From Symbiobacterium sp. (lineage in GTDB: Bacteria; Bacillota; Sulfobacillia; UBA995; UBA9673): a stretch of DNA of 62,211 nucleotides. The notes beneath the pieces were generated by a model, which searched no databases, had not been told where the DNA came from, and worked only from the letters and a program-made list of their open reading frames with translations. Position numbers and translations under genes: made by a program. Every line of letters begins with the position of its first letter. Within the stretch, counting starts at the first letter, position 1. The stretch covers positions 1 through 62,211 of the forward strand of contig DYFB01000077.1 in the NCBI GenBank assembly GCA_020725405.1, in the 5' to 3' direction. This document shows, in pieces, positions 1 to 62,211 of this stretch.

Positions 1-132
1 CAGGCCCAGGGCCTCATCAGCTTGCACGCCACATACCGCACACTTCGTCAACCTTGCTGAACCGCCGGATGCGGACCCGCATGTCCGGTGGTGTGGGAGG
101 ACGGGGAGCGAGACGCTCCCCTCCTACCCGAT
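1..132 (+). mobile_element. 3' end of a group II intron (domain V/VI region); the rest lies upstream of the window
   Basis: GAACCGCCGGATGCGGACCCGCATGTCCGGTGGTGTGGGAGGACGGGGAGCGAGACGCTCCCCTCCTACCCGAT: domain V-like hairpin followed by domain VI-like hairpin and the typical CTACCCGAT end; upstream 'CACTTCGTCAACCTTGCTGAACCGCC' resembles sequence downstream of intron-encoded proteins. Confidence 0.75.
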
Positions 133-146
133 CGCCCGGCAGGGGG

Positions 147-1085
147 TCAGCTCGGGAGTATGCCCATCTTCTCGAGGACGTAGCGGGCCCGGGCGGTTGA
201 GGTGTGCTTCGCTCGGGAGAGCGCCTGCCCGGCTGCGGCGATGCGGGCCAGCCGCTCGGGGTCGGCGAGGAGAGCCTCAATCTTGTCCAGCATGTCCCCC
301 GGGCTGCCGAAGAAGACGGCGCTCTCCCCGTCGACGAAGTTGTCGGGGATGAGGATAGGCAGCCGCTCGCTGAGGAGCAGGGCCCCGTGGTAGGGTATTT
401 CCCAGTAGCGGAAGGTGTCCCAGGCCACGCCGCGCAGTGAGACGGCGATCTTGCTCCGGTTGAGTATCCAGCAGAACTGGTCCCGCGGCAGGTCGGCACC
501 CAGATAGACCGTGTATCCCTGGCGGCGCAGGAGCTCGGCGCACCACACGCGGACCTCCACGGTCGGCCTGGCCACGAAGGAGACCGCGATGTCCCTCTCC
601 GTATCGGCCGGGAGCATGACCCGAGGCGGCGCCGCGAGAGGCAAGGGGAAGAGGTCGGGCTCCAGCGAGTACATCTCCATCTTGAAGCGGTGGGTATAGC
701 GGATACCGGCCGGCCAGCCGCCGCGCTCCTCACCGTGGAGGAGGGCCACCGGGCAGCGCGGGAACCGGTCCTGGATCTCCCGCCACACGGCCACCGCCTC
801 GGGCCGGATGCTCCCGACGATCACGGCGTCGAACGCCTCACACATGTCGAGGATATCGATGAGTTCCACGGGCCTCCGGTGTCCGGGGCCGCCGGCCGGC
901 TCATCGTAGAAGTTGTACTGGAACACGCTATAGTCCTTGTAGGGATAGCAGTAGACGCGTTCGGGCCCGAGAAGCTCGTCCAGGCCCTCGTGCAGGATGT
1001 CCTCCTGAAAGCATATATCGGGACTCGTGAGGAATAGGATGGTCGTCGGCATACGGCTCTGCGCTGACCTCACTCCCACGGGCAC
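147..1085 (-). CDS. CgeB-like glycosyltransferase (glycosyl transferase 1-2 type)
   Basis: 312 aa; long near-identical stretches with the 11254-12165 product (EGLDELLGP..VYCYPYKDYS, DTFRYWEIPYHGALLLS..RLPILIPDNFVDGESAVF); start uncertain (GTG 1085 or ATG 1052). Confidence 0.7.
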   Translation of the reverse strand: MPVGVRSAQSRMPTTILFLTSPDICFQEDILHEGLDELLGPERVYCYPYKDYSVFQYNFYDEPAGGPGHRRPVELIDILDMCEAFDAVIVGSIRPEAVAVWREIQDRFPRCPVALLHGEERGGWPAGIRYTHRFKMEMYSLEPDLFPLPLAAPPRVMLPADTERDIAVSFVARPTVEVRVWCAELLRRQGYTVYLGADLPRDQFCWILNRSKIAVSLRGVAWDTFRYWEIPYHGALLLSERLPILIPDNFVDGESAVFFGSPGDMLDKIEALLADPERLARIAAAGQALSRAKHTSTARARYVLEKMGILPS

Positions 1086-1318
1086 TCTATCCTACAAGAT
1101 ATGCAGTCTGTCTGAACCTGGCAACAGCCCAAGCCAGGGCGCCCCGGCCTGGGTTCGCCTTCCGGCGCCCGAGGTTCAGTCGTCGGAGATCACTATCACC
1201 CCTTGCCGACGGTCGAAGCCGCGCCCCCCTCAACCGCGGCGCGGGCCGGCAGGATAAGCGACCAGGGCTCCCGAAGGCATCCGCCATCCGGCTGCCGCCT
1301 GCAAGTGAGGAGTGCGCC

Positions 1319-2806
1319 ATGGACAACAAGGAGCTTGATGATCTGCGGAGAGAAGTGGAGGCCCTCAGCGAACGGGTCCGGCGACTGGAAGGTCAACTGT
1401 CTGGCCTCGCCGTCCGACCCCCGGCCGGAGCCTCAGCGGCCGGGCCGGGGGCAGCCCCGTCGGCGGCCGGGCCGGGGGCAGCCCCGTCGGCGGCCGTTCC
1501 GGGGGCAGCCCCGTCGGCGGCCGTTCCGGGGGCAGCCCCGTCGGCGGCCGTTCCGGGGGCAGCCCCGCCGGCGCCCGTTCCGGGTCCGGCCTCGGGGCTG
1601 CCCACGGGCGAACCGGAGAGCCTGGAGAGCCGCATCGGTGGCCTGTGGCTTAACCGCATCGGTGCGGTGGCCCTGGTATCGGCCCTGGCCTTCTTCCTGA
1701 AGTACGCCTTCGACCATGGCTGGGTGAGCGAGTACGGACGGATCGCCATCGGTCTTGCGACGGGGGTGCTGCTCCTGGGGGCCGGCGAGCACTACCTCAG
1801 TCGGGGACGGATGGTCCGGTTCGGGATCGGCCTCGGCGGGGCCGGTATCGCCGCCTTTTACGTGACCATCCATGCCGCTCTGAGTTTCTACGGCCTGATC
1901 GATCCCCTGACCGCCAAGGTCCTGATGTCGGCGGTGACCTTGCTCGCCCTGGGTCTTGCCCTTCGCCGCAACCTGGTCGCCTTTGCCGTTGTGGGCCTGG
2001 CCGGCGGCTACCTGACCCCGCTCCTCACCTCCGGGGCTGGAGCCTACGTGGCCCTCTACACCTATCTACTGGTCTTCAGCCTGGTCATTCTGGCCGTGTC
2101 CCTCGGCAAGCGCTGGCATGGTCTTTCCCTGCTCGGCCTGCTCTTCACTTACACTCTCTACATTGCCGGCCTGAACGCGAGCCATCCGGGTCCGAACGCG
2201 ATCTCTCCGGGAGAACTCGCCGCCTACATGTGGTTCCTGTCCTTGTTTCACCTCCTCTTCATGGTCGCTGGTCCGGCCGGCGGTCTGTGCCGGCGGGAAC
2301 CGGCCGACGGGTGGCTGATAGCCGGTTCGGTCGTGTCGTCACTGCTCTACGTCTCCCTGGCCGGCGCCCTCCTCTTTGGGGGGCACCGAGGCTTGCTGGC
2401 CCTCGCTCTTCTGGGCTGGGGGGCCTTCTGCCTGGCGGTCATGGTGGTCGTCGGCTGCCGCGGCCAGCAGCGCGACCCGCGCCTGGGCCACTGGATGCTG
2501 GTCCTGGCCTTCGGCTACGTGGCTTTCGCCGTTCCCTTCGGACTTGACGCCCGCTGGGTTACGGTCGCCTGGCTGGTCCAGTCACTGGCGGTGGTCGCCC
2601 TCGGCATATGGAGGAGGGCTTCCCTCCTGCGCTGGCTCGGCATCAGCCTTCTGCTGGTGACCGCGGGCAAGCTCGTGCTGGTAGACCTGGCCGGGCTGGA
2701 GACCGTCTGGCGGATACTGATGTTCCTGGCCTCGGGCCTGGTCTTCCTGATGGCCTCATACCTCTACCAGCGCTTCCTCGGCCCACAGCAGGGTCAGGCG
2801 GCCTAG
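1319..2806 (+). CDS. DUF2339-like polytopic membrane protein with N-terminal coiled segment and Ala/Pro repeat
   Basis: 495 aa, coiled N-terminus, GAAPSAAVP repeats, then many TM segments (RIGGLWLNRIGAVALVSALAFFLKYAFDHGW). Confidence 0.8.
   Translation: MDNKELDDLRREVEALSERVRRLEGQLSGLAVRPPAGASAAGPGAAPSAAGPGAAPSAAVPGAAPSAAVPGAAPSAAVPGAAPPAPVPGPASGLPTGEPESLESRIGGLWLNRIGAVALVSALAFFLKYAFDHGWVSEYGRIAIGLATGVLLLGAGEHYLSRGRMVRFGIGLGGAGIAAFYVTIHAALSFYGLIDPLTAKVLMSAVTLLALGLALRRNLVAFAVVGLAGGYLTPLLTSGAGAYVALYTYLLVFSLVILAVSLGKRWHGLSLLGLLFTYTLYIAGLNASHPGPNAISPGELAAYMWFLSLFHLLFMVAGPAGGLCRREPADGWLIAGSVVSSLLYVSLAGALLFGGHRGLLALALLGWGAFCLAVMVVVGCRGQQRDPRLGHWMLVLAFGYVAFAVPFGLDARWVTVAWLVQSLAVVALGIWRRASLLRWLGISLLLVTAGKLVLVDLAGLETVWRILMFLASGLVFLMASYLYQRFLGPQQGQAA
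1434..1582 (+). repeat. 27-bp in-frame tandem repeat (9 aa, GAAPSAAVP), about 5 copies
   Basis: gggggcagccccgtcggcggccgttcc repeated with period 27. Confidence 0.9.
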
Positions 2807-2834
2807 GGAGCGGCCCGGAGAGGAGGGCGCCGAC

Positions 2835-4223
2835 GTGACGACACGGGGAGCCGCGCGACGGGGAGCCGACCAAGTCGGAGCGCCTGAACTGGCCTTCTTC
2901 TCGTCGCCCATCGCCGACCGGGAGGAAGTGGCCGCCTCCGCGGCCCGCGTAAGGCGTGAGCTCGAGAGGTGTCTCCCGGCCGGGGGGAGAGGCCCGGCAG
3001 CCCTCCCGGTAGCCTGCGTCCTCACGGGCGGTACCGAGGCCCGGGTGCTCGACTGGCTTGCCGCTCGGGAGCGGGAGAAGCGGCCCGACGACCCCGGAGC
3101 GGGCTCGTCCGGCGGCCCGGCCCCGCCCGACCGGGTCCCGGTCGTCCTGCTGGCCCTGCCGCAGTCGAACTCCCTCCCGGCCTGCTTCGAGATTCTGGCC
3201 CGCCTGAGACAGGTCGGCCGGGCGGGGCGCATCGTCGTCTTCGAGCGCGGCGGGTGGCGGGAAGAACTCGTCGCCCTGTGGACGATGGGGCGGACAGCGT
3301 CCTTCCTGAGGACAGCCCGGCTGGGCCTTCTCGGCGGCCCGTCGGCCTGGCTCGTGGCCAGTTCCACGCCAGCCGGGCTCGTGCGCGAGGTGTGGGGCCC
3401 GACCGTCGTGGAGCTTCCCCTGACCGACCTCATTGCGCGGGCCCGCCGGTTGGCCGGCCCGGACCTGGTCGGCGAGGCCGCTTCCCTCCGGGAGAGGGCC
3501 CTCGGGGTGGTGGAACCGACGGACGACGCCCTCGTCGGGGCTCTCGCGCTGGCCCGGGCCCTGCGCGAGGTGGTCTCCGAGCACGGCCTCGACGCCGTGA
3601 CCCTGAGGTGCTTCGACCTCCTCGAGCCCCTGGGCAACACCGGCTGCCTGGCTCTGGCGCTCCTGAACGACGAGGGTGTGACGGCCGCCTGCGAGGGCGA
3701 CATCCCCGCGACCCTGACCATGATGCTCCTACAGAGCCTGACCGGGCGCCCCTGCTTCATGGCCAACCCCTCCGACCTCGACCCTGAGAGGGGGCTTGTC
3801 ACCTTCGCCCACTGCACCGTCCCCCTCGGACTCGTGACGTCCTTCCGGCTCAGGTCGCACTTCGAGTCGAGGACCGGCGTCGGCGTGGAGGGCCGCCTGG
3901 CGGACCAGGAGGTCACGGTGGCCCGCGTGGGCGGCCCGGACCTCCGCGGCCTCGAGGTCTTCCATGGGACGGTGACCGGGCCCGGCCTGCCCGGCCTGTC
4001 CGGCGGCGTCGCCTCCGCGAGGGGGACGGCCTCGGCGGTGGACCCCGGACTCCCACGGGAGGATCTCTGCCGGACCCAGGTCACCGTGGACGTAGGACGG
4101 GAGCAGGTCCTTCGTCTTCTCGAGCGCCCGCTCGGGAACCACCACGTCATCTGCCCGGGAAGGCACACCGGGGCGGTCCGGACGTTCGCCGAGCTGTTCC
4201 TCCCGGCCCCGCGTCTTATGTAA
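2835..4223 (+). CDS. L-fucose/L-arabinose isomerase-like protein
   Basis: 462 aa; EGDIPATLTMMLLQSLTGRPCFMANPSDLD..., C-terminal NHHVICPGRHTGAVRTFAELF resembles fucose isomerase C-terminal domain. Confidence 0.65.
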   Translation: MTTRGAARRGADQVGAPELAFFSSPIADREEVAASAARVRRELERCLPAGGRGPAALPVACVLTGGTEARVLDWLAAREREKRPDDPGAGSSGGPAPPDRVPVVLLALPQSNSLPACFEILARLRQVGRAGRIVVFERGGWREELVALWTMGRTASFLRTARLGLLGGPSAWLVASSTPAGLVREVWGPTVVELPLTDLIARARRLAGPDLVGEAASLRERALGVVEPTDDALVGALALARALREVVSEHGLDAVTLRCFDLLEPLGNTGCLALALLNDEGVTAACEGDIPATLTMMLLQSLTGRPCFMANPSDLDPERGLVTFAHCTVPLGLVTSFRLRSHFESRTGVGVEGRLADQEVTVARVGGPDLRGLEVFHGTVTGPGLPGLSGGVASARGTASAVDPGLPREDLCRTQVTVDVGREQVLRLLERPLGNHHVICPGRHTGAVRTFAELFLPAPRLM

Positions 4224-4282
4224 ACGCCTCAGCTGCACCCCTCATATGCTGGTAGAGGGCTTTCCCTGAGGGGTGCGGCAGT

Positions 4283-5278
4283 GTGAGAGTTCTCATCACC
4301 GGAGTCACCGGTTTCGCCGGAAGCCATCTGGCGGAGTACGCCCTCGCCCAACCGGGGGTCGAGGTCTACGGCACCTGCCGCACGCGGAGCCGTCTTGACA
4401 ACATCATTCACCTCGAGGGCCGCCTGCGACTGGTCGAGTGCGATCTCCGCGACCCGTTCTCCGTCCAGGCCCTCATCGCCCTGACGAGACCGGACCGGCT
4501 CTTCCATCTCGCGGCCCAGAGCTTCGTCCCCACCTCCTGGACCGCCCCCGAGGAGACGATCGTGACGAACGTCCTCGGCCAGCTCAACCTCCTCGAGGCC
4601 GTCCGCAGGCACAGCCCGGAGACGCGCTTTCAGATAGCCTGCTCTTCGGAGGAGTACGGGCTCGTCCACCCGGACGAGGTGCCGATAGACGAGTCGAACC
4701 CGTTGCGCCCGCTCAGCCCGTACGGTGTCAGCAAGGTGGCTCAGGACCTCCTGGGCTACCAGTACCACGCCTCCTACGGCCTGCATACCGTGCGGACCAG
4801 GGCCTTCAACCACACCGGGCCCCGCCGGGGGGAGGTCTTCGTGACATCGAGCTTCGCCAAACAAGTGGCCGAGGTCGAGGCCGGCCGGCGCCCCCCCGTC
4901 CTGCACTGCGGCAATCTCGAGGCCCGCCGGGACTTCACCGACGTCCGCGACATGGTCAGGGCCTACTGGCTGGCCCTCGAACACGGTGAGCCGGGAGAGG
5001 TCTACGTCATCGCTTCAGGCCGGAGCTACTCCATTCGAGAGGTCCTCGAGATGGTTCTCGGAATGGCCGCCGTCCCCATCCGGGTGGAGGTCGACCCGGA
5101 ACGACTCCGTCCCTCGGACGTGCCCATCCTCGAGGGCAACGCGGCCAGGTTCCGGGCGAGGACCGGGTGGGTCCCGGAGATACCCTTCACCAAGACCATG
5201 GCCGACCTCCTCGACTACTGGCGGGCGGTCGTGGCCGGTCGTCCGGCCCCGGTGGAGGGCGTCCAGGGTGGCCGGTGA
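4283..5278 (+). CDS. GDP-mannose 4,6-dehydratase-like NAD-dependent epimerase/dehydratase
   Basis: GVTGFAGSHL Rossmann motif, YGVSK catalytic motif, Gmd-like RPSDVPILEGNAARFRARTGW. Confidence 0.8.
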   Translation: MRVLITGVTGFAGSHLAEYALAQPGVEVYGTCRTRSRLDNIIHLEGRLRLVECDLRDPFSVQALIALTRPDRLFHLAAQSFVPTSWTAPEETIVTNVLGQLNLLEAVRRHSPETRFQIACSSEEYGLVHPDEVPIDESNPLRPLSPYGVSKVAQDLLGYQYHASYGLHTVRTRAFNHTGPRRGEVFVTSSFAKQVAEVEAGRRPPVLHCGNLEARRDFTDVRDMVRAYWLALEHGEPGEVYVIASGRSYSIREVLEMVLGMAAVPIRVEVDPERLRPSDVPILEGNAARFRARTGWVPEIPFTKTMADLLDYWRAVVAGRPAPVEGVQGGR

Positions 5279-6353
5279 CAAGCTGAAGGGTTTGGTCCTG
5301 TGCGGCGGTCGCGGAACGCGCCTGCGCCCCCTCACCTATACGCGGGCCAAGCAGCTCATCCCCATCGCCAACCGGCCCAGCGTCTTCTACGCCATCGACG
5401 ACCTCGCCGCGGCCGGCATCCGCGACATCGGCGTGGTCGTCAGCCCGGAGACGGGGGCGGAGGTGGAGGAAGCCTTCGGCGACGGCGAGGCCTGGGGGGT
5501 CAGCTTCACCTTCATCCTCCAGGAAGCTCCGCTCGGGCTGGCCCACGCGGTGAAGACGGCCCGTCCCTTCCTCGGTCGCGACTCCTTCCTCATGTATCTC
5601 GGCGACAACCTCCTCTCCGGAGGTCTCTCCCGCCTGGTCGAGGTCTTTCGGAGCGGCGACCTCCACGCCCTGGTGCTGCTCACCCGGGTCGAGGACCCGA
5701 CCCAGTTCGGCGTCGCCGTGGTCGACCTGCAGGGCCGGGTCGTCCGGCTCGTCGAGAAGCCCAAGGACCCACCGTCGGACCTCGCCCTGGTTGGGGTTTA
5801 CGTGTTTCATCCGGTGATCCACGAGGTCATCGAGACCCTTCGGCCGAGCTCGCGAGGGGAGTACGAGATAACCGACGCCATCCAGGGGCTTCTCGACCGC
5901 GGCCTCCGGGTGGCCGCCCACCGGGTCGAGGGCTGGTGGAAGGATACCGGCAAGCCCGGCGACCTCCTCGATGCCAACCGGGTCGTTCTCTCCCGGCTCA
6001 GCCGGCGCCTCGACGGCGACGCGGTCGACTCCGAGGTGAGCGGGGAAGTCGTCGTCGAAACCGGGGCCAGGGTGGTCCGGTCGGTCGTCCGCGGCCCGGT
6101 CCACATCGCCGCCGGCGCCCTCGTCGAGGAGAGCCACGTCGGCCCCTACACGTCGGTGGGGCGGGGAGCCCGGGTTGTCCGGAGCGACGTCGAGTACTCC
6201 ATCATCCTCGACGAGGCCGCGGTTATCGACCTCCCATGCCGTCTTGACGCATCCGTCCTGGGGCAGGGCGCCACCGTGCGCGGCGGGGCCAACCGCCCGC
6301 ACCGCCACTCCGTCCGCCTCGTCCTGGGGGACCGGAGCCTGGTCAGCCTATGA
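5268..6353 (+). CDS. rmlA: Glucose-1-phosphate thymidylyltransferase, long form with left-handed beta-helix tail
   Basis: GTG start inside the longer track ORF; KGLVLCGGRGTRLRPLTYTRAKQLIPIANRP; C-terminal hexapeptide-like repeats. Confidence 0.85.
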   Translation: MAGDKLKGLVLCGGRGTRLRPLTYTRAKQLIPIANRPSVFYAIDDLAAAGIRDIGVVVSPETGAEVEEAFGDGEAWGVSFTFILQEAPLGLAHAVKTARPFLGRDSFLMYLGDNLLSGGLSRLVEVFRSGDLHALVLLTRVEDPTQFGVAVVDLQGRVVRLVEKPKDPPSDLALVGVYVFHPVIHEVIETLRPSSRGEYEITDAIQGLLDRGLRVAAHRVEGWWKDTGKPGDLLDANRVVLSRLSRRLDGDAVDSEVSGEVVVETGARVVRSVVRGPVHIAAGALVEESHVGPYTSVGRGARVVRSDVEYSIILDEAAVIDLPCRLDASVLGQGATVRGGANRPHRHSVRLVLGDRSLVSL

Positions 6354-7114
6354 CCCGGCCTCCGGGCGGAGCGGCGGGTTCCATCCTCCTCACCGGAGGC
6401 GGGGGTCGCCTGGGACGGGAACTCCTCCGCCTTCTTCCCGGCCTCGTCGCCCCGTCCCGGGCCGAGCTCGACCTTACCCGCCCCGCCTCGGTCGGCCGGG
6501 CCTTCGGCTTCCACCGGCCGGCGGTCGTCGTCCACGCCGCCGCCTTCACCGACGTCGCCCGGGCCGAGCGCGACCGGGAGGAGTGCTGGGCGGTCAACGT
6601 GCGGGGGACGGCCGCGGTGGTGCGCGAGGCCGCCCGCCACGGCTGCGCCCTCATCCACATCTCCACGGACTACGTCTTCCACGGCTCGCGGGGCTACTAC
6701 CGGGAGGACGAGCCTCCCGGGCCGGTCCGCAACTACTACGCCCTGAGCAAGCTCGCCGCGGAGGAGGTCGCCCGTCTGGCGCCCCGTCACCTCGTCATCC
6801 GCACGAGCTTCCGGCCGCGCGACTGGCCGCACCCGGTCGCCTTCGTGGACCTCTACACCAGCCAGGACTACGTCGACGTCGTGGCGCCGGACATCGCCCT
6901 GGCCATAGTGAAGTGGCGGCAAATACCCTACGACACCCTGCACATCGCCACGGAGAGGAAGACGGCCTTCGAGCTCGCCCGCCGCCGGCGTCCCGACGTC
7001 CGGCCGGGACGCCGGTCCGAGGCCGCGGTCGACCTGCCGGAGGACATCTCTCTTGACATCGCGCGCTGGCGGGGTCTGAAGGCCGGCTGGCTCGGGGAGG
7101 AGGGACCGGGGTGA
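6350..7114 (+). CDS. rmlD: dTDP-4-dehydrorhamnose reductase-like protein
   Basis: LLTGGGGRLGREL, HISTDYVFHG, YYALSKLAAEE; overlaps rmlA stop. Confidence 0.8.
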   Translation: MTRPPGGAAGSILLTGGGGRLGRELLRLLPGLVAPSRAELDLTRPASVGRAFGFHRPAVVVHAAAFTDVARAERDREECWAVNVRGTAAVVREAARHGCALIHISTDYVFHGSRGYYREDEPPGPVRNYYALSKLAAEEVARLAPRHLVIRTSFRPRDWPHPVAFVDLYTSQDYVDVVAPDIALAIVKWRQIPYDTLHIATERKTAFELARRRRPDVRPGRRSEAAVDLPEDISLDIARWRGLKAGWLGEEGPG

Positions 7115-7158
7115 CGGGGACGGGGTGGGGACCGGGGTGACGGGGATGGGGTGGGGGG
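7103..7158 (+). repeat. 26-bp tandem duplication forming a GGGG-rich (G-quadruplex-capable) tract at the rmlD/rmlC junction
   Basis: ggaccggggtgacggggacggggtgg / ggaccggggtgacggggatggggtgg, followed by gggg. Confidence 0.9.
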
Positions 7159-7700
7159 TGACCCCCCTGCCTGAGGTGGCGAGGGCCCTCACCTTCCAGG
7201 ACTACGGCCGGGGCCCGGAGCTCGAGGGCGTCTACCACCGTCCGCTGCGGAAGCACCGGGCCCTGGAGGGCTGGTTCATGGAGTACCTGCGGGTGACGGG
7301 AGGAAGGGCCGAGACCGACGTCGGAGTCCCCGGGGACTTCGAGGTCCGTCAGGTTTCCTTCTCCTACGCCGCGCCCGGGCGGCTGAACGCCTTCCACCTT
7401 CACCCGCGGGAGCGGCAGGACGAGCTCTGGTGTGTCGTCGACGGTCTTCTGGCCGTCTGGCTCGTTGACGTGAGGGAGGGGTCGCCGACGGCCGGGCTGC
7501 GGCGCCGCTATATCCTCTCCGGGGAGGAGCCGGCTCTTCTCCACATCCCGTCGGGTGTGGCCCACGGCTACCGGGCCGGCCCGGCCGGGGCCCTCCTGGT
7601 CTACGCCGTGACGTCGCAGTTCGACCCGGTCCACCCCAACGAGGCCCGCCTCCCCTGGGATCACTTCGGCGCCGGGCTGTGGGAGGATGACCGTGGCTGA
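7125..7700 (+). CDS. rmlC: RmlC-like cupin (dTDP-4-dehydrorhamnose 3,5-epimerase family)
   Basis: FHLHPRERQDELWCVVDGLLAVWLVDVR..., LLHIPSGVAHGYRA; start ambiguous (GTG 7125 or ATG 7146). Confidence 0.75.
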   Translation: MGTGVTGMGWGVTPLPEVARALTFQDYGRGPELEGVYHRPLRKHRALEGWFMEYLRVTGGRAETDVGVPGDFEVRQVSFSYAAPGRLNAFHLHPRERQDELWCVVDGLLAVWLVDVREGSPTAGLRRRYILSGEEPALLHIPSGVAHGYRAGPAGALLVYAVTSQFDPVHPNEARLPWDHFGAGLWEDDRG

Positions 7701-8652
7701 CTTCAGGCGGGTCGTCGTGACCGGCGGCGCCGGTTTCATCGGGTCGAACTACGTCCGCTACGCTCTCGACCACCACCCGGAGTGGGAGATCGTCGTCCTC
7801 GACAAGCTGACCTACGCCGGGAACCTCGCGAACCTGAGCGAGTCCATGGGGCGCATAACCTTCATCCGCGGCGACATCGCCGACCCCGACGACGTGGACC
7901 GGGTCGTGGCCGGAGCCGACGCCGTGCTCAACTTCGCGGCCGAGTCGCACGTGGACCGGTCTCTGGCCGATGCCAGGCCGTTCGTCAGGACGAACGTCGA
8001 GGGGGTAATGGTCCTCCTCGAGGCCGTCCGCCGGCACGGCGTGGGCCGCTTCCTCCAGGTCTCCACGGACGAGGTCTACGGCGACCTCGCGGGGACCGAC
8101 CGGCGGTCGGTCGAAACCGACCCGTTCCGGCCCCGGAGCCCCTATGCCGCGACCAAGGCCGGCGCCGAGCACCTCGTCTGGGCCTACGGCGCGTCTTTCG
8201 GGCTCGACGTCGTGGCCACGCGGGGCTCAAACACCTACGGCCCCTGCCAGTACCCGGAGAAGATCATCCCCCTCTTCACGGTGAACGCCCTCCGAGGCCT
8301 ACCCCTCCCCCTCTACGGGGACGGGAGCGCCGTCCGGGACTACATGCACGTCGAGGACCACTGCTCCGGTATCGACGCCGTCCTCCACCGGGGGGCCGCC
8401 GGGGAGGCCTACAATCTCGGCGCCCGGCTCGAAATCTCCGGCCTGGACGTGGCCCGCCGCATCCTGGACCTCCTCGGGGCCCCCGGGGAACTGATTCGCT
8501 TCGTGGCCGACCGTCCTGGGCACGACTACCGCTACTCCGTCGACCCCTCGAAGGCCGAGGCCCTCGGGTGGACGAGGGCCTGGACCTTCGAGAAGGGTCT
8601 CGCTCAGACGGTCCGGTGGTACGCCGAGAATGTCGCCCGGTGGGACGGCTAA
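7687..8652 (+). CDS. rmlB: dTDP-glucose 4,6-dehydratase
   Basis: VVTGGAGFIGSNYVRYALDHHPEWEIVVLDKLTYAGNLANL; FAAESHVDRS; YAATKAGAEHL. Confidence 0.92.
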   Translation: MTVADFRRVVVTGGAGFIGSNYVRYALDHHPEWEIVVLDKLTYAGNLANLSESMGRITFIRGDIADPDDVDRVVAGADAVLNFAAESHVDRSLADARPFVRTNVEGVMVLLEAVRRHGVGRFLQVSTDEVYGDLAGTDRRSVETDPFRPRSPYAATKAGAEHLVWAYGASFGLDVVATRGSNTYGPCQYPEKIIPLFTVNALRGLPLPLYGDGSAVRDYMHVEDHCSGIDAVLHRGAAGEAYNLGARLEISGLDVARRILDLLGAPGELIRFVADRPGHDYRYSVDPSKAEALGWTRAWTFEKGLAQTVRWYAENVARWDG

Positions 8653-9251
8653 CCGGGCGGGCGCCGCGGCGTCAGCCTGCGGACACTGAACATGACGTGC
8701 GGCGTGGGCTCGGACCAGTCGGGCGACTCCCGGATGAACTCCTGAATGACTCTGGACGGACCGGGCGCGCCAGCGTCGTGGAAGGCCGCCCACCCATCCT
8801 TGACGATGAACGGCGACCAGCCCAGGAAGTCGGCCTTCACCGACTTGTAGTCGTGGGCGGCGTCGATGAAGAGAAGGCCCACGGGCTTCGTCCAGATCCT
8901 GCAGACATCGGCCGTCTTCCCGGTGATGGGGGTGACGATGTCCGTGAGACCGAGCCACTCCATGTTGGACCGGAACTCAGGAAACGTCGTCGCCGTCGGG
9001 TCCCAGAAGAGATGCTGGTGCTCCTCGGAGCCGCGCCAGTGGTCTACGGCATAGACCCGCGCGCCGTGGCCGGCCTTACTGCCGAGGCCCAGCCAGGCTG
9101 TTGACTTGCCCTTCCAACTCCCGAGCTCCACGATGGCCAGGTGCGCCGGGGTGATGGAGGCAAGATAGGCCAGCCGCCGCCCCTCGTCAATCGAGAGCCA
9201 GCCCTCGATCTGGTCCAGCTCGTCCTCATTCGGCAGGGTCAGGACCGTCAC
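8649..9251 (-). CDS. Class I SAM-dependent methyltransferase
   Basis: IVELGSWKGKSTAWLGLG, VGLLFIDAAHDYKSVKADF; GTG at 9251 has SD GGAGG 7 nt upstream (track ORF starts at 9269). Confidence 0.75.
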   Translation of the reverse strand: MTVLTLPNEDELDQIEGWLSIDEGRRLAYLASITPAHLAIVELGSWKGKSTAWLGLGSKAGHGARVYAVDHWRGSEEHQHLFWDPTATTFPEFRSNMEWLGLTDIVTPITGKTADVCRIWTKPVGLLFIDAAHDYKSVKADFLGWSPFIVKDGWAAFHDAGAPGPSRVIQEFIRESPDWSEPTPHVMFSVRRLTPRRPPG

Positions 9252-9279
9252 CCGATCACCTCCTCTCACGGCCTCGGCC

Positions 9280-9954
9280 CTACGGACCCTCGGCGAGGAG
9301 ACCCCCGGTCGTGGCGAAGGCCCGGACCCAGGGAACGGTGTCCTTCCACTTGTTGATGAAGCGCTCGCGGTTGCGGCGGCCTATCTCCGCCGATATGCCC
9401 CCGCTCGCGCCCCCGTAGTGGAAGTAGGGGGCGTAGGTCGTGGTCATCCCGGGCTTCCCGGCGAGGCCCAGGCGCAGGTTGTAGTCCGCGTCCTCGAAGT
9501 AGGCCGGGGCGAAGGTCTCGTCGAAGGGCCCGATCTCCCGGTAGAGCTCCGGGCTCAGAAGGAAGCAGGAGTAGCTGGCCTCCTGGCGGTCTTCGCCCGG
9601 AACCGGGAGCTCCACGCCTTCCAGGTCCTGCGGGCCCAGGTTGTGCTCGACCTTGATGTCAAGGGGAGAGAGAAAGCCGTAGCCCCGCTCGGCCGCTCTC
9701 TCGACGAGACGGTCGACGGTCTGAGGGTGGAACAGGACGTCGTCGTTGGAGACGAGGACCCAGTCGGCTCCCCAGGCCAGGGCTGACTCTATCCCCCTGT
9801 TCCAGGAGGCGGCGAGCGACGGCAGCCTCCCGGACGAGTTGTCGACGATGAAAAGCCTCAGCCTGTGGCTCGTCTCAAGGGTGTTGAGGGCGGCGAAGAG
9901 CAGGTCCGGGCGCCGGAAGTTCACGAACACAGCCCCGAGTCTGAAGCGCTGCAT
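9280..9954 (-). CDS. Glycosyltransferase family 2
   Basis: NFRRPDLLFAALNTLETS..., DWVLVSNDDVLFHPQTVDRL. Confidence 0.85.
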   Translation of the reverse strand: MQRFRLGAVFVNFRRPDLLFAALNTLETSHRLRLFIVDNSSGRLPSLAASWNRGIESALAWGADWVLVSNDDVLFHPQTVDRLVERAAERGYGFLSPLDIKVEHNLGPQDLEGVELPVPGEDRQEASYSCFLLSPELYREIGPFDETFAPAYFEDADYNLRLGLAGKPGMTTTYAPYFHYGGASGGISAEIGRRNRERFINKWKDTVPWVRAFATTGGLLAEGP

Positions 9955-9957
9955 GGG

Positions 9958-11013
9958 TCACCCTTCCCAGTTCGGTTTCATCAGCAGGTTGAGGTACCGT
10001 TCCGCGGTGCGGTCCCAGGCGTTCTCCTCCACGTAGCGAGCGGCTCTCTCGACGAGGGCCTCCCGCTCGCCGGAGTTATTCCTGAGCAGCCTGATGGCGG
10101 CGGCGATGGTGTCCGGCCGCGGGTCGGGTATCTTGAGGACCTCGTCCGAGAGGTCGGCGAAGTAGACGGCTCGGGTGGTCACGACCGCCTGCCGGGCGGC
10201 GATAGCTTCGTGGGCCATCATCGAGGTCGAGACGGAGGTGCCGTGCTCGGAATAGGGCAGGACGATGAGGTCCACGGCGTGCTGGTAGCGTCCTAGGTCC
10301 TCGTCGGGGACCGGTTCGTGGACAAGGATGACGTTGTCGACAGCGTTCCGCATGGGGTCGCCCCGGCTGAGGCCGCAGGCGACGTAGATGTGGTCGACGG
10401 CCCGGGGGTTCACCGGGTGGGGCGTCGCGCTGATGTACCCGAGCGCGTCCGGGACCTTGCGGACGGCCTCGACGATGTTGGGAATGTTCTTGTGCCTCGC
10501 GGCGAAGCCGAAGAAGCCGACGACGAAGCGGCCGTCGGGGAGGCCCAACTCGGCCCGCGTCTGGGAGCGGTCGCCGAACTGCGCGCGGTAGTCCGGGCAG
10601 CCCATCGGGATGACGGCGAGACTCGACCGGGCCGGCCGGACCGCCCCGCTGAGAAGGTTCCTCCGGGCGACCTCCGAGTGGACGACGAATCTCGCCCGGC
10701 TCCGGAACAGGAAGAGGTGCTGGGCCCCCATCCAGCCGCTCTGGTCGGTGTTGTGCATCGTGATGATGAGGGGGCTCGCCACGGGCTCGAGAAGCCGGAG
10801 GACCTGAACGAGGTTGAAGTAGTAGAGGCTGTACTCATGCTGGAGGAGGATGCCGTCGTAGGCCCGCTCCGCGAGATACGTGCCGATCGTTTTCGGGTGG
10901 GTGGCCACGTCGCTCGTCACTCCGAGGGTGGAGAACCCGCCCCGCAGATTGCGGGTATAAGAAGCGATGCCGCAGCGGCGCCCCCAACTGGGGCAGATGA
11001 GCAGAAGGTGCAC
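9958..11013 (-). CDS. Glycosyltransferase family 1/4-like
   Basis: LLICPSWGRRCGIASYTRNL, VVGFFGFAARHKNIPNIVEAVRKV; GTG 11013 has SD GAGGAG (track ORF starts at 11046). Confidence 0.85.
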   Translation of the reverse strand: MHLLLICPSWGRRCGIASYTRNLRGGFSTLGVTSDVATHPKTIGTYLAERAYDGILLQHEYSLYYFNLVQVLRLLEPVASPLIITMHNTDQSGWMGAQHLFLFRSRARFVVHSEVARRNLLSGAVRPARSSLAVIPMGCPDYRAQFGDRSQTRAELGLPDGRFVVGFFGFAARHKNIPNIVEAVRKVPDALGYISATPHPVNPRAVDHIYVACGLSRGDPMRNAVDNVILVHEPVPDEDLGRYQHAVDLIVLPYSEHGTSVSTSMMAHEAIAARQAVVTTRAVYFADLSDEVLKIPDPRPDTIAAAIRLLRNNSGEREALVERAARYVEENAWDRTAERYLNLLMKPNWEG

Positions 11014-11253
11014 GTTCCGATCTCCTCGGTTGCCGATCAGGCCCACCGCCTTCAGGGCGCCCCAGCTCAGGATGCCTTAGGCATATTATGTAGCCCTGCG
11101 GAACGGCGTTCGTTTCCGCCGCTCGCGGGCCGTGTCCCGGGGAGTCGCCTCCTTCATACTCTGAGATGAGAGCCGCCGCTCAGGCCGGCCCGTCGGTCCC
11201 GGCCCCGGGCGAACCCGGAACGGGGCGGGGCGGGGAGAGAGGGGGACCGGCCG

Positions 11254-12165
11254 GTGGCGCCGTCCATCCTGTACATCACGAGCCCCAAAATCAGGTTCCT
11301 CGAGGACATCATCCACGAGGGCCTCGACGAGCTCCTCGGTCCGGATAACGTCTACTGCTACCCTTACAAGGACTACTCGCGCTTCCAGTACAACCTCTAC
11401 CCCGAGTCGGCGGCCAAAGAGCCGCACCGCAAGCCGATCGGGCGCAGCCGGCTCATGGAGCTCGGCAACGAGGTCACCGCCGTGGTGATCGGGAGCGCGC
11501 GCGCCGAGGCTATCGCGACCTGGCGCAGCATCGAGGACCTGTTCCCCGATCAGCCCGTGGGCATCCTCAACGGGGAGGAGGACTTCGTCCCCTGGCCCAC
11601 GGACATCCGCTACACCCACCGCTTCATAATGGACTTCCTCCCGGAACACCAGGAGCCCGGGGTATACCCCCTGCCGATGGCCGCGCCGCCCCGGGTCATG
11701 CTGCCGGAGGACGTCCCGCGCGACATCGCCGTTTCCTTCGTCGCCCGGAACACGCGCGACGTGCGGATCCGCTGCGCCGAGCTCCTCCGCAAGGCCGGGT
11801 TCATGGTCCTGATGGACGCGGACCTGCCGCGCGAGCAGTTCTGCTGGATACTGAACCGCAGTAAGATAGCTGTCTCGACCCGCGGCGCGGCCCACGATAC
11901 CTTCCGCTACTGGGAAATCCCCTACCATGGTGCGCTCCTCTTGAGCCAGCGGCTCCCCATCCTCATCCCCGACAACTTCGTGGATGGGGAGAGCGCGGTC
12001 TTCTGGGACACGCCCGAAGAGATGGTGGCGAAAATCCGCGAGCTCCTGGCCGATCCGGACCGCCTGGCCCGTATCGCCGCCGCCGGCCGTCGCCTGAGCT
12101 GGGAGAAGCACACGGCTTCGGCCCGGGCCCGCTATCTCCTGGAGAAAATGGGGGTTCGGGTCTAG
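11254..12165 (+). CDS. CgeB-like glycosyltransferase (paralog of the 147-1085 gene)
   Basis: 303 aa; GTG start; near-identical blocks to the first paralog. Confidence 0.7.
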   Translation: MAPSILYITSPKIRFLEDIIHEGLDELLGPDNVYCYPYKDYSRFQYNLYPESAAKEPHRKPIGRSRLMELGNEVTAVVIGSARAEAIATWRSIEDLFPDQPVGILNGEEDFVPWPTDIRYTHRFIMDFLPEHQEPGVYPLPMAAPPRVMLPEDVPRDIAVSFVARNTRDVRIRCAELLRKAGFMVLMDADLPREQFCWILNRSKIAVSTRGAAHDTFRYWEIPYHGALLLSQRLPILIPDNFVDGESAVFWDTPEEMVAKIRELLADPDRLARIAAAGRRLSWEKHTASARARYLLEKMGVRV

Positions 12166-12198
12166 ACGAGCAGGTCCCTCGCAGCATCGAAAGCCAAT

Positions 12199-12363
12199 AT
12201 GCCAGCAGACACCAGGGCTTCTCGGGTGAGTTCAGACGGGCGAGCCTTCAACCCTGTTGAGGTTCACCCCAGGAACTTCCGCAACTACCGCCTGATCTGG
12301 GAGCTTTACAGATCGAGCAAGAAACAAACTGCATCTCCTTCCCGCGCCAAGCGCCGAATGTGA
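12199..12363 (+). CDS. Small ORF, 54 aa, unknown
   Basis: MPADTRASRVSSDGRAFNPVEVHPRNFRNYRLIWELYRSSKKQTASPSRAKRRM; lies in a lower-GC patch; absent from track (below 60 aa). Confidence 0.25.
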   Translation: MPADTRASRVSSDGRAFNPVEVHPRNFRNYRLIWELYRSSKKQTASPSRAKRRM

Positions 12364-12388
12364 CACCCGCCGGCTCACGCTCGACCGG

Positions 12389-13366
12389 TCAGCGTTCGGC
12401 CAGAAACTCCCGGTACCAGGCGGTGGTCTCCCGGAGACCCCGCTCGAGGCTGTAGGTAGGGCGCCAGCCGAGCACGCGGCGGGCCTTCTCCGCCGATAGG
12501 TACTGCCGGGGTATCTCGGCCGCGGCCGAGTCGAGGATGACCGGCTCGAGGTCCGGGCGGTCCAGGAGCGACAGGATGAGACGGACGACCTCGAGGACGG
12601 TCACGGGGACCTCGCACCCGGCGTTGAAGGCTTCCCCCGGCCGGGGCAGGGTCTGGAGGCGCTCGGCGGCCAGAAGGTAGGCGGCCACCGCGTCGCGGAC
12701 GTAGAGGTAGTCCCGGGTGGCCAGGCCGTCGCTCCGAAGGACGGGCCGTTCGCCCCGCAGGACCGTACGGATGGTCCCCGGGACGAGGCGGTTGAAGTTG
12801 AGGTCGCCCCCGCCGTAGACGTTCCCGCAGCGCAGGATGACCACGGGGAGGTCGTAGGTGTGGGCGTAGCCCTGGGCCAGGAGGTCGGCGCAGCTCTTGG
12901 ACACATCGTAGGGGTGCCGGCCCTGCAGAGGGGCTTCCTCGGTGTAGGGGAGGACTTCGTGCTGTCCGTAAGCCTTGTCGGTCGAGGCCACGACCACGCG
13001 GGTCACCGTCCGCCGGTGGGCCCGGACGGCCTCGAGGAGGTTGTAGGTCCCCCGGATGTTGGCTTCGAAGGTGGACAGGGGAGACCGGTGGGCGGTCCCG
13101 ACGATGGTCTGCGCCCCGAGGTGGAAGACCGTGTCGATCTCGTACTCGTTGACGACGCGCTCGAGCCGCCTGTGGTCCTCGAGAGAGCCTGTCACGGTCG
13201 CGACCCGGGCCCGGTAGCCGCAGGCGTTCAGGTGGGCGGCGGGGACCTCGTCGCGGACGAGGCAGACGACCTCGGCGCCCCGGTCGACCAGCTCGCGGAC
13301 GAGCCAGGAGCCGACGAACCCCGTGCCCCCGGTGACGAAGACCGGCCGCTCCCGCCAGAAGTCCAT
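12389..13366 (-). CDS. NAD-dependent epimerase/dehydratase, CDP-glucose 4,6-dehydratase (RfbG)-like
   Basis: [66 protein letters not shown]; next to RfbF-like gene. Confidence 0.8.
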
Positions 13367-13370
13367 GGGG

Positions 13371-14144
13371 TCAGTCCCAGACCTTCCAGGGAGGGCGGCC
13401 CGACGCCCAGAGCTGGTTAAGGGTGTTGACGTCCCGCAGCGTGTCCATGCACTGCCAGAAGCCGTGGTGCCGGTAGGCCATGAGCTGGCCGTCCAGGGCG
13501 AGGCGGGCGAGAGGACCCGTCTCGAAGACGGTGTCGTCCCCGGAAAGGTAGTCGAAGACCTCCGGCTCGAGAACGAAGAAGCCGCCGTTTATCCAGCCTC
13601 CGGCGGCCGCCGGCTTCTCGGTGAAGCACGAGACCCGGTCACCGTCGAGCTCGAGCTCTCCGTAGCGGGACGGCGGTCTGACGGCCGTCAGGGTGGCCAG
13701 GCGGCCGTGGGTCCGGTGGAAGGCGACCAGGGCGGCGATGTCGACATCGGAGACGCCGTCACCGTAGGTCAGGAGGAAGGTTCCCCCGCCGGTGAAGGGG
13801 CGGGCCCGGAGCAGGCGTCCCCCCGTCTGCGTCTCGGCCCCGGTGTCGAGGAGGGTCACCGTCCAGTCCTCGCCTTCGCCTCCGCTGTGGATGCGGACGC
13901 GGCCGTCGGTCAGGGTGAGGGTGAGGTCGCGGGTGAGGTGGTAGCGCTCGAGAAAATGGCGCTTGACCACCTCGGCCCGGTAGCCGAGGCAGAGGACGAA
14001 GCTCGTGTGCCCGTGGTGGGCGTAGAGCTTCATTATGTGCCAGAGGAGAGGCCGGCCGCCCACCTCCACCATGGGTTTGGGCCGCACGGCCGTCTCCTCC
14101 GACAGGCGCGTGCCGAGACCTCCGGCGAGGATGACAACGACCAT
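13371..14144 (-). CDS. rfbF: Glucose-1-phosphate cytidylyltransferase
   Basis: [67 protein letters not shown] 14144 has SD GGGAGGTG. Confidence 0.88.
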
Positions 14145-14255
14145 GGCCCTCACCTCCCGCGGGCGGCGTGGGGCGCTGGCCGGAGACGCTCCCAGCCCAG
14201 CCTATGCCCCGTGCGCAGGGGCCGTGAAGGGCTGCTCCGGCCCCGAGCGGCCTTG

Positions 14256-14285
14256 TTGACACGCTCCGAGACAGCGGAGTATCAT
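14256..14285 (+). promoter_or_regulatory. Sigma-70-type promoter of trpS, placing the TSS near the ATG
   Basis: TTGACA (14256-14261), 18-bp spacer, TATCAT (14280-14285), then TTGCCC-ATG at 14292. Confidence 0.6.
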
Positions 14286-14291
14286 TTGCCC

Positions 14292-15272
14292 ATGGCGCGG
14301 GTCTTCTCGGGCGTCCAGCCCTCCGGCGATCTCACCATAGGCAACTACCTCGGGGCGCTGCGGCACTTCGTGGTCCTGCAGCACGAGCACGAGTGCTACT
14401 TCTGCGTCGTGGACCTCCACGCCCTGACCCTTCCCCAGGACCCCGGGGAGCTGAGGGCGAGGACCGAGAAGGTCGCCGCGCTCCTCTTGGCCTGCGGTCT
14501 CGACCCGGCTAGGGTGACCCTCTTCGTCCAGTCCCATGTCCCCGCCCACGCCGAGCTCTGTTGGCTGTTCTTCGGCCTCACCTACCTGGGCGAGCTCTCG
14601 CGGATGACCCAGTTCAAGGACAAGGCGCGAAACCGGAAGACAGTCACCACCGGGCTCCTGAACTACCCGGTCCTGATGGCCGCTGACATCCTCCTCTACC
14701 AGGCCGGTCTGGTCCCCGTGGGCGACGACCAGAAGCAGCATCTCGAGCTGGCGCGGGACATCGCGGTGAGGTTCAACAACCGCTTCGGGGAGACGTTCGT
14801 CGTTCCCGAGCCGATGATCGCCAAGGTCGGGGCGCGCATCATGTCTCTCGACGACCCGACGAGGAAGATGTCCAAGAGCGAGACGCCTGACAGCTACGTG
14901 GCCCTCCTCGACCCGCCCGAGGTCGTGGCGGCCAAGCTGGCCAGGGCGGTCACGGACTCGGGGCGCGAAATCCGCTACAGGCCGAAGGAGAAGCCCGGCA
15001 TCTCCAACCTTCTCACCATCTACGCTCTCTCGGCCGGGAAGACGGTCAGGGAGGCCGAGGCCGAGTTCGACGGTCTGGGGTACGCCGACTTCAAGAAGGC
15101 CGTGGCCGAGGCTGTCGTTGAGACCCTCCGGCCCATCCAGGCCCGCTACCGGGAGCTGATAGGGTCGGCCGAGCTGCGGGACATCCTTCGCGAAGGAAGC
15201 CGGCGCGCGGCTGATGTCGCCGCCGTGACCCTCCGGACCGTCCAGGAGAAAATGGGTATCCTTCTTCCCTGA
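14292..15272 (+). CDS. trpS: Tryptophanyl-tRNA synthetase
   Basis: MARVFSGVQPSGDLTIGNYLGALRHF; KMSKS motif; the track ORF extends spuriously upstream. Confidence 0.95.
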   Translation: MARVFSGVQPSGDLTIGNYLGALRHFVVLQHEHECYFCVVDLHALTLPQDPGELRARTEKVAALLLACGLDPARVTLFVQSHVPAHAELCWLFFGLTYLGELSRMTQFKDKARNRKTVTTGLLNYPVLMAADILLYQAGLVPVGDDQKQHLELARDIAVRFNNRFGETFVVPEPMIAKVGARIMSLDDPTRKMSKSETPDSYVALLDPPEVVAAKLARAVTDSGREIRYRPKEKPGISNLLTIYALSAGKTVREAEAEFDGLGYADFKKAVAEAVVETLRPIQARYRELIGSAELRDILREGSRRAADVAAVTLRTVQEKMGILLP

Positions 15273-15374
15273 CCACCCTACCGCCCCAGCGCTCCACCGC
15301 CGCCTGCGACTCCGAGCGCGGTACCGCGGCCACCGGTTGAAGGAACTTCATGGGTCGATTGCTAATCTCGCCCC

Positions 15375-16685
15375 GTGCGGACCAATCGGACCCAACGGAG
15401 GGACCTCAACCCTGCGCCGGTGGCCCCCGCGGCGACGGCGGTGGCTCTTCTTCTGGCCGTCGTCGTAGGCCTGGCCGCCCTCAGCCCGAGCCGGCCGTTC
15501 CAGCCCTGGCCGCCGGCCGGCGGGTTCGCCGGACCGACGGTCGGCGGACCGGCCGGCCCTTCGGGCGCTCTCGCCGGCTCGTCCGCCGGGCCGGACGGGT
15601 CATCCCCTTCCGGTCCGGGCGCCCCGTCGGCCGCTTCCGGTGGTCCGGTCACGCTCCTTCTCGGCGGGGACCTCCTTCTCGACCTGGCCGTGGGCCGGAC
15701 GCTGGCCGCGGAGGGCGCGGCCCGCACGTTCGCCGGCTGGCTCGACCTGCGGGACAGGTGGGGCCCCGCCCTCGGGTTCGCCAACCTCGAGTCCCCGGTC
15801 TCCGACGTCGGCGAGGCCCTGAGCGGCAAGCGCTACACCTTCCGGGCCGAGCCGCCGGCAGCTCCGGCCCTGCGCGAAGGCGGGTTTGAGGTCGTCTCTC
15901 TGGCCAACAACCACGCCCTTGACTTCGGTACCGCGGCGCTCCTGGATACTCTGGCCCGGCTGTCGGCGGCGGGTGTGACGGCCGTCGGGGCCGGGGCCGA
16001 CGCCGGCGAGGCTTACGCTCCGCGGATCGTGCGGGCCGGCGGGGCGGACCTCGCCTTCCTCGCCTTCACCGACACCTTCGCCGTGCCCGTCGCCCACCGC
16101 GAGATGTGGGGGGCCGGCGCCGACCGGCCCGGGACGGCCCTCCTCACCGAGCGGGCCCGCGTCCTCGAGGCCGTCGCCGCGGCCCGGGGCAGCGGCGCGG
16201 ATATCGTGGTCGTCTCCGTCCACTGGGGCTACGAGTACGTGCGCCGGCCTGCCCCGGCCGAGCGGGCCCTTGCCCGGGACATCATCGACGCCGGCGCCGA
16301 CCTCGTCGTGGGCCATCATCCCCACGTCACCCAGGGCCTCGAGATCTACCGGGGACGGCTCATCCTCTACAGCCTCGGCAACCTCCTCTTCGATTCGGAG
16401 AAGTCTCCGGACCGGGCAGTCGCCGCCCTGGTAACCTTCGTGCGTGACCCGGCCGGCACATGGGCGCCGGGCGAGTGCCGCCTTCGCGCCATGACCATGG
16501 ACCGGCGGAGCCTCACTCCCTGTCCCGCGGGTGACGCCGGGGCCCGGGCCCTGCTCGAGGAAGTGGCCGACCTTTCCCGGGCCCTCGGGACCCGTGTCCG
16601 CCTGGAGGGTGACGAGCTCGTCGTCGAGGGGTTGGCCTCTCCGGGGAGTGAGCCGCCGGAGGAGGCGGAGGTGGGCGGACGGTAG
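15375..16685 (+). CDS. CapA-family (PGA_cap) metallophosphatase-like protein, membrane-anchored
   Basis: N-terminal TM; LLLGGDLLLDLAVG; FANLESPVS; LANNHALDFG; DLVVGHHPHVTQGLEIY. Confidence 0.88.
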   Translation: MRTNRTQRRDLNPAPVAPAATAVALLLAVVVGLAALSPSRPFQPWPPAGGFAGPTVGGPAGPSGALAGSSAGPDGSSPSGPGAPSAASGGPVTLLLGGDLLLDLAVGRTLAAEGAARTFAGWLDLRDRWGPALGFANLESPVSDVGEALSGKRYTFRAEPPAAPALREGGFEVVSLANNHALDFGTAALLDTLARLSAAGVTAVGAGADAGEAYAPRIVRAGGADLAFLAFTDTFAVPVAHREMWGAGADRPGTALLTERARVLEAVAAARGSGADIVVVSVHWGYEYVRRPAPAERALARDIIDAGADLVVGHHPHVTQGLEIYRGRLILYSLGNLLFDSEKSPDRAVAALVTFVRDPAGTWAPGECRLRAMTMDRRSLTPCPAGDAGARALLEEVADLSRALGTRVRLEGDELVVEGLASPGSEPPEEAEVGGR

Positions 16686-16741
16686 TCACGCCCTTCTTCC
16701 GAAGCTGGTAGTTGGCCACGCGAGGGTGGGGCGGGATGCGA

Positions 16742-16770
16742 GCCGCCGGCGCGCGAGGCGCGCCGGCGGC
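16742..16770. terminator. Perfect 13-bp inverted repeat between convergent genes
   Basis: gccgccggcgcgc-gag-gcgcgccggcggc, between the capA-like and GH18 stops; no T-tract. Confidence 0.55.
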
Positions 16771-16789
16771 CGGACGACCATCGGTCAGG

Positions 16790-18568
16790 TCAGGGCTTGA
16801 GGCGGCCCATCAACACGGCCGCTTCGGCCCGGGTGAGTTCCCGGAGCGGCCGGAAGGTCCCGTCCGGGTACCCCTGCAGGAGGCCCTTCTGACCGGATTC
16901 CACCACGCCGCCGAGAGCCCAGGCGGCGATGAGGGTTGCATCGGTGTACTGCGGGGGTGTGGCTCCGGCCGGGAGCGGGCGGCCGGCCGCGATTCGCGCG
17001 GCCACGACCGCCGCCTCCTGGCGGGTGAGCCAGCGATTCGGCTCGAAGAGGCCGGCGTCGGTGCCTGTCATGTACCCCGCGCCCAGGACGCGGCGGACCG
17101 AGTCGTAGTACCAGCTTCCGGGCAGAACGTCGGAGAGCGGGGGCGTCGTCGCCGGGGCCGGTCCGAGGTCGAGGGCCCGTGCGAGCAGGGCGGCGAACTC
17201 GGCCCGGGTGACGGGGAGCTCGGGTTGGTAGCGCGCGTCTCCGGTCCCCTCGACGATGCCGGCGGCAGCCAGGCGGGTGATGACGGTGTAGGCCCAGTGG
17301 TCGCTGGCGACGTCCTCGAACGGGAGGTCAGCCGCCGGAGGTGGCGAGCTGCCGGGCGGGGTGGTGCCGGGCGCGCCTCCGTCATCGGGCGAGGTCCCGC
17401 CGCCGGGCGGGGTGCCGCCACCGGGAGGGGTGCTCGCAGGAGTGGTCCCGCCGCCCTGGCCGGGGCCGGGGGCCGAAGCGGGCTTCCCGAGCCCGCCCGA
17501 CGCTCCGGCTGTTCCGGCGATGACCTGCCAGAACCGGGCGTCCTCCTGCCCGAGCGACCAGAGAGCCACGCCCGCGAGGTCGTAGCGGTTCACTAGGTCG
17601 ACCTTGAAGTCGATTGAGTGGCTGTTCTCGTACCAGACCTGGTGCTTCACCCCGCCGCTGTAGTAGGTGAAGTAGGGGACCTTGTAGGTGTCGTGCCAGT
17701 AGACGGTCGCCCCGTAGCGCTCGGCCAGGCCTGGAGCCTGCCAGGCCCTGACGCTGCTTACGCCTCGGGAGGACCAGTCGTAGCCGTAGCCGGCGAGGCC
17801 GAGGAGGAGCTTCTCCTTGGGCACGACCGTGAGGGAGTACTTGATGACCCGCTCGACCCAGTCGGCGGCGGCGACAGGCCCGGGGCCGGACCAGGTCCCG
17901 TGCTGGTCGTAGGTCATGAGGACGAGGTAGTCCACGACCCTCCCCAGGGCGGCGAAGTCGAAGCACGCGGCGAAGCTGTTGATGGAGTCGTCGGGCGACC
18001 ACTTGGCCGGCACGGCCATGGTCACGAGAAGGCCGGCCGGCTTGAGCCTCGCCGACAGCTCCTCCATGAAGGCGGTGACGCCCGGACGCGTCCACGGCGG
18101 CATGCCCTCGAAGTCGATATTGACTCCGTCGTAGCCGTTGTCGACGAGCATTCTGTAGATGTTCTCAATCGAGCGCTGCCGCAGGCGGGGGTCCATCAGG
18201 ACACCGTTGTCGCTGAGCTTGTTGATCAGGGGGAGGACCTTCTGCCCGCTCTTCCGGACCATGTCGGCCAGGGCAGCGTGACCTGTTTCGCGGGGCCAGA
18301 GGGTGCCGTCGGCCCTCAAGGTGTACCAGTAGGGTGAGAAGAAGTCAATCCTGGACAGGTTGGCCTTGAGGGAGTTCATGGGTTCGGGCTCACTTCCCCA
18401 CTGCGCCCAGTAGCCCATGAACATCTTCCGGGAGAATGACTCGGCGAGGGCCGTCCGGGGGTGGTTTACGGCGGCGGCGAGGGTGACGACGAGCGCCGCG
18501 GCGACAGCCGCGGCCAAGAGGCGGCCGGGAATCCCGCGGGTCCTGCGGATACAAGCCGTCGGTCTCAT
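16790..18568 (-). CDS. Secreted GH18 glycoside hydrolase with C-terminal SLH domains
   Basis: Signal peptide; YDGVNIDFEGMP (GH18 DxDxE-type); FEDVASDHWAYTVITRLAAAGIVEG SLH motifs; SD AGGAGG before ATG 18568. Confidence 0.88.
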   Translation of the reverse strand: MRPTACIRRTRGIPGRLLAAAVAAALVVTLAAAVNHPRTALAESFSRKMFMGYWAQWGSEPEPMNSLKANLSRIDFFSPYWYTLRADGTLWPRETGHAALADMVRKSGQKVLPLINKLSDNGVLMDPRLRQRSIENIYRMLVDNGYDGVNIDFEGMPPWTRPGVTAFMEELSARLKPAGLLVTMAVPAKWSPDDSINSFAACFDFAALGRVVDYLVLMTYDQHGTWSGPGPVAAADWVERVIKYSLTVVPKEKLLLGLAGYGYDWSSRGVSSVRAWQAPGLAERYGATVYWHDTYKVPYFTYYSGGVKHQVWYENSHSIDFKVDLVNRYDLAGVALWSLGQEDARFWQVIAGTAGASGGLGKPASAPGPGQGGGTTPASTPPGGGTPPGGGTSPDDGGAPGTTPPGSSPPPAADLPFEDVASDHWAYTVITRLAAAGIVEGTGDARYQPELPVTRAEFAALLARALDLGPAPATTPPLSDVLPGSWYYDSVRRVLGAGYMTGTDAGLFEPNRWLTRQEAAVVAARIAAGRPLPAGATPPQYTDATLIAAWALGGVVESGQKGLLQGYPDGTFRPLRELTRAEAAVLMGRLKP

Positions 18569-18691
18569 GACGAACCTCCTCGGAGCGGTCAGGAGTGGAA
18601 CCGGCCGGGTGATGTGGTCCGGACCGGCAAGTGAGTTGACATAAGATTGCGCTTGGCGTAGGTCCATTCCTTCAGGTAAAGGTGGGTAACG

Positions 18692-19351
18692 GTGGAAAGG
18701 ACCAAGCAGAACTGGATGCGTGACCGCCTGGGGTGGCTGGGCCTCGCCGTCGTGTCGGCGGCCGCTCTCGTCCCCATTACGGTCACGGCGGCCGCTGGCA
18801 GGCTGTCTTGGGGAGACGCGGCCGTCCGCGACCTCGTCCTTGCCTATCGCCTGCCGGCTCTCGAGTGGACTATGCTGGTCATGAGCTGGCTCAGCTCGGA
18901 GTACGTGACGCCCCTGGTCCTGGCGGCCGTGGTGGCCGTCGGCTGGCGCCGGGCGCGGCGGCGGGTGCTCGTCGCCGCCGCCGTTGTCGCGACCTCGACC
19001 CTCTGGCAGATAGCCCTGAAAGCCGTTGTCGGACGGCCGCGCCCCGAGCCCCTTCTCTATCCCCTGTGGCACGGGGCGGGGTTCCCGAGCGGCCACGCGC
19101 TGACGGCTCTCGTCCTCGCCTACGTCGTCTGGCGGCTGGCCCCGGCTCTCGGGTTCTCTCGACGGGCCCAGACCCCCCTCGGCTGGGCCGTCGTCCTCTA
19201 CCCGCTCCTGGTCGGGGTGAGCCGTATCTACCTCAACTCCCACTATCTCAGCGACGTCACCGGCGGAGTTCTGCTCGGGCTCGGGCATCTCGGGCTGGCG
19301 TTCGGTCTTTTCGGCGCGGACTGGCTTGACCGGGAGGGGATCCGGTCGTGA
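18692..19351 (+). CDS. PAP2-family phosphatase (membrane)
   Basis: KAVVGRPRPEP, FPSGHALTAL, SRIYLNSHYLSDVTGG. Confidence 0.9.
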   Translation: MERTKQNWMRDRLGWLGLAVVSAAALVPITVTAAAGRLSWGDAAVRDLVLAYRLPALEWTMLVMSWLSSEYVTPLVLAAVVAVGWRRARRRVLVAAAVVATSTLWQIALKAVVGRPRPEPLLYPLWHGAGFPSGHALTALVLAYVVWRLAPALGFSRRAQTPLGWAVVLYPLLVGVSRIYLNSHYLSDVTGGVLLGLGHLGLAFGLFGADWLDREGIRS

Positions 19352-19812
19352 GCGGCGGGACCCCGCGCCGGACCGTCGTCATCGATGCCGACGCCTGCCC
19401 GCGGGGAGCGGTCGAGACCGTGCGGCGCCTCCAGCCAGGCTTCGGCTACCAGGTCTTGACCGTGGCCTCCGTCAACCACGTTATCGAGCCCTGGGGTCCC
19501 TGGCACGAGCATGTCGTCGTCGACGCTGGGCCCCAGGCGGCCGACCTCGCCGTGGCCAACGCGGCTCGGGCCGGCGACGTCGTGGTCACCCAGGATTGGG
19601 GGCTTGCCGCGCTCGTCCTGGCGAAGGGCTGCCGGGCGGTCTCCCCCGGCGGCTACACCTTCCGCCCGGAGACCGTGGACCTCCTTCTGGAGGAGCGGCA
19701 CGTCAAGGCCAAGGTGCGCCGGGCGGGAGGGCGGACGCGCGGGCCGCGGGCGCGAAGCCGCGAGGACGAGGAGCGCTTCGAAAAGGCTCTCAGGGCCGCG
19801 CTCCGGGCGTGA
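19348..19812 (+). CDS. YaiI/YqxD (DUF188) family protein
   Basis: VVIDADACPRGAVETV, DVVVTQDWGLAALVLAKG. Confidence 0.9.
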   Translation: MSGGTPRRTVVIDADACPRGAVETVRRLQPGFGYQVLTVASVNHVIEPWGPWHEHVVVDAGPQAADLAVANAARAGDVVVTQDWGLAALVLAKGCRAVSPGGYTFRPETVDLLLEERHVKAKVRRAGGRTRGPRARSREDEERFEKALRAALRA

Positions 19813-20638
19813 CTCCCGCAGCCCCCTGCGGCCGGGCGTCAGCGTCCGACCAGGGCTTGATGTCGACGACCGGCGATCCGGGCCGGGCGTCGAGCCCGTC
19901 GACGAGGAGCCGGCCATTCTGCCGGGCCACCAGGCGCACGAGGCACAGACCGATCGGGTTGGGCCGGTGCGGGCTCCGCAGGGCGAAGACGCCCCGCTCC
20001 GGGCGGGACCGGTCTCCCTTTGGATGCCCCTTGAGCCGCCGGCGGTCCTCGCGGGAGACCTCGTGCATCCAGTAGGCTATCCAGAGGTAGGGGTAGTCCC
20101 TGGATTCCGGCCGGCCAGCCGTCTCGACGCCCTCCAGGGCCGGGGCGAAGCGCGGGAAGACCGTTATCTCCGCGAGGCGCGGGAACCCCGGCGGCACGTC
20201 CTCCCCGACCTCGGCGACCCGGGTCACCTCGCCCACGGCCTCGAGCCAGAAGGTGGAGGCCACCGAGGGCGTGACGCGGCCGAGGTAGTCGTAGATGGCC
20301 CGATGGAGGGCTTCGGCTCCGAGGTTCGAGCAGTGCTCCTTGGGGTCGGGCAGGCCCCCGAGGGCGACGAGGACGTCCTCATTCCGGATGGCCAGGGCCC
20401 CGTCGAGGGTCCGGCCCCGGGCGAGCTCGGTGAGGGCGCTCCCGCAGGCGATGGCGGCCGGGCAGCCGTGGACCTCGAAGCTGATGTCGGCTACCCGGCC
20501 GTCGGCCACCCGGATGTAGACCCGGAAGAGGTCCCCGCACCCGGGGTCGCCCGACTCCCCCGTGCCGTCGGAATCGTCCATCCTCCCGACGTTCCGGGGG
20601 TTCGCGAAGTGGTCGAGCACCTTGTCCCCGTAGCTCAA
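19790..20638 (-). CDS. Fusion of NifU/IscU-type Fe-S scaffold and TsaA/TrmO-type tRNA methyltransferase domain
   Basis: N: DKVLDHFANPRNVGRMDDSDGTGESGDPGCGDLFRVYI..GCPAAIACGSALTEL; C: SPHRPNPIGLCLVRLVARQNGRLLVDGLDARPGSPVVDIKPW. Confidence 0.85.
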   Translation of the reverse strand: MSYGDKVLDHFANPRNVGRMDDSDGTGESGDPGCGDLFRVYIRVADGRVADISFEVHGCPAAIACGSALTELARGRTLDGALAIRNEDVLVALGGLPDPKEHCSNLGAEALHRAIYDYLGRVTPSVASTFWLEAVGEVTRVAEVGEDVPPGFPRLAEITVFPRFAPALEGVETAGRPESRDYPYLWIAYWMHEVSREDRRRLKGHPKGDRSRPERGVFALRSPHRPNPIGLCLVRLVARQNGRLLVDGLDARPGSPVVDIKPWSDADARPQGAAGVTPGARP

Positions 20639-20693
20639 GCGGCATCCGTCCTTCCCTGGTCCCGCGGCCGGCCGGAGCCGATCCGCGCGTTGC

Positions 20694-20750
20694 CCCGCGG
20701 CGTCTCCGCCCGCGGCGTCCCCGCCCGCGGTGTCCCGCAGCGTCTCCGGT
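20694..20750. repeat. 15-bp GC-rich tandem repeat, about 3-4 copies, intergenic
   Basis: cccgcggcgtctccg / cccgcggcgtccccg / cccgcggtgtcccg / cagcgtctccgg. Confidence 0.8.
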
Positions 20751-21934
20751 TAGATAATGCCCATGTCCCGCCCGATGCGCCGGAAGACCTCGAGGGCGAA
20801 GTCGAGGTCGGCCCGCGTGTGGGCGGCGGAGATCATGACCCGGATGCGGGCCTTTCCGCGCGGCACGGTGGGGAAGCCGATGGCCATGGCGAAAATGCCG
20901 GCGGCGAACAGGGCCCGGCTGAACTCGCGGGCCCGGTCGGCCTCACCGACCATGACCGGGGTTATCGGGGTCTCGGTCCGCCCGGTATCGAACCCCAGCC
21001 GGCGCATCTCGCCCTGGAAGTAGCGAGCGTTCTCCCAGAGCTCGAGCACGAGCTTGTCGCTCGCTTCGAGAAGGCGGACGGCCTCAAGGTTGGCCGCCGC
21101 CTCGGCCGGCGTAAGCGACGAGGAGAACAGGAACGGCCGGCCCCGCTGCTTCAGGAGGTCGATGAGCGGGGTCGGGCCGGCGACGAACCCTCCGACGCAG
21201 CCCAGGGCCTTGGAGAGCGTCCCGATCTCGACGTCGATGCGCCCGTGGAGGTCGAAGTGGTCGACGATGCCGCGCCCGGAGGAGCCGAGGACCCCCTCGC
21301 CGTGAGCGTCGTCCACCATGGAGATGCAGCCGTACTCCTCGGCCAGGCGGGCCACCCCGGGGAGGTCGGCGATGTCGCCGTCCATGCTGAAGACCCCGTC
21401 GGTGACGATGAGCTTGCGGCCCTCGACGCCGGCGTCCGCCTTCAGCATCTCCTCGAGAGCGGCGAGGTCGAGGTGGGGATAGGGCTTGATCTCCGCCCGG
21501 CTGAGCCGGCAGCCGTCGATGATGCTGGCGTGGTTAAGCTCGTCGCTGTAGATGATGTCGCCCCGGCCCACCAGGACCGGGATGGTCGCGAGGTTGGCGT
21601 TGAAGCCGGATTGCAGGACGACGGTCGCCTCGGTCTTCTTGAACCGGGCCAGCTCCCGTTCCAGCTGCTCGTGGATCGTCATCGTCCCGGCGATGGACCG
21701 GACCGCGCCGGGGCCCACCCCGTACTCGTCGATGGCTCGCTTGGCCGCCTCCTTGAGGCGGCCGTGGGCGGCTAGGCCGAGGTAGTTGTTCGAGCACATG
21801 TTGAGCACGCGTCGCCCGCCGATGACCACCCAGGCCCCCTGCTCGCTCTCCAGGGTGCGGATGTCGTTGTACAGGCTCGTCTCGTGCAGCTCGCGCAGCT
21901 CCTCGTCCACGAAGGCCAGCGCTCTTCTGGACAC
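20750..21934 (-). CDS. kbl: Glycine C-acetyltransferase (2-amino-3-ketobutyrate CoA ligase)
   Basis: [48 protein letters not shown] motif. Confidence 0.9.
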
Positions 21935-22089
21935 TCCGGCATCCCTCCGTTTCGCCTTCCTTCCCGGGTGAACGGCGAAGCCGACCCCCGGGCTCTGGTG
22001 CCTCCGGGAGTCAGTTCTCCGTCGTCCCAGGCCCTTCCTTGGACCTTGCGGGGAGAGGAACGACGGGGCCGGCCCCGAAGTCCCGGCGC

Positions 22090-22926
22090 ATGAGCCCCAC
22101 GGTCCTCGTCGGCGGTCTCCGTTTGGCCTACTCCTCGCGGGGAGACGGTCCCCCCGTCCTCCTCATCATGGGTCTCGGCCTCGGCCGCTGGGCCTGGGCC
22201 CGCCAGGTTCCGCCCCTGTCGCGGCGCTTCAGGGTCATAACCTACGACCACCGCGGAACCGGCGAGAGCGAGGCCTCTCCCCCGGGCTATGGTATTGAGG
22301 ATCTTGCCGCCGACGCCCTCGGCCTTCTCGACGCGCTGGGGATAGCCCGAACCCACGTCGTGGGCCTGTCTATGGGCGGCCAGATCGCTCAGGTCCTGGC
22401 CGGCGGACGGCCCTCCCGGGTGGAGCGTCTTGTCCTCTGCGCCACGTCGCCCGGGGGGCCCGGGGCTGTTCACCCGGATCCGGCTCTCTGGGGGGAGTTC
22501 CTCGACATCACGCGGATGCCGACGGACCGGGGGGCGGAGGTAAGCCTCAGGCTGGTCTTCGGCCGGGAGTTCAGGGACCGCGACCCCCGCACCGCCGCCC
22601 TCGTGGCCCGGGCCTACCGGGAGAACCTCCCTTCCCCGGAGACGGTGGCCGCTCAGGGGCTGGCCTGTGAGCGATTCGACGGGGCCGCCCTCGCCGCCCG
22701 CATAACCGTCCCGACCCTGGTCGTCCACGGTACGGCCGACGTCCTCGTCCACCCCGATAACGCGCGCCTTCTCGCCTCGCTCATCCCCGGAGCCACGCTT
22801 CTCCTCTACGAGGGGGCTGGCCACGGGCTGATCATCGAGCAGGCCCGGCGGTTCAACCGGGACGTCGCCGCCTTCCTCGGCAGCGGTGGCCGGGAGGCGA
22901 CGGCCGGGGGGCGGGCAGGGGGCTAG
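22090..22926 (+). CDS. Alpha/beta hydrolase
   Basis: [15 protein letters not shown] nucleophile elbow; [18 protein letters not shown]; start uncertain. Confidence 0.88.
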
Positions 22927-23109
22927 CCCCGACCGTCCGGGAGTCAGCCATCCCTGCCCAGGGTTGTCGGTTTTTGGGAGGAGAGGCAGGCTTTTGGGCC
23001 GCAGCGTCGAACTATACCTCCGGGCAGGCGCCGCCCGGCGGGCGGGCGGGCGGGCGGGGGCCCGGAGCATTGCAGCATAATCACGGCCCATGTCTTCTGG
23101 AGGTTCGGC

Positions 23110-24744
23110 GTGTCCGGTTCCTTCCGCTCGGGCGCAAGGCGGAGTCGCTTCCGGTTCGGAGTACGCTGCCAGCTGGTCGGGCTGGTCCTCCTCATCCTCC
23201 TTTCCCTCCTATCGGCTGTGAACATGACCGAGCCGTACGAGGCCTACCCTGGCAGGGAACCCGAGACCGGCCGTGGGCGCTACGAGCTTGTCGGGGCGGC
23301 CTTCACCGACGCCTCCGCCCGTGGCATCCGGACCGGGGCCCGGGTCGCCGATACCCCTGACCTCCTCATCATGCTTCTTGTCAGCGGGGTATCGCTGGCC
23401 ATGGCCCACACCGTCGGAAACCGCCTGGCCCGTCGCCTGGCCGCCCTCCAGGAGCGGGCCGCCGCTATCGCCGGTCCGTACGGCGGCCCGGACGCGAACC
23501 CGGCGGACGATGCCGGCGGTGACGAGCTCGAGGAGGCGGCCCGGGCGCTAGATCGCATGGCCGCGCGGATAGAGGCGGTGGAGAAGGAGCTCCTGGCAAG
23601 CAACCGGAAGTTTCGGGCTCTCGTCGAGAGCGTCCCCCTACCCGTTGTCGCCGCGGACGCCGAGGGCAACGTCACCCTCTGGAACCGGGCGGCTGAGCGG
23701 GTCTTCGGCTGGACGGAGGCCGAAGTCCTCGGCCGGCAGAGCCCGGCCGTACCCGACGAGGAAGGCGACGAGGCCATGGCCCTGTGGGCGAGGGTCCTCG
23801 CCGGCGAGTCCCTCTCCGGCCTCATCGTCCGCCGCCGCCGCCGCGACGGCTCGCCCATAGATATCAGCCTGTCGCTCGCCCCCTGGGGGGACGGGACGCA
23901 GGGCGGCCTCGGCGTCTTCCTCGACATAACCGAGCGCCTGCGCTTCCTGCAGGTCGCCGCGCACATGCTCCGGAACCCCATGGCCGGCGTGAGCGGGCTC
24001 GTCTCCCTTCTCGAACGCCGGGTGGCCGCGGGTCAGCCGGTCGGCGACCTGGTCCCCCTCCTCCGGCGGGACACGGAGAGGCTGGCCGCGCTCCTCTCGG
24101 CTATCCTCGAGGCCTTCCGGGTCCAGGAGGGACAGATCGGACCCGAGCTCGAGCGGGTCGATCTTACCGGCACCGTGCTCAGCGCGCTCGACTCCCTGCG
24201 TGTGGCCGGGGTCGCCGAACGCATCCGGTTGGAAGGCCTCTGCTGTGACGGCCCCTGCTGGATATGGGGGGACCCCGAGCCTCTCCGGGACATGGTGCGG
24301 ACCCTGGTGACGAACGCACTGACCTATTCCCCCGACGACGAGCCGGTGGTGCTCAGTCTCTCCTGCTCGAACGGGCTGGCGACTCTCTCGGTCGCCGACA
24401 GGGGGGCGGGCATCCCACCGTCCGAACTCGACCGGGTCTTCGAGCCCTTCTACCGCTCCCGGGAGCTCGTAGGCTCGGAAAAGGGCGGGCTGGGCCTGGG
24501 CCTCTACGTCTGCCGGGAGATAGTTAGGGCCCACGGGGGCCGGATATGGGTGGCGAGCGCGGAGGGCCGGGGAGCCGTCTTCCGGGTGGAGCTGCCCGTC
24601 TGCCAGGGCGAGGATCCGGGCGGCGGGGCCGAGAGAAGCGAGAGGAGGACGGGAGCGGCTGACGAGAAGAGGATAACGGGGGAGGAGCAACCGACGCGGG
24701 CGAAAGAGAGAGCGGAAGGGGAAGACGAAGGAGCCGATGGCTAG
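23110..24744 (+). CDS. PAS-domain sensor histidine kinase
   Basis: TM segments, HAMP-like region, PAS (KFRALVESVPLPVVAADAEGNVTLWNRAAERVFGWTEAEVLG), HATPase motifs. Confidence 0.9.
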   Translation: MSGSFRSGARRSRFRFGVRCQLVGLVLLILLSLLSAVNMTEPYEAYPGREPETGRGRYELVGAAFTDASARGIRTGARVADTPDLLIMLLVSGVSLAMAHTVGNRLARRLAALQERAAAIAGPYGGPDANPADDAGGDELEEAARALDRMAARIEAVEKELLASNRKFRALVESVPLPVVAADAEGNVTLWNRAAERVFGWTEAEVLGRQSPAVPDEEGDEAMALWARVLAGESLSGLIVRRRRRDGSPIDISLSLAPWGDGTQGGLGVFLDITERLRFLQVAAHMLRNPMAGVSGLVSLLERRVAAGQPVGDLVPLLRRDTERLAALLSAILEAFRVQEGQIGPELERVDLTGTVLSALDSLRVAGVAERIRLEGLCCDGPCWIWGDPEPLRDMVRTLVTNALTYSPDDEPVVLSLSCSNGLATLSVADRGAGIPPSELDRVFEPFYRSRELVGSEKGGLGLGLYVCREIVRAHGGRIWVASAEGRGAVFRVELPVCQGEDPGGGAERSERRTGAADEKRITGEEQPTRAKERAEGEDEGADG

Positions 24745-25105
24745 AGTGCTGGTCATCGAGGACGAGGCGACCATCGCCCTCATCCTGTCGGAGGTCCTCA
24801 GGGAACAGGGACACGAGGCCGTGACCGTGTCGGGTGGGGCGGCTGGATTAGACTGGCTCCGAGAGTCGCCACCTCCTGACGTGGTCCTTCTCGACCTTTT
24901 CATGCCCGGCCTGGGCGGCCGCGACGTGCTGAAGGCAATGCGGAGTGACCCCCGCCTGAAGGACGTCCCGGTGGTCCTGGTCACCGGGGCCGTCCCCTCG
25001 GTGGAGGACTTCCCGCCGAACGGTACTTATCAGGCCTTGATAACCAAACCGTTCGATCTCAGCGACATCACCGAAACCATAGACGCCTGCCTCAGGCGGC
25101 GGTAA
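24737..25105 (+). CDS. Stand-alone response regulator receiver domain
   Basis: RVLVIEDEATIALILSEVLREQGHEA, DVVLLDLFMPGLGG, VVLVTGA; overlaps kinase stop. Confidence 0.92.
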   Translation: MARVLVIEDEATIALILSEVLREQGHEAVTVSGGAAGLDWLRESPPPDVVLLDLFMPGLGGRDVLKAMRSDPRLKDVPVVLVTGAVPSVEDFPPNGTYQALITKPFDLSDITETIDACLRRR

Positions 25106-25124
25106 CCCCGGGCGCCGACCCTGG

Positions 25125-25529
25125 TCAAGCTCTCAGACGCCCGAGCGGCGTCGGCCGCGATGGGAGGCGACCGGGCAGGAGATGCCGGGAGGTCTTGGGC
25201 GGGTAGGGGGTCCCCGAGAGCCCCGTCCGCACGACCGCCTCCTTGGTCAGCGCGATTTCCGACCTCCTCGTGGTCACCCGGATGGCCGGGTCGGCGTAGT
25301 CGACGAGGTAGGCCGGGATGAGAGAGCAGCCTAGGGCCCGCACGGCTTCGGCCCGGTGGTGGCCGTCGAGGATGACCAGGGTATGCCGGTCGACGACAAT
25401 CGGCTCCCTGAGCTCGCCGTCCTCCGCTATCTCCGCCGTGAGCGCGGCGAGGTGCTCCGGGATGACCTCCTCGTGCCGGGCCAGAGCCTGCACCTCGAGC
25501 AGGCCGAAGACGAGGGTGAGCCTCCTCAT
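25125..25529 (-). CDS. Compact ParB/SerK-like protein (free L-serine kinase family candidate)
   Basis: 134 aa; [56 protein letters not shown] and C-terminal [14 protein letters not shown] overlap with trpB2. Confidence 0.75.
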
Positions 25530-26986
25530 CTCCCTTGACCTCCCCCCGCGGCCCGGCCCGCGATGCCCGGCACCGGGGGCAGCTCCCGGAGGGCCTGGTC
25601 TATCCTCTCCTGGGGGTGCTCGTGGTCCACGAGGCGGCCGGCGAGGTAGGCCTCGTAGGCGGCGAGGTCGAAGTGACCGTGGCCGCTCAGGTTGAAGAGG
25701 ATGACCCGGCTCTCTCCGGAGACCGCGCATTCGCGGGCGATGTCCACGGCCGCCCGCACGGCGTGGGCCGACTCGGGGGCCGGGAGGATGCCTTCGGTCC
25801 GGGTGAAGAGAACGGCCGCCTCGAACGCGGCCAGCTGCGGCACGGCGCGAGCCTCGACGAACCCTTCCCGGCAGAGGGCGCTGATGAGCGGCGCGGCCCC
25901 GTGGTACCGGAGACCGCCGGCGTGGATGCCCTCAGGGACGAAGCCGTGGCCGAGGGTGTACATCATGGCCACCGGGGCCACTCCGGCCGTATCCCCGTAG
26001 TCGTAGGCGAACCGGCCCCGGGTCAGGGTCGGACAGGCCGTCGGCTCGACGGCGATGAACCGCGTCCCGGACAAGGGCCGGGCCGCGCCCTGGGCCGAGT
26101 CGCCGGCCGCCTTCCGGGCCGCGCCCAGGTCTTCCCGGAGGAAGGGCAGGGCGAGGCCGCCGAAGTTGCTCCCCCCGCCGTGGCAGCCGATGACGAAGTC
26201 CGGCCGCTCGCCGGCGAGGTCCATCTGCCTCAAAGCCTCCTCGCCGATAACCGTCTGGTGGAGGAGGACGTGGTTGAGGACGCTCCCCAGGGCGTAGTGC
26301 GTATCAGACCGGGATACAGCGTCCTCGACGGCCTCGCTGATGGCGATTCCGAGGCTGCCCGTCGAGGCCGGGTCCCGGGTCAGGACGGCCCGGCCGGCCG
26401 CCGTGCGGTCGCTCGGGCTCGCCACGACTTCGGCGCCGTAGGTCTCCATGAGGGAGCGACGGTAGGGCTTCTGGTCGTAGCTCACCCGGACCATGTAGAC
26501 GCTGCACTCCAAGCCGAAGATGGCCGAGGCCAGGGAGAGGGCCGACCCCCACTGACCGGCCCCCGTCTCGGTCGCCAGGCGGCGGACGCCCTCCTTCCTG
26601 TTGTAGAAGGCCTGGGCGACGGCCGTATTGGGCTTGTGGCTGCCAGCCGGACTCACCCCCTCGTTCTTGTAGTAGATGCGGGCCGGGGTCCCCAGGGCCC
26701 GCTCGAGGTTCCTCGCCCGGACGAGGGGCGTCGGCCTCCAGAGGCGGAGAACGTCGAGGACCTCTCCGGGGATATCGATGTAGCGGGAGGTTGCGACCTC
26801 CTGCTCGATGAGGGCCATCGGGAACAGGGGGGCGAGATCCTCCGGTCCTAGCGGCTTCAGGGTCGCCGGGTGGAGAGGAGGCGCCAGCTCGAACGGCAGG
26901 TCGGCCAGAGCGTTGTACCAGGCTGTCGGCATCTCCCTCTCGGTGAGGATGAACTTACGGTCCTTCTCGCTTCCTTGGTCGCGCAT
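25526..26986 (-). CDS. trpB2: TrpB2-type tryptophan synthase beta chain
   Basis: TrpB2-type motifs AGSHKPNTA and ETGAGQWG (TrpB1 typically GAHKINN, ETGAGQHG); ATG 26986; upstream 75 codons of the track ORF are leader RNA. Confidence 0.93.
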
Positions 26987-27076
26987 TGCCTTCCTCTCCC
27001 TTCTGCTTTCTGTGTCGCCTCTCTCGTGAACCGCCGGTGGTCCCCGCGGCCGAGCCGGTCTCCGGCGCCGAGCCCA

Positions 27077-27109
27077 AAAGAAAAGCTCCCGTCCCTTGGG
27101 GACGGGAGC
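27077..27109 (-). terminator. T-box intrinsic terminator
   Basis: 11-bp perfect stem (27085-27095 with 27099-27109) followed by TTTTCTTTT on the minus strand. Confidence 0.9.
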
Positions 27110-27475
27110 CTCAGCTTCCGCGGTGCCACCCCGCTTAGACGACCCGCCGCCGGGAGGGGCGGGGACGCCTCGCTCGTTCTCGGGTACGGACCGGACGGCG
27201 CTCCCGGGCACCGGCGGAGCCCGGGTCGGCCGCGACCGCTCTTATACCCTATCCCTGGTAACGGAGGGCGACCGGCAGGGTCTACTCGGGAGGGCGGGGC
27301 CGGGTCTCCGGCCGGGTCCGGCCTTCGACGGCCGGGCGGTCCGCCCTATCCCTTTCGGCCTGCGGCTCACGGGTCCATTCAGCGCGCCTCCGGCGCCGGG
27401 CTCCCACCGTCCCCGGCTCGCTGGGGCCTTGCGGCTCTCGCCTACTAGTCCCGGTCATAGCCCCTCGGTGCTGTT
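27077..27475 (-). promoter_or_regulatory. Tryptophan-specific T-box leader with specifier UGG and intrinsic terminator
   Basis: Minus strand: CTGAATGGACCC specifier (UGG at 27377-27375); AGCGGGGTGGCACCGCGG T-box core (27132-27118); GCTCCCGTCCC-CAA-GGGACGGGAGC-TTTTCTTTT terminator. Confidence 0.9.
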
Positions 27476-27481
27476 GCGAAA

Positions 27482-27511
27482 AGGGTAGCACCTAGCGCGT
27501 GTAGGTGTCAA
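27482..27511 (-). promoter_or_regulatory. Candidate promoter for the T-box/trpB2/serK-like operon
   Basis: TTGACA (27511-27506), 18-bp spacer, TACCCT (27487-27482) on the minus strand. Confidence 0.5.
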
Positions 27512-27920
27512 CCAAATATTGCTCACGGACACCTGGATGGCTCCTCGCCAGCTGTTCCAGGGCGCGAAAACACGATCTGAGACCCGGGGACCTTTGTGCG
27601 GCGGCTACCATCTTCGAATCGTGGTTGAACGTGAGGCAGTACCGCCACGAACCGTCGTCTAGCTCGACCCTGGCGTCGATAATGACGTCGGACATGGCTC
27701 GGGCGGCCAGGCTGCGAACCCTACCGACCCCTCCCCTGAGTCGAAGCGCCTCCTGAAGGCCCCGGCCGGGAACAGCAAGGTCCCTCATGAACCGGAACAC
27801 GTCTAGGAAGTTCGATTTGCCCGAGGCGTTGGGCCCGATGAGGAACACGCGGTCTGGGAGGGTAACCTCAACTGATGTGAAGTTCCGCCAGTTACGGAGG
27901 AGCAGGTGCGAGAAGCCCAT
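27492..27920 (-). pseudogene. Truncated AAA/SMC-like ATPase fragment
   Basis: MGFSHLLLRNWRNFTSVEVTLPDRVFLIGPNASGKSNFLDVFRFM has Walker A, but the ORF stops after ~142 aa without Walker B. Confidence 0.65.
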
Positions 27921-27999
27921 ACCAGCACCCCCGCAGCGGCGAGAGAAGGAACCACCCTCATTCCAGCGCGGGCCCATTAAGAACCAAGCGGACCAGGGG

Positions 28000-28902
28000 T
28001 CAGTTCAGCTTCTCAATCCTCGGCCGTATCTGAGCCCTCTCGATGAGGTCGTAGTAGTCCTTCTCGGTCAGCTCGTCGGGCCGTTTGCCCGAGATGGCGA
28101 CGAGGAGGGCCTCGATGACGTTGGTGGCGAACGAGCGCCCGCCGATCTCGGGCGTTGTGGTCACGAGGTAGGAGACGCCCTTCTCCTTGAGCCGGGATAC
28201 GTCCGAGGCCGTCACCGTGTTGGTCAGGATGACCTTGCCGTCCAGGCGCTCGGGGGCGTAGCGGTTGATGAAGTGGAAGTCTCCGGAGAGGATGTCGGCC
28301 CACTCGTAGACATCCCGGAACTTGCGCTTGGGTTTGCTCTGGCTCTCCCCGGTGGGGTAGAGGACGCTGATGGGAAGGTTGACGACTATGGGGGCGATGA
28401 CCGCCGCGAGAGCGTGCAGGGCCCTCACGGACCGAATCTTGATGGGCACTTCGAGGGCGAACATGAGGTCTCCGAAGAGCGGCTTCGCCCCGGCGGCCAT
28501 GAAGGCCTCCACGTGCGAGTAGCGGGCCGTGCCCGCGGTGATGAGGACGTTCCTGCCCCGGACGGGGATGCCGTGGACCGGCTCGAGCTCCAGAATCACC
28601 TTCTTCTCGAGGGTGTCCTTGACCCCGCCTCCGTCGACGATGGGGGTGACCTTAGGTATGGACGCTATCTTGAGGGCGTCCTTGAGCATCCACTTCTTCC
28701 GGCCGGCCCGGATGTAGAAATCTATCCCGCCCATGCCAAAGCAGGCGACCTTACCGTCAAGCTCCCGGAGCAGCTCCTTGGCCTTGTCGATGCTGCCGTC
28801 CGTCCCGACCCGTTCGATGAGGAACTTCTCACCGAGAAACTCCGCCTCGGCCTTGTGGTCCCGGGACGACGCCCCCAGGCTGATGCTCACTACTCGCTTC
28901 AC
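28000..28902 (-). CDS. Conserved protein resembling a family often annotated 'quinate 5-dehydrogenase' (function uncertain)
   Basis: VKRVVSISLGASSRDHKAEAEFLGEKFLIERVGTDGSIDKAKELLRELDGKVACFGMGGIDFYI; GTG start 28902. Confidence 0.6.
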   Translation of the reverse strand: MKRVVSISLGASSRDHKAEAEFLGEKFLIERVGTDGSIDKAKELLRELDGKVACFGMGGIDFYIRAGRKKWMLKDALKIASIPKVTPIVDGGGVKDTLEKKVILELEPVHGIPVRGRNVLITAGTARYSHVEAFMAAGAKPLFGDLMFALEVPIKIRSVRALHALAAVIAPIVVNLPISVLYPTGESQSKPKRKFRDVYEWADILSGDFHFINRYAPERLDGKVILTNTVTASDVSRLKEKGVSYLVTTTPEIGGRSFATNVIEALLVAISGKRPDELTEKDYYDLIERAQIRPRIEKLN

Positions 28903-29006
28903 CGGCGGAACCTCCCCCTGAGCGCGGTCACCTTGACGGTGCCTCCCGGCGGGCGGCCGCCCGGCCGGCGCCCTGGTGAACAACTCTGTGCACACAGGGT
29001 TCCACG

Positions 29007-30350
29007 CTAGACGGAGACCTCCTTCCACCGGCCCCGCCGGAAGCGGGCGATGAGGTAGGCGGCCCGGACAAGCCAGTCCAGGGCCATGGCCAGCCAGGCC
29101 CCGAGGAGCCCCATCCGGAGAACGCTCACGAGCAGGAGGGAGGCGCCGAGCCTCACGACCCAGACCCCGAAGGCGGTGATGTGGAGGACGCTGCGGGTGT
29201 CCCCGGCGCCGCGGAGAGCGCCGCTGAGGACGAAGCCGAGGGCCTCGGGAAGCTGGATGCAGGCGACGACCCGGAGGGCCACCACGCCGAGGGTGATGAC
29301 CGCCGCGTCGCTCGTGTAGAGGCGGAGGAGGGCCGCCGGGAAGAGGAAGAAGACGAGGCCCATGAGGCCCATCACCCACAGGGCGAGACGCGCGCACTCC
29401 CAGCCGCTGCCCTCGGCCCGGTCGGGACGACCCGCCCCGAGGTTCTGGCCGACCAGGGTGGTGGCGGCTACGGAGAGGGCGATGCCGGGCATGTAGGAGA
29501 GGGACTCGATATTGAGGGCCAGGGAGTGGGCGGCGAAGGCCACCGTCCCCAGGGTGGCGACCACGCGAGCGTAGAAGAGCATTCCCAGGCTGTTGACGAC
29601 GCGCTCGAGCGCGGCCGGGACTCCGATGCGGACGATGCGGGTCATCACCCCGGGATCGACGCGGAAGAAGGTCCGGTTCCGCTCCCGGCCGCCGAACCCG
29701 AGGTCGATGACCGTCCGCCCGGACAAGACCATGACCGCCAGCACCAGGGTCCCGAGGGAGCGGGACACGGTGGCGGCGAGCCCCGCCCCGGCCACGCCCA
29801 TGGCCGGCAGGCCGAGGTGACCGTAAATCAGCCCCCAGGCGAGGGCGACGTTGAGAAAGTTCACCCCGGTGTTTATCCACATCGGGGTCCGGGTGTCGCC
29901 GGCTCCGCGCAGGGCGGCCGTGAGCACGGTGAAGACGGCCATAAGGCCGAGTCCGGGCATGAGGTAGCGGAGATAGACCGCCCCCAGCTCGACGACGTCC
30001 GGCTCGGCTCCCATGAAGGCGATGATGGGCCGGGCGAAGGGGATGGTCCCGGCGACGAACACGACGGCCAGGGCCGCGCCGAGAAGGAGCGACTGGTGGG
30101 CGACCCGGCTGGCCCCGGCCGGTTCGCCGGCCCCGGTGAAGCGGGCCACGAGGGCCGTGGTCCCCGCCCCGAGGCCCATGAAGAAACCCATCACGAGCCA
30201 CAGCGGCTGAAAGCTCAGGCCGACGGCGGTGATGGCCGCGGCGCCGAGGTGCCCCACCATGATCATCCCGACGATTTGGGTGACGGTGTGGAGAACATTC
30301 TCCAGGAACACCGGCCAGGCCAGGTGGAAGATGGCCCGCCGGACATCCAT
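29007..30350 (-). CDS. MATE-family efflux transporter
   Basis: PVFLENVLHTVTQIVGMIMVGHLGAAAITAVGLSFQPLW; ~12 TM; may start at ACG 30464. Confidence 0.88.
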   Translation of the reverse strand: MDVRRAIFHLAWPVFLENVLHTVTQIVGMIMVGHLGAAAITAVGLSFQPLWLVMGFFMGLGAGTTALVARFTGAGEPAGASRVAHQSLLLGAALAVVFVAGTIPFARPIIAFMGAEPDVVELGAVYLRYLMPGLGLMAVFTVLTAALRGAGDTRTPMWINTGVNFLNVALAWGLIYGHLGLPAMGVAGAGLAATVSRSLGTLVLAVMVLSGRTVIDLGFGGRERNRTFFRVDPGVMTRIVRIGVPAALERVVNSLGMLFYARVVATLGTVAFAAHSLALNIESLSYMPGIALSVAATTLVGQNLGAGRPDRAEGSGWECARLALWVMGLMGLVFFLFPAALLRLYTSDAAVITLGVVALRVVACIQLPEALGFVLSGALRGAGDTRSVLHITAFGVWVVRLGASLLLVSVLRMGLLGAWLAMALDWLVRAAYLIARFRRGRWKEVSV

Positions 30351-30563
30351 CCTGGCCGTGAGGGCCGCCGCGGCCGGCGACCGGGCCTCCTCGCCCGCGG
30401 GTGGAGGAGAGGGCCCGCCGGCGGGCGGGACGCCCTGGCTCGTGGACGGGATTGGTTGGCTCGTAAGGGAACCTCCTCGCTGGCCCGGCGTCCACGGGCG
30501 GCGGTGAGGCCTGGGCCTGCCCGGTGAGCTGAGTAGTTCGAGGCCGGAGAGGAAGGTTCCTTC

Positions 30564-30619
30564 GGGTCTCGAAAAGCTTACCGGGTCTCGGAAAGCTTGC
30601 CGAGTGTCGAAAAGCTGAC
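30564..30619. repeat. Three 19-bp tandem repeats in the divergent MATE/MBL intergenic region
   Basis: gggtctcgaaaagcttacc / gggtctcggaaagcttgcc / gagtgtcgaaaagctgac. Confidence 0.8.
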
Positions 30620-30805
30620 TCCGCGCCGGCCCGGAAGACCGAGCCGGGGTGGAACTTCGCCGGGCGTCAGGGGGTATTAGGGTAGCGTGGGCCCGGGGAA
30701 GGGGAAGAAGAGCGCCCCGCGGGCGTCCCGCTGGGGGAGCGCCCCGCAAGAAGAGCGCTGCGCCGGAAGAGAATTCCGCAAGAAGATCGTCTGGAGGAGA
30801 TAGCG

Positions 30806-31588
30806 GTGGCAGAGATCGTCAGAGTTGCCGGTCCGGTCTTCGCCGGTCCAAGCGCCGACGGCGGGGTCAACGCCGGCTTTGTCAGGACGAAACTTGGAGC
30901 CCTGGTCATCGACGCCTTTCTGACCCGCGAGGACGGCCGGGACCTCGCCGCGGTGGCCGAGTCCGAGGCCGGCCGCATCACGGCCACGGTCTACACCCAC
31001 GAGCACCTCGACCACGTCCTGGGGAGCACCGATTTCCCCGCCGGCGGGGTCATCGTCAGCTCGGGTACGGCCCGCGGCCTCCGCCGCGACCTGAAGCGCT
31101 ACGGTGAGGAGCTGGAACGGCAGGGGCTTCGGCCCAAGCTTCCGACCCTCATCTTCGACTGCCGAATCACTCTCCCGTGGGACCCGGAAGTCGTCGTCGT
31201 CGAGCTCGGCGGGCACGCCGAAGGCTCGACAGTTGTCCACGTGCCCGGGGAGCGGGTCCTCTTCGCTGGGGACCTCGTCTTCCGCGGACGCCCGCCCTTC
31301 GTCGGCTCGATGGGGCCGGAGAGATGGCTGGCCGCCCTCAGAACGCTCGAAGGCTGGGACGTCGAGACGGTCATCCCGGGGCACGGTGCGACCGGAGGCC
31401 GGAAGGTTCTCACCGAGCAGCGGGTCTGGTTGGAGGACTTCCTCGGCCGGGTGAGTGAGCTGAGATCGGCCGGAACGCCGCTTGAGAAGGCGACGACCAT
31501 CCTGGCCGGTGAGTTCGGCTTCGAGGGTCGCCGCGTTGAGGGGCTGCGCCTCGGGCTCCAGAGCCGCCTCGGGTTCGGCGCCGACTAG
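30806..31588 (+). CDS. MBL-fold metallohydrolase
   Basis: VYTHEHLDHVLGS, VVHVPGERVLFAGDLVF, VIPGHGATGG. Confidence 0.9.
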   Translation: MAEIVRVAGPVFAGPSADGGVNAGFVRTKLGALVIDAFLTREDGRDLAAVAESEAGRITATVYTHEHLDHVLGSTDFPAGGVIVSSGTARGLRRDLKRYGEELERQGLRPKLPTLIFDCRITLPWDPEVVVVELGGHAEGSTVVHVPGERVLFAGDLVFRGRPPFVGSMGPERWLAALRTLEGWDVETVIPGHGATGGRKVLTEQRVWLEDFLGRVSELRSAGTPLEKATTILAGEFGFEGRRVEGLRLGLQSRLGFGAD

Positions 31589-32535
31589 GGGCGACCCCTT
31601 CCCTTACCCTGCTCTCCCGGCTCGAGCAGGCTCTCTTCCAGGACGAAGGACGGACGCGGGCCGCGGGCGAGCGTGAAGTACTCCCGGCTGAGGACGGCGG
31701 CCGCCTCCGGACCCGTCGGCGCTCCCCGCTCGAAGTCGTAGAGCCCGCCGTAGGCCCGCTCGACGTTGTGTCGCTGGGTCCGGTGGGAGAGGAGGGCGGC
31801 CATCTTGGTCTCGAGGGTGGACGAGATGTCTATCGCCGCCTCGGGCTGCCCCGGGCTCACCGGGATCCGGACCGGCGCCGTCGCCGGGAGGCCCTGCTCC
31901 GCGGCAAGGCGTCCCCTCGGGGGGGACGCTCCGCCCTCGGGGCCGGGGCCTGGCCCCTCCTGCCGGGCGGCGGCCGTCCAGTCGTGGGGCCGATAGCGCC
32001 AGACGGCTGACGGGAGAGCCGCGTACCAGAGGCGGGGTTCTCGCCCTCCCGCCTCCCGGTCGGTTCGCCCGAGAACGCGATCGTAGGCCCGGAGGGTCAG
32101 GGCGTGGATGGCCACGTGGTCGGGGTGGCCGTAGATCCCGTCCGGACCGAAGGTGACCACGGCGTCAGGGCGGAAGCGGGCCATGATGCGGCCTATCCGC
32201 GCCACGGCCTCCCCCGCGTCGGCCTCCGCGAGAGCCCTGTCCGGATAACCGAGAAAAACGGGTCCCCGGGCTCCCATGATCCGGCAGGCGGCCCCGAGCT
32301 CGCGGGCCCGGACGCGTCCCAACTCCGACGGGGGACAGACCGGCACGGAGGGTTGGCTTCCCCGCTCGCCCCGTGTGGCCGAGACGACGAGGGCTTCCCC
32401 GCCTCCGGCGACGTGGCGGGCCACGGTGCCGGCGGTGAAGAACGACTCGTCGTCCGGGTGGGCGAAGACGAGGAGGAGGCGGCCGGGGTCCCGGGACCGC
32501 GGCCTAGCTCGGACGTCCCTCGACCGCAGCCTCAC
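31585..32535 (-). CDS. PIG-L/LmbE-family deacetylase
   Basis: [42 protein letters not shown]. Confidence 0.9.
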
Positions 32536-33806
32536 TCCGACGCCCCGCCGAGCCCCGGATAGAGGGGGAAGGCCCGGCAGAGCTCGGCGACCTTCGCCCT
32601 GGTCCGGGTAGTCACAGTCTCACTCTCGGGGTCCAGGAGCACGTCGGCGATGAGGTTGCCGATGACGGTCATCTCGCGCTCGCCCATACCTCGGGTGGTG
32701 ACGGCCGGCGTGCCGATGCGGATGCCGCTCGCCACCTTCGGCGGCTTGGCGTCGAAGGGGATGGTGTTGAGGTTGACGGTGATGTTCACCCCGGCCAGGA
32801 TGTCCTCGGCCAACGCTCCGGTGAGGCCACGCCCGGCGAGACGGCCGGCGGTGACGTCGATGAGCAGGAGGTGGTTGTCGGTCCCGCCCGAGACAAGACG
32901 CAGGCCGCGCTCGGTCAGGACCGCGGCCAGGCGGGCGGCGTTGAGCTTCACCCGGCGCTGGTACTGGCGGAACTCCTCCGTGGCGGCCTCCCGGAAGGCC
33001 ACGGCTTTGGCGGCGATGACGTGCATGAGAGGGCCGCCCTGGAGGCCGGGGAAGACGGCCTGGTCGATGGCTTTGGCGAACTTGGCCCGGCAGAGGATGG
33101 CCCCGCCCCGCGGCCCTCGGAGGGTCTTGTGGGTCGTGGTGGTGACGAAGTCGGCGTGCGGAACGGGGTTGGGGTGCTCCTTCGCGGCCACGAGACCCGC
33201 GATGTGGGCCATATCGACCATGAACAGGGCCCCGTGAGCCTCGGCGATGTCCCCGAGGCGGGCGAAATCGATGTAGCGGGGGTAGGCGCTCGCCCCGGCG
33301 ACGATGAGCTTCGGTTTGAACCGGCGGGCCAGGGCCTCGACGGCCTCGTAGTCGAGGAGCTCGCTCTGGCGGGCGACCCCGTAGGGGATGAAGTTGAAGT
33401 AGCGGCCGGAGATGTTGAGCGGGTGGCCGTGGGTCAGGTGCCCGCCGTGGGTGAGGTCCATGCCGAGGACGGTGTCCCCGGGATTGAGGACCGCGAGATA
33501 GACGGCCGTGTTGGCCGGAGCCCCGGCATGAGGCTGGACGTTGGCGTGCTCGGCCCCGAAGAGCTGCCTCAGCCGCTCGATGGCCAGCTCCTCGACCACG
33601 TCGACGAACTCGCAGCCGCCGTAGTAACGCCGGCCGGGGAGACCCTCGGCGTACTTGTTGGTCAGCACCGAGCCCTGGGCCTCCAGGACGGCGCGGCTGG
33701 TGAAGTTCTCCGAGGCGATCAGCTCGAGGTTGTCCCGCTGGCGGGCGAGCTCGGACTGGATGGCCCGGTGGATCTCCGGGTCGACCTTAGCCAGCTCGTG
33801 GGTCAA
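32532..33806 (-). CDS. glyA: Serine hydroxymethyltransferase
   Basis: [56 protein letters not shown]. Confidence 0.97.
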
Positions 33807-33820
33807 GAGAGTCTCTCCCT

Positions 33821-35389
33821 TCAGGTATCCTGGTTTGGGCCCCAGCGGTAGACCAGGGCCGCGGGGTCGAGGTCCCGACCGGTGAGCCCGGCCAGCTTCT
33901 CTCGCCAGGTCCGGGACGCTCCGGGTCGCCAGTACTCGGCGACCAGGGTCCTGAAGACCTCTGGGTTGCCGAGGACGGCGCCGTCGAAACGCTCTCTCAG
34001 GGCCCGGTGGGTCGCGGCCGCGATGAGGTCGGCCAGGACGTAGTTCTGCCAGTAGACCGGGTACCCGGCCGGGAAGGGCCCACCGGCCCAGCGGTGGACC
34101 GGGCGCGGCTGGCAGAGGAGGTAGCGGGCCTCGCGGGCGGCGTGGAGGTTGGTCAGGTCCTGCCGAGGGTTCTCGTAGGCCCGGTACTCCCAGGTGACGT
34201 TGGCCGCCAGGGTCCGGTGGCCGGCCATCATCTGCACGCTGTGGGCCCGGGTGACCCGCTGGACGAGGTCATCGTCAAGGCCGAACCCGCGGAGCCACTC
34301 GGGGTCGAAGGTGAACCAGCCCCAGAGCTCGGCCATCCCCTCGCAGAACACGCCGGGCTCGTCCTGCAGGATCTGCGAGTTCTCCCCGGCGTAAACGGCG
34401 TGGAGGCAGTGGCCGTACTCGTGGAAGAGGACGTGATAGTAGTTGTGCCCGTCCTGGGGATTGGTCAGGACGCGGACGTCGGACGGCGGGTCGATGGGGA
34501 CGCAAAGGCCGCCGTAGGGAATGTCGTGGAAAACGATGCGGATGCCGAGCTCCCGCGGGTCGCGTCCGAAGGAGCTGACGAAGTCCTCGAGGACCGGAAC
34601 GATGCGGTCCTTGGGGAAGGGAGCTGTGGGAACGGCTGTCGCCTTCTCGACGAGATAGCCGAGGTCCCACGGCTCGACCGACTCAAGACCGGCGGCTCCG
34701 GCGGCCTCGGCCAGGAAGGCCCGGTAGGGGGCTGCCGAGGCTTCCTCGGTATGGTTGATGATGGAGATGACCTCGGGCCGGCTGAGGGAGGCGAGGCTGA
34801 GAGAGAGGTCGACGTAATCGGCGTACCCGGCCCGGCGGGCCAGGTCGTTCCGGCGCTCGATGAGTTCGACCGTATCGCCGGCCACCTCCATGGAGAGCGG
34901 GGCGATGGACACCCAGGCCTCGCGGCGCAGGGCGCGGTCGGTCTCCTGGCGGAGGATGCGGTTCCGCTCGGAGTGGCTGACCTCGCGCCCGAAGACCACG
35001 GGGCGGAAGGCGACGATGCGGTCCATTATCCGGTTCTGCAGGGTGTAGATCTCCGGGACCGAGTTCACCTGGGCCAGGGCCATCGAATCCCACAGCACCC
35101 GGAGCTTCCGGGCCGTGAGGGGGTCGGGGGCCCGGTCGAGCCAATCCCGCACCAGGGTACGGTAGGAGGGATCGAGGAGAATCTCGGACCGCTCTCTCTC
35201 GAGCTCGTTGAGCTCGGTCCCCGCGCCTCCGGTGTACTTCGCCCACCAGCAGAGAGCGATCCGGACCGAGAGGTCGTGCAGGACGTCCTCGAGGCGCCCC
35301 AGGAACTCGACGAGGGACGCGGCGTGGGTGACCCGGGGGGCTTCGGGCCGCGCAGGCCGCGTTCCCTGCGCGCTTACGTCGGGGTTCGT
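33821..35389 (-). CDS. M3-type metallopeptidase (HEXXH zincin)
   Basis: [17 protein letters not shown]; reading frame continues upstream of track start (35152) as [51 protein letters not shown] to ACG 35389 behind GGAGGT. Confidence 0.75.
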
Positions 35390-35480
35390 GGTTATCTACC
35401 TCCAGGGGGCCAGCGAGCCGGCGGCTGCTCGGCGCAGCTTCTGCGAGCAGCGCAGAAGCACCCGGTCCGGCGGCCGCGCT

Positions 35481-35726
35481 TCACTCTCCGAGCTCCGACC
35501 TGAGCCAGGTCTTTATCTCGTCCTCGGACGGAAGCCGTCCCTGGCTGTAGAGCTTGCCGTTGATGACCAGACCTGGGGTCGCCATGACGCCGGCGTCGGT
35601 GATCTCCTCGAGGGAGCTTATCTTCCGGACATCGGCCGCCACGTCGAGGGAGGCGAGGGCGTTGAAAACCCTCTGCTCCAGAGTGCTGCACCGGGCGCAG
35701 CCTGGACCGTAGACTCGGATCTCCAC
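35481..35726 (-). CDS. Small thioredoxin-like redox protein
   Basis: MEIRVYGPGCARCSTLEQRVFNAL; MATPGLVINGKLYSQGRLPSEDEIKTWL. Confidence 0.88.
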   Translation of the reverse strand: MEIRVYGPGCARCSTLEQRVFNALASLDVAADVRKISSLEEITDAGVMATPGLVINGKLYSQGRLPSEDEIKTWLRSELGE

Positions 35727-35840
35727 TCTGCCGCCTCCTCCGGGTTCGCCTTACCAGCGACATGGTTTCACGCCCAGCATTGTTCACCACAACCGGCCCT
35801 CAACCCTCTTGCCCTGCCAGGTTTCGGCCGGGGTCCGGTC

Positions 35841-35928
35841 GGCGCCCGCGCCGGGCGTGTCGGGCGCGCCGGACGTGTCGGGCGCTCCGGGTGCGCCGGG
35901 TGCGCCGGGTGCGCCGGGCGCTCCGGGC
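35841..35928. repeat. Degenerate 9-bp GC-rich tandem repeat
   Basis: gcgccgggt / gcgctccgg / gtgtcgggc units downstream of the aminotransferase stop. Confidence 0.8.
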
Positions 35929-35934
35929 AAGGAC

Positions 35935-37143
35935 CTACCCCGCGGCTCCGGCGGCCGCGGCGTACACGGCCTCGGCGGCGGCGAGGGCGGCGCCCGGCTC
36001 GACCCTCCGGCCCTGCCGGTTGAGGGCGGCCTCCAGGGCGGCGAGGACCAGGAGGACGTTCTCCCGCCGTGACGAGTGGCCGAGGAGACCGATGCGCCAG
36101 ATCCTGCCCCGGGTCGGACCGAGTCCTCCCCCTATCTCCACGTTGGCTCGGGCCAGGAGCTCGCGCCGGACTGTGAGGTCATCCACCCCCTCGGGGACCT
36201 TAACCGAGAGGAGCATCGGGATACGGTAGCCCTCCCGGGCGAACGGCTCGAGGCCCATGGCCGCGACTCCAGCCAGGAGGGCCCGGCCGTTCAGGCGGTG
36301 CCGGGCGAAGCGAGCCTCCAGCCCCTCCTCGAGAACGAGGCGGAGGGCCTCGTAGAGGGCGTAGATCATGTTGACCGGGGCGGTGTGGTGGTAGAAGCGC
36401 TCGGCGCCCCAGTAGGAGATGACCATGGGGAGGTCGAGGTACCAGCTCCGGACCTTGGTCTTCCGCCCGAGGAGGACCTCGACGGCCCGGTCCCCGGCTG
36501 TAAGGGGCGCGAGACCCGGCGGGCAGGAGAGGCACTTCTGGGCCCCGCTGTAGACGACGTCGAGCCCCCACTCGTCGACCTTGACCTCTGTCCCGCCGAG
36601 GCTGGTCACGGCGTCGACGATGAAGAGGGCTTCGTGCTCCCGGCAAAGGCGAGCCAGAGGTTCGAGCGGCTGGAGGACGCCGGTCGACGTCTCGGCGTGG
36701 ACCGCGGCCACGGCCCGCACCCCCGGGTTGGCCGCCAGGGCCCGGGCGACGTCGTCGGGGTCCAGGGGCTCCCCCCAAGGGGCCTCGATCCGGACCGGGC
36801 GCCCGCCGGCCCGCTCGACGATGTCGGCCATCCTCTCCCCGAAGAGCCCGTTCACCCCCACGATGACCGTGTCGCCTGGCTCGATGAAGTTCACCAGGGC
36901 GGCCTCCATCCCGGCGCTCCCCGTGCCGGAGACAGCCATGGCCAGGCGGTTCCGGGTCTCGAAGACCCGGCGGAGAAGGGCGGCGGTACCGTTCATCACC
37001 TCGAGGAAGGCCGGGTCGAGGTGCCCGACGCAGGGGAGGGAGAGGGCCCGGAGCACCCGGGGGTGGACGTTGCTCGGTCCCGGACCGAGGAGGGTCCGCT
37101 GGGGCAGGTCGAGTCCGGGGACCGGTTCGCCCGCAGTGGTCAC
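35935..37143 (-). CDS. Class V aminotransferase (alanine/serine-glyoxylate aminotransferase-like)
   Basis: LLGPGPSNVHPRVLRALSLPCVGHLDPAFLEVM; DAVTSLGGTEVKVDEWGLDVVYSGAQKCLSCPPGLAPL. Confidence 0.92.
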   Translation of the reverse strand: MTTAGEPVPGLDLPQRTLLGPGPSNVHPRVLRALSLPCVGHLDPAFLEVMNGTAALLRRVFETRNRLAMAVSGTGSAGMEAALVNFIEPGDTVIVGVNGLFGERMADIVERAGGRPVRIEAPWGEPLDPDDVARALAANPGVRAVAAVHAETSTGVLQPLEPLARLCREHEALFIVDAVTSLGGTEVKVDEWGLDVVYSGAQKCLSCPPGLAPLTAGDRAVEVLLGRKTKVRSWYLDLPMVISYWGAERFYHHTAPVNMIYALYEALRLVLEEGLEARFARHRLNGRALLAGVAAMGLEPFAREGYRIPMLLSVKVPEGVDDLTVRRELLARANVEIGGGLGPTRGRIWRIGLLGHSSRRENVLLVLAALEAALNRQGRRVEPGAALAAAEAVYAAAAGAAG

Positions 37144-37382
37144 GACTGGCTCACCTCACGGGGACGCGGGTTCCCGACCCGGGTCATCACCGGTGGGAGG
37201 GTCGCGTCGTCGGGATGGTCTCTTCGGCCGGGCCGCGGCCGCTTCCTTCTCCGGCTCCCGGTGGCCGGGCCGGGCTGGACCTGGGTCCGAGCCCGCCCCG
37301 TCCGGAGGTTCAGGACCACGCTTTCCCCGCCGGGCCGGTGTTCTCTTCCCTCAGGTACGATGGAGACGAGCGGCCCCCGTGT

Positions 37383-37499
37383 TAGGCTCTAGGCGCTAGG
37401 CTCTAGGCGCTAGGCGCACGGCGCTCGGCGCATGGCGCATGGTGCTCGGCGCTAGGCGCATGGTGCTCGGCGCATGGCGTACGGCGCTCGGCGCATGGC
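37383..37499. repeat. Degenerate short tandem repeat array (GGCGCTAGGCTCTA / GGCGCATGGTGCTC type)
   Basis: taggctctaggcgctaggctctaggcgctaggcgcacggcgctcggcgcatggcgcatggtgctcggcgc... Confidence 0.85.
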
Positions 37500-37527
37500 A
37501 CCCCGCGCGCGTCATCCGGCGAGTCCG

Positions 37528-38421
37528 TCAGCCCCTGGTCTCGGCCCGGGGCATGGGCGTCCCCTCGGCGTCGTAGAGGACGACATCCGCCCGGCCACGC
37601 GGGGCCTCGACCTCGAGCCGATCCCCGGGAAGGATGAGGCTACCGGCCGGGAGTTCGCGCCAGAGGCCGGAGCCGGGGGAGAAGAAGGACCATCCGGTCA
37701 GGCTGACGGCGTGCCCGGAGCGGTTGAGGAGAACGGCCGTCCCGCTCTCGGGATCGAGAGACTCGAGGACCACGTCTCCGGCCCCGACGACCACCAGGGG
37801 CGGCCCGGTTCCGGGGTTGCGGTCGGCCGCGCTCCTGGCCATGACGGCCGCGGCCTCCGGGGAGAGGTCGGGCTGGTAGGTTATCTCCCACTCCTCTCCG
37901 GCCGGTCGGTCGGGAGGAGCGGCCTTAGGGCCGGAAGGCGCGGCCGGAGGGCCGGAGGCGTCCGGACCCGCCCCGGACCCCGGCGTGGCTCCGCCCAGCG
38001 GTCCGGTCCCTGCGGCGGCTGGCGGGCCGGCACCTGCGGCGTCCGGCGGGCCGGCACCTGCGGCGTCCGGCGGCTCGGGGGGCGCTCCGGCTCCCGGCGC
38101 GTCACGAGAAGAGCCTCCCGGCTCGCCTGGAGGAGCCTGAGGACCGGCGGGAACGGGAACCTGTCCGCCGGGCGAAGGCAGGAGGGCGTCGGCCGCGGCC
38201 CCGACCAGGGCCAAGGCCAGGGCGACCGTGGCCAGAAGCAGTCCGGAAGGCTTCCGGGCGGGATCCCGCCGCCGGGCCGGCCGGCCGGCCGGGACCCGTC
38301 GCCGGGCCAGCGTGAGCCAGAGCAGAGCGGCGGCAGTCGCGCCCAGGAGGAGCCACTGACCTGCGGCGGGAGTGTCCTGGAGCGCCGGAACCAGGTCTCG
38401 CGTCGCCGATAGCACTGACAC
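37528..38421 (-). CDS. Membrane-anchored protein with Pro/Ala-rich linker and lamin-tail (LTD)-like C-terminus
   Basis: Two TM segments, AGAGPPDA repeats, VVLESLDPESGTAVLLNRSGHAVSLTGWSFFSPGSG; GTG 38421 behind GGAGG. Confidence 0.65.
   Translation of the reverse strand: MSVLSATRDLVPALQDTPAAGQWLLLGATAAALLWLTLARRRVPAGRPARRRDPARKPSGLLLATVALALALVGAAADALLPSPGGQVPVPAGPQAPPGEPGGSSRDAPGAGAPPEPPDAAGAGPPDAAGAGPPAAAGTGPLGGATPGSGAGPDASGPPAAPSGPKAAPPDRPAGEEWEITYQPDLSPEAAAVMARSAADRNPGTGPPLVVVGAGDVVLESLDPESGTAVLLNRSGHAVSLTGWSFFSPGSGLWRELPAGSLILPGDRLEVEAPRGRADVVLYDAEGTPMPRAETRG
38000..38070. repeat. 24-bp in-frame tandem repeat inside the LTD-like gene
   Basis: ggcgggccggcacctgcggcgtcc twice plus degenerate flanks. 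Confidence 0.75.
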
Positions 38422-38542
38422 GCAGGGACACCTCCGGGTATGTTCCCGGTAGTATCCCCGGCGCGGCCGCGGGTGAACCACCCGTCCCGACCGCCCGTAG
38501 GGCGCCGAACCACTACCGAACACTGACGAGAGAAGGCCTGAC

Positions 38543-39790
38543 ATGGCGCGACTGCGCATCCCCGCACCACCCGCTCTGGGCCGGGACATGAACCTCATCA
38601 TCATCTCTCTGATCCTGGCCAACATCGGGACCCATGCCGAGCAGCGGTTCTTCCAGCTCTACGTCCGCGAGCTGGGTGGGTCGGCCGTGAGCATCGGCCT
38701 TCTGGCGACCATCGCTAGCCTGGTCATTGTCGTCCTCTCGCCTGTGGGCGGGTGGCTGACCGACCGCTACCGCCGGGTGAAGCTCTACGCGGCGGCCCCG
38801 CTCCTTGGAACCGCCGGCTGCCTCCTGATGCTGACCGCGCCCAGGTGGGAGTGGCTCATCCCGGGGCTCATCCTCAGCTGGATGCCCGGGCTCATCGTCG
38901 GCCCCGCCCTCTTCGGTCTCGTCAGCGACCTCGGTCCGGTGGAGACCCGGGGCACGCGCTTCGCCTACCAGATGGCGGCCGCGGGCGTTTGCGCGACTCT
39001 CGGCCCGCTGGTGGGGGGATACATCTACAAGTACTTCGGCTACCGGACCTTCCTCGCCGCGCAGGCGGGAATGCTCGCGCTCGCGTCCCTCGTGCGCTTC
39101 TTCGTCCGCGACCCGAGGGACTCGGCCCGCCGGGATGCGGGCTACCGGCACCCCGGCCTTCTTCCCGGCCTGGCCACCGCCTTCCGGCAGATGGCGGGCT
39201 CCCGCCAGTTCATGCTGGTCTTCCTCGTCTCGACCGTGGCCACGTTCGGGATGGGGGCGGCCATGCACTTCACGTCGGTCTTCATGAACGAGGTTCTCCA
39301 CGTGAGCGAGGCCGACATGGGAATCCTCTACGCCGTCGCCGGGGCGGCCGGCATCGCCGCCAGCCTGGTGGGAGGGGTCGCCGCCGACCGGTTCGGGCGG
39401 AAGCCGGTCCTCGCCCTGACCGTGTTCGGGATGTCCCTCGGCCTTCTCTGGTTCAGCGGGGCCCGGACCCTGGCCTCTCTGGGAGGAGCCTGGCTCTTCC
39501 AGGGGTTCGCCGGCAGCCTGGGCGGTCCGGCGGCCGACGCGCTCATGGCCGACCTCACGGAAAAGGAGACGCGCGGCACCGTCCGGTCGGTCTTCACGGG
39601 CCTGCAGACTCTGGCCTTCCTGCCGGCACCCGTCCTGGGCGGGCTACTCTGGGAGCGGGTGGCGCCGGTCGCTCCGTTCTACGCGGGAGCGGCCATCATT
39701 GCCCTGGCGGGCGCCGTTCTCGTCATCTGGGTGCGCGAGCCGGGCCGGGCGGGGGCGTCCGGAGTTGAGGCCCCACAGTCGGCCGGCTGA
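38543..39790 (+). CDS. MFS transporter
   Basis: 12 TM; VVLSPVGGWLTDRYRRVKLYAAAPLLGTAG; GGVAADRFGRKPVLALTVFGMSLG. Confidence 0.9.
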   Translation: MARLRIPAPPALGRDMNLIIISLILANIGTHAEQRFFQLYVRELGGSAVSIGLLATIASLVIVVLSPVGGWLTDRYRRVKLYAAAPLLGTAGCLLMLTAPRWEWLIPGLILSWMPGLIVGPALFGLVSDLGPVETRGTRFAYQMAAAGVCATLGPLVGGYIYKYFGYRTFLAAQAGMLALASLVRFFVRDPRDSARRDAGYRHPGLLPGLATAFRQMAGSRQFMLVFLVSTVATFGMGAAMHFTSVFMNEVLHVSEADMGILYAVAGAAGIAASLVGGVAADRFGRKPVLALTVFGMSLGLLWFSGARTLASLGGAWLFQGFAGSLGGPAADALMADLTEKETRGTVRSVFTGLQTLAFLPAPVLGGLLWERVAPVAPFYAGAAIIALAGAVLVIWVREPGRAGASGVEAPQSAG

Positions 39791-39844
39791 GGCCGTGCCG
39801 GGCCAGCCGACAGGCTGAGGGCGTCGCCGCCCGTCCGGTGGCTC

Positions 39845-40687
39845 TCAAGGTAGGCCGAGGAGCCTGGAGGCATTCCCGCCCAGGATCTTGACCTTGGTCT
39901 CCTCGGAGAGGGGCAGGGCCCGGACTGCGGCGAGATTTCCCTGGATATCGAGATAGCCCGGCCAGTCCGACCCCCAGATGACCTTGTCGGCGACGCGTTC
40001 GAGCTCGGGAAAGTGCTCGAGGAGCCGCTTTGGCGGTATGCCGGATATCTCCATGTAGACGTTGGGGTGAAGGCGGGTCAGGAAGAAGGCCCGGTCGTAC
40101 CAGAAGCCGCGGCCGCTGTGGGCCATGATGACCCGGAGGCCGGGGAAGTCCACGGCCACGTCGTCCAGGAACAGGGGGTCACCGTACTTCATCCTCGACC
40201 CCCGGAAGACCGACGAGCCGGTGTGGAACATGACCGGCAGGCCGAGTTCCTCGGCCGCGGCGTAGACCGGGTAGACCACCGGGTCGTTCGGATAGAAGAA
40301 CTGGTAGGTCGGGTACATCTTGAGCCCGCGGAAGGCGTAGGTCTCGACGAGGCGCCTGAGCTCCCGGCCGGGGCGGTTGACGAGGTGGGGGTTGAGACTG
40401 GCGAAGGGTATGAACCGGGATCTCCCGGCGCAGAGCTCGGCCACCTTCTCGTTGGTGGTCACCCCGGTCGTCGCCGGGCTGTCCTCGGCGAGAAGGCAGG
40501 CGTAGTCGACGCCCGCCGCGGCAAGGAAGGCGTCGAGGTTGTCCGGGTCGGCGAAGGCCTTGAGGTGGTCATCCAGCCCGGGGCCGTACGTCTCCCGCAT
40601 CCACTCCACTATCCAGGGTTTGGCCGATCCCTCGACGACGGGGTGGACGTGGAAGTCCACGACCGGCGGCGCATCCTTCGGGGGCAT
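39845..40687 (-). CDS. Amidohydrolase family protein
   Basis: VVDFHVHPVVEGSAKPWIVEWM; VIMAHSGRG; KVIWGSDWPGYLDI. Confidence 0.88.
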   Translation of the reverse strand: MPPKDAPPVVDFHVHPVVEGSAKPWIVEWMRETYGPGLDDHLKAFADPDNLDAFLAAAGVDYACLLAEDSPATTGVTTNEKVAELCAGRSRFIPFASLNPHLVNRPGRELRRLVETYAFRGLKMYPTYQFFYPNDPVVYPVYAAAEELGLPVMFHTGSSVFRGSRMKYGDPLFLDDVAVDFPGLRVIMAHSGRGFWYDRAFFLTRLHPNVYMEISGIPPKRLLEHFPELERVADKVIWGSDWPGYLDIQGNLAAVRALPLSEETKVKILGGNASRLLGLP

Positions 40688-40831
40688 AGCGACCTCCCAA
40701 CGCCGGTCCGGAGCAGACCGGCAACGGTGCCGGAGCCGGCCCCTCGCCAGCCCCGAGCTGGGAGGAGGTTTCTCCCGGGGTCCGGGTTTCCCTCTGTTGT
40801 GTTCTTGTCCCGACGCCGCCGGGCATAGGCT

Positions 40832-41638
40832 TTGGCGGGGCGGTGGTCGCCGGTGAGATGGAGCTTCTACAACCTTAGGTGGCTCCGGGGCGCCGCCCTC
40901 TGCCTTCTCGTCCTAGTGGTCTACCCGCTTGCCGCCGGTTGGGGCGGCGGCCCGGCCCGGATGGTCGCCCTCATCTCCGGGACGCCACGCCTCCTCCCGA
41001 TATACGGGGTCGACACCACCGAGAAGAAGGTCGCCATCTCTTTCGACGCCGCCTGGGGGGCCGAGAGAACCCCCGATATCCTCGACACTCTCGACCGCTA
41101 CGGGGTCAAGACAACGTTCTTCCTCGTAGGCTTCTGGATAGACGCCTACCCGGAGACCTTGAAGGAGATAGCGGAGAGGGGGCACGAGATCGGGAACCAC
41201 ACGGCCACCCACCCGCATCTGAACTCTCTCGGCAAGGAGGCCATAAAGGAGGAGCTCGCCTCGGTCCACGAGCAGATACGCGCCCTGACCGGACAGGAAC
41301 CCATCCTCTTCCGGCCGCCGTTCGGGGAGTACAGCAACAAGGTCATCGAGGCCGCCCAGGAGCTGGGCTACTACACCATCCAGTGGAGCGTCGACTCCCT
41401 CGACTGGCAGGACCTCAGCGCCGACGCCATTTACGACAGGGTCATACGAGCCATCCACCCCGGGGCCATCGTCCTCTTCCACAACAACGCCGTGAACACG
41501 CCGGGGGCCCTGCCCCGCATCCTGGAGACTCTCCAGGCCGAAGGCTACGAGGTGGTCCCCATATCGCAGCTTATCTACAGGGATAACTACTTCATCGATC
41601 ACCGGGGGTTCCAGAGGCGCCGACCAGGCGGGCCCTGA
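40832..41638 (+). CDS. Polysaccharide deacetylase, PdaB-like
   Basis: YGVDTTEKKVAISFDAAWGAERTPDILDTLDRYGVKTTFFLVGFWIDAYPETLKEIAERGHEIGNHTATHPHLN. Confidence 0.92.
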   Translation: MAGRWSPVRWSFYNLRWLRGAALCLLVLVVYPLAAGWGGGPARMVALISGTPRLLPIYGVDTTEKKVAISFDAAWGAERTPDILDTLDRYGVKTTFFLVGFWIDAYPETLKEIAERGHEIGNHTATHPHLNSLGKEAIKEELASVHEQIRALTGQEPILFRPPFGEYSNKVIEAAQELGYYTIQWSVDSLDWQDLSADAIYDRVIRAIHPGAIVLFHNNAVNTPGALPRILETLQAEGYEVVPISQLIYRDNYFIDHRGFQRRRPGGP

Positions 41639-42518
41639 CCTCCTCACGCCGCCGGGCGTCGTCGTCAAGACTGAGGATGCGGCGGAGGTTTCCGCCGAGG
41701 ATGGCCTCCAGCGCGGCTCCCGGCAGGGGAAGGGCTTCGATCCAACTCCGGACGGCGGAGTAGCTGTGGCCTCCCTCAGGAAGCCGAAGCCCGTGCGGGC
41801 CACCGCTGGCGAAGAGGAGGCGGCCCGGCGGCACGTTCGAGGCCACCACCCTGAGCAGCTCGGCCGACATGTAGGGACCGGAGAGGTCGAAGTAGATGTT
41901 CGGACGGAGGCGGGCGGCCCGCCATAGGGCCGAGTAGTACGGGAGCCCGGCGTGGGCGAGGATGAAGCTCGTGGCTGGGAGACGGTCGGCGAGGTCGATG
42001 ACTGAGAGGCCCGTCGGGCGCGACCCTCCAAGGTGCAGGAGGACCGGGACCCCGAGCTCGCCGCACCGCTTGGCGGCGAGGAAGAGCTCGCGTTCGACGT
42101 TGAAGCCGTGAAGCCACGGATGGACCTTGACTCCCTTGAAGCCCGACTCGAGGTAGAGCTCCATGATGTCGGGATGCTGGGGGTCGGCGGGGTTGATGAA
42201 GACGAAGCCGATGAAACGGTCAGGGTGGGCGGCCACGGCTTCGGCCACCTCTTCGTTGTCGGGGCGGTCAGCGGTCCCGCACCAGTCGGACGGGCCAGCC
42301 TCCGGGCAGGGATCCCGCTTCTCGACGAGGCGGTTGTAGCGGGCGCGGCAGATAGGGCCCAGGGCGGAGAGGAGGAGCCTCGTGGGAACCTCGGCCGGGG
42401 GGGGCTCGACGGCCTCGGCGAAGAGGACGGTCCGATTGACCCCGCCTTCGTCCATCACTCGGAGCAGCTCGGCCGGGGGAAGCTCGCGGCTGAGGTAACA
42501 GTGGGCGTCAATTATCAC
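41592..42518 (-). CDS. Amidohydrolase family protein
   Basis: IIDAHCYLSRELPPAELLRVMDEGGVNRTVLFAE; FKGVKVHPWLHGFNV. Confidence 0.85.
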   Translation of the reverse strand: MIIDAHCYLSRELPPAELLRVMDEGGVNRTVLFAEAVEPPPAEVPTRLLLSALGPICRARYNRLVEKRDPCPEAGPSDWCGTADRPDNEEVAEAVAAHPDRFIGFVFINPADPQHPDIMELYLESGFKGVKVHPWLHGFNVERELFLAAKRCGELGVPVLLHLGGSRPTGLSVIDLADRLPATSFILAHAGLPYYSALWRAARLRPNIYFDLSGPYMSAELLRVVASNVPPGRLLFASGGPHGLRLPEGGHSYSAVRSWIEALPLPGAALEAILGGNLRRILSLDDDARRREEVRARLVGASGTPGDR

Positions 42519-42676
42519 AATGAGGCCCTCCGATAAGCCTCGCCCCGATAGGCCGCGTCACCCGGGAGGCTGTTGGCAGAAGCTTCTACGCCTGGGGTGT
42601 GGTTCCTGCCTTAATCTTGACGACCCTTCTCCTCTTGCCTGTCCCGGTCCAGCCGTTGGGCGATCCGCGGCTCGAC

Positions 42677-43177
42677 TCACCTATCCCTCTCAAGCCGGTC
42701 GGCGAGTCCCGCCGGGCCGGCCGACGCCGATCGCAGGGGCGTCCGGACCGAGGTGAGGTAGTAGGCCAGGACGACGATGTGGATTCCCAGGCTCAGGACG
42801 AAGGCGTAGGCCAGGTTCCAGCCCGGGGAGTAGACCCGGAGGCCGGCCCGGAGGAAGAAGAACTCGATGAGGGTGAAGCCCGCCGGGAAGAGGAGGAGCC
42901 AGCCGAGACGGGCCAGAGAGTGCTCCGGCAGGAAGTAGACGAAGAGGATGACCGAGGGGACCCAGGCCAGGATGGCCCAGAAGGGTATGCCGAGGATGGG
43001 CCACATGACCTGCCCGAAGCCGTAGAGTCCGAAGATGGAGAAGGCGAGGATATTGACAAGCAGTCCGAGCGCGAACCCGGCGATGATCCCGAAGGGGATG
43101 AGACGCCTGAAGTGCTCCTGCGGGATGGCCAGCAGCGCGACGACCCACACGACGACCGCCAGGATGACCCAGCCCAT
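42677..43177 (-). CDS. Small polytopic membrane protein, function unknown
   Basis: MGWVILAVVVWVVALLAIPQEHFRRLIPFGIIAGFALGLLVNILAFSIFGLYGFGQVMWP; SD present. Confidence 0.7.
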   Translation of the reverse strand: MGWVILAVVVWVVALLAIPQEHFRRLIPFGIIAGFALGLLVNILAFSIFGLYGFGQVMWPILGIPFWAILAWVPSVILFVYFLPEHSLARLGWLLLFPAGFTLIEFFFLRAGLRVYSPGWNLAYAFVLSLGIHIVVLAYYLTSVRTPLRSASAGPAGLADRLERDR

Positions 43178-43216
43178 GACCGGACTCCCTTCGCCTGCGT
43201 AGTCTTTCCGGCAGCC

Positions 43217-43926
43217 CTATAGTGTCGCCAAAGAGACCAGGACTATGCAGGGGAGAAGGCAGCGGGTCCCGCCCGGCACCAGAGCGGCGACCCGGTCCGG
43301 CTCGACCGGCCGGGCGAGGTCGGCCGCGGCGCACTCCATCTCGAGGACCTCCATCATACGGTCGCAGACCGCGGCCGTCCGGCCGAGGGCTTCCCCCGCC
43401 CTTTCGAGGCCGGCAACGGGGCGGCCGCCGCCCAGGACGGAGCCCCTCCGCCCCCCGCCCGACCCCTCCGCGGCCAGGGACCTCACGTAGGCCGCCGCGC
43501 TGCGCTTGGCGTGGCTGTAGACGATGATGTTGCAGCGGAGGCCGAACTCCATGTGGCGGACGTAGTCCTCCAGCGAAGCGCGGTAGGCCGGAGCCGCCGC
43601 CGAACACGCCGCTCACCAGGAACACGCCGGCGGCGTCGTCGTGGCCGTAGACCACCCCTGGTATATCTCGGACAGAACGCCCAGCCGGTCGAAGGCGATC
43701 GAGTGCTCGCTGAGCCAGTCGTAGCTGGTCACCGAACTCGGGCAGCACTCCTGGTGCATGATGAGGTGGAAGGCCATTCCGGTGAGGCCCATGAGGTGCG
43801 GCGTATCGAGGCACTCATCCCGGCTGCCTTCAGGACGCCCTCCACCGCCCCCACGTAGCTGGTCCAGTTCGGCGCCATCAGGGCCCCGGTCTCGCGGCGC
43901 CTGCCGCTCTGGTTCTTTCCGGTCAT
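43217..43926 (-). pseudogene. Frameshifted gene (possibly BtrH-like); at least three frame changes
   Basis: Coherent pieces in successive frames: MTGKNQSGRRRETGALMAPNWTSYVGAVEGVLKAAG / SRDECLDTPHLMGLTGMAFHLIMHQECCPSSVTSYDWLSEHSIAFDRLGVLSEIYQG / VVYGHDDAAGVFLVSGVFGG / APAYRASLEDYVRHMEFGLRCNIIVYSHAKRSAAAYVRSLA. Confidence 0.75.
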
Positions 43927-44063
43927 TCCAGCATCCCTCCCTGGTTGGGCGCTGTCTTTCCCGGGTCATTCCTCCGCCGGGCCGCAACTCGCGCGCTGGC
44001 GACGCGGCAGCTGGGAGGACGCGCGGGGTTGCGCCCCGCGGCCCCGGGCCCCATAATGGGCCT

Positions 44064-44849
44064 ATGACCATCTTCGCCGGAGTGGACATCGGCTCGGCCG
44101 CGACCAAGGCCGTCGTCATCGAGATTCTCCCGGAGGGCAGGGCCCGCATCAGGGGCCTCCATCTCGCCCCCACCGGGTACGACAACGAGGCTGCCGGACG
44201 GACCGTCCTGTCCGGGGCTCTTGCCCGGGCCGGCCTCGAGCCCGGCGCTCTCGTCCGGACCGTGACCACGGGCTACGGACGCCACGCCCTGGCCACCGAT
44301 TCGGCCGTGACGGAGATAACCTGCCACGCCCGGGGCGCGGCCGAGCTCGTCCCCGCGGCTGGCTCGGTCATCGACGTCGGCGGCCAGGACAGTAAGGCCA
44401 TCGCCCTCGGCGAGCGGGGCCGCGTCCTCGACTTCGTCATGAACGACAAGTGCGCCGCCGGCACCGGCCGGTTCCTGGAGGTCATGGCTAGGGCTTTGGA
44501 GGTCCCCCTGGACGAGTTCGGCCCCCTCTCCCTGACCGCCCGCGAGGCGGCCGAGATAAGCAACACCTGCACGGTCTTCGCCGAGTCCGAGGTCATCTCC
44601 CAGAGAGCCGCCAGGCGGTCCAAGGAGGAGATTATCGCCGGCATTCACCGGGCCATGGCCCGGCGCATCGCTGGGATGGCCCGCCGCGTCGACCTGCGGG
44701 CGCCCGTGGTCATGTCCGGCGGCGTGGCCAGAAACGTCGGCCTTGTCCAGGCGGTCGAGAGGGAGCTAGGTCAGACCCTCGTCGTCCCGGAGCTCGCCCA
44801 GTTCGCCGGAGCCCTGGGCGCGGCCCTCCTGGCCTGGGAGAAGGGCTGA
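44064..44849 (+). CDS. HgdC/BadF-type 2-hydroxyacyl-CoA dehydratase activator ATPase
   Basis: FAGVDIGSAATKAVVIE; DVGGQDSKAIAL; NDKCAAGTGRFLEVMA; ISNTCTVFAESEVIS. Confidence 0.92.
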   Translation: MTIFAGVDIGSAATKAVVIEILPEGRARIRGLHLAPTGYDNEAAGRTVLSGALARAGLEPGALVRTVTTGYGRHALATDSAVTEITCHARGAAELVPAAGSVIDVGGQDSKAIALGERGRVLDFVMNDKCAAGTGRFLEVMARALEVPLDEFGPLSLTAREAAEISNTCTVFAESEVISQRAARRSKEEIIAGIHRAMARRIAGMARRVDLRAPVVMSGGVARNVGLVQAVERELGQTLVVPELAQFAGALGAALLAWEKG

Positions 44850-45427
44850 TGGGCTGGAGGGCTGCGGCCGGAGGCGCGGCCGGAGGCCCGGCCGGAGGCC
44901 CGGCCGGCGGAGGCAAGGGCGGCCGGGCGGTGGTCGTCCGGGGCGCGGCCGTCCTCCTCATCCTCGCGGCGGCCGCCGGCTTCCTTGCCGCGCGTGAGAG
45001 CCGCTTCCTCGCCGAGGCCAGGGACATCGTGGCCGTCAGGTTCCTCGTTGAGAACGCCGGGCTCGGGGACGGGGGCGAAGGCGAGGGCCACCCCGAGGTC
45101 ACCGTCGAGGTGGCGGTGAGCCGGGCCGAGCGGGAGCGCGGGCTCATCGGCCGCGCGGGCCTCGCCCCCGCGACGGGTATGCTCTTCGTCTACCGCGACG
45201 AGAAGCCCAGGCGCTTCACGACCGAGGGGATGAGCTTCGCCATCGACATCATCACCCTGGCGACGGACGGCGTGGTGACCGGGATCTTGACCAGGTCTCC
45301 CGGGGCGCCGCCGCTCGATACCCCGCCCGCCCGCTACGTCCTCGAGGTTCCCGCCGGCTGGGCGGCCGCCCACGGCGTAGCACCCGGGACGCGGGCGGTC
45401 CTCCTGAGGCGGGGAGGTCCTCAGTGA
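44849..45427 (+). CDS. DUF192-family membrane-anchored protein
   Basis: EVAVSRAERERGLIGRAGLAPATGMLFVYRDEKPRRFTTEGMSFAIDIITL. Confidence 0.88.
   Translation: MGWRAAAGGAAGGPAGGPAGGGKGGRAVVVRGAAVLLILAAAAGFLAARESRFLAEARDIVAVRFLVENAGLGDGGEGEGHPEVTVEVAVSRAERERGLIGRAGLAPATGMLFVYRDEKPRRFTTEGMSFAIDIITLATDGVVTGILTRSPGAPPLDTPPARYVLEVPAGWAAAHGVAPGTRAVLLRRGGPQ
44864..44911. repeat. 12-bp in-frame tandem repeat, 4 copies (AGGP-type)
   Basis: gcggccggaggc / gcggccggaggc / ccggccggaggc / ccggccggcgga. Confidence 0.85.
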
Positions 45428-46443
45428 GGACCCGGGGATTGAGCCGGGGCCAGCTTCTCGCCGGGGCGGCGGCGGTCTTCTACGCCCTCCAGAACCTGTC
45501 CATGCGGGTGGCGGCCCCGGCCGTCGACCCGCTCGTGGTCACCCTCTTCGCCGGTTTCCCCACGCTCATCACCGCCCTGGCCGTCACTCTGGCCAGTCCC
45601 TCGAGGCGCGCGCGGCTCGCCCGCCTCGGCGGCGAGGCCCGGGGACGCTGGCTCATGGCCGGGCTGGCCGCGGCGGGCGTGGTCATGTACCTCGTCGGGA
45701 ACCCCCTCTTCGTCCGGGCTCTCGCTCTCGGCGGGGCGGTCGTGGCCACTCCGACCGGGAGCACCGTTGTCATCTGGTCGGCTCTCCTGGCTGCGGTCCT
45801 GCTCAGGGAGCGGATGAATCGCCTGGCCACCGCCGGCATCGCCGTCTTCGTCGCCGGGGTTCTTCTCCTGTCGCTTGGCCAGGCGTCGGAGGTGCCGGCC
45901 GGCCCCGGGTGGTACTGGGCCATACCCCTCGGAACGGCCGCCGGTCTGTGCTGGTCAACGGGTGGCCTGGGAACGCGCCTCGCGCACTCCCGGGGGGTGG
46001 ACACGTTCGCCATCCTGGCCCTCTACGGGGTGGCCGGGCTCGGCGCCGTCGGGCTCGTGAGCTCCGTCACGGGCGGGCTCGGAGGCTTCTTCGCCTGGCT
46101 CGGCGGCCGCCCGGACGCCGGCGGGACCCTCGCCGCTCTCGTCCTCGCCGGCCTGTTCAACCTCGGCGCCGAGGTCACCCTGACGGTGGCCCTGCTCCTG
46201 GAGACGGTGGCCAGGACCGCGGTCATCAGCTCGTCCTCGGTGACCATCGTCGCTCTCCTGGCCTGGGCCTTCCTCGGCGACGCCCTCAACCTAACCATGC
46301 TGGCCGGCGTCCTGGCCGTGTTCGCCGGGGCGGCCCTCGTCCAGAGCCAAACGGTGCGGGCCGGAGCCCCCGGGGCCCTGCCCGGGCCGACGGTGGCCAG
46401 CGGCGGTCCGGCCGCAAGCGCGGGGCCCTCGAGCGGGGCGTAG
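45424..46443 (+). CDS. EamA/DMT-family transporter
   Basis: 10-TM pattern with duplicated EamA halves. Confidence 0.88.
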   Translation: MRTRGLSRGQLLAGAAAVFYALQNLSMRVAAPAVDPLVVTLFAGFPTLITALAVTLASPSRRARLARLGGEARGRWLMAGLAAAGVVMYLVGNPLFVRALALGGAVVATPTGSTVVIWSALLAAVLLRERMNRLATAGIAVFVAGVLLLSLGQASEVPAGPGWYWAIPLGTAAGLCWSTGGLGTRLAHSRGVDTFAILALYGVAGLGAVGLVSSVTGGLGGFFAWLGGRPDAGGTLAALVLAGLFNLGAEVTLTVALLLETVARTAVISSSSVTIVALLAWAFLGDALNLTMLAGVLAVFAGAALVQSQTVRAGAPGALPGPTVASGGPAASAGPSSGA

Positions 46444-46548
46444 AATTCTACCGAACGGCAGGAAGAATCCCCCCGCGGTGAGAACACTCCCGGGGCGCGG
46501 GCCATCGGGCCCGGGGTCCGGCCAACCTTCGCTCGAGGCGGTGACTCC

Positions 46549-48705
46549 TTGCACCAGATTTCCACGGCCAGCTACGACCCTATAGTCATGGAGAGGTTCT
46601 TCAACCCGAGCTCCGTCGTCGTCGTCGGGGTTTCCCGGATGACGGGCGAAGGCTCTTTCAACATCCTGGAGAACCTTATCGCCTTCGGCTACCGGGGCCG
46701 CCTCTACGGGGTGAACCCCAAGGCGACCGAGATTCTCGGCGTCCCGTGCTTCCCGCGGGCCCAGGACCTCCCGGAAGTCCCGGACCTCGCCGTCATCACC
46801 GTCCCCCGGGAGATCGTCCCGCAGGTCATCCGCGACTGCTGTGAGAAGGGCATCCGCCTTTTCATCCTGGTCACCCAGGGTCTCGCCGAGGCCGACGAGC
46901 GGGGAGTCGTCCTCCAGGCCGAGTTCATGGCCGAGCTTCGCCGCCACGGCGCCCGTCTCATCGGCCCCAACACCCTCGGGACAGTGAACGTCTTCGACTC
47001 CTTCTCGTCCTCCTTCATGCCGATCACCCGGAAGGAGCCCCTGGGGTCGGCCATCATCTGCCAGACGGGGCTCTTCCTGGCCACCGACCTCGGACCGACG
47101 ACCGGTCTCGGCAAGGGGGTCGACGTCGGCAACCAGGCCGACATCGGGTTCCCCGAGTGCCTCCGCCATCTCGGCGACGACCCGCGGGTCGAGGTGGTGG
47201 CCCTGCACATGGAGGGCCTCCGCCCCGGCGAGGGCCGGGAGTTCGTCAGGGTCGCCCGGGAGGTCACGGCGCGCAAGCCGGTGCTGGTCTACAAGACGGC
47301 CCGGAGCGTGGTCGGGGCCGAGGCGGCCGGATCTCACAGCGGTTCGCTGGCCGGCTCGGACGTGGTCTACCAGGCGGCCTTCGACGAGGCCGGGGTCATC
47401 CGCCTGGCCGACGTCGACGACCTTGACGACAGCGTCAAGGCCTTCCTGCATCTTCCGCCGATGCGGGGACGGCGCGTGGCGGTCATCAGCGCCTCCGGCG
47501 GCGGGGGCATCATGGCCGCCGATGCCTGCGAGGACTACGGGCTCGAGCTCGCCAGGTTCTCGCCGGAGACGATGAAGGGCTTGCGCGAGCTCTACCCCTC
47601 CTGGATGGAGCCGGGGAACCCCCTCGACGTCTGGCCAGCCTCCATCGGCAAGCTCTACCCGCCGGTTTTTCAGGCCTGCTTCGAGCTTGTTGCCTCCGAC
47701 CCCAACGTGGACGGCATCCTCTGCATAGGGGGAGCCTTCACCCTGGCCGGCCTGGACGTCGGCGACTTCGTCGTCCTCGCCGCCGAGACCAGGCGCGACA
47801 AGCCCATCGTCTGGTGGCTCCAGGGGCGGAAGGCCGCCAGCATCGCCGCCCGGGTCGAGGCCTCGCGGAAGTGCGCCGTCTACCCGTCGGCCGACCGGGC
47901 CGTGCGGGCCCTCGCCCGGCTGGCCCGCTACCACGTCGACGTGAAGGGGCGGAATGAGGAGCCTCTCCTCCGGCCGGAGGGCCTCCCGCCGGCACCGGAG
48001 GCGGCGGCGAGCCCCGCCACTTCGGCCGTGGATCCCGCCGGCCCGGCCGTCGGGGGCGGGGTGGACGGGGCGGCCGCCGGCTTCCGCCTCCTCGAGAGCT
48101 ACGGCATCCCCGTGGCCCGGTGGGCCACCGCCGCCACCCCGGAGGAGGCCGCCACGGCGGCCGGGCGTCTGGGCTTCCCCGTCGTCCTGAAGGCGGCCGG
48201 TCCGCCCGCCCTCCACAAGACCGAGCTCGGGGCCGTCCGGCTGGGGCTCGGGACACCCGAGGCCGTGGTCGAGGCCGGTCGCGACATCGTGACCCGGGTC
48301 GGCCACCTTGGCCTTGGCGGGGTCGGTCTCCTCGTCCAGGAGTACCTCCCCGACGGCCACGAGGTCATCGTCGGGTCTAGGCGCGACCCCCACTTCGGAC
48401 CGACGGTCCTCTTCGGTCTGGGGGGCATCTTCACCGAGGTCCTGAAGGACGTGGCCGTGGCCCTGGCCCCGGTCGGCCCGGCCCAGGCCGGAGTTCTCGT
48501 CCGGAAGACGCGCGGCCACGCCGTCCTGGAGGGGGCCCGGGGCCGGGAACCGGCCGACCTGGAGGCCCTGGTCGACCTCATCGTCCGGTTCTCGTGGCTG
48601 GTGACCGACCACCCGGAGATCGCCGAGATCGACCTTAACCCGGTGAAGGTCTTTGCCGCTGGCCGGGGCTGTGCGGCGGTGGACGCGAGGGTTCTCCTGG
48701 GCTAG
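46549..48705 (+). CDS. ADP-forming acyl-CoA synthetase (CoA-binding plus ATP-grasp)
   Basis: MERFFNPSSVVVVGVSRMTGEGSFNILENLIAFGYRGRLYGVNPKATEILGVPC; PVVLKAAGPPALHKTELGAVRLGL; TTG start. Confidence 0.92.
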   Translation: MHQISTASYDPIVMERFFNPSSVVVVGVSRMTGEGSFNILENLIAFGYRGRLYGVNPKATEILGVPCFPRAQDLPEVPDLAVITVPREIVPQVIRDCCEKGIRLFILVTQGLAEADERGVVLQAEFMAELRRHGARLIGPNTLGTVNVFDSFSSSFMPITRKEPLGSAIICQTGLFLATDLGPTTGLGKGVDVGNQADIGFPECLRHLGDDPRVEVVALHMEGLRPGEGREFVRVAREVTARKPVLVYKTARSVVGAEAAGSHSGSLAGSDVVYQAAFDEAGVIRLADVDDLDDSVKAFLHLPPMRGRRVAVISASGGGGIMAADACEDYGLELARFSPETMKGLRELYPSWMEPGNPLDVWPASIGKLYPPVFQACFELVASDPNVDGILCIGGAFTLAGLDVGDFVVLAAETRRDKPIVWWLQGRKAASIAARVEASRKCAVYPSADRAVRALARLARYHVDVKGRNEEPLLRPEGLPPAPEAAASPATSAVDPAGPAVGGGVDGAAAGFRLLESYGIPVARWATAATPEEAATAAGRLGFPVVLKAAGPPALHKTELGAVRLGLGTPEAVVEAGRDIVTRVGHLGLGGVGLLVQEYLPDGHEVIVGSRRDPHFGPTVLFGLGGIFTEVLKDVAVALAPVGPAQAGVLVRKTRGHAVLEGARGREPADLEALVDLIVRFSWLVTDHPEIAEIDLNPVKVFAAGRGCAAVDARVLLG

Positions 48706-49597
48706 CCGGCTTCCTCTCCTCCAGGGCCGCCCCCGGGACGGCCTGGAGGACGACGATGGCCCCCAGGATGAAGACGCAGCCCGCCACCTGGAGAAGGCTC
48801 AGGGCCTCGCCGAGGACGAGGAAGGCCAGAAACCCCGCCCACACCGGCTCGAAGGTGGCCGTGATGATGGCCGAGGTCGCCCCGATGAAGCGGAGCCCGC
48901 TCACGAAGAGACCGAAGGGGAGGGCCCCGGCCGCCACGGCCAGGTAGAGGAAGACGCCCCAGTCCGCGACGGTCCACGGCCGGGCGAGGACGACCCACGG
49001 CGGCCGGAGGACGGCCCAGAAGAGGCTGCCCGCCCCCATCCCCCAGAAGAGGAGGGTCCACGGGTCATACCTCTTCACCCCGAGGCTCCCGGCTACGGTG
49101 GCGAAGGCGAAGGCCGCGGTCGAGGCCAGGGCGGCGAGGAGGCCGACGGTCGTCGTGGCCAGCCCTCCTCCGGCCTGCCCGAGGAGGAGTAGGAGCGAGC
49201 CTCCGAGGGCGAGTCCGAGGACGAGGTAGGTGGCTGGACCGGGCCGCCGGCCCAGGACGAACATCTCGTAGGCGGTGGTTAGGACCGGGGCCAGGTACTG
49301 GATGAAGATGGCCACGGCCACGCTGGTCTGACTGATGGCGAAGTAGTAGGTGAACTGGCTCGCGGTGAGGCCGGCCGTCCCGTAGAGGGCGAGGAAGGGA
49401 AGGTCGGCCATCCGGACCCGGAAAAGGCGGCGGTTGGTCACCGCCAAGCAGGCTCCGATGAGGAGGAAGCCCAGGGTCACCCGGAACTGGACCAGGGTCG
49501 CCGGGTCATGGCTTGGGCTGGCCATGACGTGCTTGGCTACGACTCCTGAGGTCCCCCAGAGGACGGCGGAGGCAAGGACCATGGCGAACCCTCTCAA
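48635..49597 (-). CDS. EamA/DMT-family transporter
   Basis: MVLASAVLWGTSGVVAKHVMA...; 3' end overlaps the convergent acyl-CoA synthetase by ~70 bp. Confidence 0.88.
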   Translation of the reverse strand: MRGFAMVLASAVLWGTSGVVAKHVMASPSHDPATLVQFRVTLGFLLIGACLAVTNRRLFRVRMADLPFLALYGTAGLTASQFTYYFAISQTSVAVAIFIQYLAPVLTTAYEMFVLGRRPGPATYLVLGLALGGSLLLLLGQAGGGLATTTVGLLAALASTAAFAFATVAGSLGVKRYDPWTLLFWGMGAGSLFWAVLRPPWVVLARPWTVADWGVFLYLAVAAGALPFGLFVSGLRFIGATSAIITATFEPVWAGFLAFLVLGEALSLLQVAGCVFILGAIVVLQAVPGAALEERKPASPGEPSRPPPHSPGQRQRPSPG

Positions 49598-49808
49598 TCG
49601 CTGGCTCAGCCCTAACCAGCTCCCCCCGTGCGGCCCCCGGTCGGCTGGTCCGGCCCGGAGGCCGGAACCGGCTCCATCAGGCCCTTGAAGCGGCGTGAAT
49701 GGACGGGTATTTGGCGCGGCCCCCGATAACCCTCCTCCCGGTTCGATAGGTTGTTTCCCCCAGGGGGCGCGGGGAAGACTATCGGCCCGAAGGGGAGGGT
49801 CGAGGCCG

Positions 49809-50312
49809 TTGCGTCACACCGAGATTATCGTCCTGCGCCTTTTCCAGGAGGAGTTCCCGCTCTGCCCGCGGCCGTTCCTGGAGCTCGCCTGCCGCGCCAA
49901 CCGCGGGTTCTGCCGGCCCCGGACGGTCTACCTCGAGGTCCTCGGTCCCGGCCCGAAGAGGCGGGCCGTCGTCGCCCGTCACAAGGTGCGGCCGATATCC
50001 GAGCGCGAGGTCATCGCCGCCGCGGTCTCCCTGGTGCGGCGCGGTCAGGTCCGGCGCATCGCCGGCATCTTCGCCCCCCGGTCCGACGCGGCCCCGGGGT
50101 CGACCTCCTGGCGGATCATGAAGGAGCTCGAGGGGGGGCTCCCGCTCGTGCCCGAGCCCTACCGCGAGCTCTCCCGCCGGGTCGGGGTCCGCGAGGAGGA
50201 GCTCATCGAGAGGATACGGGCCCTCCGGCAGGAGGGCCGGCTCCGCCGGCTCGGCGCCGTCTTCGGGCCGCCCGCCTCGACGCGGCCGGCGGGGAAGGGT
50301 GGGGGAGGGTGA
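49809..50312 (+). CDS. AsnC/Lrp-like protein resembling siroheme decarboxylase (AhbA/AhbB) subunits
   Basis: REEELIERIRALRQEGRLRRLGAVFGP; TTG start 49809 behind GGGAGGG. Confidence 0.6.
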   Translation: MRHTEIIVLRLFQEEFPLCPRPFLELACRANRGFCRPRTVYLEVLGPGPKRRAVVARHKVRPISEREVIAAAVSLVRRGQVRRIAGIFAPRSDAAPGSTSWRIMKELEGGLPLVPEPYRELSRRVGVREEELIERIRALRQEGRLRRLGAVFGPPASTRPAGKGGGG

Positions 50313-50376
50313 GCCTCGAAGATAACCCGAAGTAAGAGGCTTCAGGACCGGCCAGGAGCGGCGGACCCCGGGCAAT

Positions 50377-50466
50377 GAGACGGTTCGCGCCGAGACTGTT
50401 CGCGCCGAGACGGTCCGCGCCGAGGCGGTCCGCGCCGAGGCGGTCCGCGCCCAGACGGTCCGCACC
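50377..50466. repeat. 15-bp tandem repeat, 6 copies, directly upstream of the DUF3870 gene
   Basis: gagacggttcgcgcc / gagactgttcgcgcc / gagacggtccgcgcc / gaggcggtccgcgcc x2 / cagacggtccgcacc. Confidence 0.95.
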
Positions 50467-50478
50467 GGGGGGAGAAGA

Positions 50479-50799
50479 GTGCCCAGAGACGACACCATTT
50501 TCCTGACCGGCTACGCGCGGCTTCCCTCGGGGATAACCGCCTCCCGGCTCTCGGACGTCGTCGGCGTGGGCCTCGAGGTCGAGCCGGGCACCGGACGGAT
50601 CGTCGAGGCCGAGTGCACCCTCGCCACCGCCCTCGCCCGCGAGTTCTTCCGGCGCCTGGTCGTCGGGCGGAGCCTGGAGACCGACTTCCAGGCTATGGTC
50701 AAGACCATCGAGCGGCGCTACCACGGCAGCGCCCAGAAGGCCCTTATCACGGCCCTGAAGACCGTTCTCGACAAATACCAGTCGCGGCGCGACGGCTGA
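50479..50799 (+). CDS. DUF3870-family protein
   Basis: TIFLTGYARLPSGITASRLSDVVGVGLEVEPGTGRIVEAECTLATALAREFFRRLVVG. Confidence 0.85.
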   Translation: MPRDDTIFLTGYARLPSGITASRLSDVVGVGLEVEPGTGRIVEAECTLATALAREFFRRLVVGRSLETDFQAMVKTIERRYHGSAQKALITALKTVLDKYQSRRDG

Positions 50800-50817
50800 G
50801 CCTAGGAGGCCGCCGAC

Positions 50818-51237
50818 ATGACCAGGGAAGTCTCCTCCGGGGGCATCGTCTTCCGCGAGGAGCCCGACCTCGCCTTCCTCATGATCCTCGACGGCTACGG
50901 TCGCTGGACGTTTCCCAAGGGTCTCGTCGAGACGGGCGAGACGTCCGAGGAAGCTGCGGTCCGCGAAGTGGAGGAGGAGACCGGGCTCCGGACCGAGGTC
51001 GCCGGCGAGCTCGGCCAGACCCGCTACGTATACCACCACCCGCGCAAGGGCCGGGTCCACAAGACCGTGACCTTCTACCTCCTCCGTCTTACGGGCGGGT
51101 GCCTCACCCCCCAGACCGGCGAGATAGCCGCGGCCGAGTGGGTCAGCCCCGAGGAGGCCGCCCGGCGGGTGGACTACGAGGGCTACGACCGCCTGGTGGC
51201 CGCGGCCCTGAGGACCCTCGGGCGGACCGGGTATTGA
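50818..51237 (+). CDS. NUDIX hydrolase
   Basis: GLVETGETSEEAAVREVEEETG (Nudix box). Confidence 0.95.
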   Translation: MTREVSSGGIVFREEPDLAFLMILDGYGRWTFPKGLVETGETSEEAAVREVEEETGLRTEVAGELGQTRYVYHHPRKGRVHKTVTFYLLRLTGGCLTPQTGEIAAAEWVSPEEAARRVDYEGYDRLVAAALRTLGRTGY

Positions 51238-51328
51238 TCCGCTTCAGCGGTCCTCCCGACGCCGGCTGCCTGCCTGCGGAGGACTTCGGCGGCCGCCATC
51301 CAATACCCACCCCCGGAGGGATGCGTCC

Positions 51329-52174
51329 ATGCGCGAGCTTGACGTATCAGAGGTGACCCAGGCCGTGGAGGAGCTCTGCATCCAGGCCTGCTACAACCTC
51401 CCCCGGGATGTGGTCGAGGCCCTCGAGGCCGCCCGGAGGAGTGAGGAGTCGGAGGTCGGCCGGGAGATCCTCGACATCTGCATCGAGAACGCCCGGGTGG
51501 CCGCCGAAGAGCAGGTCCCCATCTGCCAGGATACCGGGGTGACCATCGTCTTCCTCGAGCTCGGCCAGGACCTCCACCTCACCGGCGGGGACCTCTACGA
51601 GGCCGTCGCCGAGGGGGTCCGCCGGGGGTACGACAAGGGCTTTCTCCGGAAATCGGTCGTCGCCGATCCTCTCTTCACCCGGAAAAACACCCGTGACAAC
51701 ACCCCGCCCATCATCTACACCGATATCGTCCCGGGCGACCGCCTGCGGGTCGTAGTCGTGCCGAAGGGGACCGGCAGCGAGAACATGAGCGGTCTCAGGA
51801 TGCTCACCCCGGCCGCCGGGGCGGAGGGCGTGAAGCGGTTCATCGTCGAGACGGTCGACAAGGCCGGCTCCAACCCCTGCCCGCCGGTCATCGTCGGCGT
51901 AGGCGTCGGCGGGATGATGGACAAGGCCGCTCTCCTGGCGAAGAAGGCTCTCCTTCGCCGGGTGGGCGAACCCCACCCGGAGCCCGAGGTCGCCCAACTG
52001 GAGCGGGAGACTCTCGTCGAGATAAACAGCCTCGGCATCGGGCCCCAGGGGCTCGGCGGCCGGGCGACGGCCCTCGCCGTCCACATCGAGACCCACCCCA
52101 CGCACATCGGAGCCCTGCCGGTGGCGGTCAACATCCAGTGCCACGCCGCGCGCCACGCCGAGCGCGTGCTGTGA
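51329..52174 (+). CDS. Class I fumarate hydratase, alpha subunit (TtdA-like)
   Basis: EEQVPICQDTGVTIVFLELGQDLHLTGGDLYEAVAEGVRRGYDKGFLRKSVVADPL. Confidence 0.93.
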   Translation: MRELDVSEVTQAVEELCIQACYNLPRDVVEALEAARRSEESEVGREILDICIENARVAAEEQVPICQDTGVTIVFLELGQDLHLTGGDLYEAVAEGVRRGYDKGFLRKSVVADPLFTRKNTRDNTPPIIYTDIVPGDRLRVVVVPKGTGSENMSGLRMLTPAAGAEGVKRFIVETVDKAGSNPCPPVIVGVGVGGMMDKAALLAKKALLRRVGEPHPEPEVAQLERETLVEINSLGIGPQGLGGRATALAVHIETHPTHIGALPVAVNIQCHAARHAERVL

Positions 52175-52190
52175 GGAGGAGGGACGCGAC

Positions 52191-52751
52191 GTGTCCGAGA
52201 CCAAGAAGCTGAAAGCCCCCTTGAGCGAGAGCGACGTCCGGGCCCTCCGGGCCGGTGACCGGGTCCTTGTCTCCGGGACCGTCTACACGGCCCGCGATGC
52301 GGCCCACAAGCGCCTGGTCGAGGCCATCGAGGCCGGCCGGGAGCTTCCCTTCGACCTAGAGGGGCAGCTAATCTACTACGTCGGACCCTGCCCGGCCAAG
52401 CCCGGCCAGGCCCTGGGGTCGTGCGGCCCGACGACCAGCGGGCGGATGGACCCCTACGCTCCGATCCTCCTCGCCCGGGGGCTCCGGGCCATGATCGGCA
52501 AGGGCTCCCGGGCCCCGGCCGTGGTCGAGGCCATGAAGAGGCACGGGGCGGTCTATCTCGCCGCCATCGGCGGAGCTGGGGCCCTCGCCGCCCGGACGGT
52601 CAGGAAGGCCGAGATGGTGGCCTACGAAGACCTCGGACCCGAGGCCGTCCAGCGCCTCGAGGTCGAGGACTTCCCGGCCGTGGTCTGCATCGACGCCGAG
52701 GGGAACGACCTTTACGAGACAGGCCGGGCTCGCTACCGCACGGCCGGATGA
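52191..52751 (+). CDS. Class I fumarate hydratase, beta subunit (TtdB-like)
   Basis: GTVYTARDAAHKRLVEAIEAGRELPFDLEGQLIYYVGPCPAKPGQALGSCGPTTSGRMDPYAP. Confidence 0.93.
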   Translation: MSETKKLKAPLSESDVRALRAGDRVLVSGTVYTARDAAHKRLVEAIEAGRELPFDLEGQLIYYVGPCPAKPGQALGSCGPTTSGRMDPYAPILLARGLRAMIGKGSRAPAVVEAMKRHGAVYLAAIGGAGALAARTVRKAEMVAYEDLGPEAVQRLEVEDFPAVVCIDAEGNDLYETGRARYRTAG

Positions 52752-53183
52752 GGGCCGGCAGACCACCGCCGGCTGACGGCCGGCCGCCCGCCCGACCGGC
52801 GGCCTCTAGCGGCTGACGAGCGGCCTGCCGCGCGAGACCCGGCGGACCGTGGCCCGGTGTGGAGGATTGCGCGTCAGGTGCTATAAGTATAGAGTCATAG
52901 CAGAGACTGTGGCAGGCGCGACCCTCGGTCGGCCGGCCGGGTCCGGCGGCGCGGCCGGGCCCCCCGAGGCCGGCGACCGTTTGACGCTGAAGCCGCTTCG
53001 TTCGTGCCGGCCGGGAAACCCGCGCCTCCTCCCGGCCTTCGGACCAGCGAACGGAACCCGGCGAACGGCTGGAAGACGACTGGCCCGGCTCCCATCGCGG
53101 CGCTCGGGCCGGGCCGGTCCTCGCTTCCGGTTGTTCGCCTTTTTGTCTCCCGCGCAGGACGTGAGAGGAGGATTACGGTCGAG

Positions 53184-54425
53184 ATGGGTCTCAGGGAAGA
53201 CGCCCTGAAGCTCCACAAGGAGAACCAGGGCAAGCTCAAGGTGGTCAGTAAGGTCCCGGTGAGGGACAAGAACGACCTCAGCCTGGCCTACACGCCGGGC
53301 GTGGCCGAGCCCTGCAAGGAGATTCACAAGGACGTCTCGCTGGTCTACGACTACACCAACCGGGGCAACTTCGTCGCCGTGGTCACCGACGGCACGGCCG
53401 TCCTCGGTCTCGGGGATATCGGTCCCGAGGCCGGTTTTCCGGTGATGGAGGGTAAGTGCGTCCTGTTCAAGTGCTTCGCCGGGGTCGACGCCTTCCCGCT
53501 CTGCGTGGCCTCGAAGGATGTCGACGACATCGTCAACACGGTGAAGCTCGTCGCCCCGACCTTCGGCGGGGTGAATCTCGAGGACATCTCCGCGCCGCGC
53601 TGTTTTGAGATCGAGAACCGCCTCAAGAAGGAGACCGACATACCCATCTTCCACGACGACCAGCACGGCACGGCCATCGTCTCGGCTGCGGCCGTTCTTA
53701 ACTCGCTCAAGGTCGTCGGCAAGGGCTTCAAGGACGTCAAGATAGTCATCAACGGAGCGGGCGCCGGCGGGACAGCCGTCTCCAAGATTCTCCTCAGCAT
53801 GGGCGCCGGCGAGATCATCCTCTGCGATACCAAGGGGGCCATCTACGAGGGCCGGACCGAGGGCATGAACTGGGCCAAGGAGGAGATGGCCCGCATGACC
53901 AACCGCGAGCGGGTGAAGACCCTGGCCGAGGCCTTCGTCGGGGCCGACGTTTTCATCGGCCTCTCCGTGGCCGGCGCGGTGAGCCAGGACATGGTCCGCT
54001 CCATGGCCAGGGACCCCGTCGTCCTGGCCATGGCCAACCCGGTCCCGGAGATATTCCCCGACGAGGCCAGGGCGGCCGGGGCCAAGGTCATCGGCACCGG
54101 CCGGTCGGACTTCCCTAACCAGGTGAACAACGTCCTCGCCTTCCCCGGCGTTTTCCGCGGGGCGCTCGACGCCCGGGCGACCGACATCTCCGAAGGGATG
54201 AAGATAGCGGCGGCCCACGCCATCGCCGACCTCATCACCGACGAGGAGCTCAGCCCGGACTACGTCATTCCGAAGCCGATGGACCGGCGCGTGGCTCCGG
54301 CCGTGGCCGAGGCGGTCGCCGCCCAGGCCGTCAAGGAAGGCATAAACCGGGTGGCCGTCGACCCCGAGGAGGTCGCCCGCCGCTGCGAGGAGCTCGTCGA
54401 GAAAGCCAACGCCGAGATAGGGTAG
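53184..54425 (+). CDS. NAD(P)-dependent malic enzyme
   Basis: MGLREDALKLHKENQGKLKVVSKVPVRDKNDLSLAYTPGVAEPCKEI; IFHDDQHGTAIVSAAAVLNSL; the track ORF extends spuriously upstream. Confidence 0.96.
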   Translation: MGLREDALKLHKENQGKLKVVSKVPVRDKNDLSLAYTPGVAEPCKEIHKDVSLVYDYTNRGNFVAVVTDGTAVLGLGDIGPEAGFPVMEGKCVLFKCFAGVDAFPLCVASKDVDDIVNTVKLVAPTFGGVNLEDISAPRCFEIENRLKKETDIPIFHDDQHGTAIVSAAAVLNSLKVVGKGFKDVKIVINGAGAGGTAVSKILLSMGAGEIILCDTKGAIYEGRTEGMNWAKEEMARMTNRERVKTLAEAFVGADVFIGLSVAGAVSQDMVRSMARDPVVLAMANPVPEIFPDEARAAGAKVIGTGRSDFPNQVNNVLAFPGVFRGALDARATDISEGMKIAAAHAIADLITDEELSPDYVIPKPMDRRVAPAVAEAVAAQAVKEGINRVAVDPEEVARRCEELVEKANAEIG

Positions 54426-54521
54426 CCGGCGCAGGCAGTGACCACCGGGCGGGCCTGGCGCGGCCGGGTTCGCCCGGACCGGTGAATCGATGAACGGGAG
54501 ATGAACGGGAGGTGACCCGCT

Positions 54522-54923
54522 TTGTACCGCCCCGTGGCATCACGCGAGGTGCGTTACGCCGACCTCGACCTGTGGCCGTTCAGGATAAAGGCCGGGATGT
54601 GGGCCTGGATACTCCACCGGGTGACGGGGCTCGTAATTGTTTTCTACCTCGTCCTGCATATTTTGGTCATCTCGAGCGTCCTGTGGGGTCCGGGGACGTT
54701 CGACGCCACGATGGACGCCCTGCGCAGGCCCGTCTTCGCCGCCGGCGAGCTCATGCTCGTCGGCGCCGGCCTCTACCACGGGCTGAACGGTATCCGCATC
54801 ATCCTCTTCGACCTGGGGGTCGGGATCCGGCAGCAGAAGGCCTTCTTCGCCGGGGTCCTCGCCCTTTCGGTGGTCGGCTTCGCCTGGGCGGCCAAGGTCT
54901 TCTGGCCCCTTATCTTCGGCTGA
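54522..54923 (+). CDS. sdhC: Succinate dehydrogenase/fumarate reductase cytochrome b subunit
   Basis: AGMWAWILHRVTGLVIVFYLVLHILVI; TTG start behind GGGAGG; upstream of sdhD, sdhA, sdhB. Confidence 0.88.
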   Translation: MYRPVASREVRYADLDLWPFRIKAGMWAWILHRVTGLVIVFYLVLHILVISSVLWGPGTFDATMDALRRPVFAAGELMLVGAGLYHGLNGIRIILFDLGVGIRQQKAFFAGVLALSVVGFAWAAKVFWPLIFG

Positions 54924-54938
54924 GGGGGGGATAGGCGC

Positions 54939-55286
54939 ATGAGAGGAGCCAGGGGAGTCTGGGGATGGCTCCTGCAGAGGGTCACGGCCGTCGGTCTGGC
55001 GGTCGTCCTCACCGTCCACCTTTACGTCCTGCACTTCGCCGGGGAACACGCCGTCCTGACCGTGGCCGACGTTTCGGTGCGACTCAGGACGCTGACCTTC
55101 ATCCTGGTCGATTTCGGCCTTCTTGCCTTCGCTCTCTACCACGGCCTCTACGGCCTGAGAAGCGTCATTCTCGATTACACCACGAGGGAGAGCACGGTCC
55201 GGGCGGTCACCGTCGGCCTTTGGGCGCTGGGTTCGATCGCCTTCGTCTACGGTGCGCTGGCTCTCCTACTCCTCATAAAGGGTTAG
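54939..55286 (+). CDS. sdhD: Succinate dehydrogenase membrane anchor subunit
   Basis: GWLLQRVTAVGLAVVLTVHLYVLHF; 3 TM; in sdh operon. Confidence 0.82.
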   Translation: MRGARGVWGWLLQRVTAVGLAVVLTVHLYVLHFAGEHAVLTVADVSVRLRTLTFILVDFGLLAFALYHGLYGLRSVILDYTTRESTVRAVTVGLWALGSIAFVYGALALLLLIKG

Positions 55287-55299
55287 GGGAGGGATACCG

Positions 55300-57009
55300 G
55301 TGATATACCACGAGGTGCTGGTCGTGGGCGGCGGCCTAGCCGGCCTGCGGGCGGCCATCGAAGCCCACGACGCGGGCTGCGAGGTCGCGGTCCTCTCCCG
55401 CGTCCACCCGGTACGCTCGCACTCCGTGGCCGCCCAGGGCGGTATCAACGCCGCGTTGGGGAACCACGAGAAGGCCCAGGACGACAGCCCCGAGCGGCAC
55501 GCCTTCGACACCATCAAGGGTTCGGACTATCTCGCCGACCAGGACGCCGTGGAGATTCTGACGAGCGAGGCTCCGGTCTGCATCTACGAGATGGAGCACT
55601 GGGGGTGCCCGTTCAGCCGGACCGCGGACGGGCGCATCGCCCAGCGGCCCTTCGGCGGGGCCGGCTACCCGCGCACCTGCTATGCGGCGGACAAGACCGG
55701 TCACGCCCTTCTCCACACCATGTACGAACAGACGCTTAAGCGCCGCATCCGGGTCTACGAAGAGTGGCAGGTGGTGAGCCTGGCCGTCGAGGACGGGCGG
55801 TGCTACGGCGTGGTCGCTCTCGACCTCCGGACGGGGGCCCTCGAGGCCGTGGGGGCCGGGGCCGTCATCTTCGCGACCGGCGGGGGCGGTCGCATCTACG
55901 GCAACTCGACCAACAACATCATCAACACCGGGAGCGGCATGGCCGTCGCCTACATGGCCGGCGTGCCCCTGAAGGACATGGAGTTCATCCAGTTCCACCC
56001 GACCTCGCTCTTCGGCAACAACGTCCTCATGACCGAGGGCGCCCGGGGCGAGGGCGGCTACCTCCGGAACGCCCTCGGCGAGCGGTTCATGGAGAAGTAC
56101 GCTCCCCAGGCCATGGAACTCGCCCCGCGGGACATCACCGCCCGGGCCATCCAGACGGAGATCAACGAGGGGCGCGGCTTCCCCGGGGGCTACGTCCACC
56201 TCGACCTCACCCACCTCGGGGCCGAGCGCATCATGGAGCGCCTGCCGGCCATCCGGGACATAGCCATAAACTTCACCGGGGTCGACCCCATCTACGAGCC
56301 GATTCCCATCCAGCCCGGCCAGCACTACTTCATGGGGGGCATAGACACCGACTCCACCGGGGCGACCGAGGTCGCCGGCTTCTACGCCGCCGGCGAGTGC
56401 GCCTGCGTCAGCGTCCACGGGGCGAACCGCCTGGGCGGGAACTCGCTCCTGGAGACCATCGTCTTCGGCCGCATCGCCGGAAGGCACGCCGCCGGCTACG
56501 TCAAGGGCGAGGGCGGGGAGGCGGCCCGAAGCGGCCTGGCGAAGGTCATGGCCCGGGTCCTCGGGGAGACCGAGAAGAAGGTCCTCCGGGTCCTCGAGGC
56601 CGACGGTCCCGAAGACCCGGCCGACCTCCGGGACGAGCTGAGGGAGACCATGTTCAGGACAGTCGGGCTCTTCCGGGACGAGAAGACGATGACCGCCGGC
56701 CTGGAGAAGGTCCACGAGCTCCGCGAGCGCTACCCGCGGATGGGACTGAGGCACCGGGGGCGCCGCTACAACCTTGACTGGGCCCGCAACCTCGAGCTCG
56801 AGGGCATGATCCTCGTGGCCGAGGCTATCGCCGCCGGGGCCCTTGCCCGCCGGGAGAGCCGCGGCTCGCACTTCCGGACCGACGCGAGGGAGCGGGATGA
56901 CGAGAGCTTCCTCAAGCATACCATAGCCCGGCTGACGGGCGACGGGCCCCGGCTCGAGTACCGCCCGGTGACCATCACCAGGTGGGAACCCAAGGCCAGG
57001 ACCTACTGA
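55300..57009 (+). CDS. sdhA: Succinate dehydrogenase/fumarate reductase flavoprotein
   Basis: VVGGGLAGLRAAIEAHDAG; HSVAAQGGINAALGN; FIQFHPTSLFG; GANRLGGNSLLETIVFGRIAG. Confidence 0.96.
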   Translation: MIYHEVLVVGGGLAGLRAAIEAHDAGCEVAVLSRVHPVRSHSVAAQGGINAALGNHEKAQDDSPERHAFDTIKGSDYLADQDAVEILTSEAPVCIYEMEHWGCPFSRTADGRIAQRPFGGAGYPRTCYAADKTGHALLHTMYEQTLKRRIRVYEEWQVVSLAVEDGRCYGVVALDLRTGALEAVGAGAVIFATGGGGRIYGNSTNNIINTGSGMAVAYMAGVPLKDMEFIQFHPTSLFGNNVLMTEGARGEGGYLRNALGERFMEKYAPQAMELAPRDITARAIQTEINEGRGFPGGYVHLDLTHLGAERIMERLPAIRDIAINFTGVDPIYEPIPIQPGQHYFMGGIDTDSTGATEVAGFYAAGECACVSVHGANRLGGNSLLETIVFGRIAGRHAAGYVKGEGGEAARSGLAKVMARVLGETEKKVLRVLEADGPEDPADLRDELRETMFRTVGLFRDEKTMTAGLEKVHELRERYPRMGLRHRGRRYNLDWARNLELEGMILVAEAIAAGALARRESRGSHFRTDARERDDESFLKHTIARLTGDGPRLEYRPVTITRWEPKARTY

Positions 57010-57028
57010 GGAGAAGGGGTGGACCCTA

Positions 57029-57769
57029 GTGGCGAAGCTCGACATCGAGAGAATCCGGCTCAAGGTCTACCGCTTCGACCCTGAGACGGACCGGGAGGCG
57101 CGGATAGACACCCACGACGTCCCCTACGTCGACGGGATGACCGTTCTCGACGCCCTCTTCCATGTTCTTGAAAAGATCGACGGCTCGCTCGCCTTCCGGT
57201 TCTCCTGCCGGGAGGGCATCTGCGGGGCCTGCGCCATGTTCATCAACGGCTCCTATCGTCTGGCCTGCGAGACCCAGGTGGCCCGCGTCCTCCGGGAGGG
57301 GCACCGGGAGCTCCACGTCATGCCCCTGCCGCACCTCCCCGTCATCAAGGACCTCGTCGTGGACATGACCCGCTTCTGGCAGAACTACGAGGCCATCGCC
57401 CCCTGGATAGTGACCAGGACGGCCGACCCGGAGAAGGAGCGCCTCCAGTCCCCGGCGCAGCGGAAACTCATCGACGAGTACGTGGGCTGCATCCTCTGCG
57501 GGTCCTGCTTCTCGTCGTGCCCGTCCGTCTGGACCGGTAGGGAGTACCTCGGGCCGAACGCCATGATGAAGACCTACCGCTGGGTGGTCGACTCGCGCGA
57601 CGACGCGGCGGTCGAGCGGCTCGGTCGGGCGGGGAACGAGAAGGGCGCCTGGCGCTGCCACACCATCTTCAACTGCACCGAGGCCTGCCCGAAGAAGATA
57701 AACCAGACGTCGGCCATCCAGGGGCTCAAGCGACGGACCGTCGCCGCCATGCTGCGCGGGGCGCGATGA
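57029..57769 (+). CDS. sdhB: Succinate dehydrogenase/fumarate reductase iron-sulfur protein
   Basis: FSCREGICGACAMFINGSYRLAC; CILCGSCFSSCPSVW; HTIFNCTEACPKKIN. Confidence 0.96.
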   Translation: MAKLDIERIRLKVYRFDPETDREARIDTHDVPYVDGMTVLDALFHVLEKIDGSLAFRFSCREGICGACAMFINGSYRLACETQVARVLREGHRELHVMPLPHLPVIKDLVVDMTRFWQNYEAIAPWIVTRTADPEKERLQSPAQRKLIDEYVGCILCGSCFSSCPSVWTGREYLGPNAMMKTYRWVVDSRDDAAVERLGRAGNEKGAWRCHTIFNCTEACPKKINQTSAIQGLKRRTVAAMLRGAR

Positions 57770-58623
57770 CGCGCAACCTCCACCGCACTCTTCTCGGCTG
57801 CGGCGTCGTGGTCCTCGTCGTCAGCCTGGGTCTTAACGTCTGGGCGGCCCTGATGATCTCCCGTCTGACTGAGGCCATCGACAAGGTGAAGGCGGCTGCC
57901 GCGAGCCGGGCGGCCGTCCTCGAAGGGCTTCTTGCCGAGCTCAGCGGGGAGGTCGACCGCCTGAAGTCCCCCCCCTGGGTGAGCCGCCTGTCCGAGACCA
58001 TGGACGCGGAGGGCTACGAGCCGGGAGGCCCGGTCCGGGTGACCCTGGCTTGGGCCCTCCTCGAGCTCGACCCCGGGGCCGAGGTGAGGGTCGTTTACAT
58101 GCCGACCGACGACCCGGCCGCCGGCCGCGAGGTGAGGGCCCAAGGCGTCGGCGGCCTCAGCTTCACGGTCACCCTCGAACTCCCGCCGGAGACGGACTGG
58201 CAGTACCAGATCGTCGGGGTCGTGGGCGGAGTGCGGCGCGCTTCGGCCGTGCGTCAGCTCGACCTCAGGTCCAGGCTGGGGCCGGGGAAGCTGGCTGTCC
58301 GCCGGACGGTGGCCACAGGCCAGGCCCTGGTCTACGAGGTCAGGCAGGAGCCGGTGCCCCTCCTGGCGGCCCACCGGGTGACGGCGGTCCGGGCAAGCTA
58401 CCGGACCCGGGACGGGGTCGCCCACCTCGTCCAGGTCTACCGCGAAGACGACGAAGCTCCCGGCGGGGACGAGACCGGGGCCCTGCGCTGGGGCCTCTAC
58501 GTCGGAACGGGCCAGCCCGGGGAGCTCACTCTGGAGGTCACCTTCGGCGAGGACCTGACCCGGACGTTCACTCTGGGGTCGGACCTCGACGGGACCGTCG
58601 TCCTGGAGGCGGGCGGCGGGTAG
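57766..58623 (+). CDS. Membrane-anchored protein of unknown function, ATGA-coupled to sdhB
   Basis: N-terminal TM (LGCGVVVLVVSLGLNVWAALMI), coiled segment, extracellular domain. Confidence 0.6.
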   Translation: MTRNLHRTLLGCGVVVLVVSLGLNVWAALMISRLTEAIDKVKAAAASRAAVLEGLLAELSGEVDRLKSPPWVSRLSETMDAEGYEPGGPVRVTLAWALLELDPGAEVRVVYMPTDDPAAGREVRAQGVGGLSFTVTLELPPETDWQYQIVGVVGGVRRASAVRQLDLRSRLGPGKLAVRRTVATGQALVYEVRQEPVPLLAAHRVTAVRASYRTRDGVAHLVQVYREDDEAPGGDETGALRWGLYVGTGQPGELTLEVTFGEDLTRTFTLGSDLDGTVVLEAGGG

Positions 58624-58654
58624 GCTGGGCTCTGAACGTCCTTGCCTAGCAGGC

Positions 58655-59677
58655 TCACCTTTCGCGGAGGCGCCGCCTCACGGCCTTCTCGCGGGCGGCA
58701 AACCCCTCCCAGGTGTCCTCGAGCGACTTCCTGGCGATGGACAGCCCCTTCACCTTCCCGACCGCCTCCATGTAGGGTTCCTGGAGGCGCGTCCCCTGGA
58801 GGTTGTACAGCCCCCAGACGAGGGCTCCCAGAAGGGCCAGGAAGGGGATGATCCGCAGGGCCGCCGGGCGGTCGAGGAAGAGGACGGCGGAGAACGATAG
58901 GATCAGGAAAGCGAGCCCGACCGTTCCGGCCCCGCGTCCGCCGTAGAGGGGGTTTTCTCGGATGGCCCAGGCCCGGTCCTCGAGTTTCCTGAGCCTCGGC
59001 CCCCATTCGTCGAGCTCGCGCTCGACCTCGGCCAGGCGCGCCCGGTATTCGCTCAGGACCTTCTCGTGGAGAAGGTCGATCGCCCTGCCGAGCTTCAGGT
59101 CGAGGGACAGGACCGTCCTCGCGTCGTCGGGGCCGGCTTCGGCCAGCTCCGCACTGAGACCATCGAGGGACTCAACGAAGCTCTCGCGGGTGGGTTCGCC
59201 CAGGTACGGGGCTGCGGAGACGAGCCCACGGGCCTGCGCCAGCCCGGCTGCGAGTCGGTCGCGGGTCTCCCGCAGGAGCTCGGGAGCCCAGAGTGAGGCC
59301 GGCTCCTGCTCCGCCGCGGGTGGACCCGCCGGATCGGCGGCGGTGATGTCGGCTATTCGCTTCCGAACGTGCTGGGTGAGTTCCGGCCCGAGCACAGGCC
59401 GGAGGGGCGGAGAGGCCCTGTCCCACGGGAAGAGCCTCTCCATCACCGCGGTCCTGACCGCGGCCGCCGCTTCCTCGAGGGACAGGGCTCCCGGCTCCTC
59501 GGCCGCCAGCCCAGCCACGGTTTCGGCGGCGGAGTCGAGCCTGCCGAAGACCTCGCGCCTGGTGTCTTCGTCCGTCTCGAAGAGCTCGTTACCGACGAGG
59601 AGGTCCGCCAGCTCGTCCCGCCAGCGGCGGATGACCGCCACGGCCCACCGGAGATAGGGCGCACTTGAGCCCGCCAT
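58655..59677 (-). CDS. Membrane protein of unknown function (coiled-coil plus two TM segments)
   Basis: GTVGLAFLILSFSAVLFL, ALRIIPFLALLGALVWGLYNL; preceded by helical region. Confidence 0.65.
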   Translation of the reverse strand: MAGSSAPYLRWAVAVIRRWRDELADLLVGNELFETDEDTRREVFGRLDSAAETVAGLAAEEPGALSLEEAAAAVRTAVMERLFPWDRASPPLRPVLGPELTQHVRKRIADITAADPAGPPAAEQEPASLWAPELLRETRDRLAAGLAQARGLVSAAPYLGEPTRESFVESLDGLSAELAEAGPDDARTVLSLDLKLGRAIDLLHEKVLSEYRARLAEVERELDEWGPRLRKLEDRAWAIRENPLYGGRGAGTVGLAFLILSFSAVLFLDRPAALRIIPFLALLGALVWGLYNLQGTRLQEPYMEAVGKVKGLSIARKSLEDTWEGFAAREKAVRRRLRER

Positions 59678-59880
59678 GCCATCGACCGTCCGTTCCCGGG
59701 AGGTCCCGAGCGTGAGGGCACGCCTGAGCCAGGCTTGCGGAGGCTCTTTCTACGCCGGAGCTGCCGGAACCTCCCAGGACCCGGGCCACGTCGAGAGCAG
59801 GGCGCCGAGGGGTTCAGGCCTCTCGGGTTCACCCCCGCCCCCGCCGTGTTGAGTCGTGTCGCCGGGCGGCCTCCGCCCGC

Positions 59881-61593
59881 CTACCTCACCTCGGCCCTCT
59901 TGCGGTGCTCCTCCTCGGCCAGGACGCGCCTTAAGACCTTGCCGACGATGGTCCGGGGGAGTTCGGAGCGGAACTCCACGTACTTGGGCACCTTGTACCG
60001 GGCCAGCTTGCCGCGGCAGTACTCGATGACCTCCTCGGCCGTGAGCTGGTGGCCGGGCTTGGTCACGATGAAGACCTTGACCGTCTCGCCGCGGTACTCG
60101 TCCGGCACGCCGATAGCCGCCGCCTCGAGGATGGCCGGGTGCTCGTAGAGGACCTCGTCGATCTCGCGGGGGTAGATGTTGAAGCCGCCGGCGAGGATCA
60201 TCTCCTTCTTGCGGTCGACGATGTAGGTGTAGCCGTCCTCGTCCATCCTGGCGATGTCGCCGGTGTAGAGCCAGCCGTCGCGGATGGTCTGGGCCGTCTC
60301 GTCGGGGCGGTTCCAGTAGCCCTTCATGACCTGTGGGCCCTTCAGGATGAGCTCGCCGGTCTCGCCGACCGGGACCTCCCTCCCGCCGGTCTCGACATCG
60401 ACGACCCTGGAGACGGTGTCCGGGAGGGGTAGGCCGATGCTCCCCTCCTTGCGCCGGCCGAAGAGCGGGTTGGAGTGGGTGACGGGCGAAGCCTCGGAGA
60501 GACCGTAGCCCTCGGAGAGGTAGGCTCCGGTGACCTCCTCGAACTTCTTCTGCACCTCGACCGGGAGCGGGGCCGACCCCGAGAGGCAGGCGTTGACGGA
60601 CTTGAGGTTGTACTTCTTGACGTCCGGGTGCGAGTTGATGGCGATGTACATCGTCGGCGCCCCGGGGAAGAGGGTCGGCTTCCACTTGTCGATGGCCTTG
60701 AGGATGTCCTCGACGATGAAGCGCGGCTGGAGGACCATCGTGGCCCCGATGGCCGAGGCGAGGTTCAGGCAGCAGGTCATACCGTAGCTGTGGAAGAGGG
60801 GCAGGACGGTCATGATGACCTCCTGACCCATACGAGTCTCCGGGTACCAGCAATAGACCTGCGTGGCGTTGACCACCATGTTGCGGTGGGTGAGCATGCA
60901 CCCCTTGGAAACGCCCGTAGTCCCGCCCGTGTACTGGAGGCAGCAGAGGTCCTCGGCTGGGTCGAACTCGATCTCCGGCGGCCGGGGCTGGTAGCGTTTC
61001 AGGAGTTCCGTGAACTGGTGGTGCCCCGGGCCGGAGGGCGCCTGGACGTAGGTGCCCTCCTTCCTGGCCTTGATGGGGTAGAGCTGGTTCAGGGGGAAGG
61101 GTAGGAAGTCCTTGATACCGGTCCAGACGCAGGTCTCGAGCCCGGCCGCCTCCCTGACGTTCATGATGCGTTGAGACAAGAGGTCGAGCCCGATGATGAT
61201 CTTCGCCCCGGCGTCGCGGATCTGGTGCTCGATCTCCCGCTCCACGTAGAGCGGGTTCATGGCCACGATGACCCCGCCCGCCTTGGAGACGGCGTAGTAG
61301 GAGATGACCATCTGCGGGCAGTTCGGGAGCATGACCGCGATACGGTCGCCCTTCCTCAGCCCGAGGTCGGCCAGCGCCGCGGCCAGGCGGTAGACCTTGT
61401 CCAGGAGCTGGCGGAAGGTCAGCTTCCCGCCCATGAAGATGGTGGCCGTGCGGTCGGGGAACTCCCGCGCCGCCTTCTCGAGGAGCCCGTGGACCGGGAT
61501 GTCCGGGTACTCCAGGTGACGCGGCACCCCCTCGGGGTAGTTCGCCTGCCATCTCTCCTCCCAATTCGGCGCGCCTTCTCTGGTCTTGGCCAC
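59881..61593 (-). CDS. fadD: Long-chain fatty-acid-CoA ligase
   Basis: LQYTGGTTGVSKGCMLTHRNM; GWLYTGDIARMDEDGYTYIVDRKKEMILAGGFNIYPREID. Confidence 0.95.
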   Translation of the reverse strand: MAKTREGAPNWEERWQANYPEGVPRHLEYPDIPVHGLLEKAAREFPDRTATIFMGGKLTFRQLLDKVYRLAAALADLGLRKGDRIAVMLPNCPQMVISYYAVSKAGGVIVAMNPLYVEREIEHQIRDAGAKIIIGLDLLSQRIMNVREAAGLETCVWTGIKDFLPFPLNQLYPIKARKEGTYVQAPSGPGHHQFTELLKRYQPRPPEIEFDPAEDLCCLQYTGGTTGVSKGCMLTHRNMVVNATQVYCWYPETRMGQEVIMTVLPLFHSYGMTCCLNLASAIGATMVLQPRFIVEDILKAIDKWKPTLFPGAPTMYIAINSHPDVKKYNLKSVNACLSGSAPLPVEVQKKFEEVTGAYLSEGYGLSEASPVTHSNPLFGRRKEGSIGLPLPDTVSRVVDVETGGREVPVGETGELILKGPQVMKGYWNRPDETAQTIRDGWLYTGDIARMDEDGYTYIVDRKKEMILAGGFNIYPREIDEVLYEHPAILEAAAIGVPDEYRGETVKVFIVTKPGHQLTAEEVIEYCRGKLARYKVPKYVEFRSELPRTIVGKVLRRVLAEEEHRKRAEVR

Positions 61594-61654
61594 TTCGTCC
61601 TTCCTCCTTCCGTGTTGCCCAGCAGGCCTACAAGGCGACGGTGCCGTGTCATAA

Positions 61655-62054
61655 TTGGCTGAGAAGCCTGACGAATTCCTTCCGTGGCGGGCGGGAGTTC
61701 GAGCATTCGAGCCGACCGGGCGGCCAGGCGAGTCGACCGGGCGGCCAGGCGGGGAGGTCCCACGCCGGGCCGACCCGACGGCTGTCCCCCTCGGGGTAGG
61801 GGTCGTAGATGTCCATCACGAGGAGCATGGCCTTGCTGTTGAGACTGCGGATCTCGGCGAGGGTGGTCGGGAAGTTCTGGCGGAGGTTGTTCAGGTTCAC
61901 CCAGAGCCCCCACGGCCAGCGAATCGCCGAGGGCGACGCAGGACGGCTTGGGAGCCGGTTTCGCGGCCAGGGCCGCGCCCGGGCAGGCCGTAAGCGTCAC
62001 GCTCAGGGCGAAGGCCGCCAGAACGGCCGGGCCGATGATACGCTTTGCCTTCAT
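61655..62054 (-). pseudogene. Decayed SGNH/GDSL hydrolase with an out-of-frame internal deletion
   Basis: MKAKRIIGPAVLAAFALSVTLTACPGAALAAKPAPKPSCVALGDSLAVG joins, in another frame, VNLNNLRQNFPTTLAEIRSLNSKAMLLVMDIYDPYPEGD; middle of domain missing. Confidence 0.7.
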
Positions 62055-62095
62055 CCTCTCCCTCCTTTCGCGTCGTGAACGCGACCCACGTGCAG

Positions 62096-62211
62096 GCTGG
62101 GAGGGGGTGCAGACTGTGGGAGGGGGTGCAGACTATGGAACGGGGTGCAGACTATGGGAGGGGGTGCAGACTGTGGGAGGGGGTGCAGACTGTGGGAGGG
62201 GGTGCAGACTG
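62096..62211. repeat. 19-bp tandem repeat, about 6 copies, running off the window end
   Basis: gtgcagactgtgggagggg repeated with minor variants. Confidence 0.92.

Follow-up and report, generated by a model that had tools for sequence, protein, structure and literature searches.

In a 62,211-nucleotide stretch of the genome of Symbiobacterium sp. (contig DYFB01000077.1; the whole stretch is referred to here as the window), a single minus-strand open reading frame joins a NifU/IscU-type scaffold domain to a TrmO-like, SAM-binding barrel. The reading that we favour, at a probability of roughly 0.4, is that the product is a metal–sulfur-cluster scaffold coupled to a SAM-binding barrel and would serve metal-cofactor handling, rather than housekeeping Fe-S assembly or classical m6t6A methylation. 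The frame begins at a TTG codon, and its coordinates match those in a preliminary description of this DNA, which had proposed a NifU-like N-terminus and a TrmO-like C-terminus within one protein of 282 aa; Pfam and an AlphaFold model confirm both domains. The NifU_N match (E 4.1e-39) spans a complete domain and the TrmO_N match has an E-value of 6.9e-22, both far over cut-off. The gene, its parts and its upstream neighbour are listed below.

20750..21934, minus strand: kbl-type gene (glycine C-acetyltransferase family, TIGR01825), directly upstream on the same strand in 3/3 fusion genomes
19790..20638, minus strand: NifU_N–TrmO_N fusion gene, 282 aa, TTG start (ORF and Pfam; kept in L057/G533 and L036/G531)
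20273..20632, minus strand: NifU/IscU-type scaffold domain, residues 3–122, of the ‘GCPAAI’ paralogue clade (Pfam PF01592; tree)
20537..20539, minus strand: Cys34 codon, IscU ligand 1 (alignment to IscU structures and NifU set)
20462..20464, minus strand: Cys59 codon, IscU ligand 2 (same alignment)
20444..20446, minus strand: Cys65 codon, an extra Cys (alignment of NifU set)
20330..20335, minus strand: His102–Cys103 codons, IscU His/Cys ligands (alignment to IscU structures and NifU set)
20171..20272, minus strand: linker, residues 123–156, with a low-confidence loop at 144–152 (alignment, AlphaFold model)
19847..20170, minus strand: TrmO_N (UPF0066) SAM-binding beta-barrel, residues 157–264, Gln-less and without the C-terminal DPRxxY domain (Pfam PF01980; NCBIfam TIGR00104)
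19976..19978, minus strand: Arg221 codon (AF0241 Arg82, SAM carboxylate contact; alignment, AF0241 structure)
19889..19891, minus strand: Asp250 codon (AF0241 Asp111, SAM amino-group contact; alignment, AF0241 structure)
19856..19858, minus strand: Lys261 codon (AF0241 Lys122, SAM contact from the partner subunit; alignment, AF0241 structure)

The AlphaFold model shows two well-predicted domains (pLDDT 83.6), whose relative orientation, given a pTM of 0.55, is not fixed by the model. Its fold matches, A. fulgidus IscU (4eb5) and the SAM-bound TrmO-like UPF0066 protein AF0241 (2nv4), are also the closest solved structures by sequence. The loop at residues 144–152 corresponds to the position expected for the Gln that contacts SAM in true TrmO. 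Searching the whole class with the TrmO half, and scanning GTDB contigs, recovered the same head-to-tail architecture in two more genera of the same family, represented by genomes G533 (contig CAJXZV010000135.1; 70% identical to the window copy over residues 1–272) and G531 (62% identical over residues 9–268).

The scaffold ligands C34, D36, C59, H102 and C103 are all kept in the window and G533 copies, as judged from alignment to IscU structures and a set of NifU domains; the scaffold cysteines, which the preliminary description had left to be checked, are intact in the window copy. Compared with A. fulgidus NifU-1/IscU (4eb5) and IscU (7c8m), the domain has the same fold, the same Cys-Asp-Cys-His-Cys ligands and 53–55% identity, but it adds Cys65 and the C-terminal SAM barrel, and it falls below the NifU_clost, NifU and IscU equivalog cut-offs of NCBIfam (TIGR03419, 142.7 against 187.9 bits; TIGR02000, 114.8 against 273.3; TIGR01999, 97.7 against 192.4). 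All three fusions have Cys65, where each of the other NifU sequences compared has Thr, Ser or Ala. When 42 NifU domains are placed in a tree, the fusions fall inside a paralogue clade with the motifs GCPAAI and HCSNLGA (SH-aLRT 98; supports for other nodes are given below as plain numbers). The housekeeping NifU clade (98) stands apart and holds the window genome's own NifU, encoded elsewhere in an IscR-NifS-NifU-MnmA operon; the fusion is the only non-housekeeping NifU_N gene in that genome. Other GCPAAI-type paralogues, from anaerobes of the phylum, share these motifs but are stand-alone proteins encoded inside a gene cluster, with Thr or Ser where the fusions have Cys65.

Within ~5 kb of 14 GCPAAI-clade loci (this set and the TrmO sets below being small, chosen by us from the top of the list, phylogenetically non-independent, and scored for families defined on the test set itself), genes for Fur were found at 9, NifX-family Nitro_FeMo-Co proteins at 7, MinD with an inserted ferredoxin at 7, DUF5320 at 7, Mrp/NUBPL at 6, DUF364 (putative heavy-metal chelation) at 4 and FmdE at 2, as against 0/20 in random phylum windows. 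One NifU paralogue (L136) lies inside an FmdE-Fur-FecBCD operon, so that both halves of the fusion are found separately in the same kind of operon. Desulfovibrio has a comparable gene set for its orange-protein complex, in which the MrpORP protein passes on Fe-S clusters in vitro (PMC6345978). The Mrp, MinD-type ATPases and NifX-family proteins of that system occur also in the window's genome, in a cluster on contig C37 (Mrp, two NifX, two MinD-ferredoxin and DUF134 genes), but the fusion gene lies outside it, on contig C73, and no NifU-TrmO protein is described in PMC6345978. G533 likewise has a cluster with Mrp, two MinD-ferredoxin and two NifX genes, and neither cluster has a NifU inside; a further genome, G258, has the NifX/MinD cluster and no fusion. 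Neither NifX nor MinD-ferredoxin genes were found in G531, a MAG of 450 contigs.

The G531 copy bears on whether the scaffold half still works as one. It retains C34, D36, C59, C65 and the TrmO half, but Pro-Arg replaces H102/C103, residues 1–8 and K100 are missing, and its NifU half evolves faster than its TrmO half (59% versus 68% identity to the window copy). The copy without H102/C103 thus sits in the sole fusion genome without the presumed partners, NifX and MinD-ferredoxin, a match that is only suggestive, as it has been seen once, in a fragmented MAG. The same losses are also what might be seen had the NifU half ceased to build clusters and become a structural or docking module (for NifS binding, for example) of a SAM enzyme, possibly one linked to the kbl product: the kbl-type gene precedes the fusion in every case, with a gap of 111 bp in the window, a gap of 2 bp in G533 and an overlap of 4 bp in G531. 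We regard this as rather unlikely, since two of the three copies keep all canonical ligands, with better conserved NifU halves (77% identity between the window and G533, dN/dS about 0.22), and order mates have a kbl gene but no fusion.

Other features of the locus may be recorded here. The widened kbl–fusion spacer of the window (20641–20749) holds short GC-rich repeat-like units, whereas in the relatives kbl and the fusion adjoin or overlap. A YaiI/YqxD (DUF188) gene on the plus strand (19348–19812) converges on the fusion gene, the last 23 bp of which (19790–19812) it overlaps; a DUF188 gene is convergent with the fusion in G531 as well. Further along, a minus-strand frame (16790–19288) encodes a glycoside-hydrolase-18-like protein with C-terminal SLH-type repeats, whose start is probably further downstream than annotated, because its N-terminal part is overlapped by a PAP2-phosphatase-like frame on the opposite strand (18692–19351).

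In TrmO, the residues that contact SAM are Gln, Asp, Arg and Lys (Kimura et al., PMC4132733). Three of the four contacts (R221, D250 and K261) are kept in 3/3 fusions, and Arg, Asp and Lys are near-universal among 85 TrmO domains from the phylum. The Gln (Gln22 of AF0241, Gln25 of E. coli) is replaced by G, D or A in the three fusions; by type of protein, it occurs in 20/20 DPRxxY TrmO, 0/3 NifU fusions, 0/13 FmdE fusions and 0/4 fusions to a cytidine-deaminase-like (CDA) domain. The C-terminal DPRxxY domain is also absent, the protein stopping about 18 residues past the barrel. Both absences matter in E. coli TrmO, which requires its DPRxxY domain for m6t6A formation and in which Q25A and D125A strongly lower m6t6A, while R92A and K136A abolish it (PMC4132733). 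Archaeal TrmO homologues have no such C-terminal domain and possibly act on another target; archaeal tRNA has not been found to contain m6t6A, and short TrmO-like domains have no established substrate (PMC4132733). The fusion shares with E. coli TrmO (YaeB, the m6t6A methyltransferase) the N-terminal barrel, but neither the DPRxxY domain nor an equivalent of Gln25, and it carries a NifU domain. It also resembles AF0241 (2nv4) and other archaeal-type UPF0066/TrmO_N proteins, which have the same kind of beta-barrel, SAM-bound in AF0241, with R82, D111 and K122 and no C-terminal domain, although AF0241 has Gln22 and the fusion falls in the Gln-less half of the TrmO tree. In AF0241 the barrel forms a homodimer with an inter-subunit SAM pocket. 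This half (97) comprises the NifU, FmdE and CDA fusions together with stand-alone proteins of the class; the DPRxxY clade (100) lies in the other, true-TrmO half, apart from the fusions.

The NCBIfam TrmO equivalog model, TIGR00104, accepts the fusion at 95.2 bits against a cut-off of 93.25; passed by 2 bits without the Gln or the C-terminal domain, it would lead automatic annotation to call the protein a tRNA methylase. The missing Gln, the missing DPRxxY domain and the place in the tree together argue that the fusion should not be named TrmO in a functional sense. The preliminary description had gone on to suggest a link between Fe-S status and tRNA modification; its two domains, intact cysteines and genuine fusion stand, but this link finds no support in a TrmO half that lacks the DPRxxY domain and the Gln shared by all 20 DPRxxY TrmO of the sample and that groups, in a well-supported half of the tree, with FmdE- and CDA-fused domains. 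The alternative offered there, a new substrate for the TrmO half, would fit these sequences better. A redox- or iron-sensing tRNA methylase, whose barrel would methylate t6A37 or another tRNA base with activity or stability tuned by the NifU cluster, is accordingly improbable in our judgement, even though the TIGR00104 threshold is reached, the fusion is the sole TrmO_N protein of the window's genome, and the SAM-pocket residues R/N/D/D/K are kept in 3/3 fusions. A context link was also considered, kbl being a threonine-pathway family gene and t6A containing threonine, and is weak because order mates have kbl without the fusion. Besides lacking two elements needed for full E. coli TrmO activity (PMC4132733) and falling outside the DPRxxY clade, the fusion co-exists in G533 with a separate Gln-type TrmO gene (L056), and most related genomes have no TrmO_N gene at all.

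That a frameshift, a chimeric contig or a mis-called stop joins two genes is scarcely credible, even with three fusion genomes that are metagenome assemblies or contig-level drafts, because the same architecture recurs independently in other genera, with the same junction, linker length and upstream gene at 60–70% identity, and purifying selection spans the junction. The frameshift or assembly join that the preliminary description named as a possible refutation is thereby discounted. Between the window and G533 fusions dN is 0.19 and dS 0.63, and most differences between copies fall at codon position 3 in both domains and in the linker; by this sequence evidence the fused frame is under purifying selection across NifU domain, linker and TrmO domain. 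The fusion looks like the product of a single origin inside one family, the copies grouping with supports of 99 and 98 in the two domain trees. None was found among 399 genomes of the phylum, among 154 genomes of the class outside the family, in 195 and 329 genomes of two other phyla (the same query gave 3.7e-168 on G540), or in the plasmids and phages searched. Two loci (L037 and L042) that extended tblastn ranges had suggested as partial fusions were rejected, their N-termini not being NifU, as were frames of 270–300 aa with TrmO_N, which proved to be FmdE, CDA, RNase H and tandem TrmO fusions. The literature searched, which does not extend to the InterPro architecture tables, gave no account of NifU_N with TrmO_N, nor any relevant paper on TrmO or TsaA in connection with NifU, FmdE or domain fusion.

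TrmO_N is clearly a promiscuous domain, being found in FmdE, CDA, RNase H and tandem fusions. In four genomes (L113, L118, L119 and L120, family f19) a cytidine-deaminase-like domain precedes a Gln-less TrmO domain, the surrounding operon being conserved (c15, c16, c17, c22 and c23 genes), in L105, L122 and L123 a Gln-type TrmO domain is fused to RNase HI, and L117:3460-4353 encodes an apparent tandem TrmO-like protein, with a degenerate N-terminal barrel followed by a TrmO_N domain. The FmdE fusions (L111, L112, L114–L116, L121 and L124–L130) resemble the NifU fusion in joining a Gln-less TrmO domain to a putative metal-handling domain, but form a separate clade and carry FmdE at the C-terminus, where NifU is N-terminal here. 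They adjoin cobalt/ECF, FecBCD or other metal-type transporter genes in 6/13 cases: cobalt/ECF transporters at L125 and L126, an ECF-like double ATPase at L114, FecBCD at L124, an NMT1-type ABC system with a QRPTase-like gene at L128, and FecB-like and DUF364 genes at L130. An earlier structural study reported that FmdE genes adjoin metal-ion transporters, and noted an FmdE-UPF0066 architecture (PMC2954224). In G531 an ECF transporter substrate component is itself fused to an FmdE domain (L217:1313-2335), and a stand-alone homologue of the ECF part adjoins Mrp in the window's genome (L213:3970-4593).

Short TrmO genes show similar surroundings. Within ~5 kb of 20 short TrmO loci of the phylum, FecCD and periplasmic-binding-protein (FecBCD-type ABC) genes occurred at 7/20, Nik/Opp-type ABC genes at 4–6/20, a CooC-like ATPase at 6/20 and FmdE at 2/20, each family being present in 0/20 random phylum windows. 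At L151 and L154 a GatB-like gene adjoins the short TrmO, a possible tRNA-side link that would speak against a metal role. Nearer to the fusion, the class's stand-alone short TrmO proteins in the same Gln-less tree half have no metal neighbours, and the one class locus of 11 that does (L174) has a Gln-type domain.

A metal-sulfur scaffold under the influence of a SAM barrel is favoured because the NifU half sits in the paralogue clade of Mrp/MinD/NifX/Fur loci, because the window's genome and G533 have Mrp/MinD-ferredoxin/NifX clusters with no NifU of their own, because the loss of H102/C103 in G531 coincides with the absence of NifX and MinD-ferredoxin, and because short TrmO and TrmO-FmdE genes adjoin metal transporters, to which the L136 operon may be added. 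Against this reading, the fusion's neighbours in the window are kbl and the DUF188 gene rather than metal genes, the NifX/MinD cluster is on another contig and can exist without the fusion, as in G258, and the stand-alone Gln-less relatives in the class are without metal neighbours. As a mechanism, the NifU half would take sulfide from the housekeeping NifS and build or hold a cluster for Mrp/MinD P-loop ATPases or NifX proteins; the SAM barrel, dimeric as in AF0241, would pair two scaffold domains; and SAM binding may control the loading or release of the cluster, unless control is exerted instead through methyl or alkyl transfer to a small metal ligand or a partner protein.

The wider interest of the NifU-TrmO fusion lies in the role of short TrmO domains. 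Such proteins occur widely in archaea and in anaerobic bacteria, where annotation routinely labels them tRNA methylases. A conserved fusion to a scaffold, together with the independent metal links of both halves, makes their role, in metal handling or in tRNA, a testable matter. We advance as a tentative possibility that archaeal-type short TrmO proteins are SAM modules of metal acquisition and metal-cofactor assembly rather than tRNA enzymes, represented here, through fusion to NifU, by a SAM-controlled, dimeric scaffold in a pathway of the orange-protein type; automatic TrmO labels on genes near metal transporters may be wrong.
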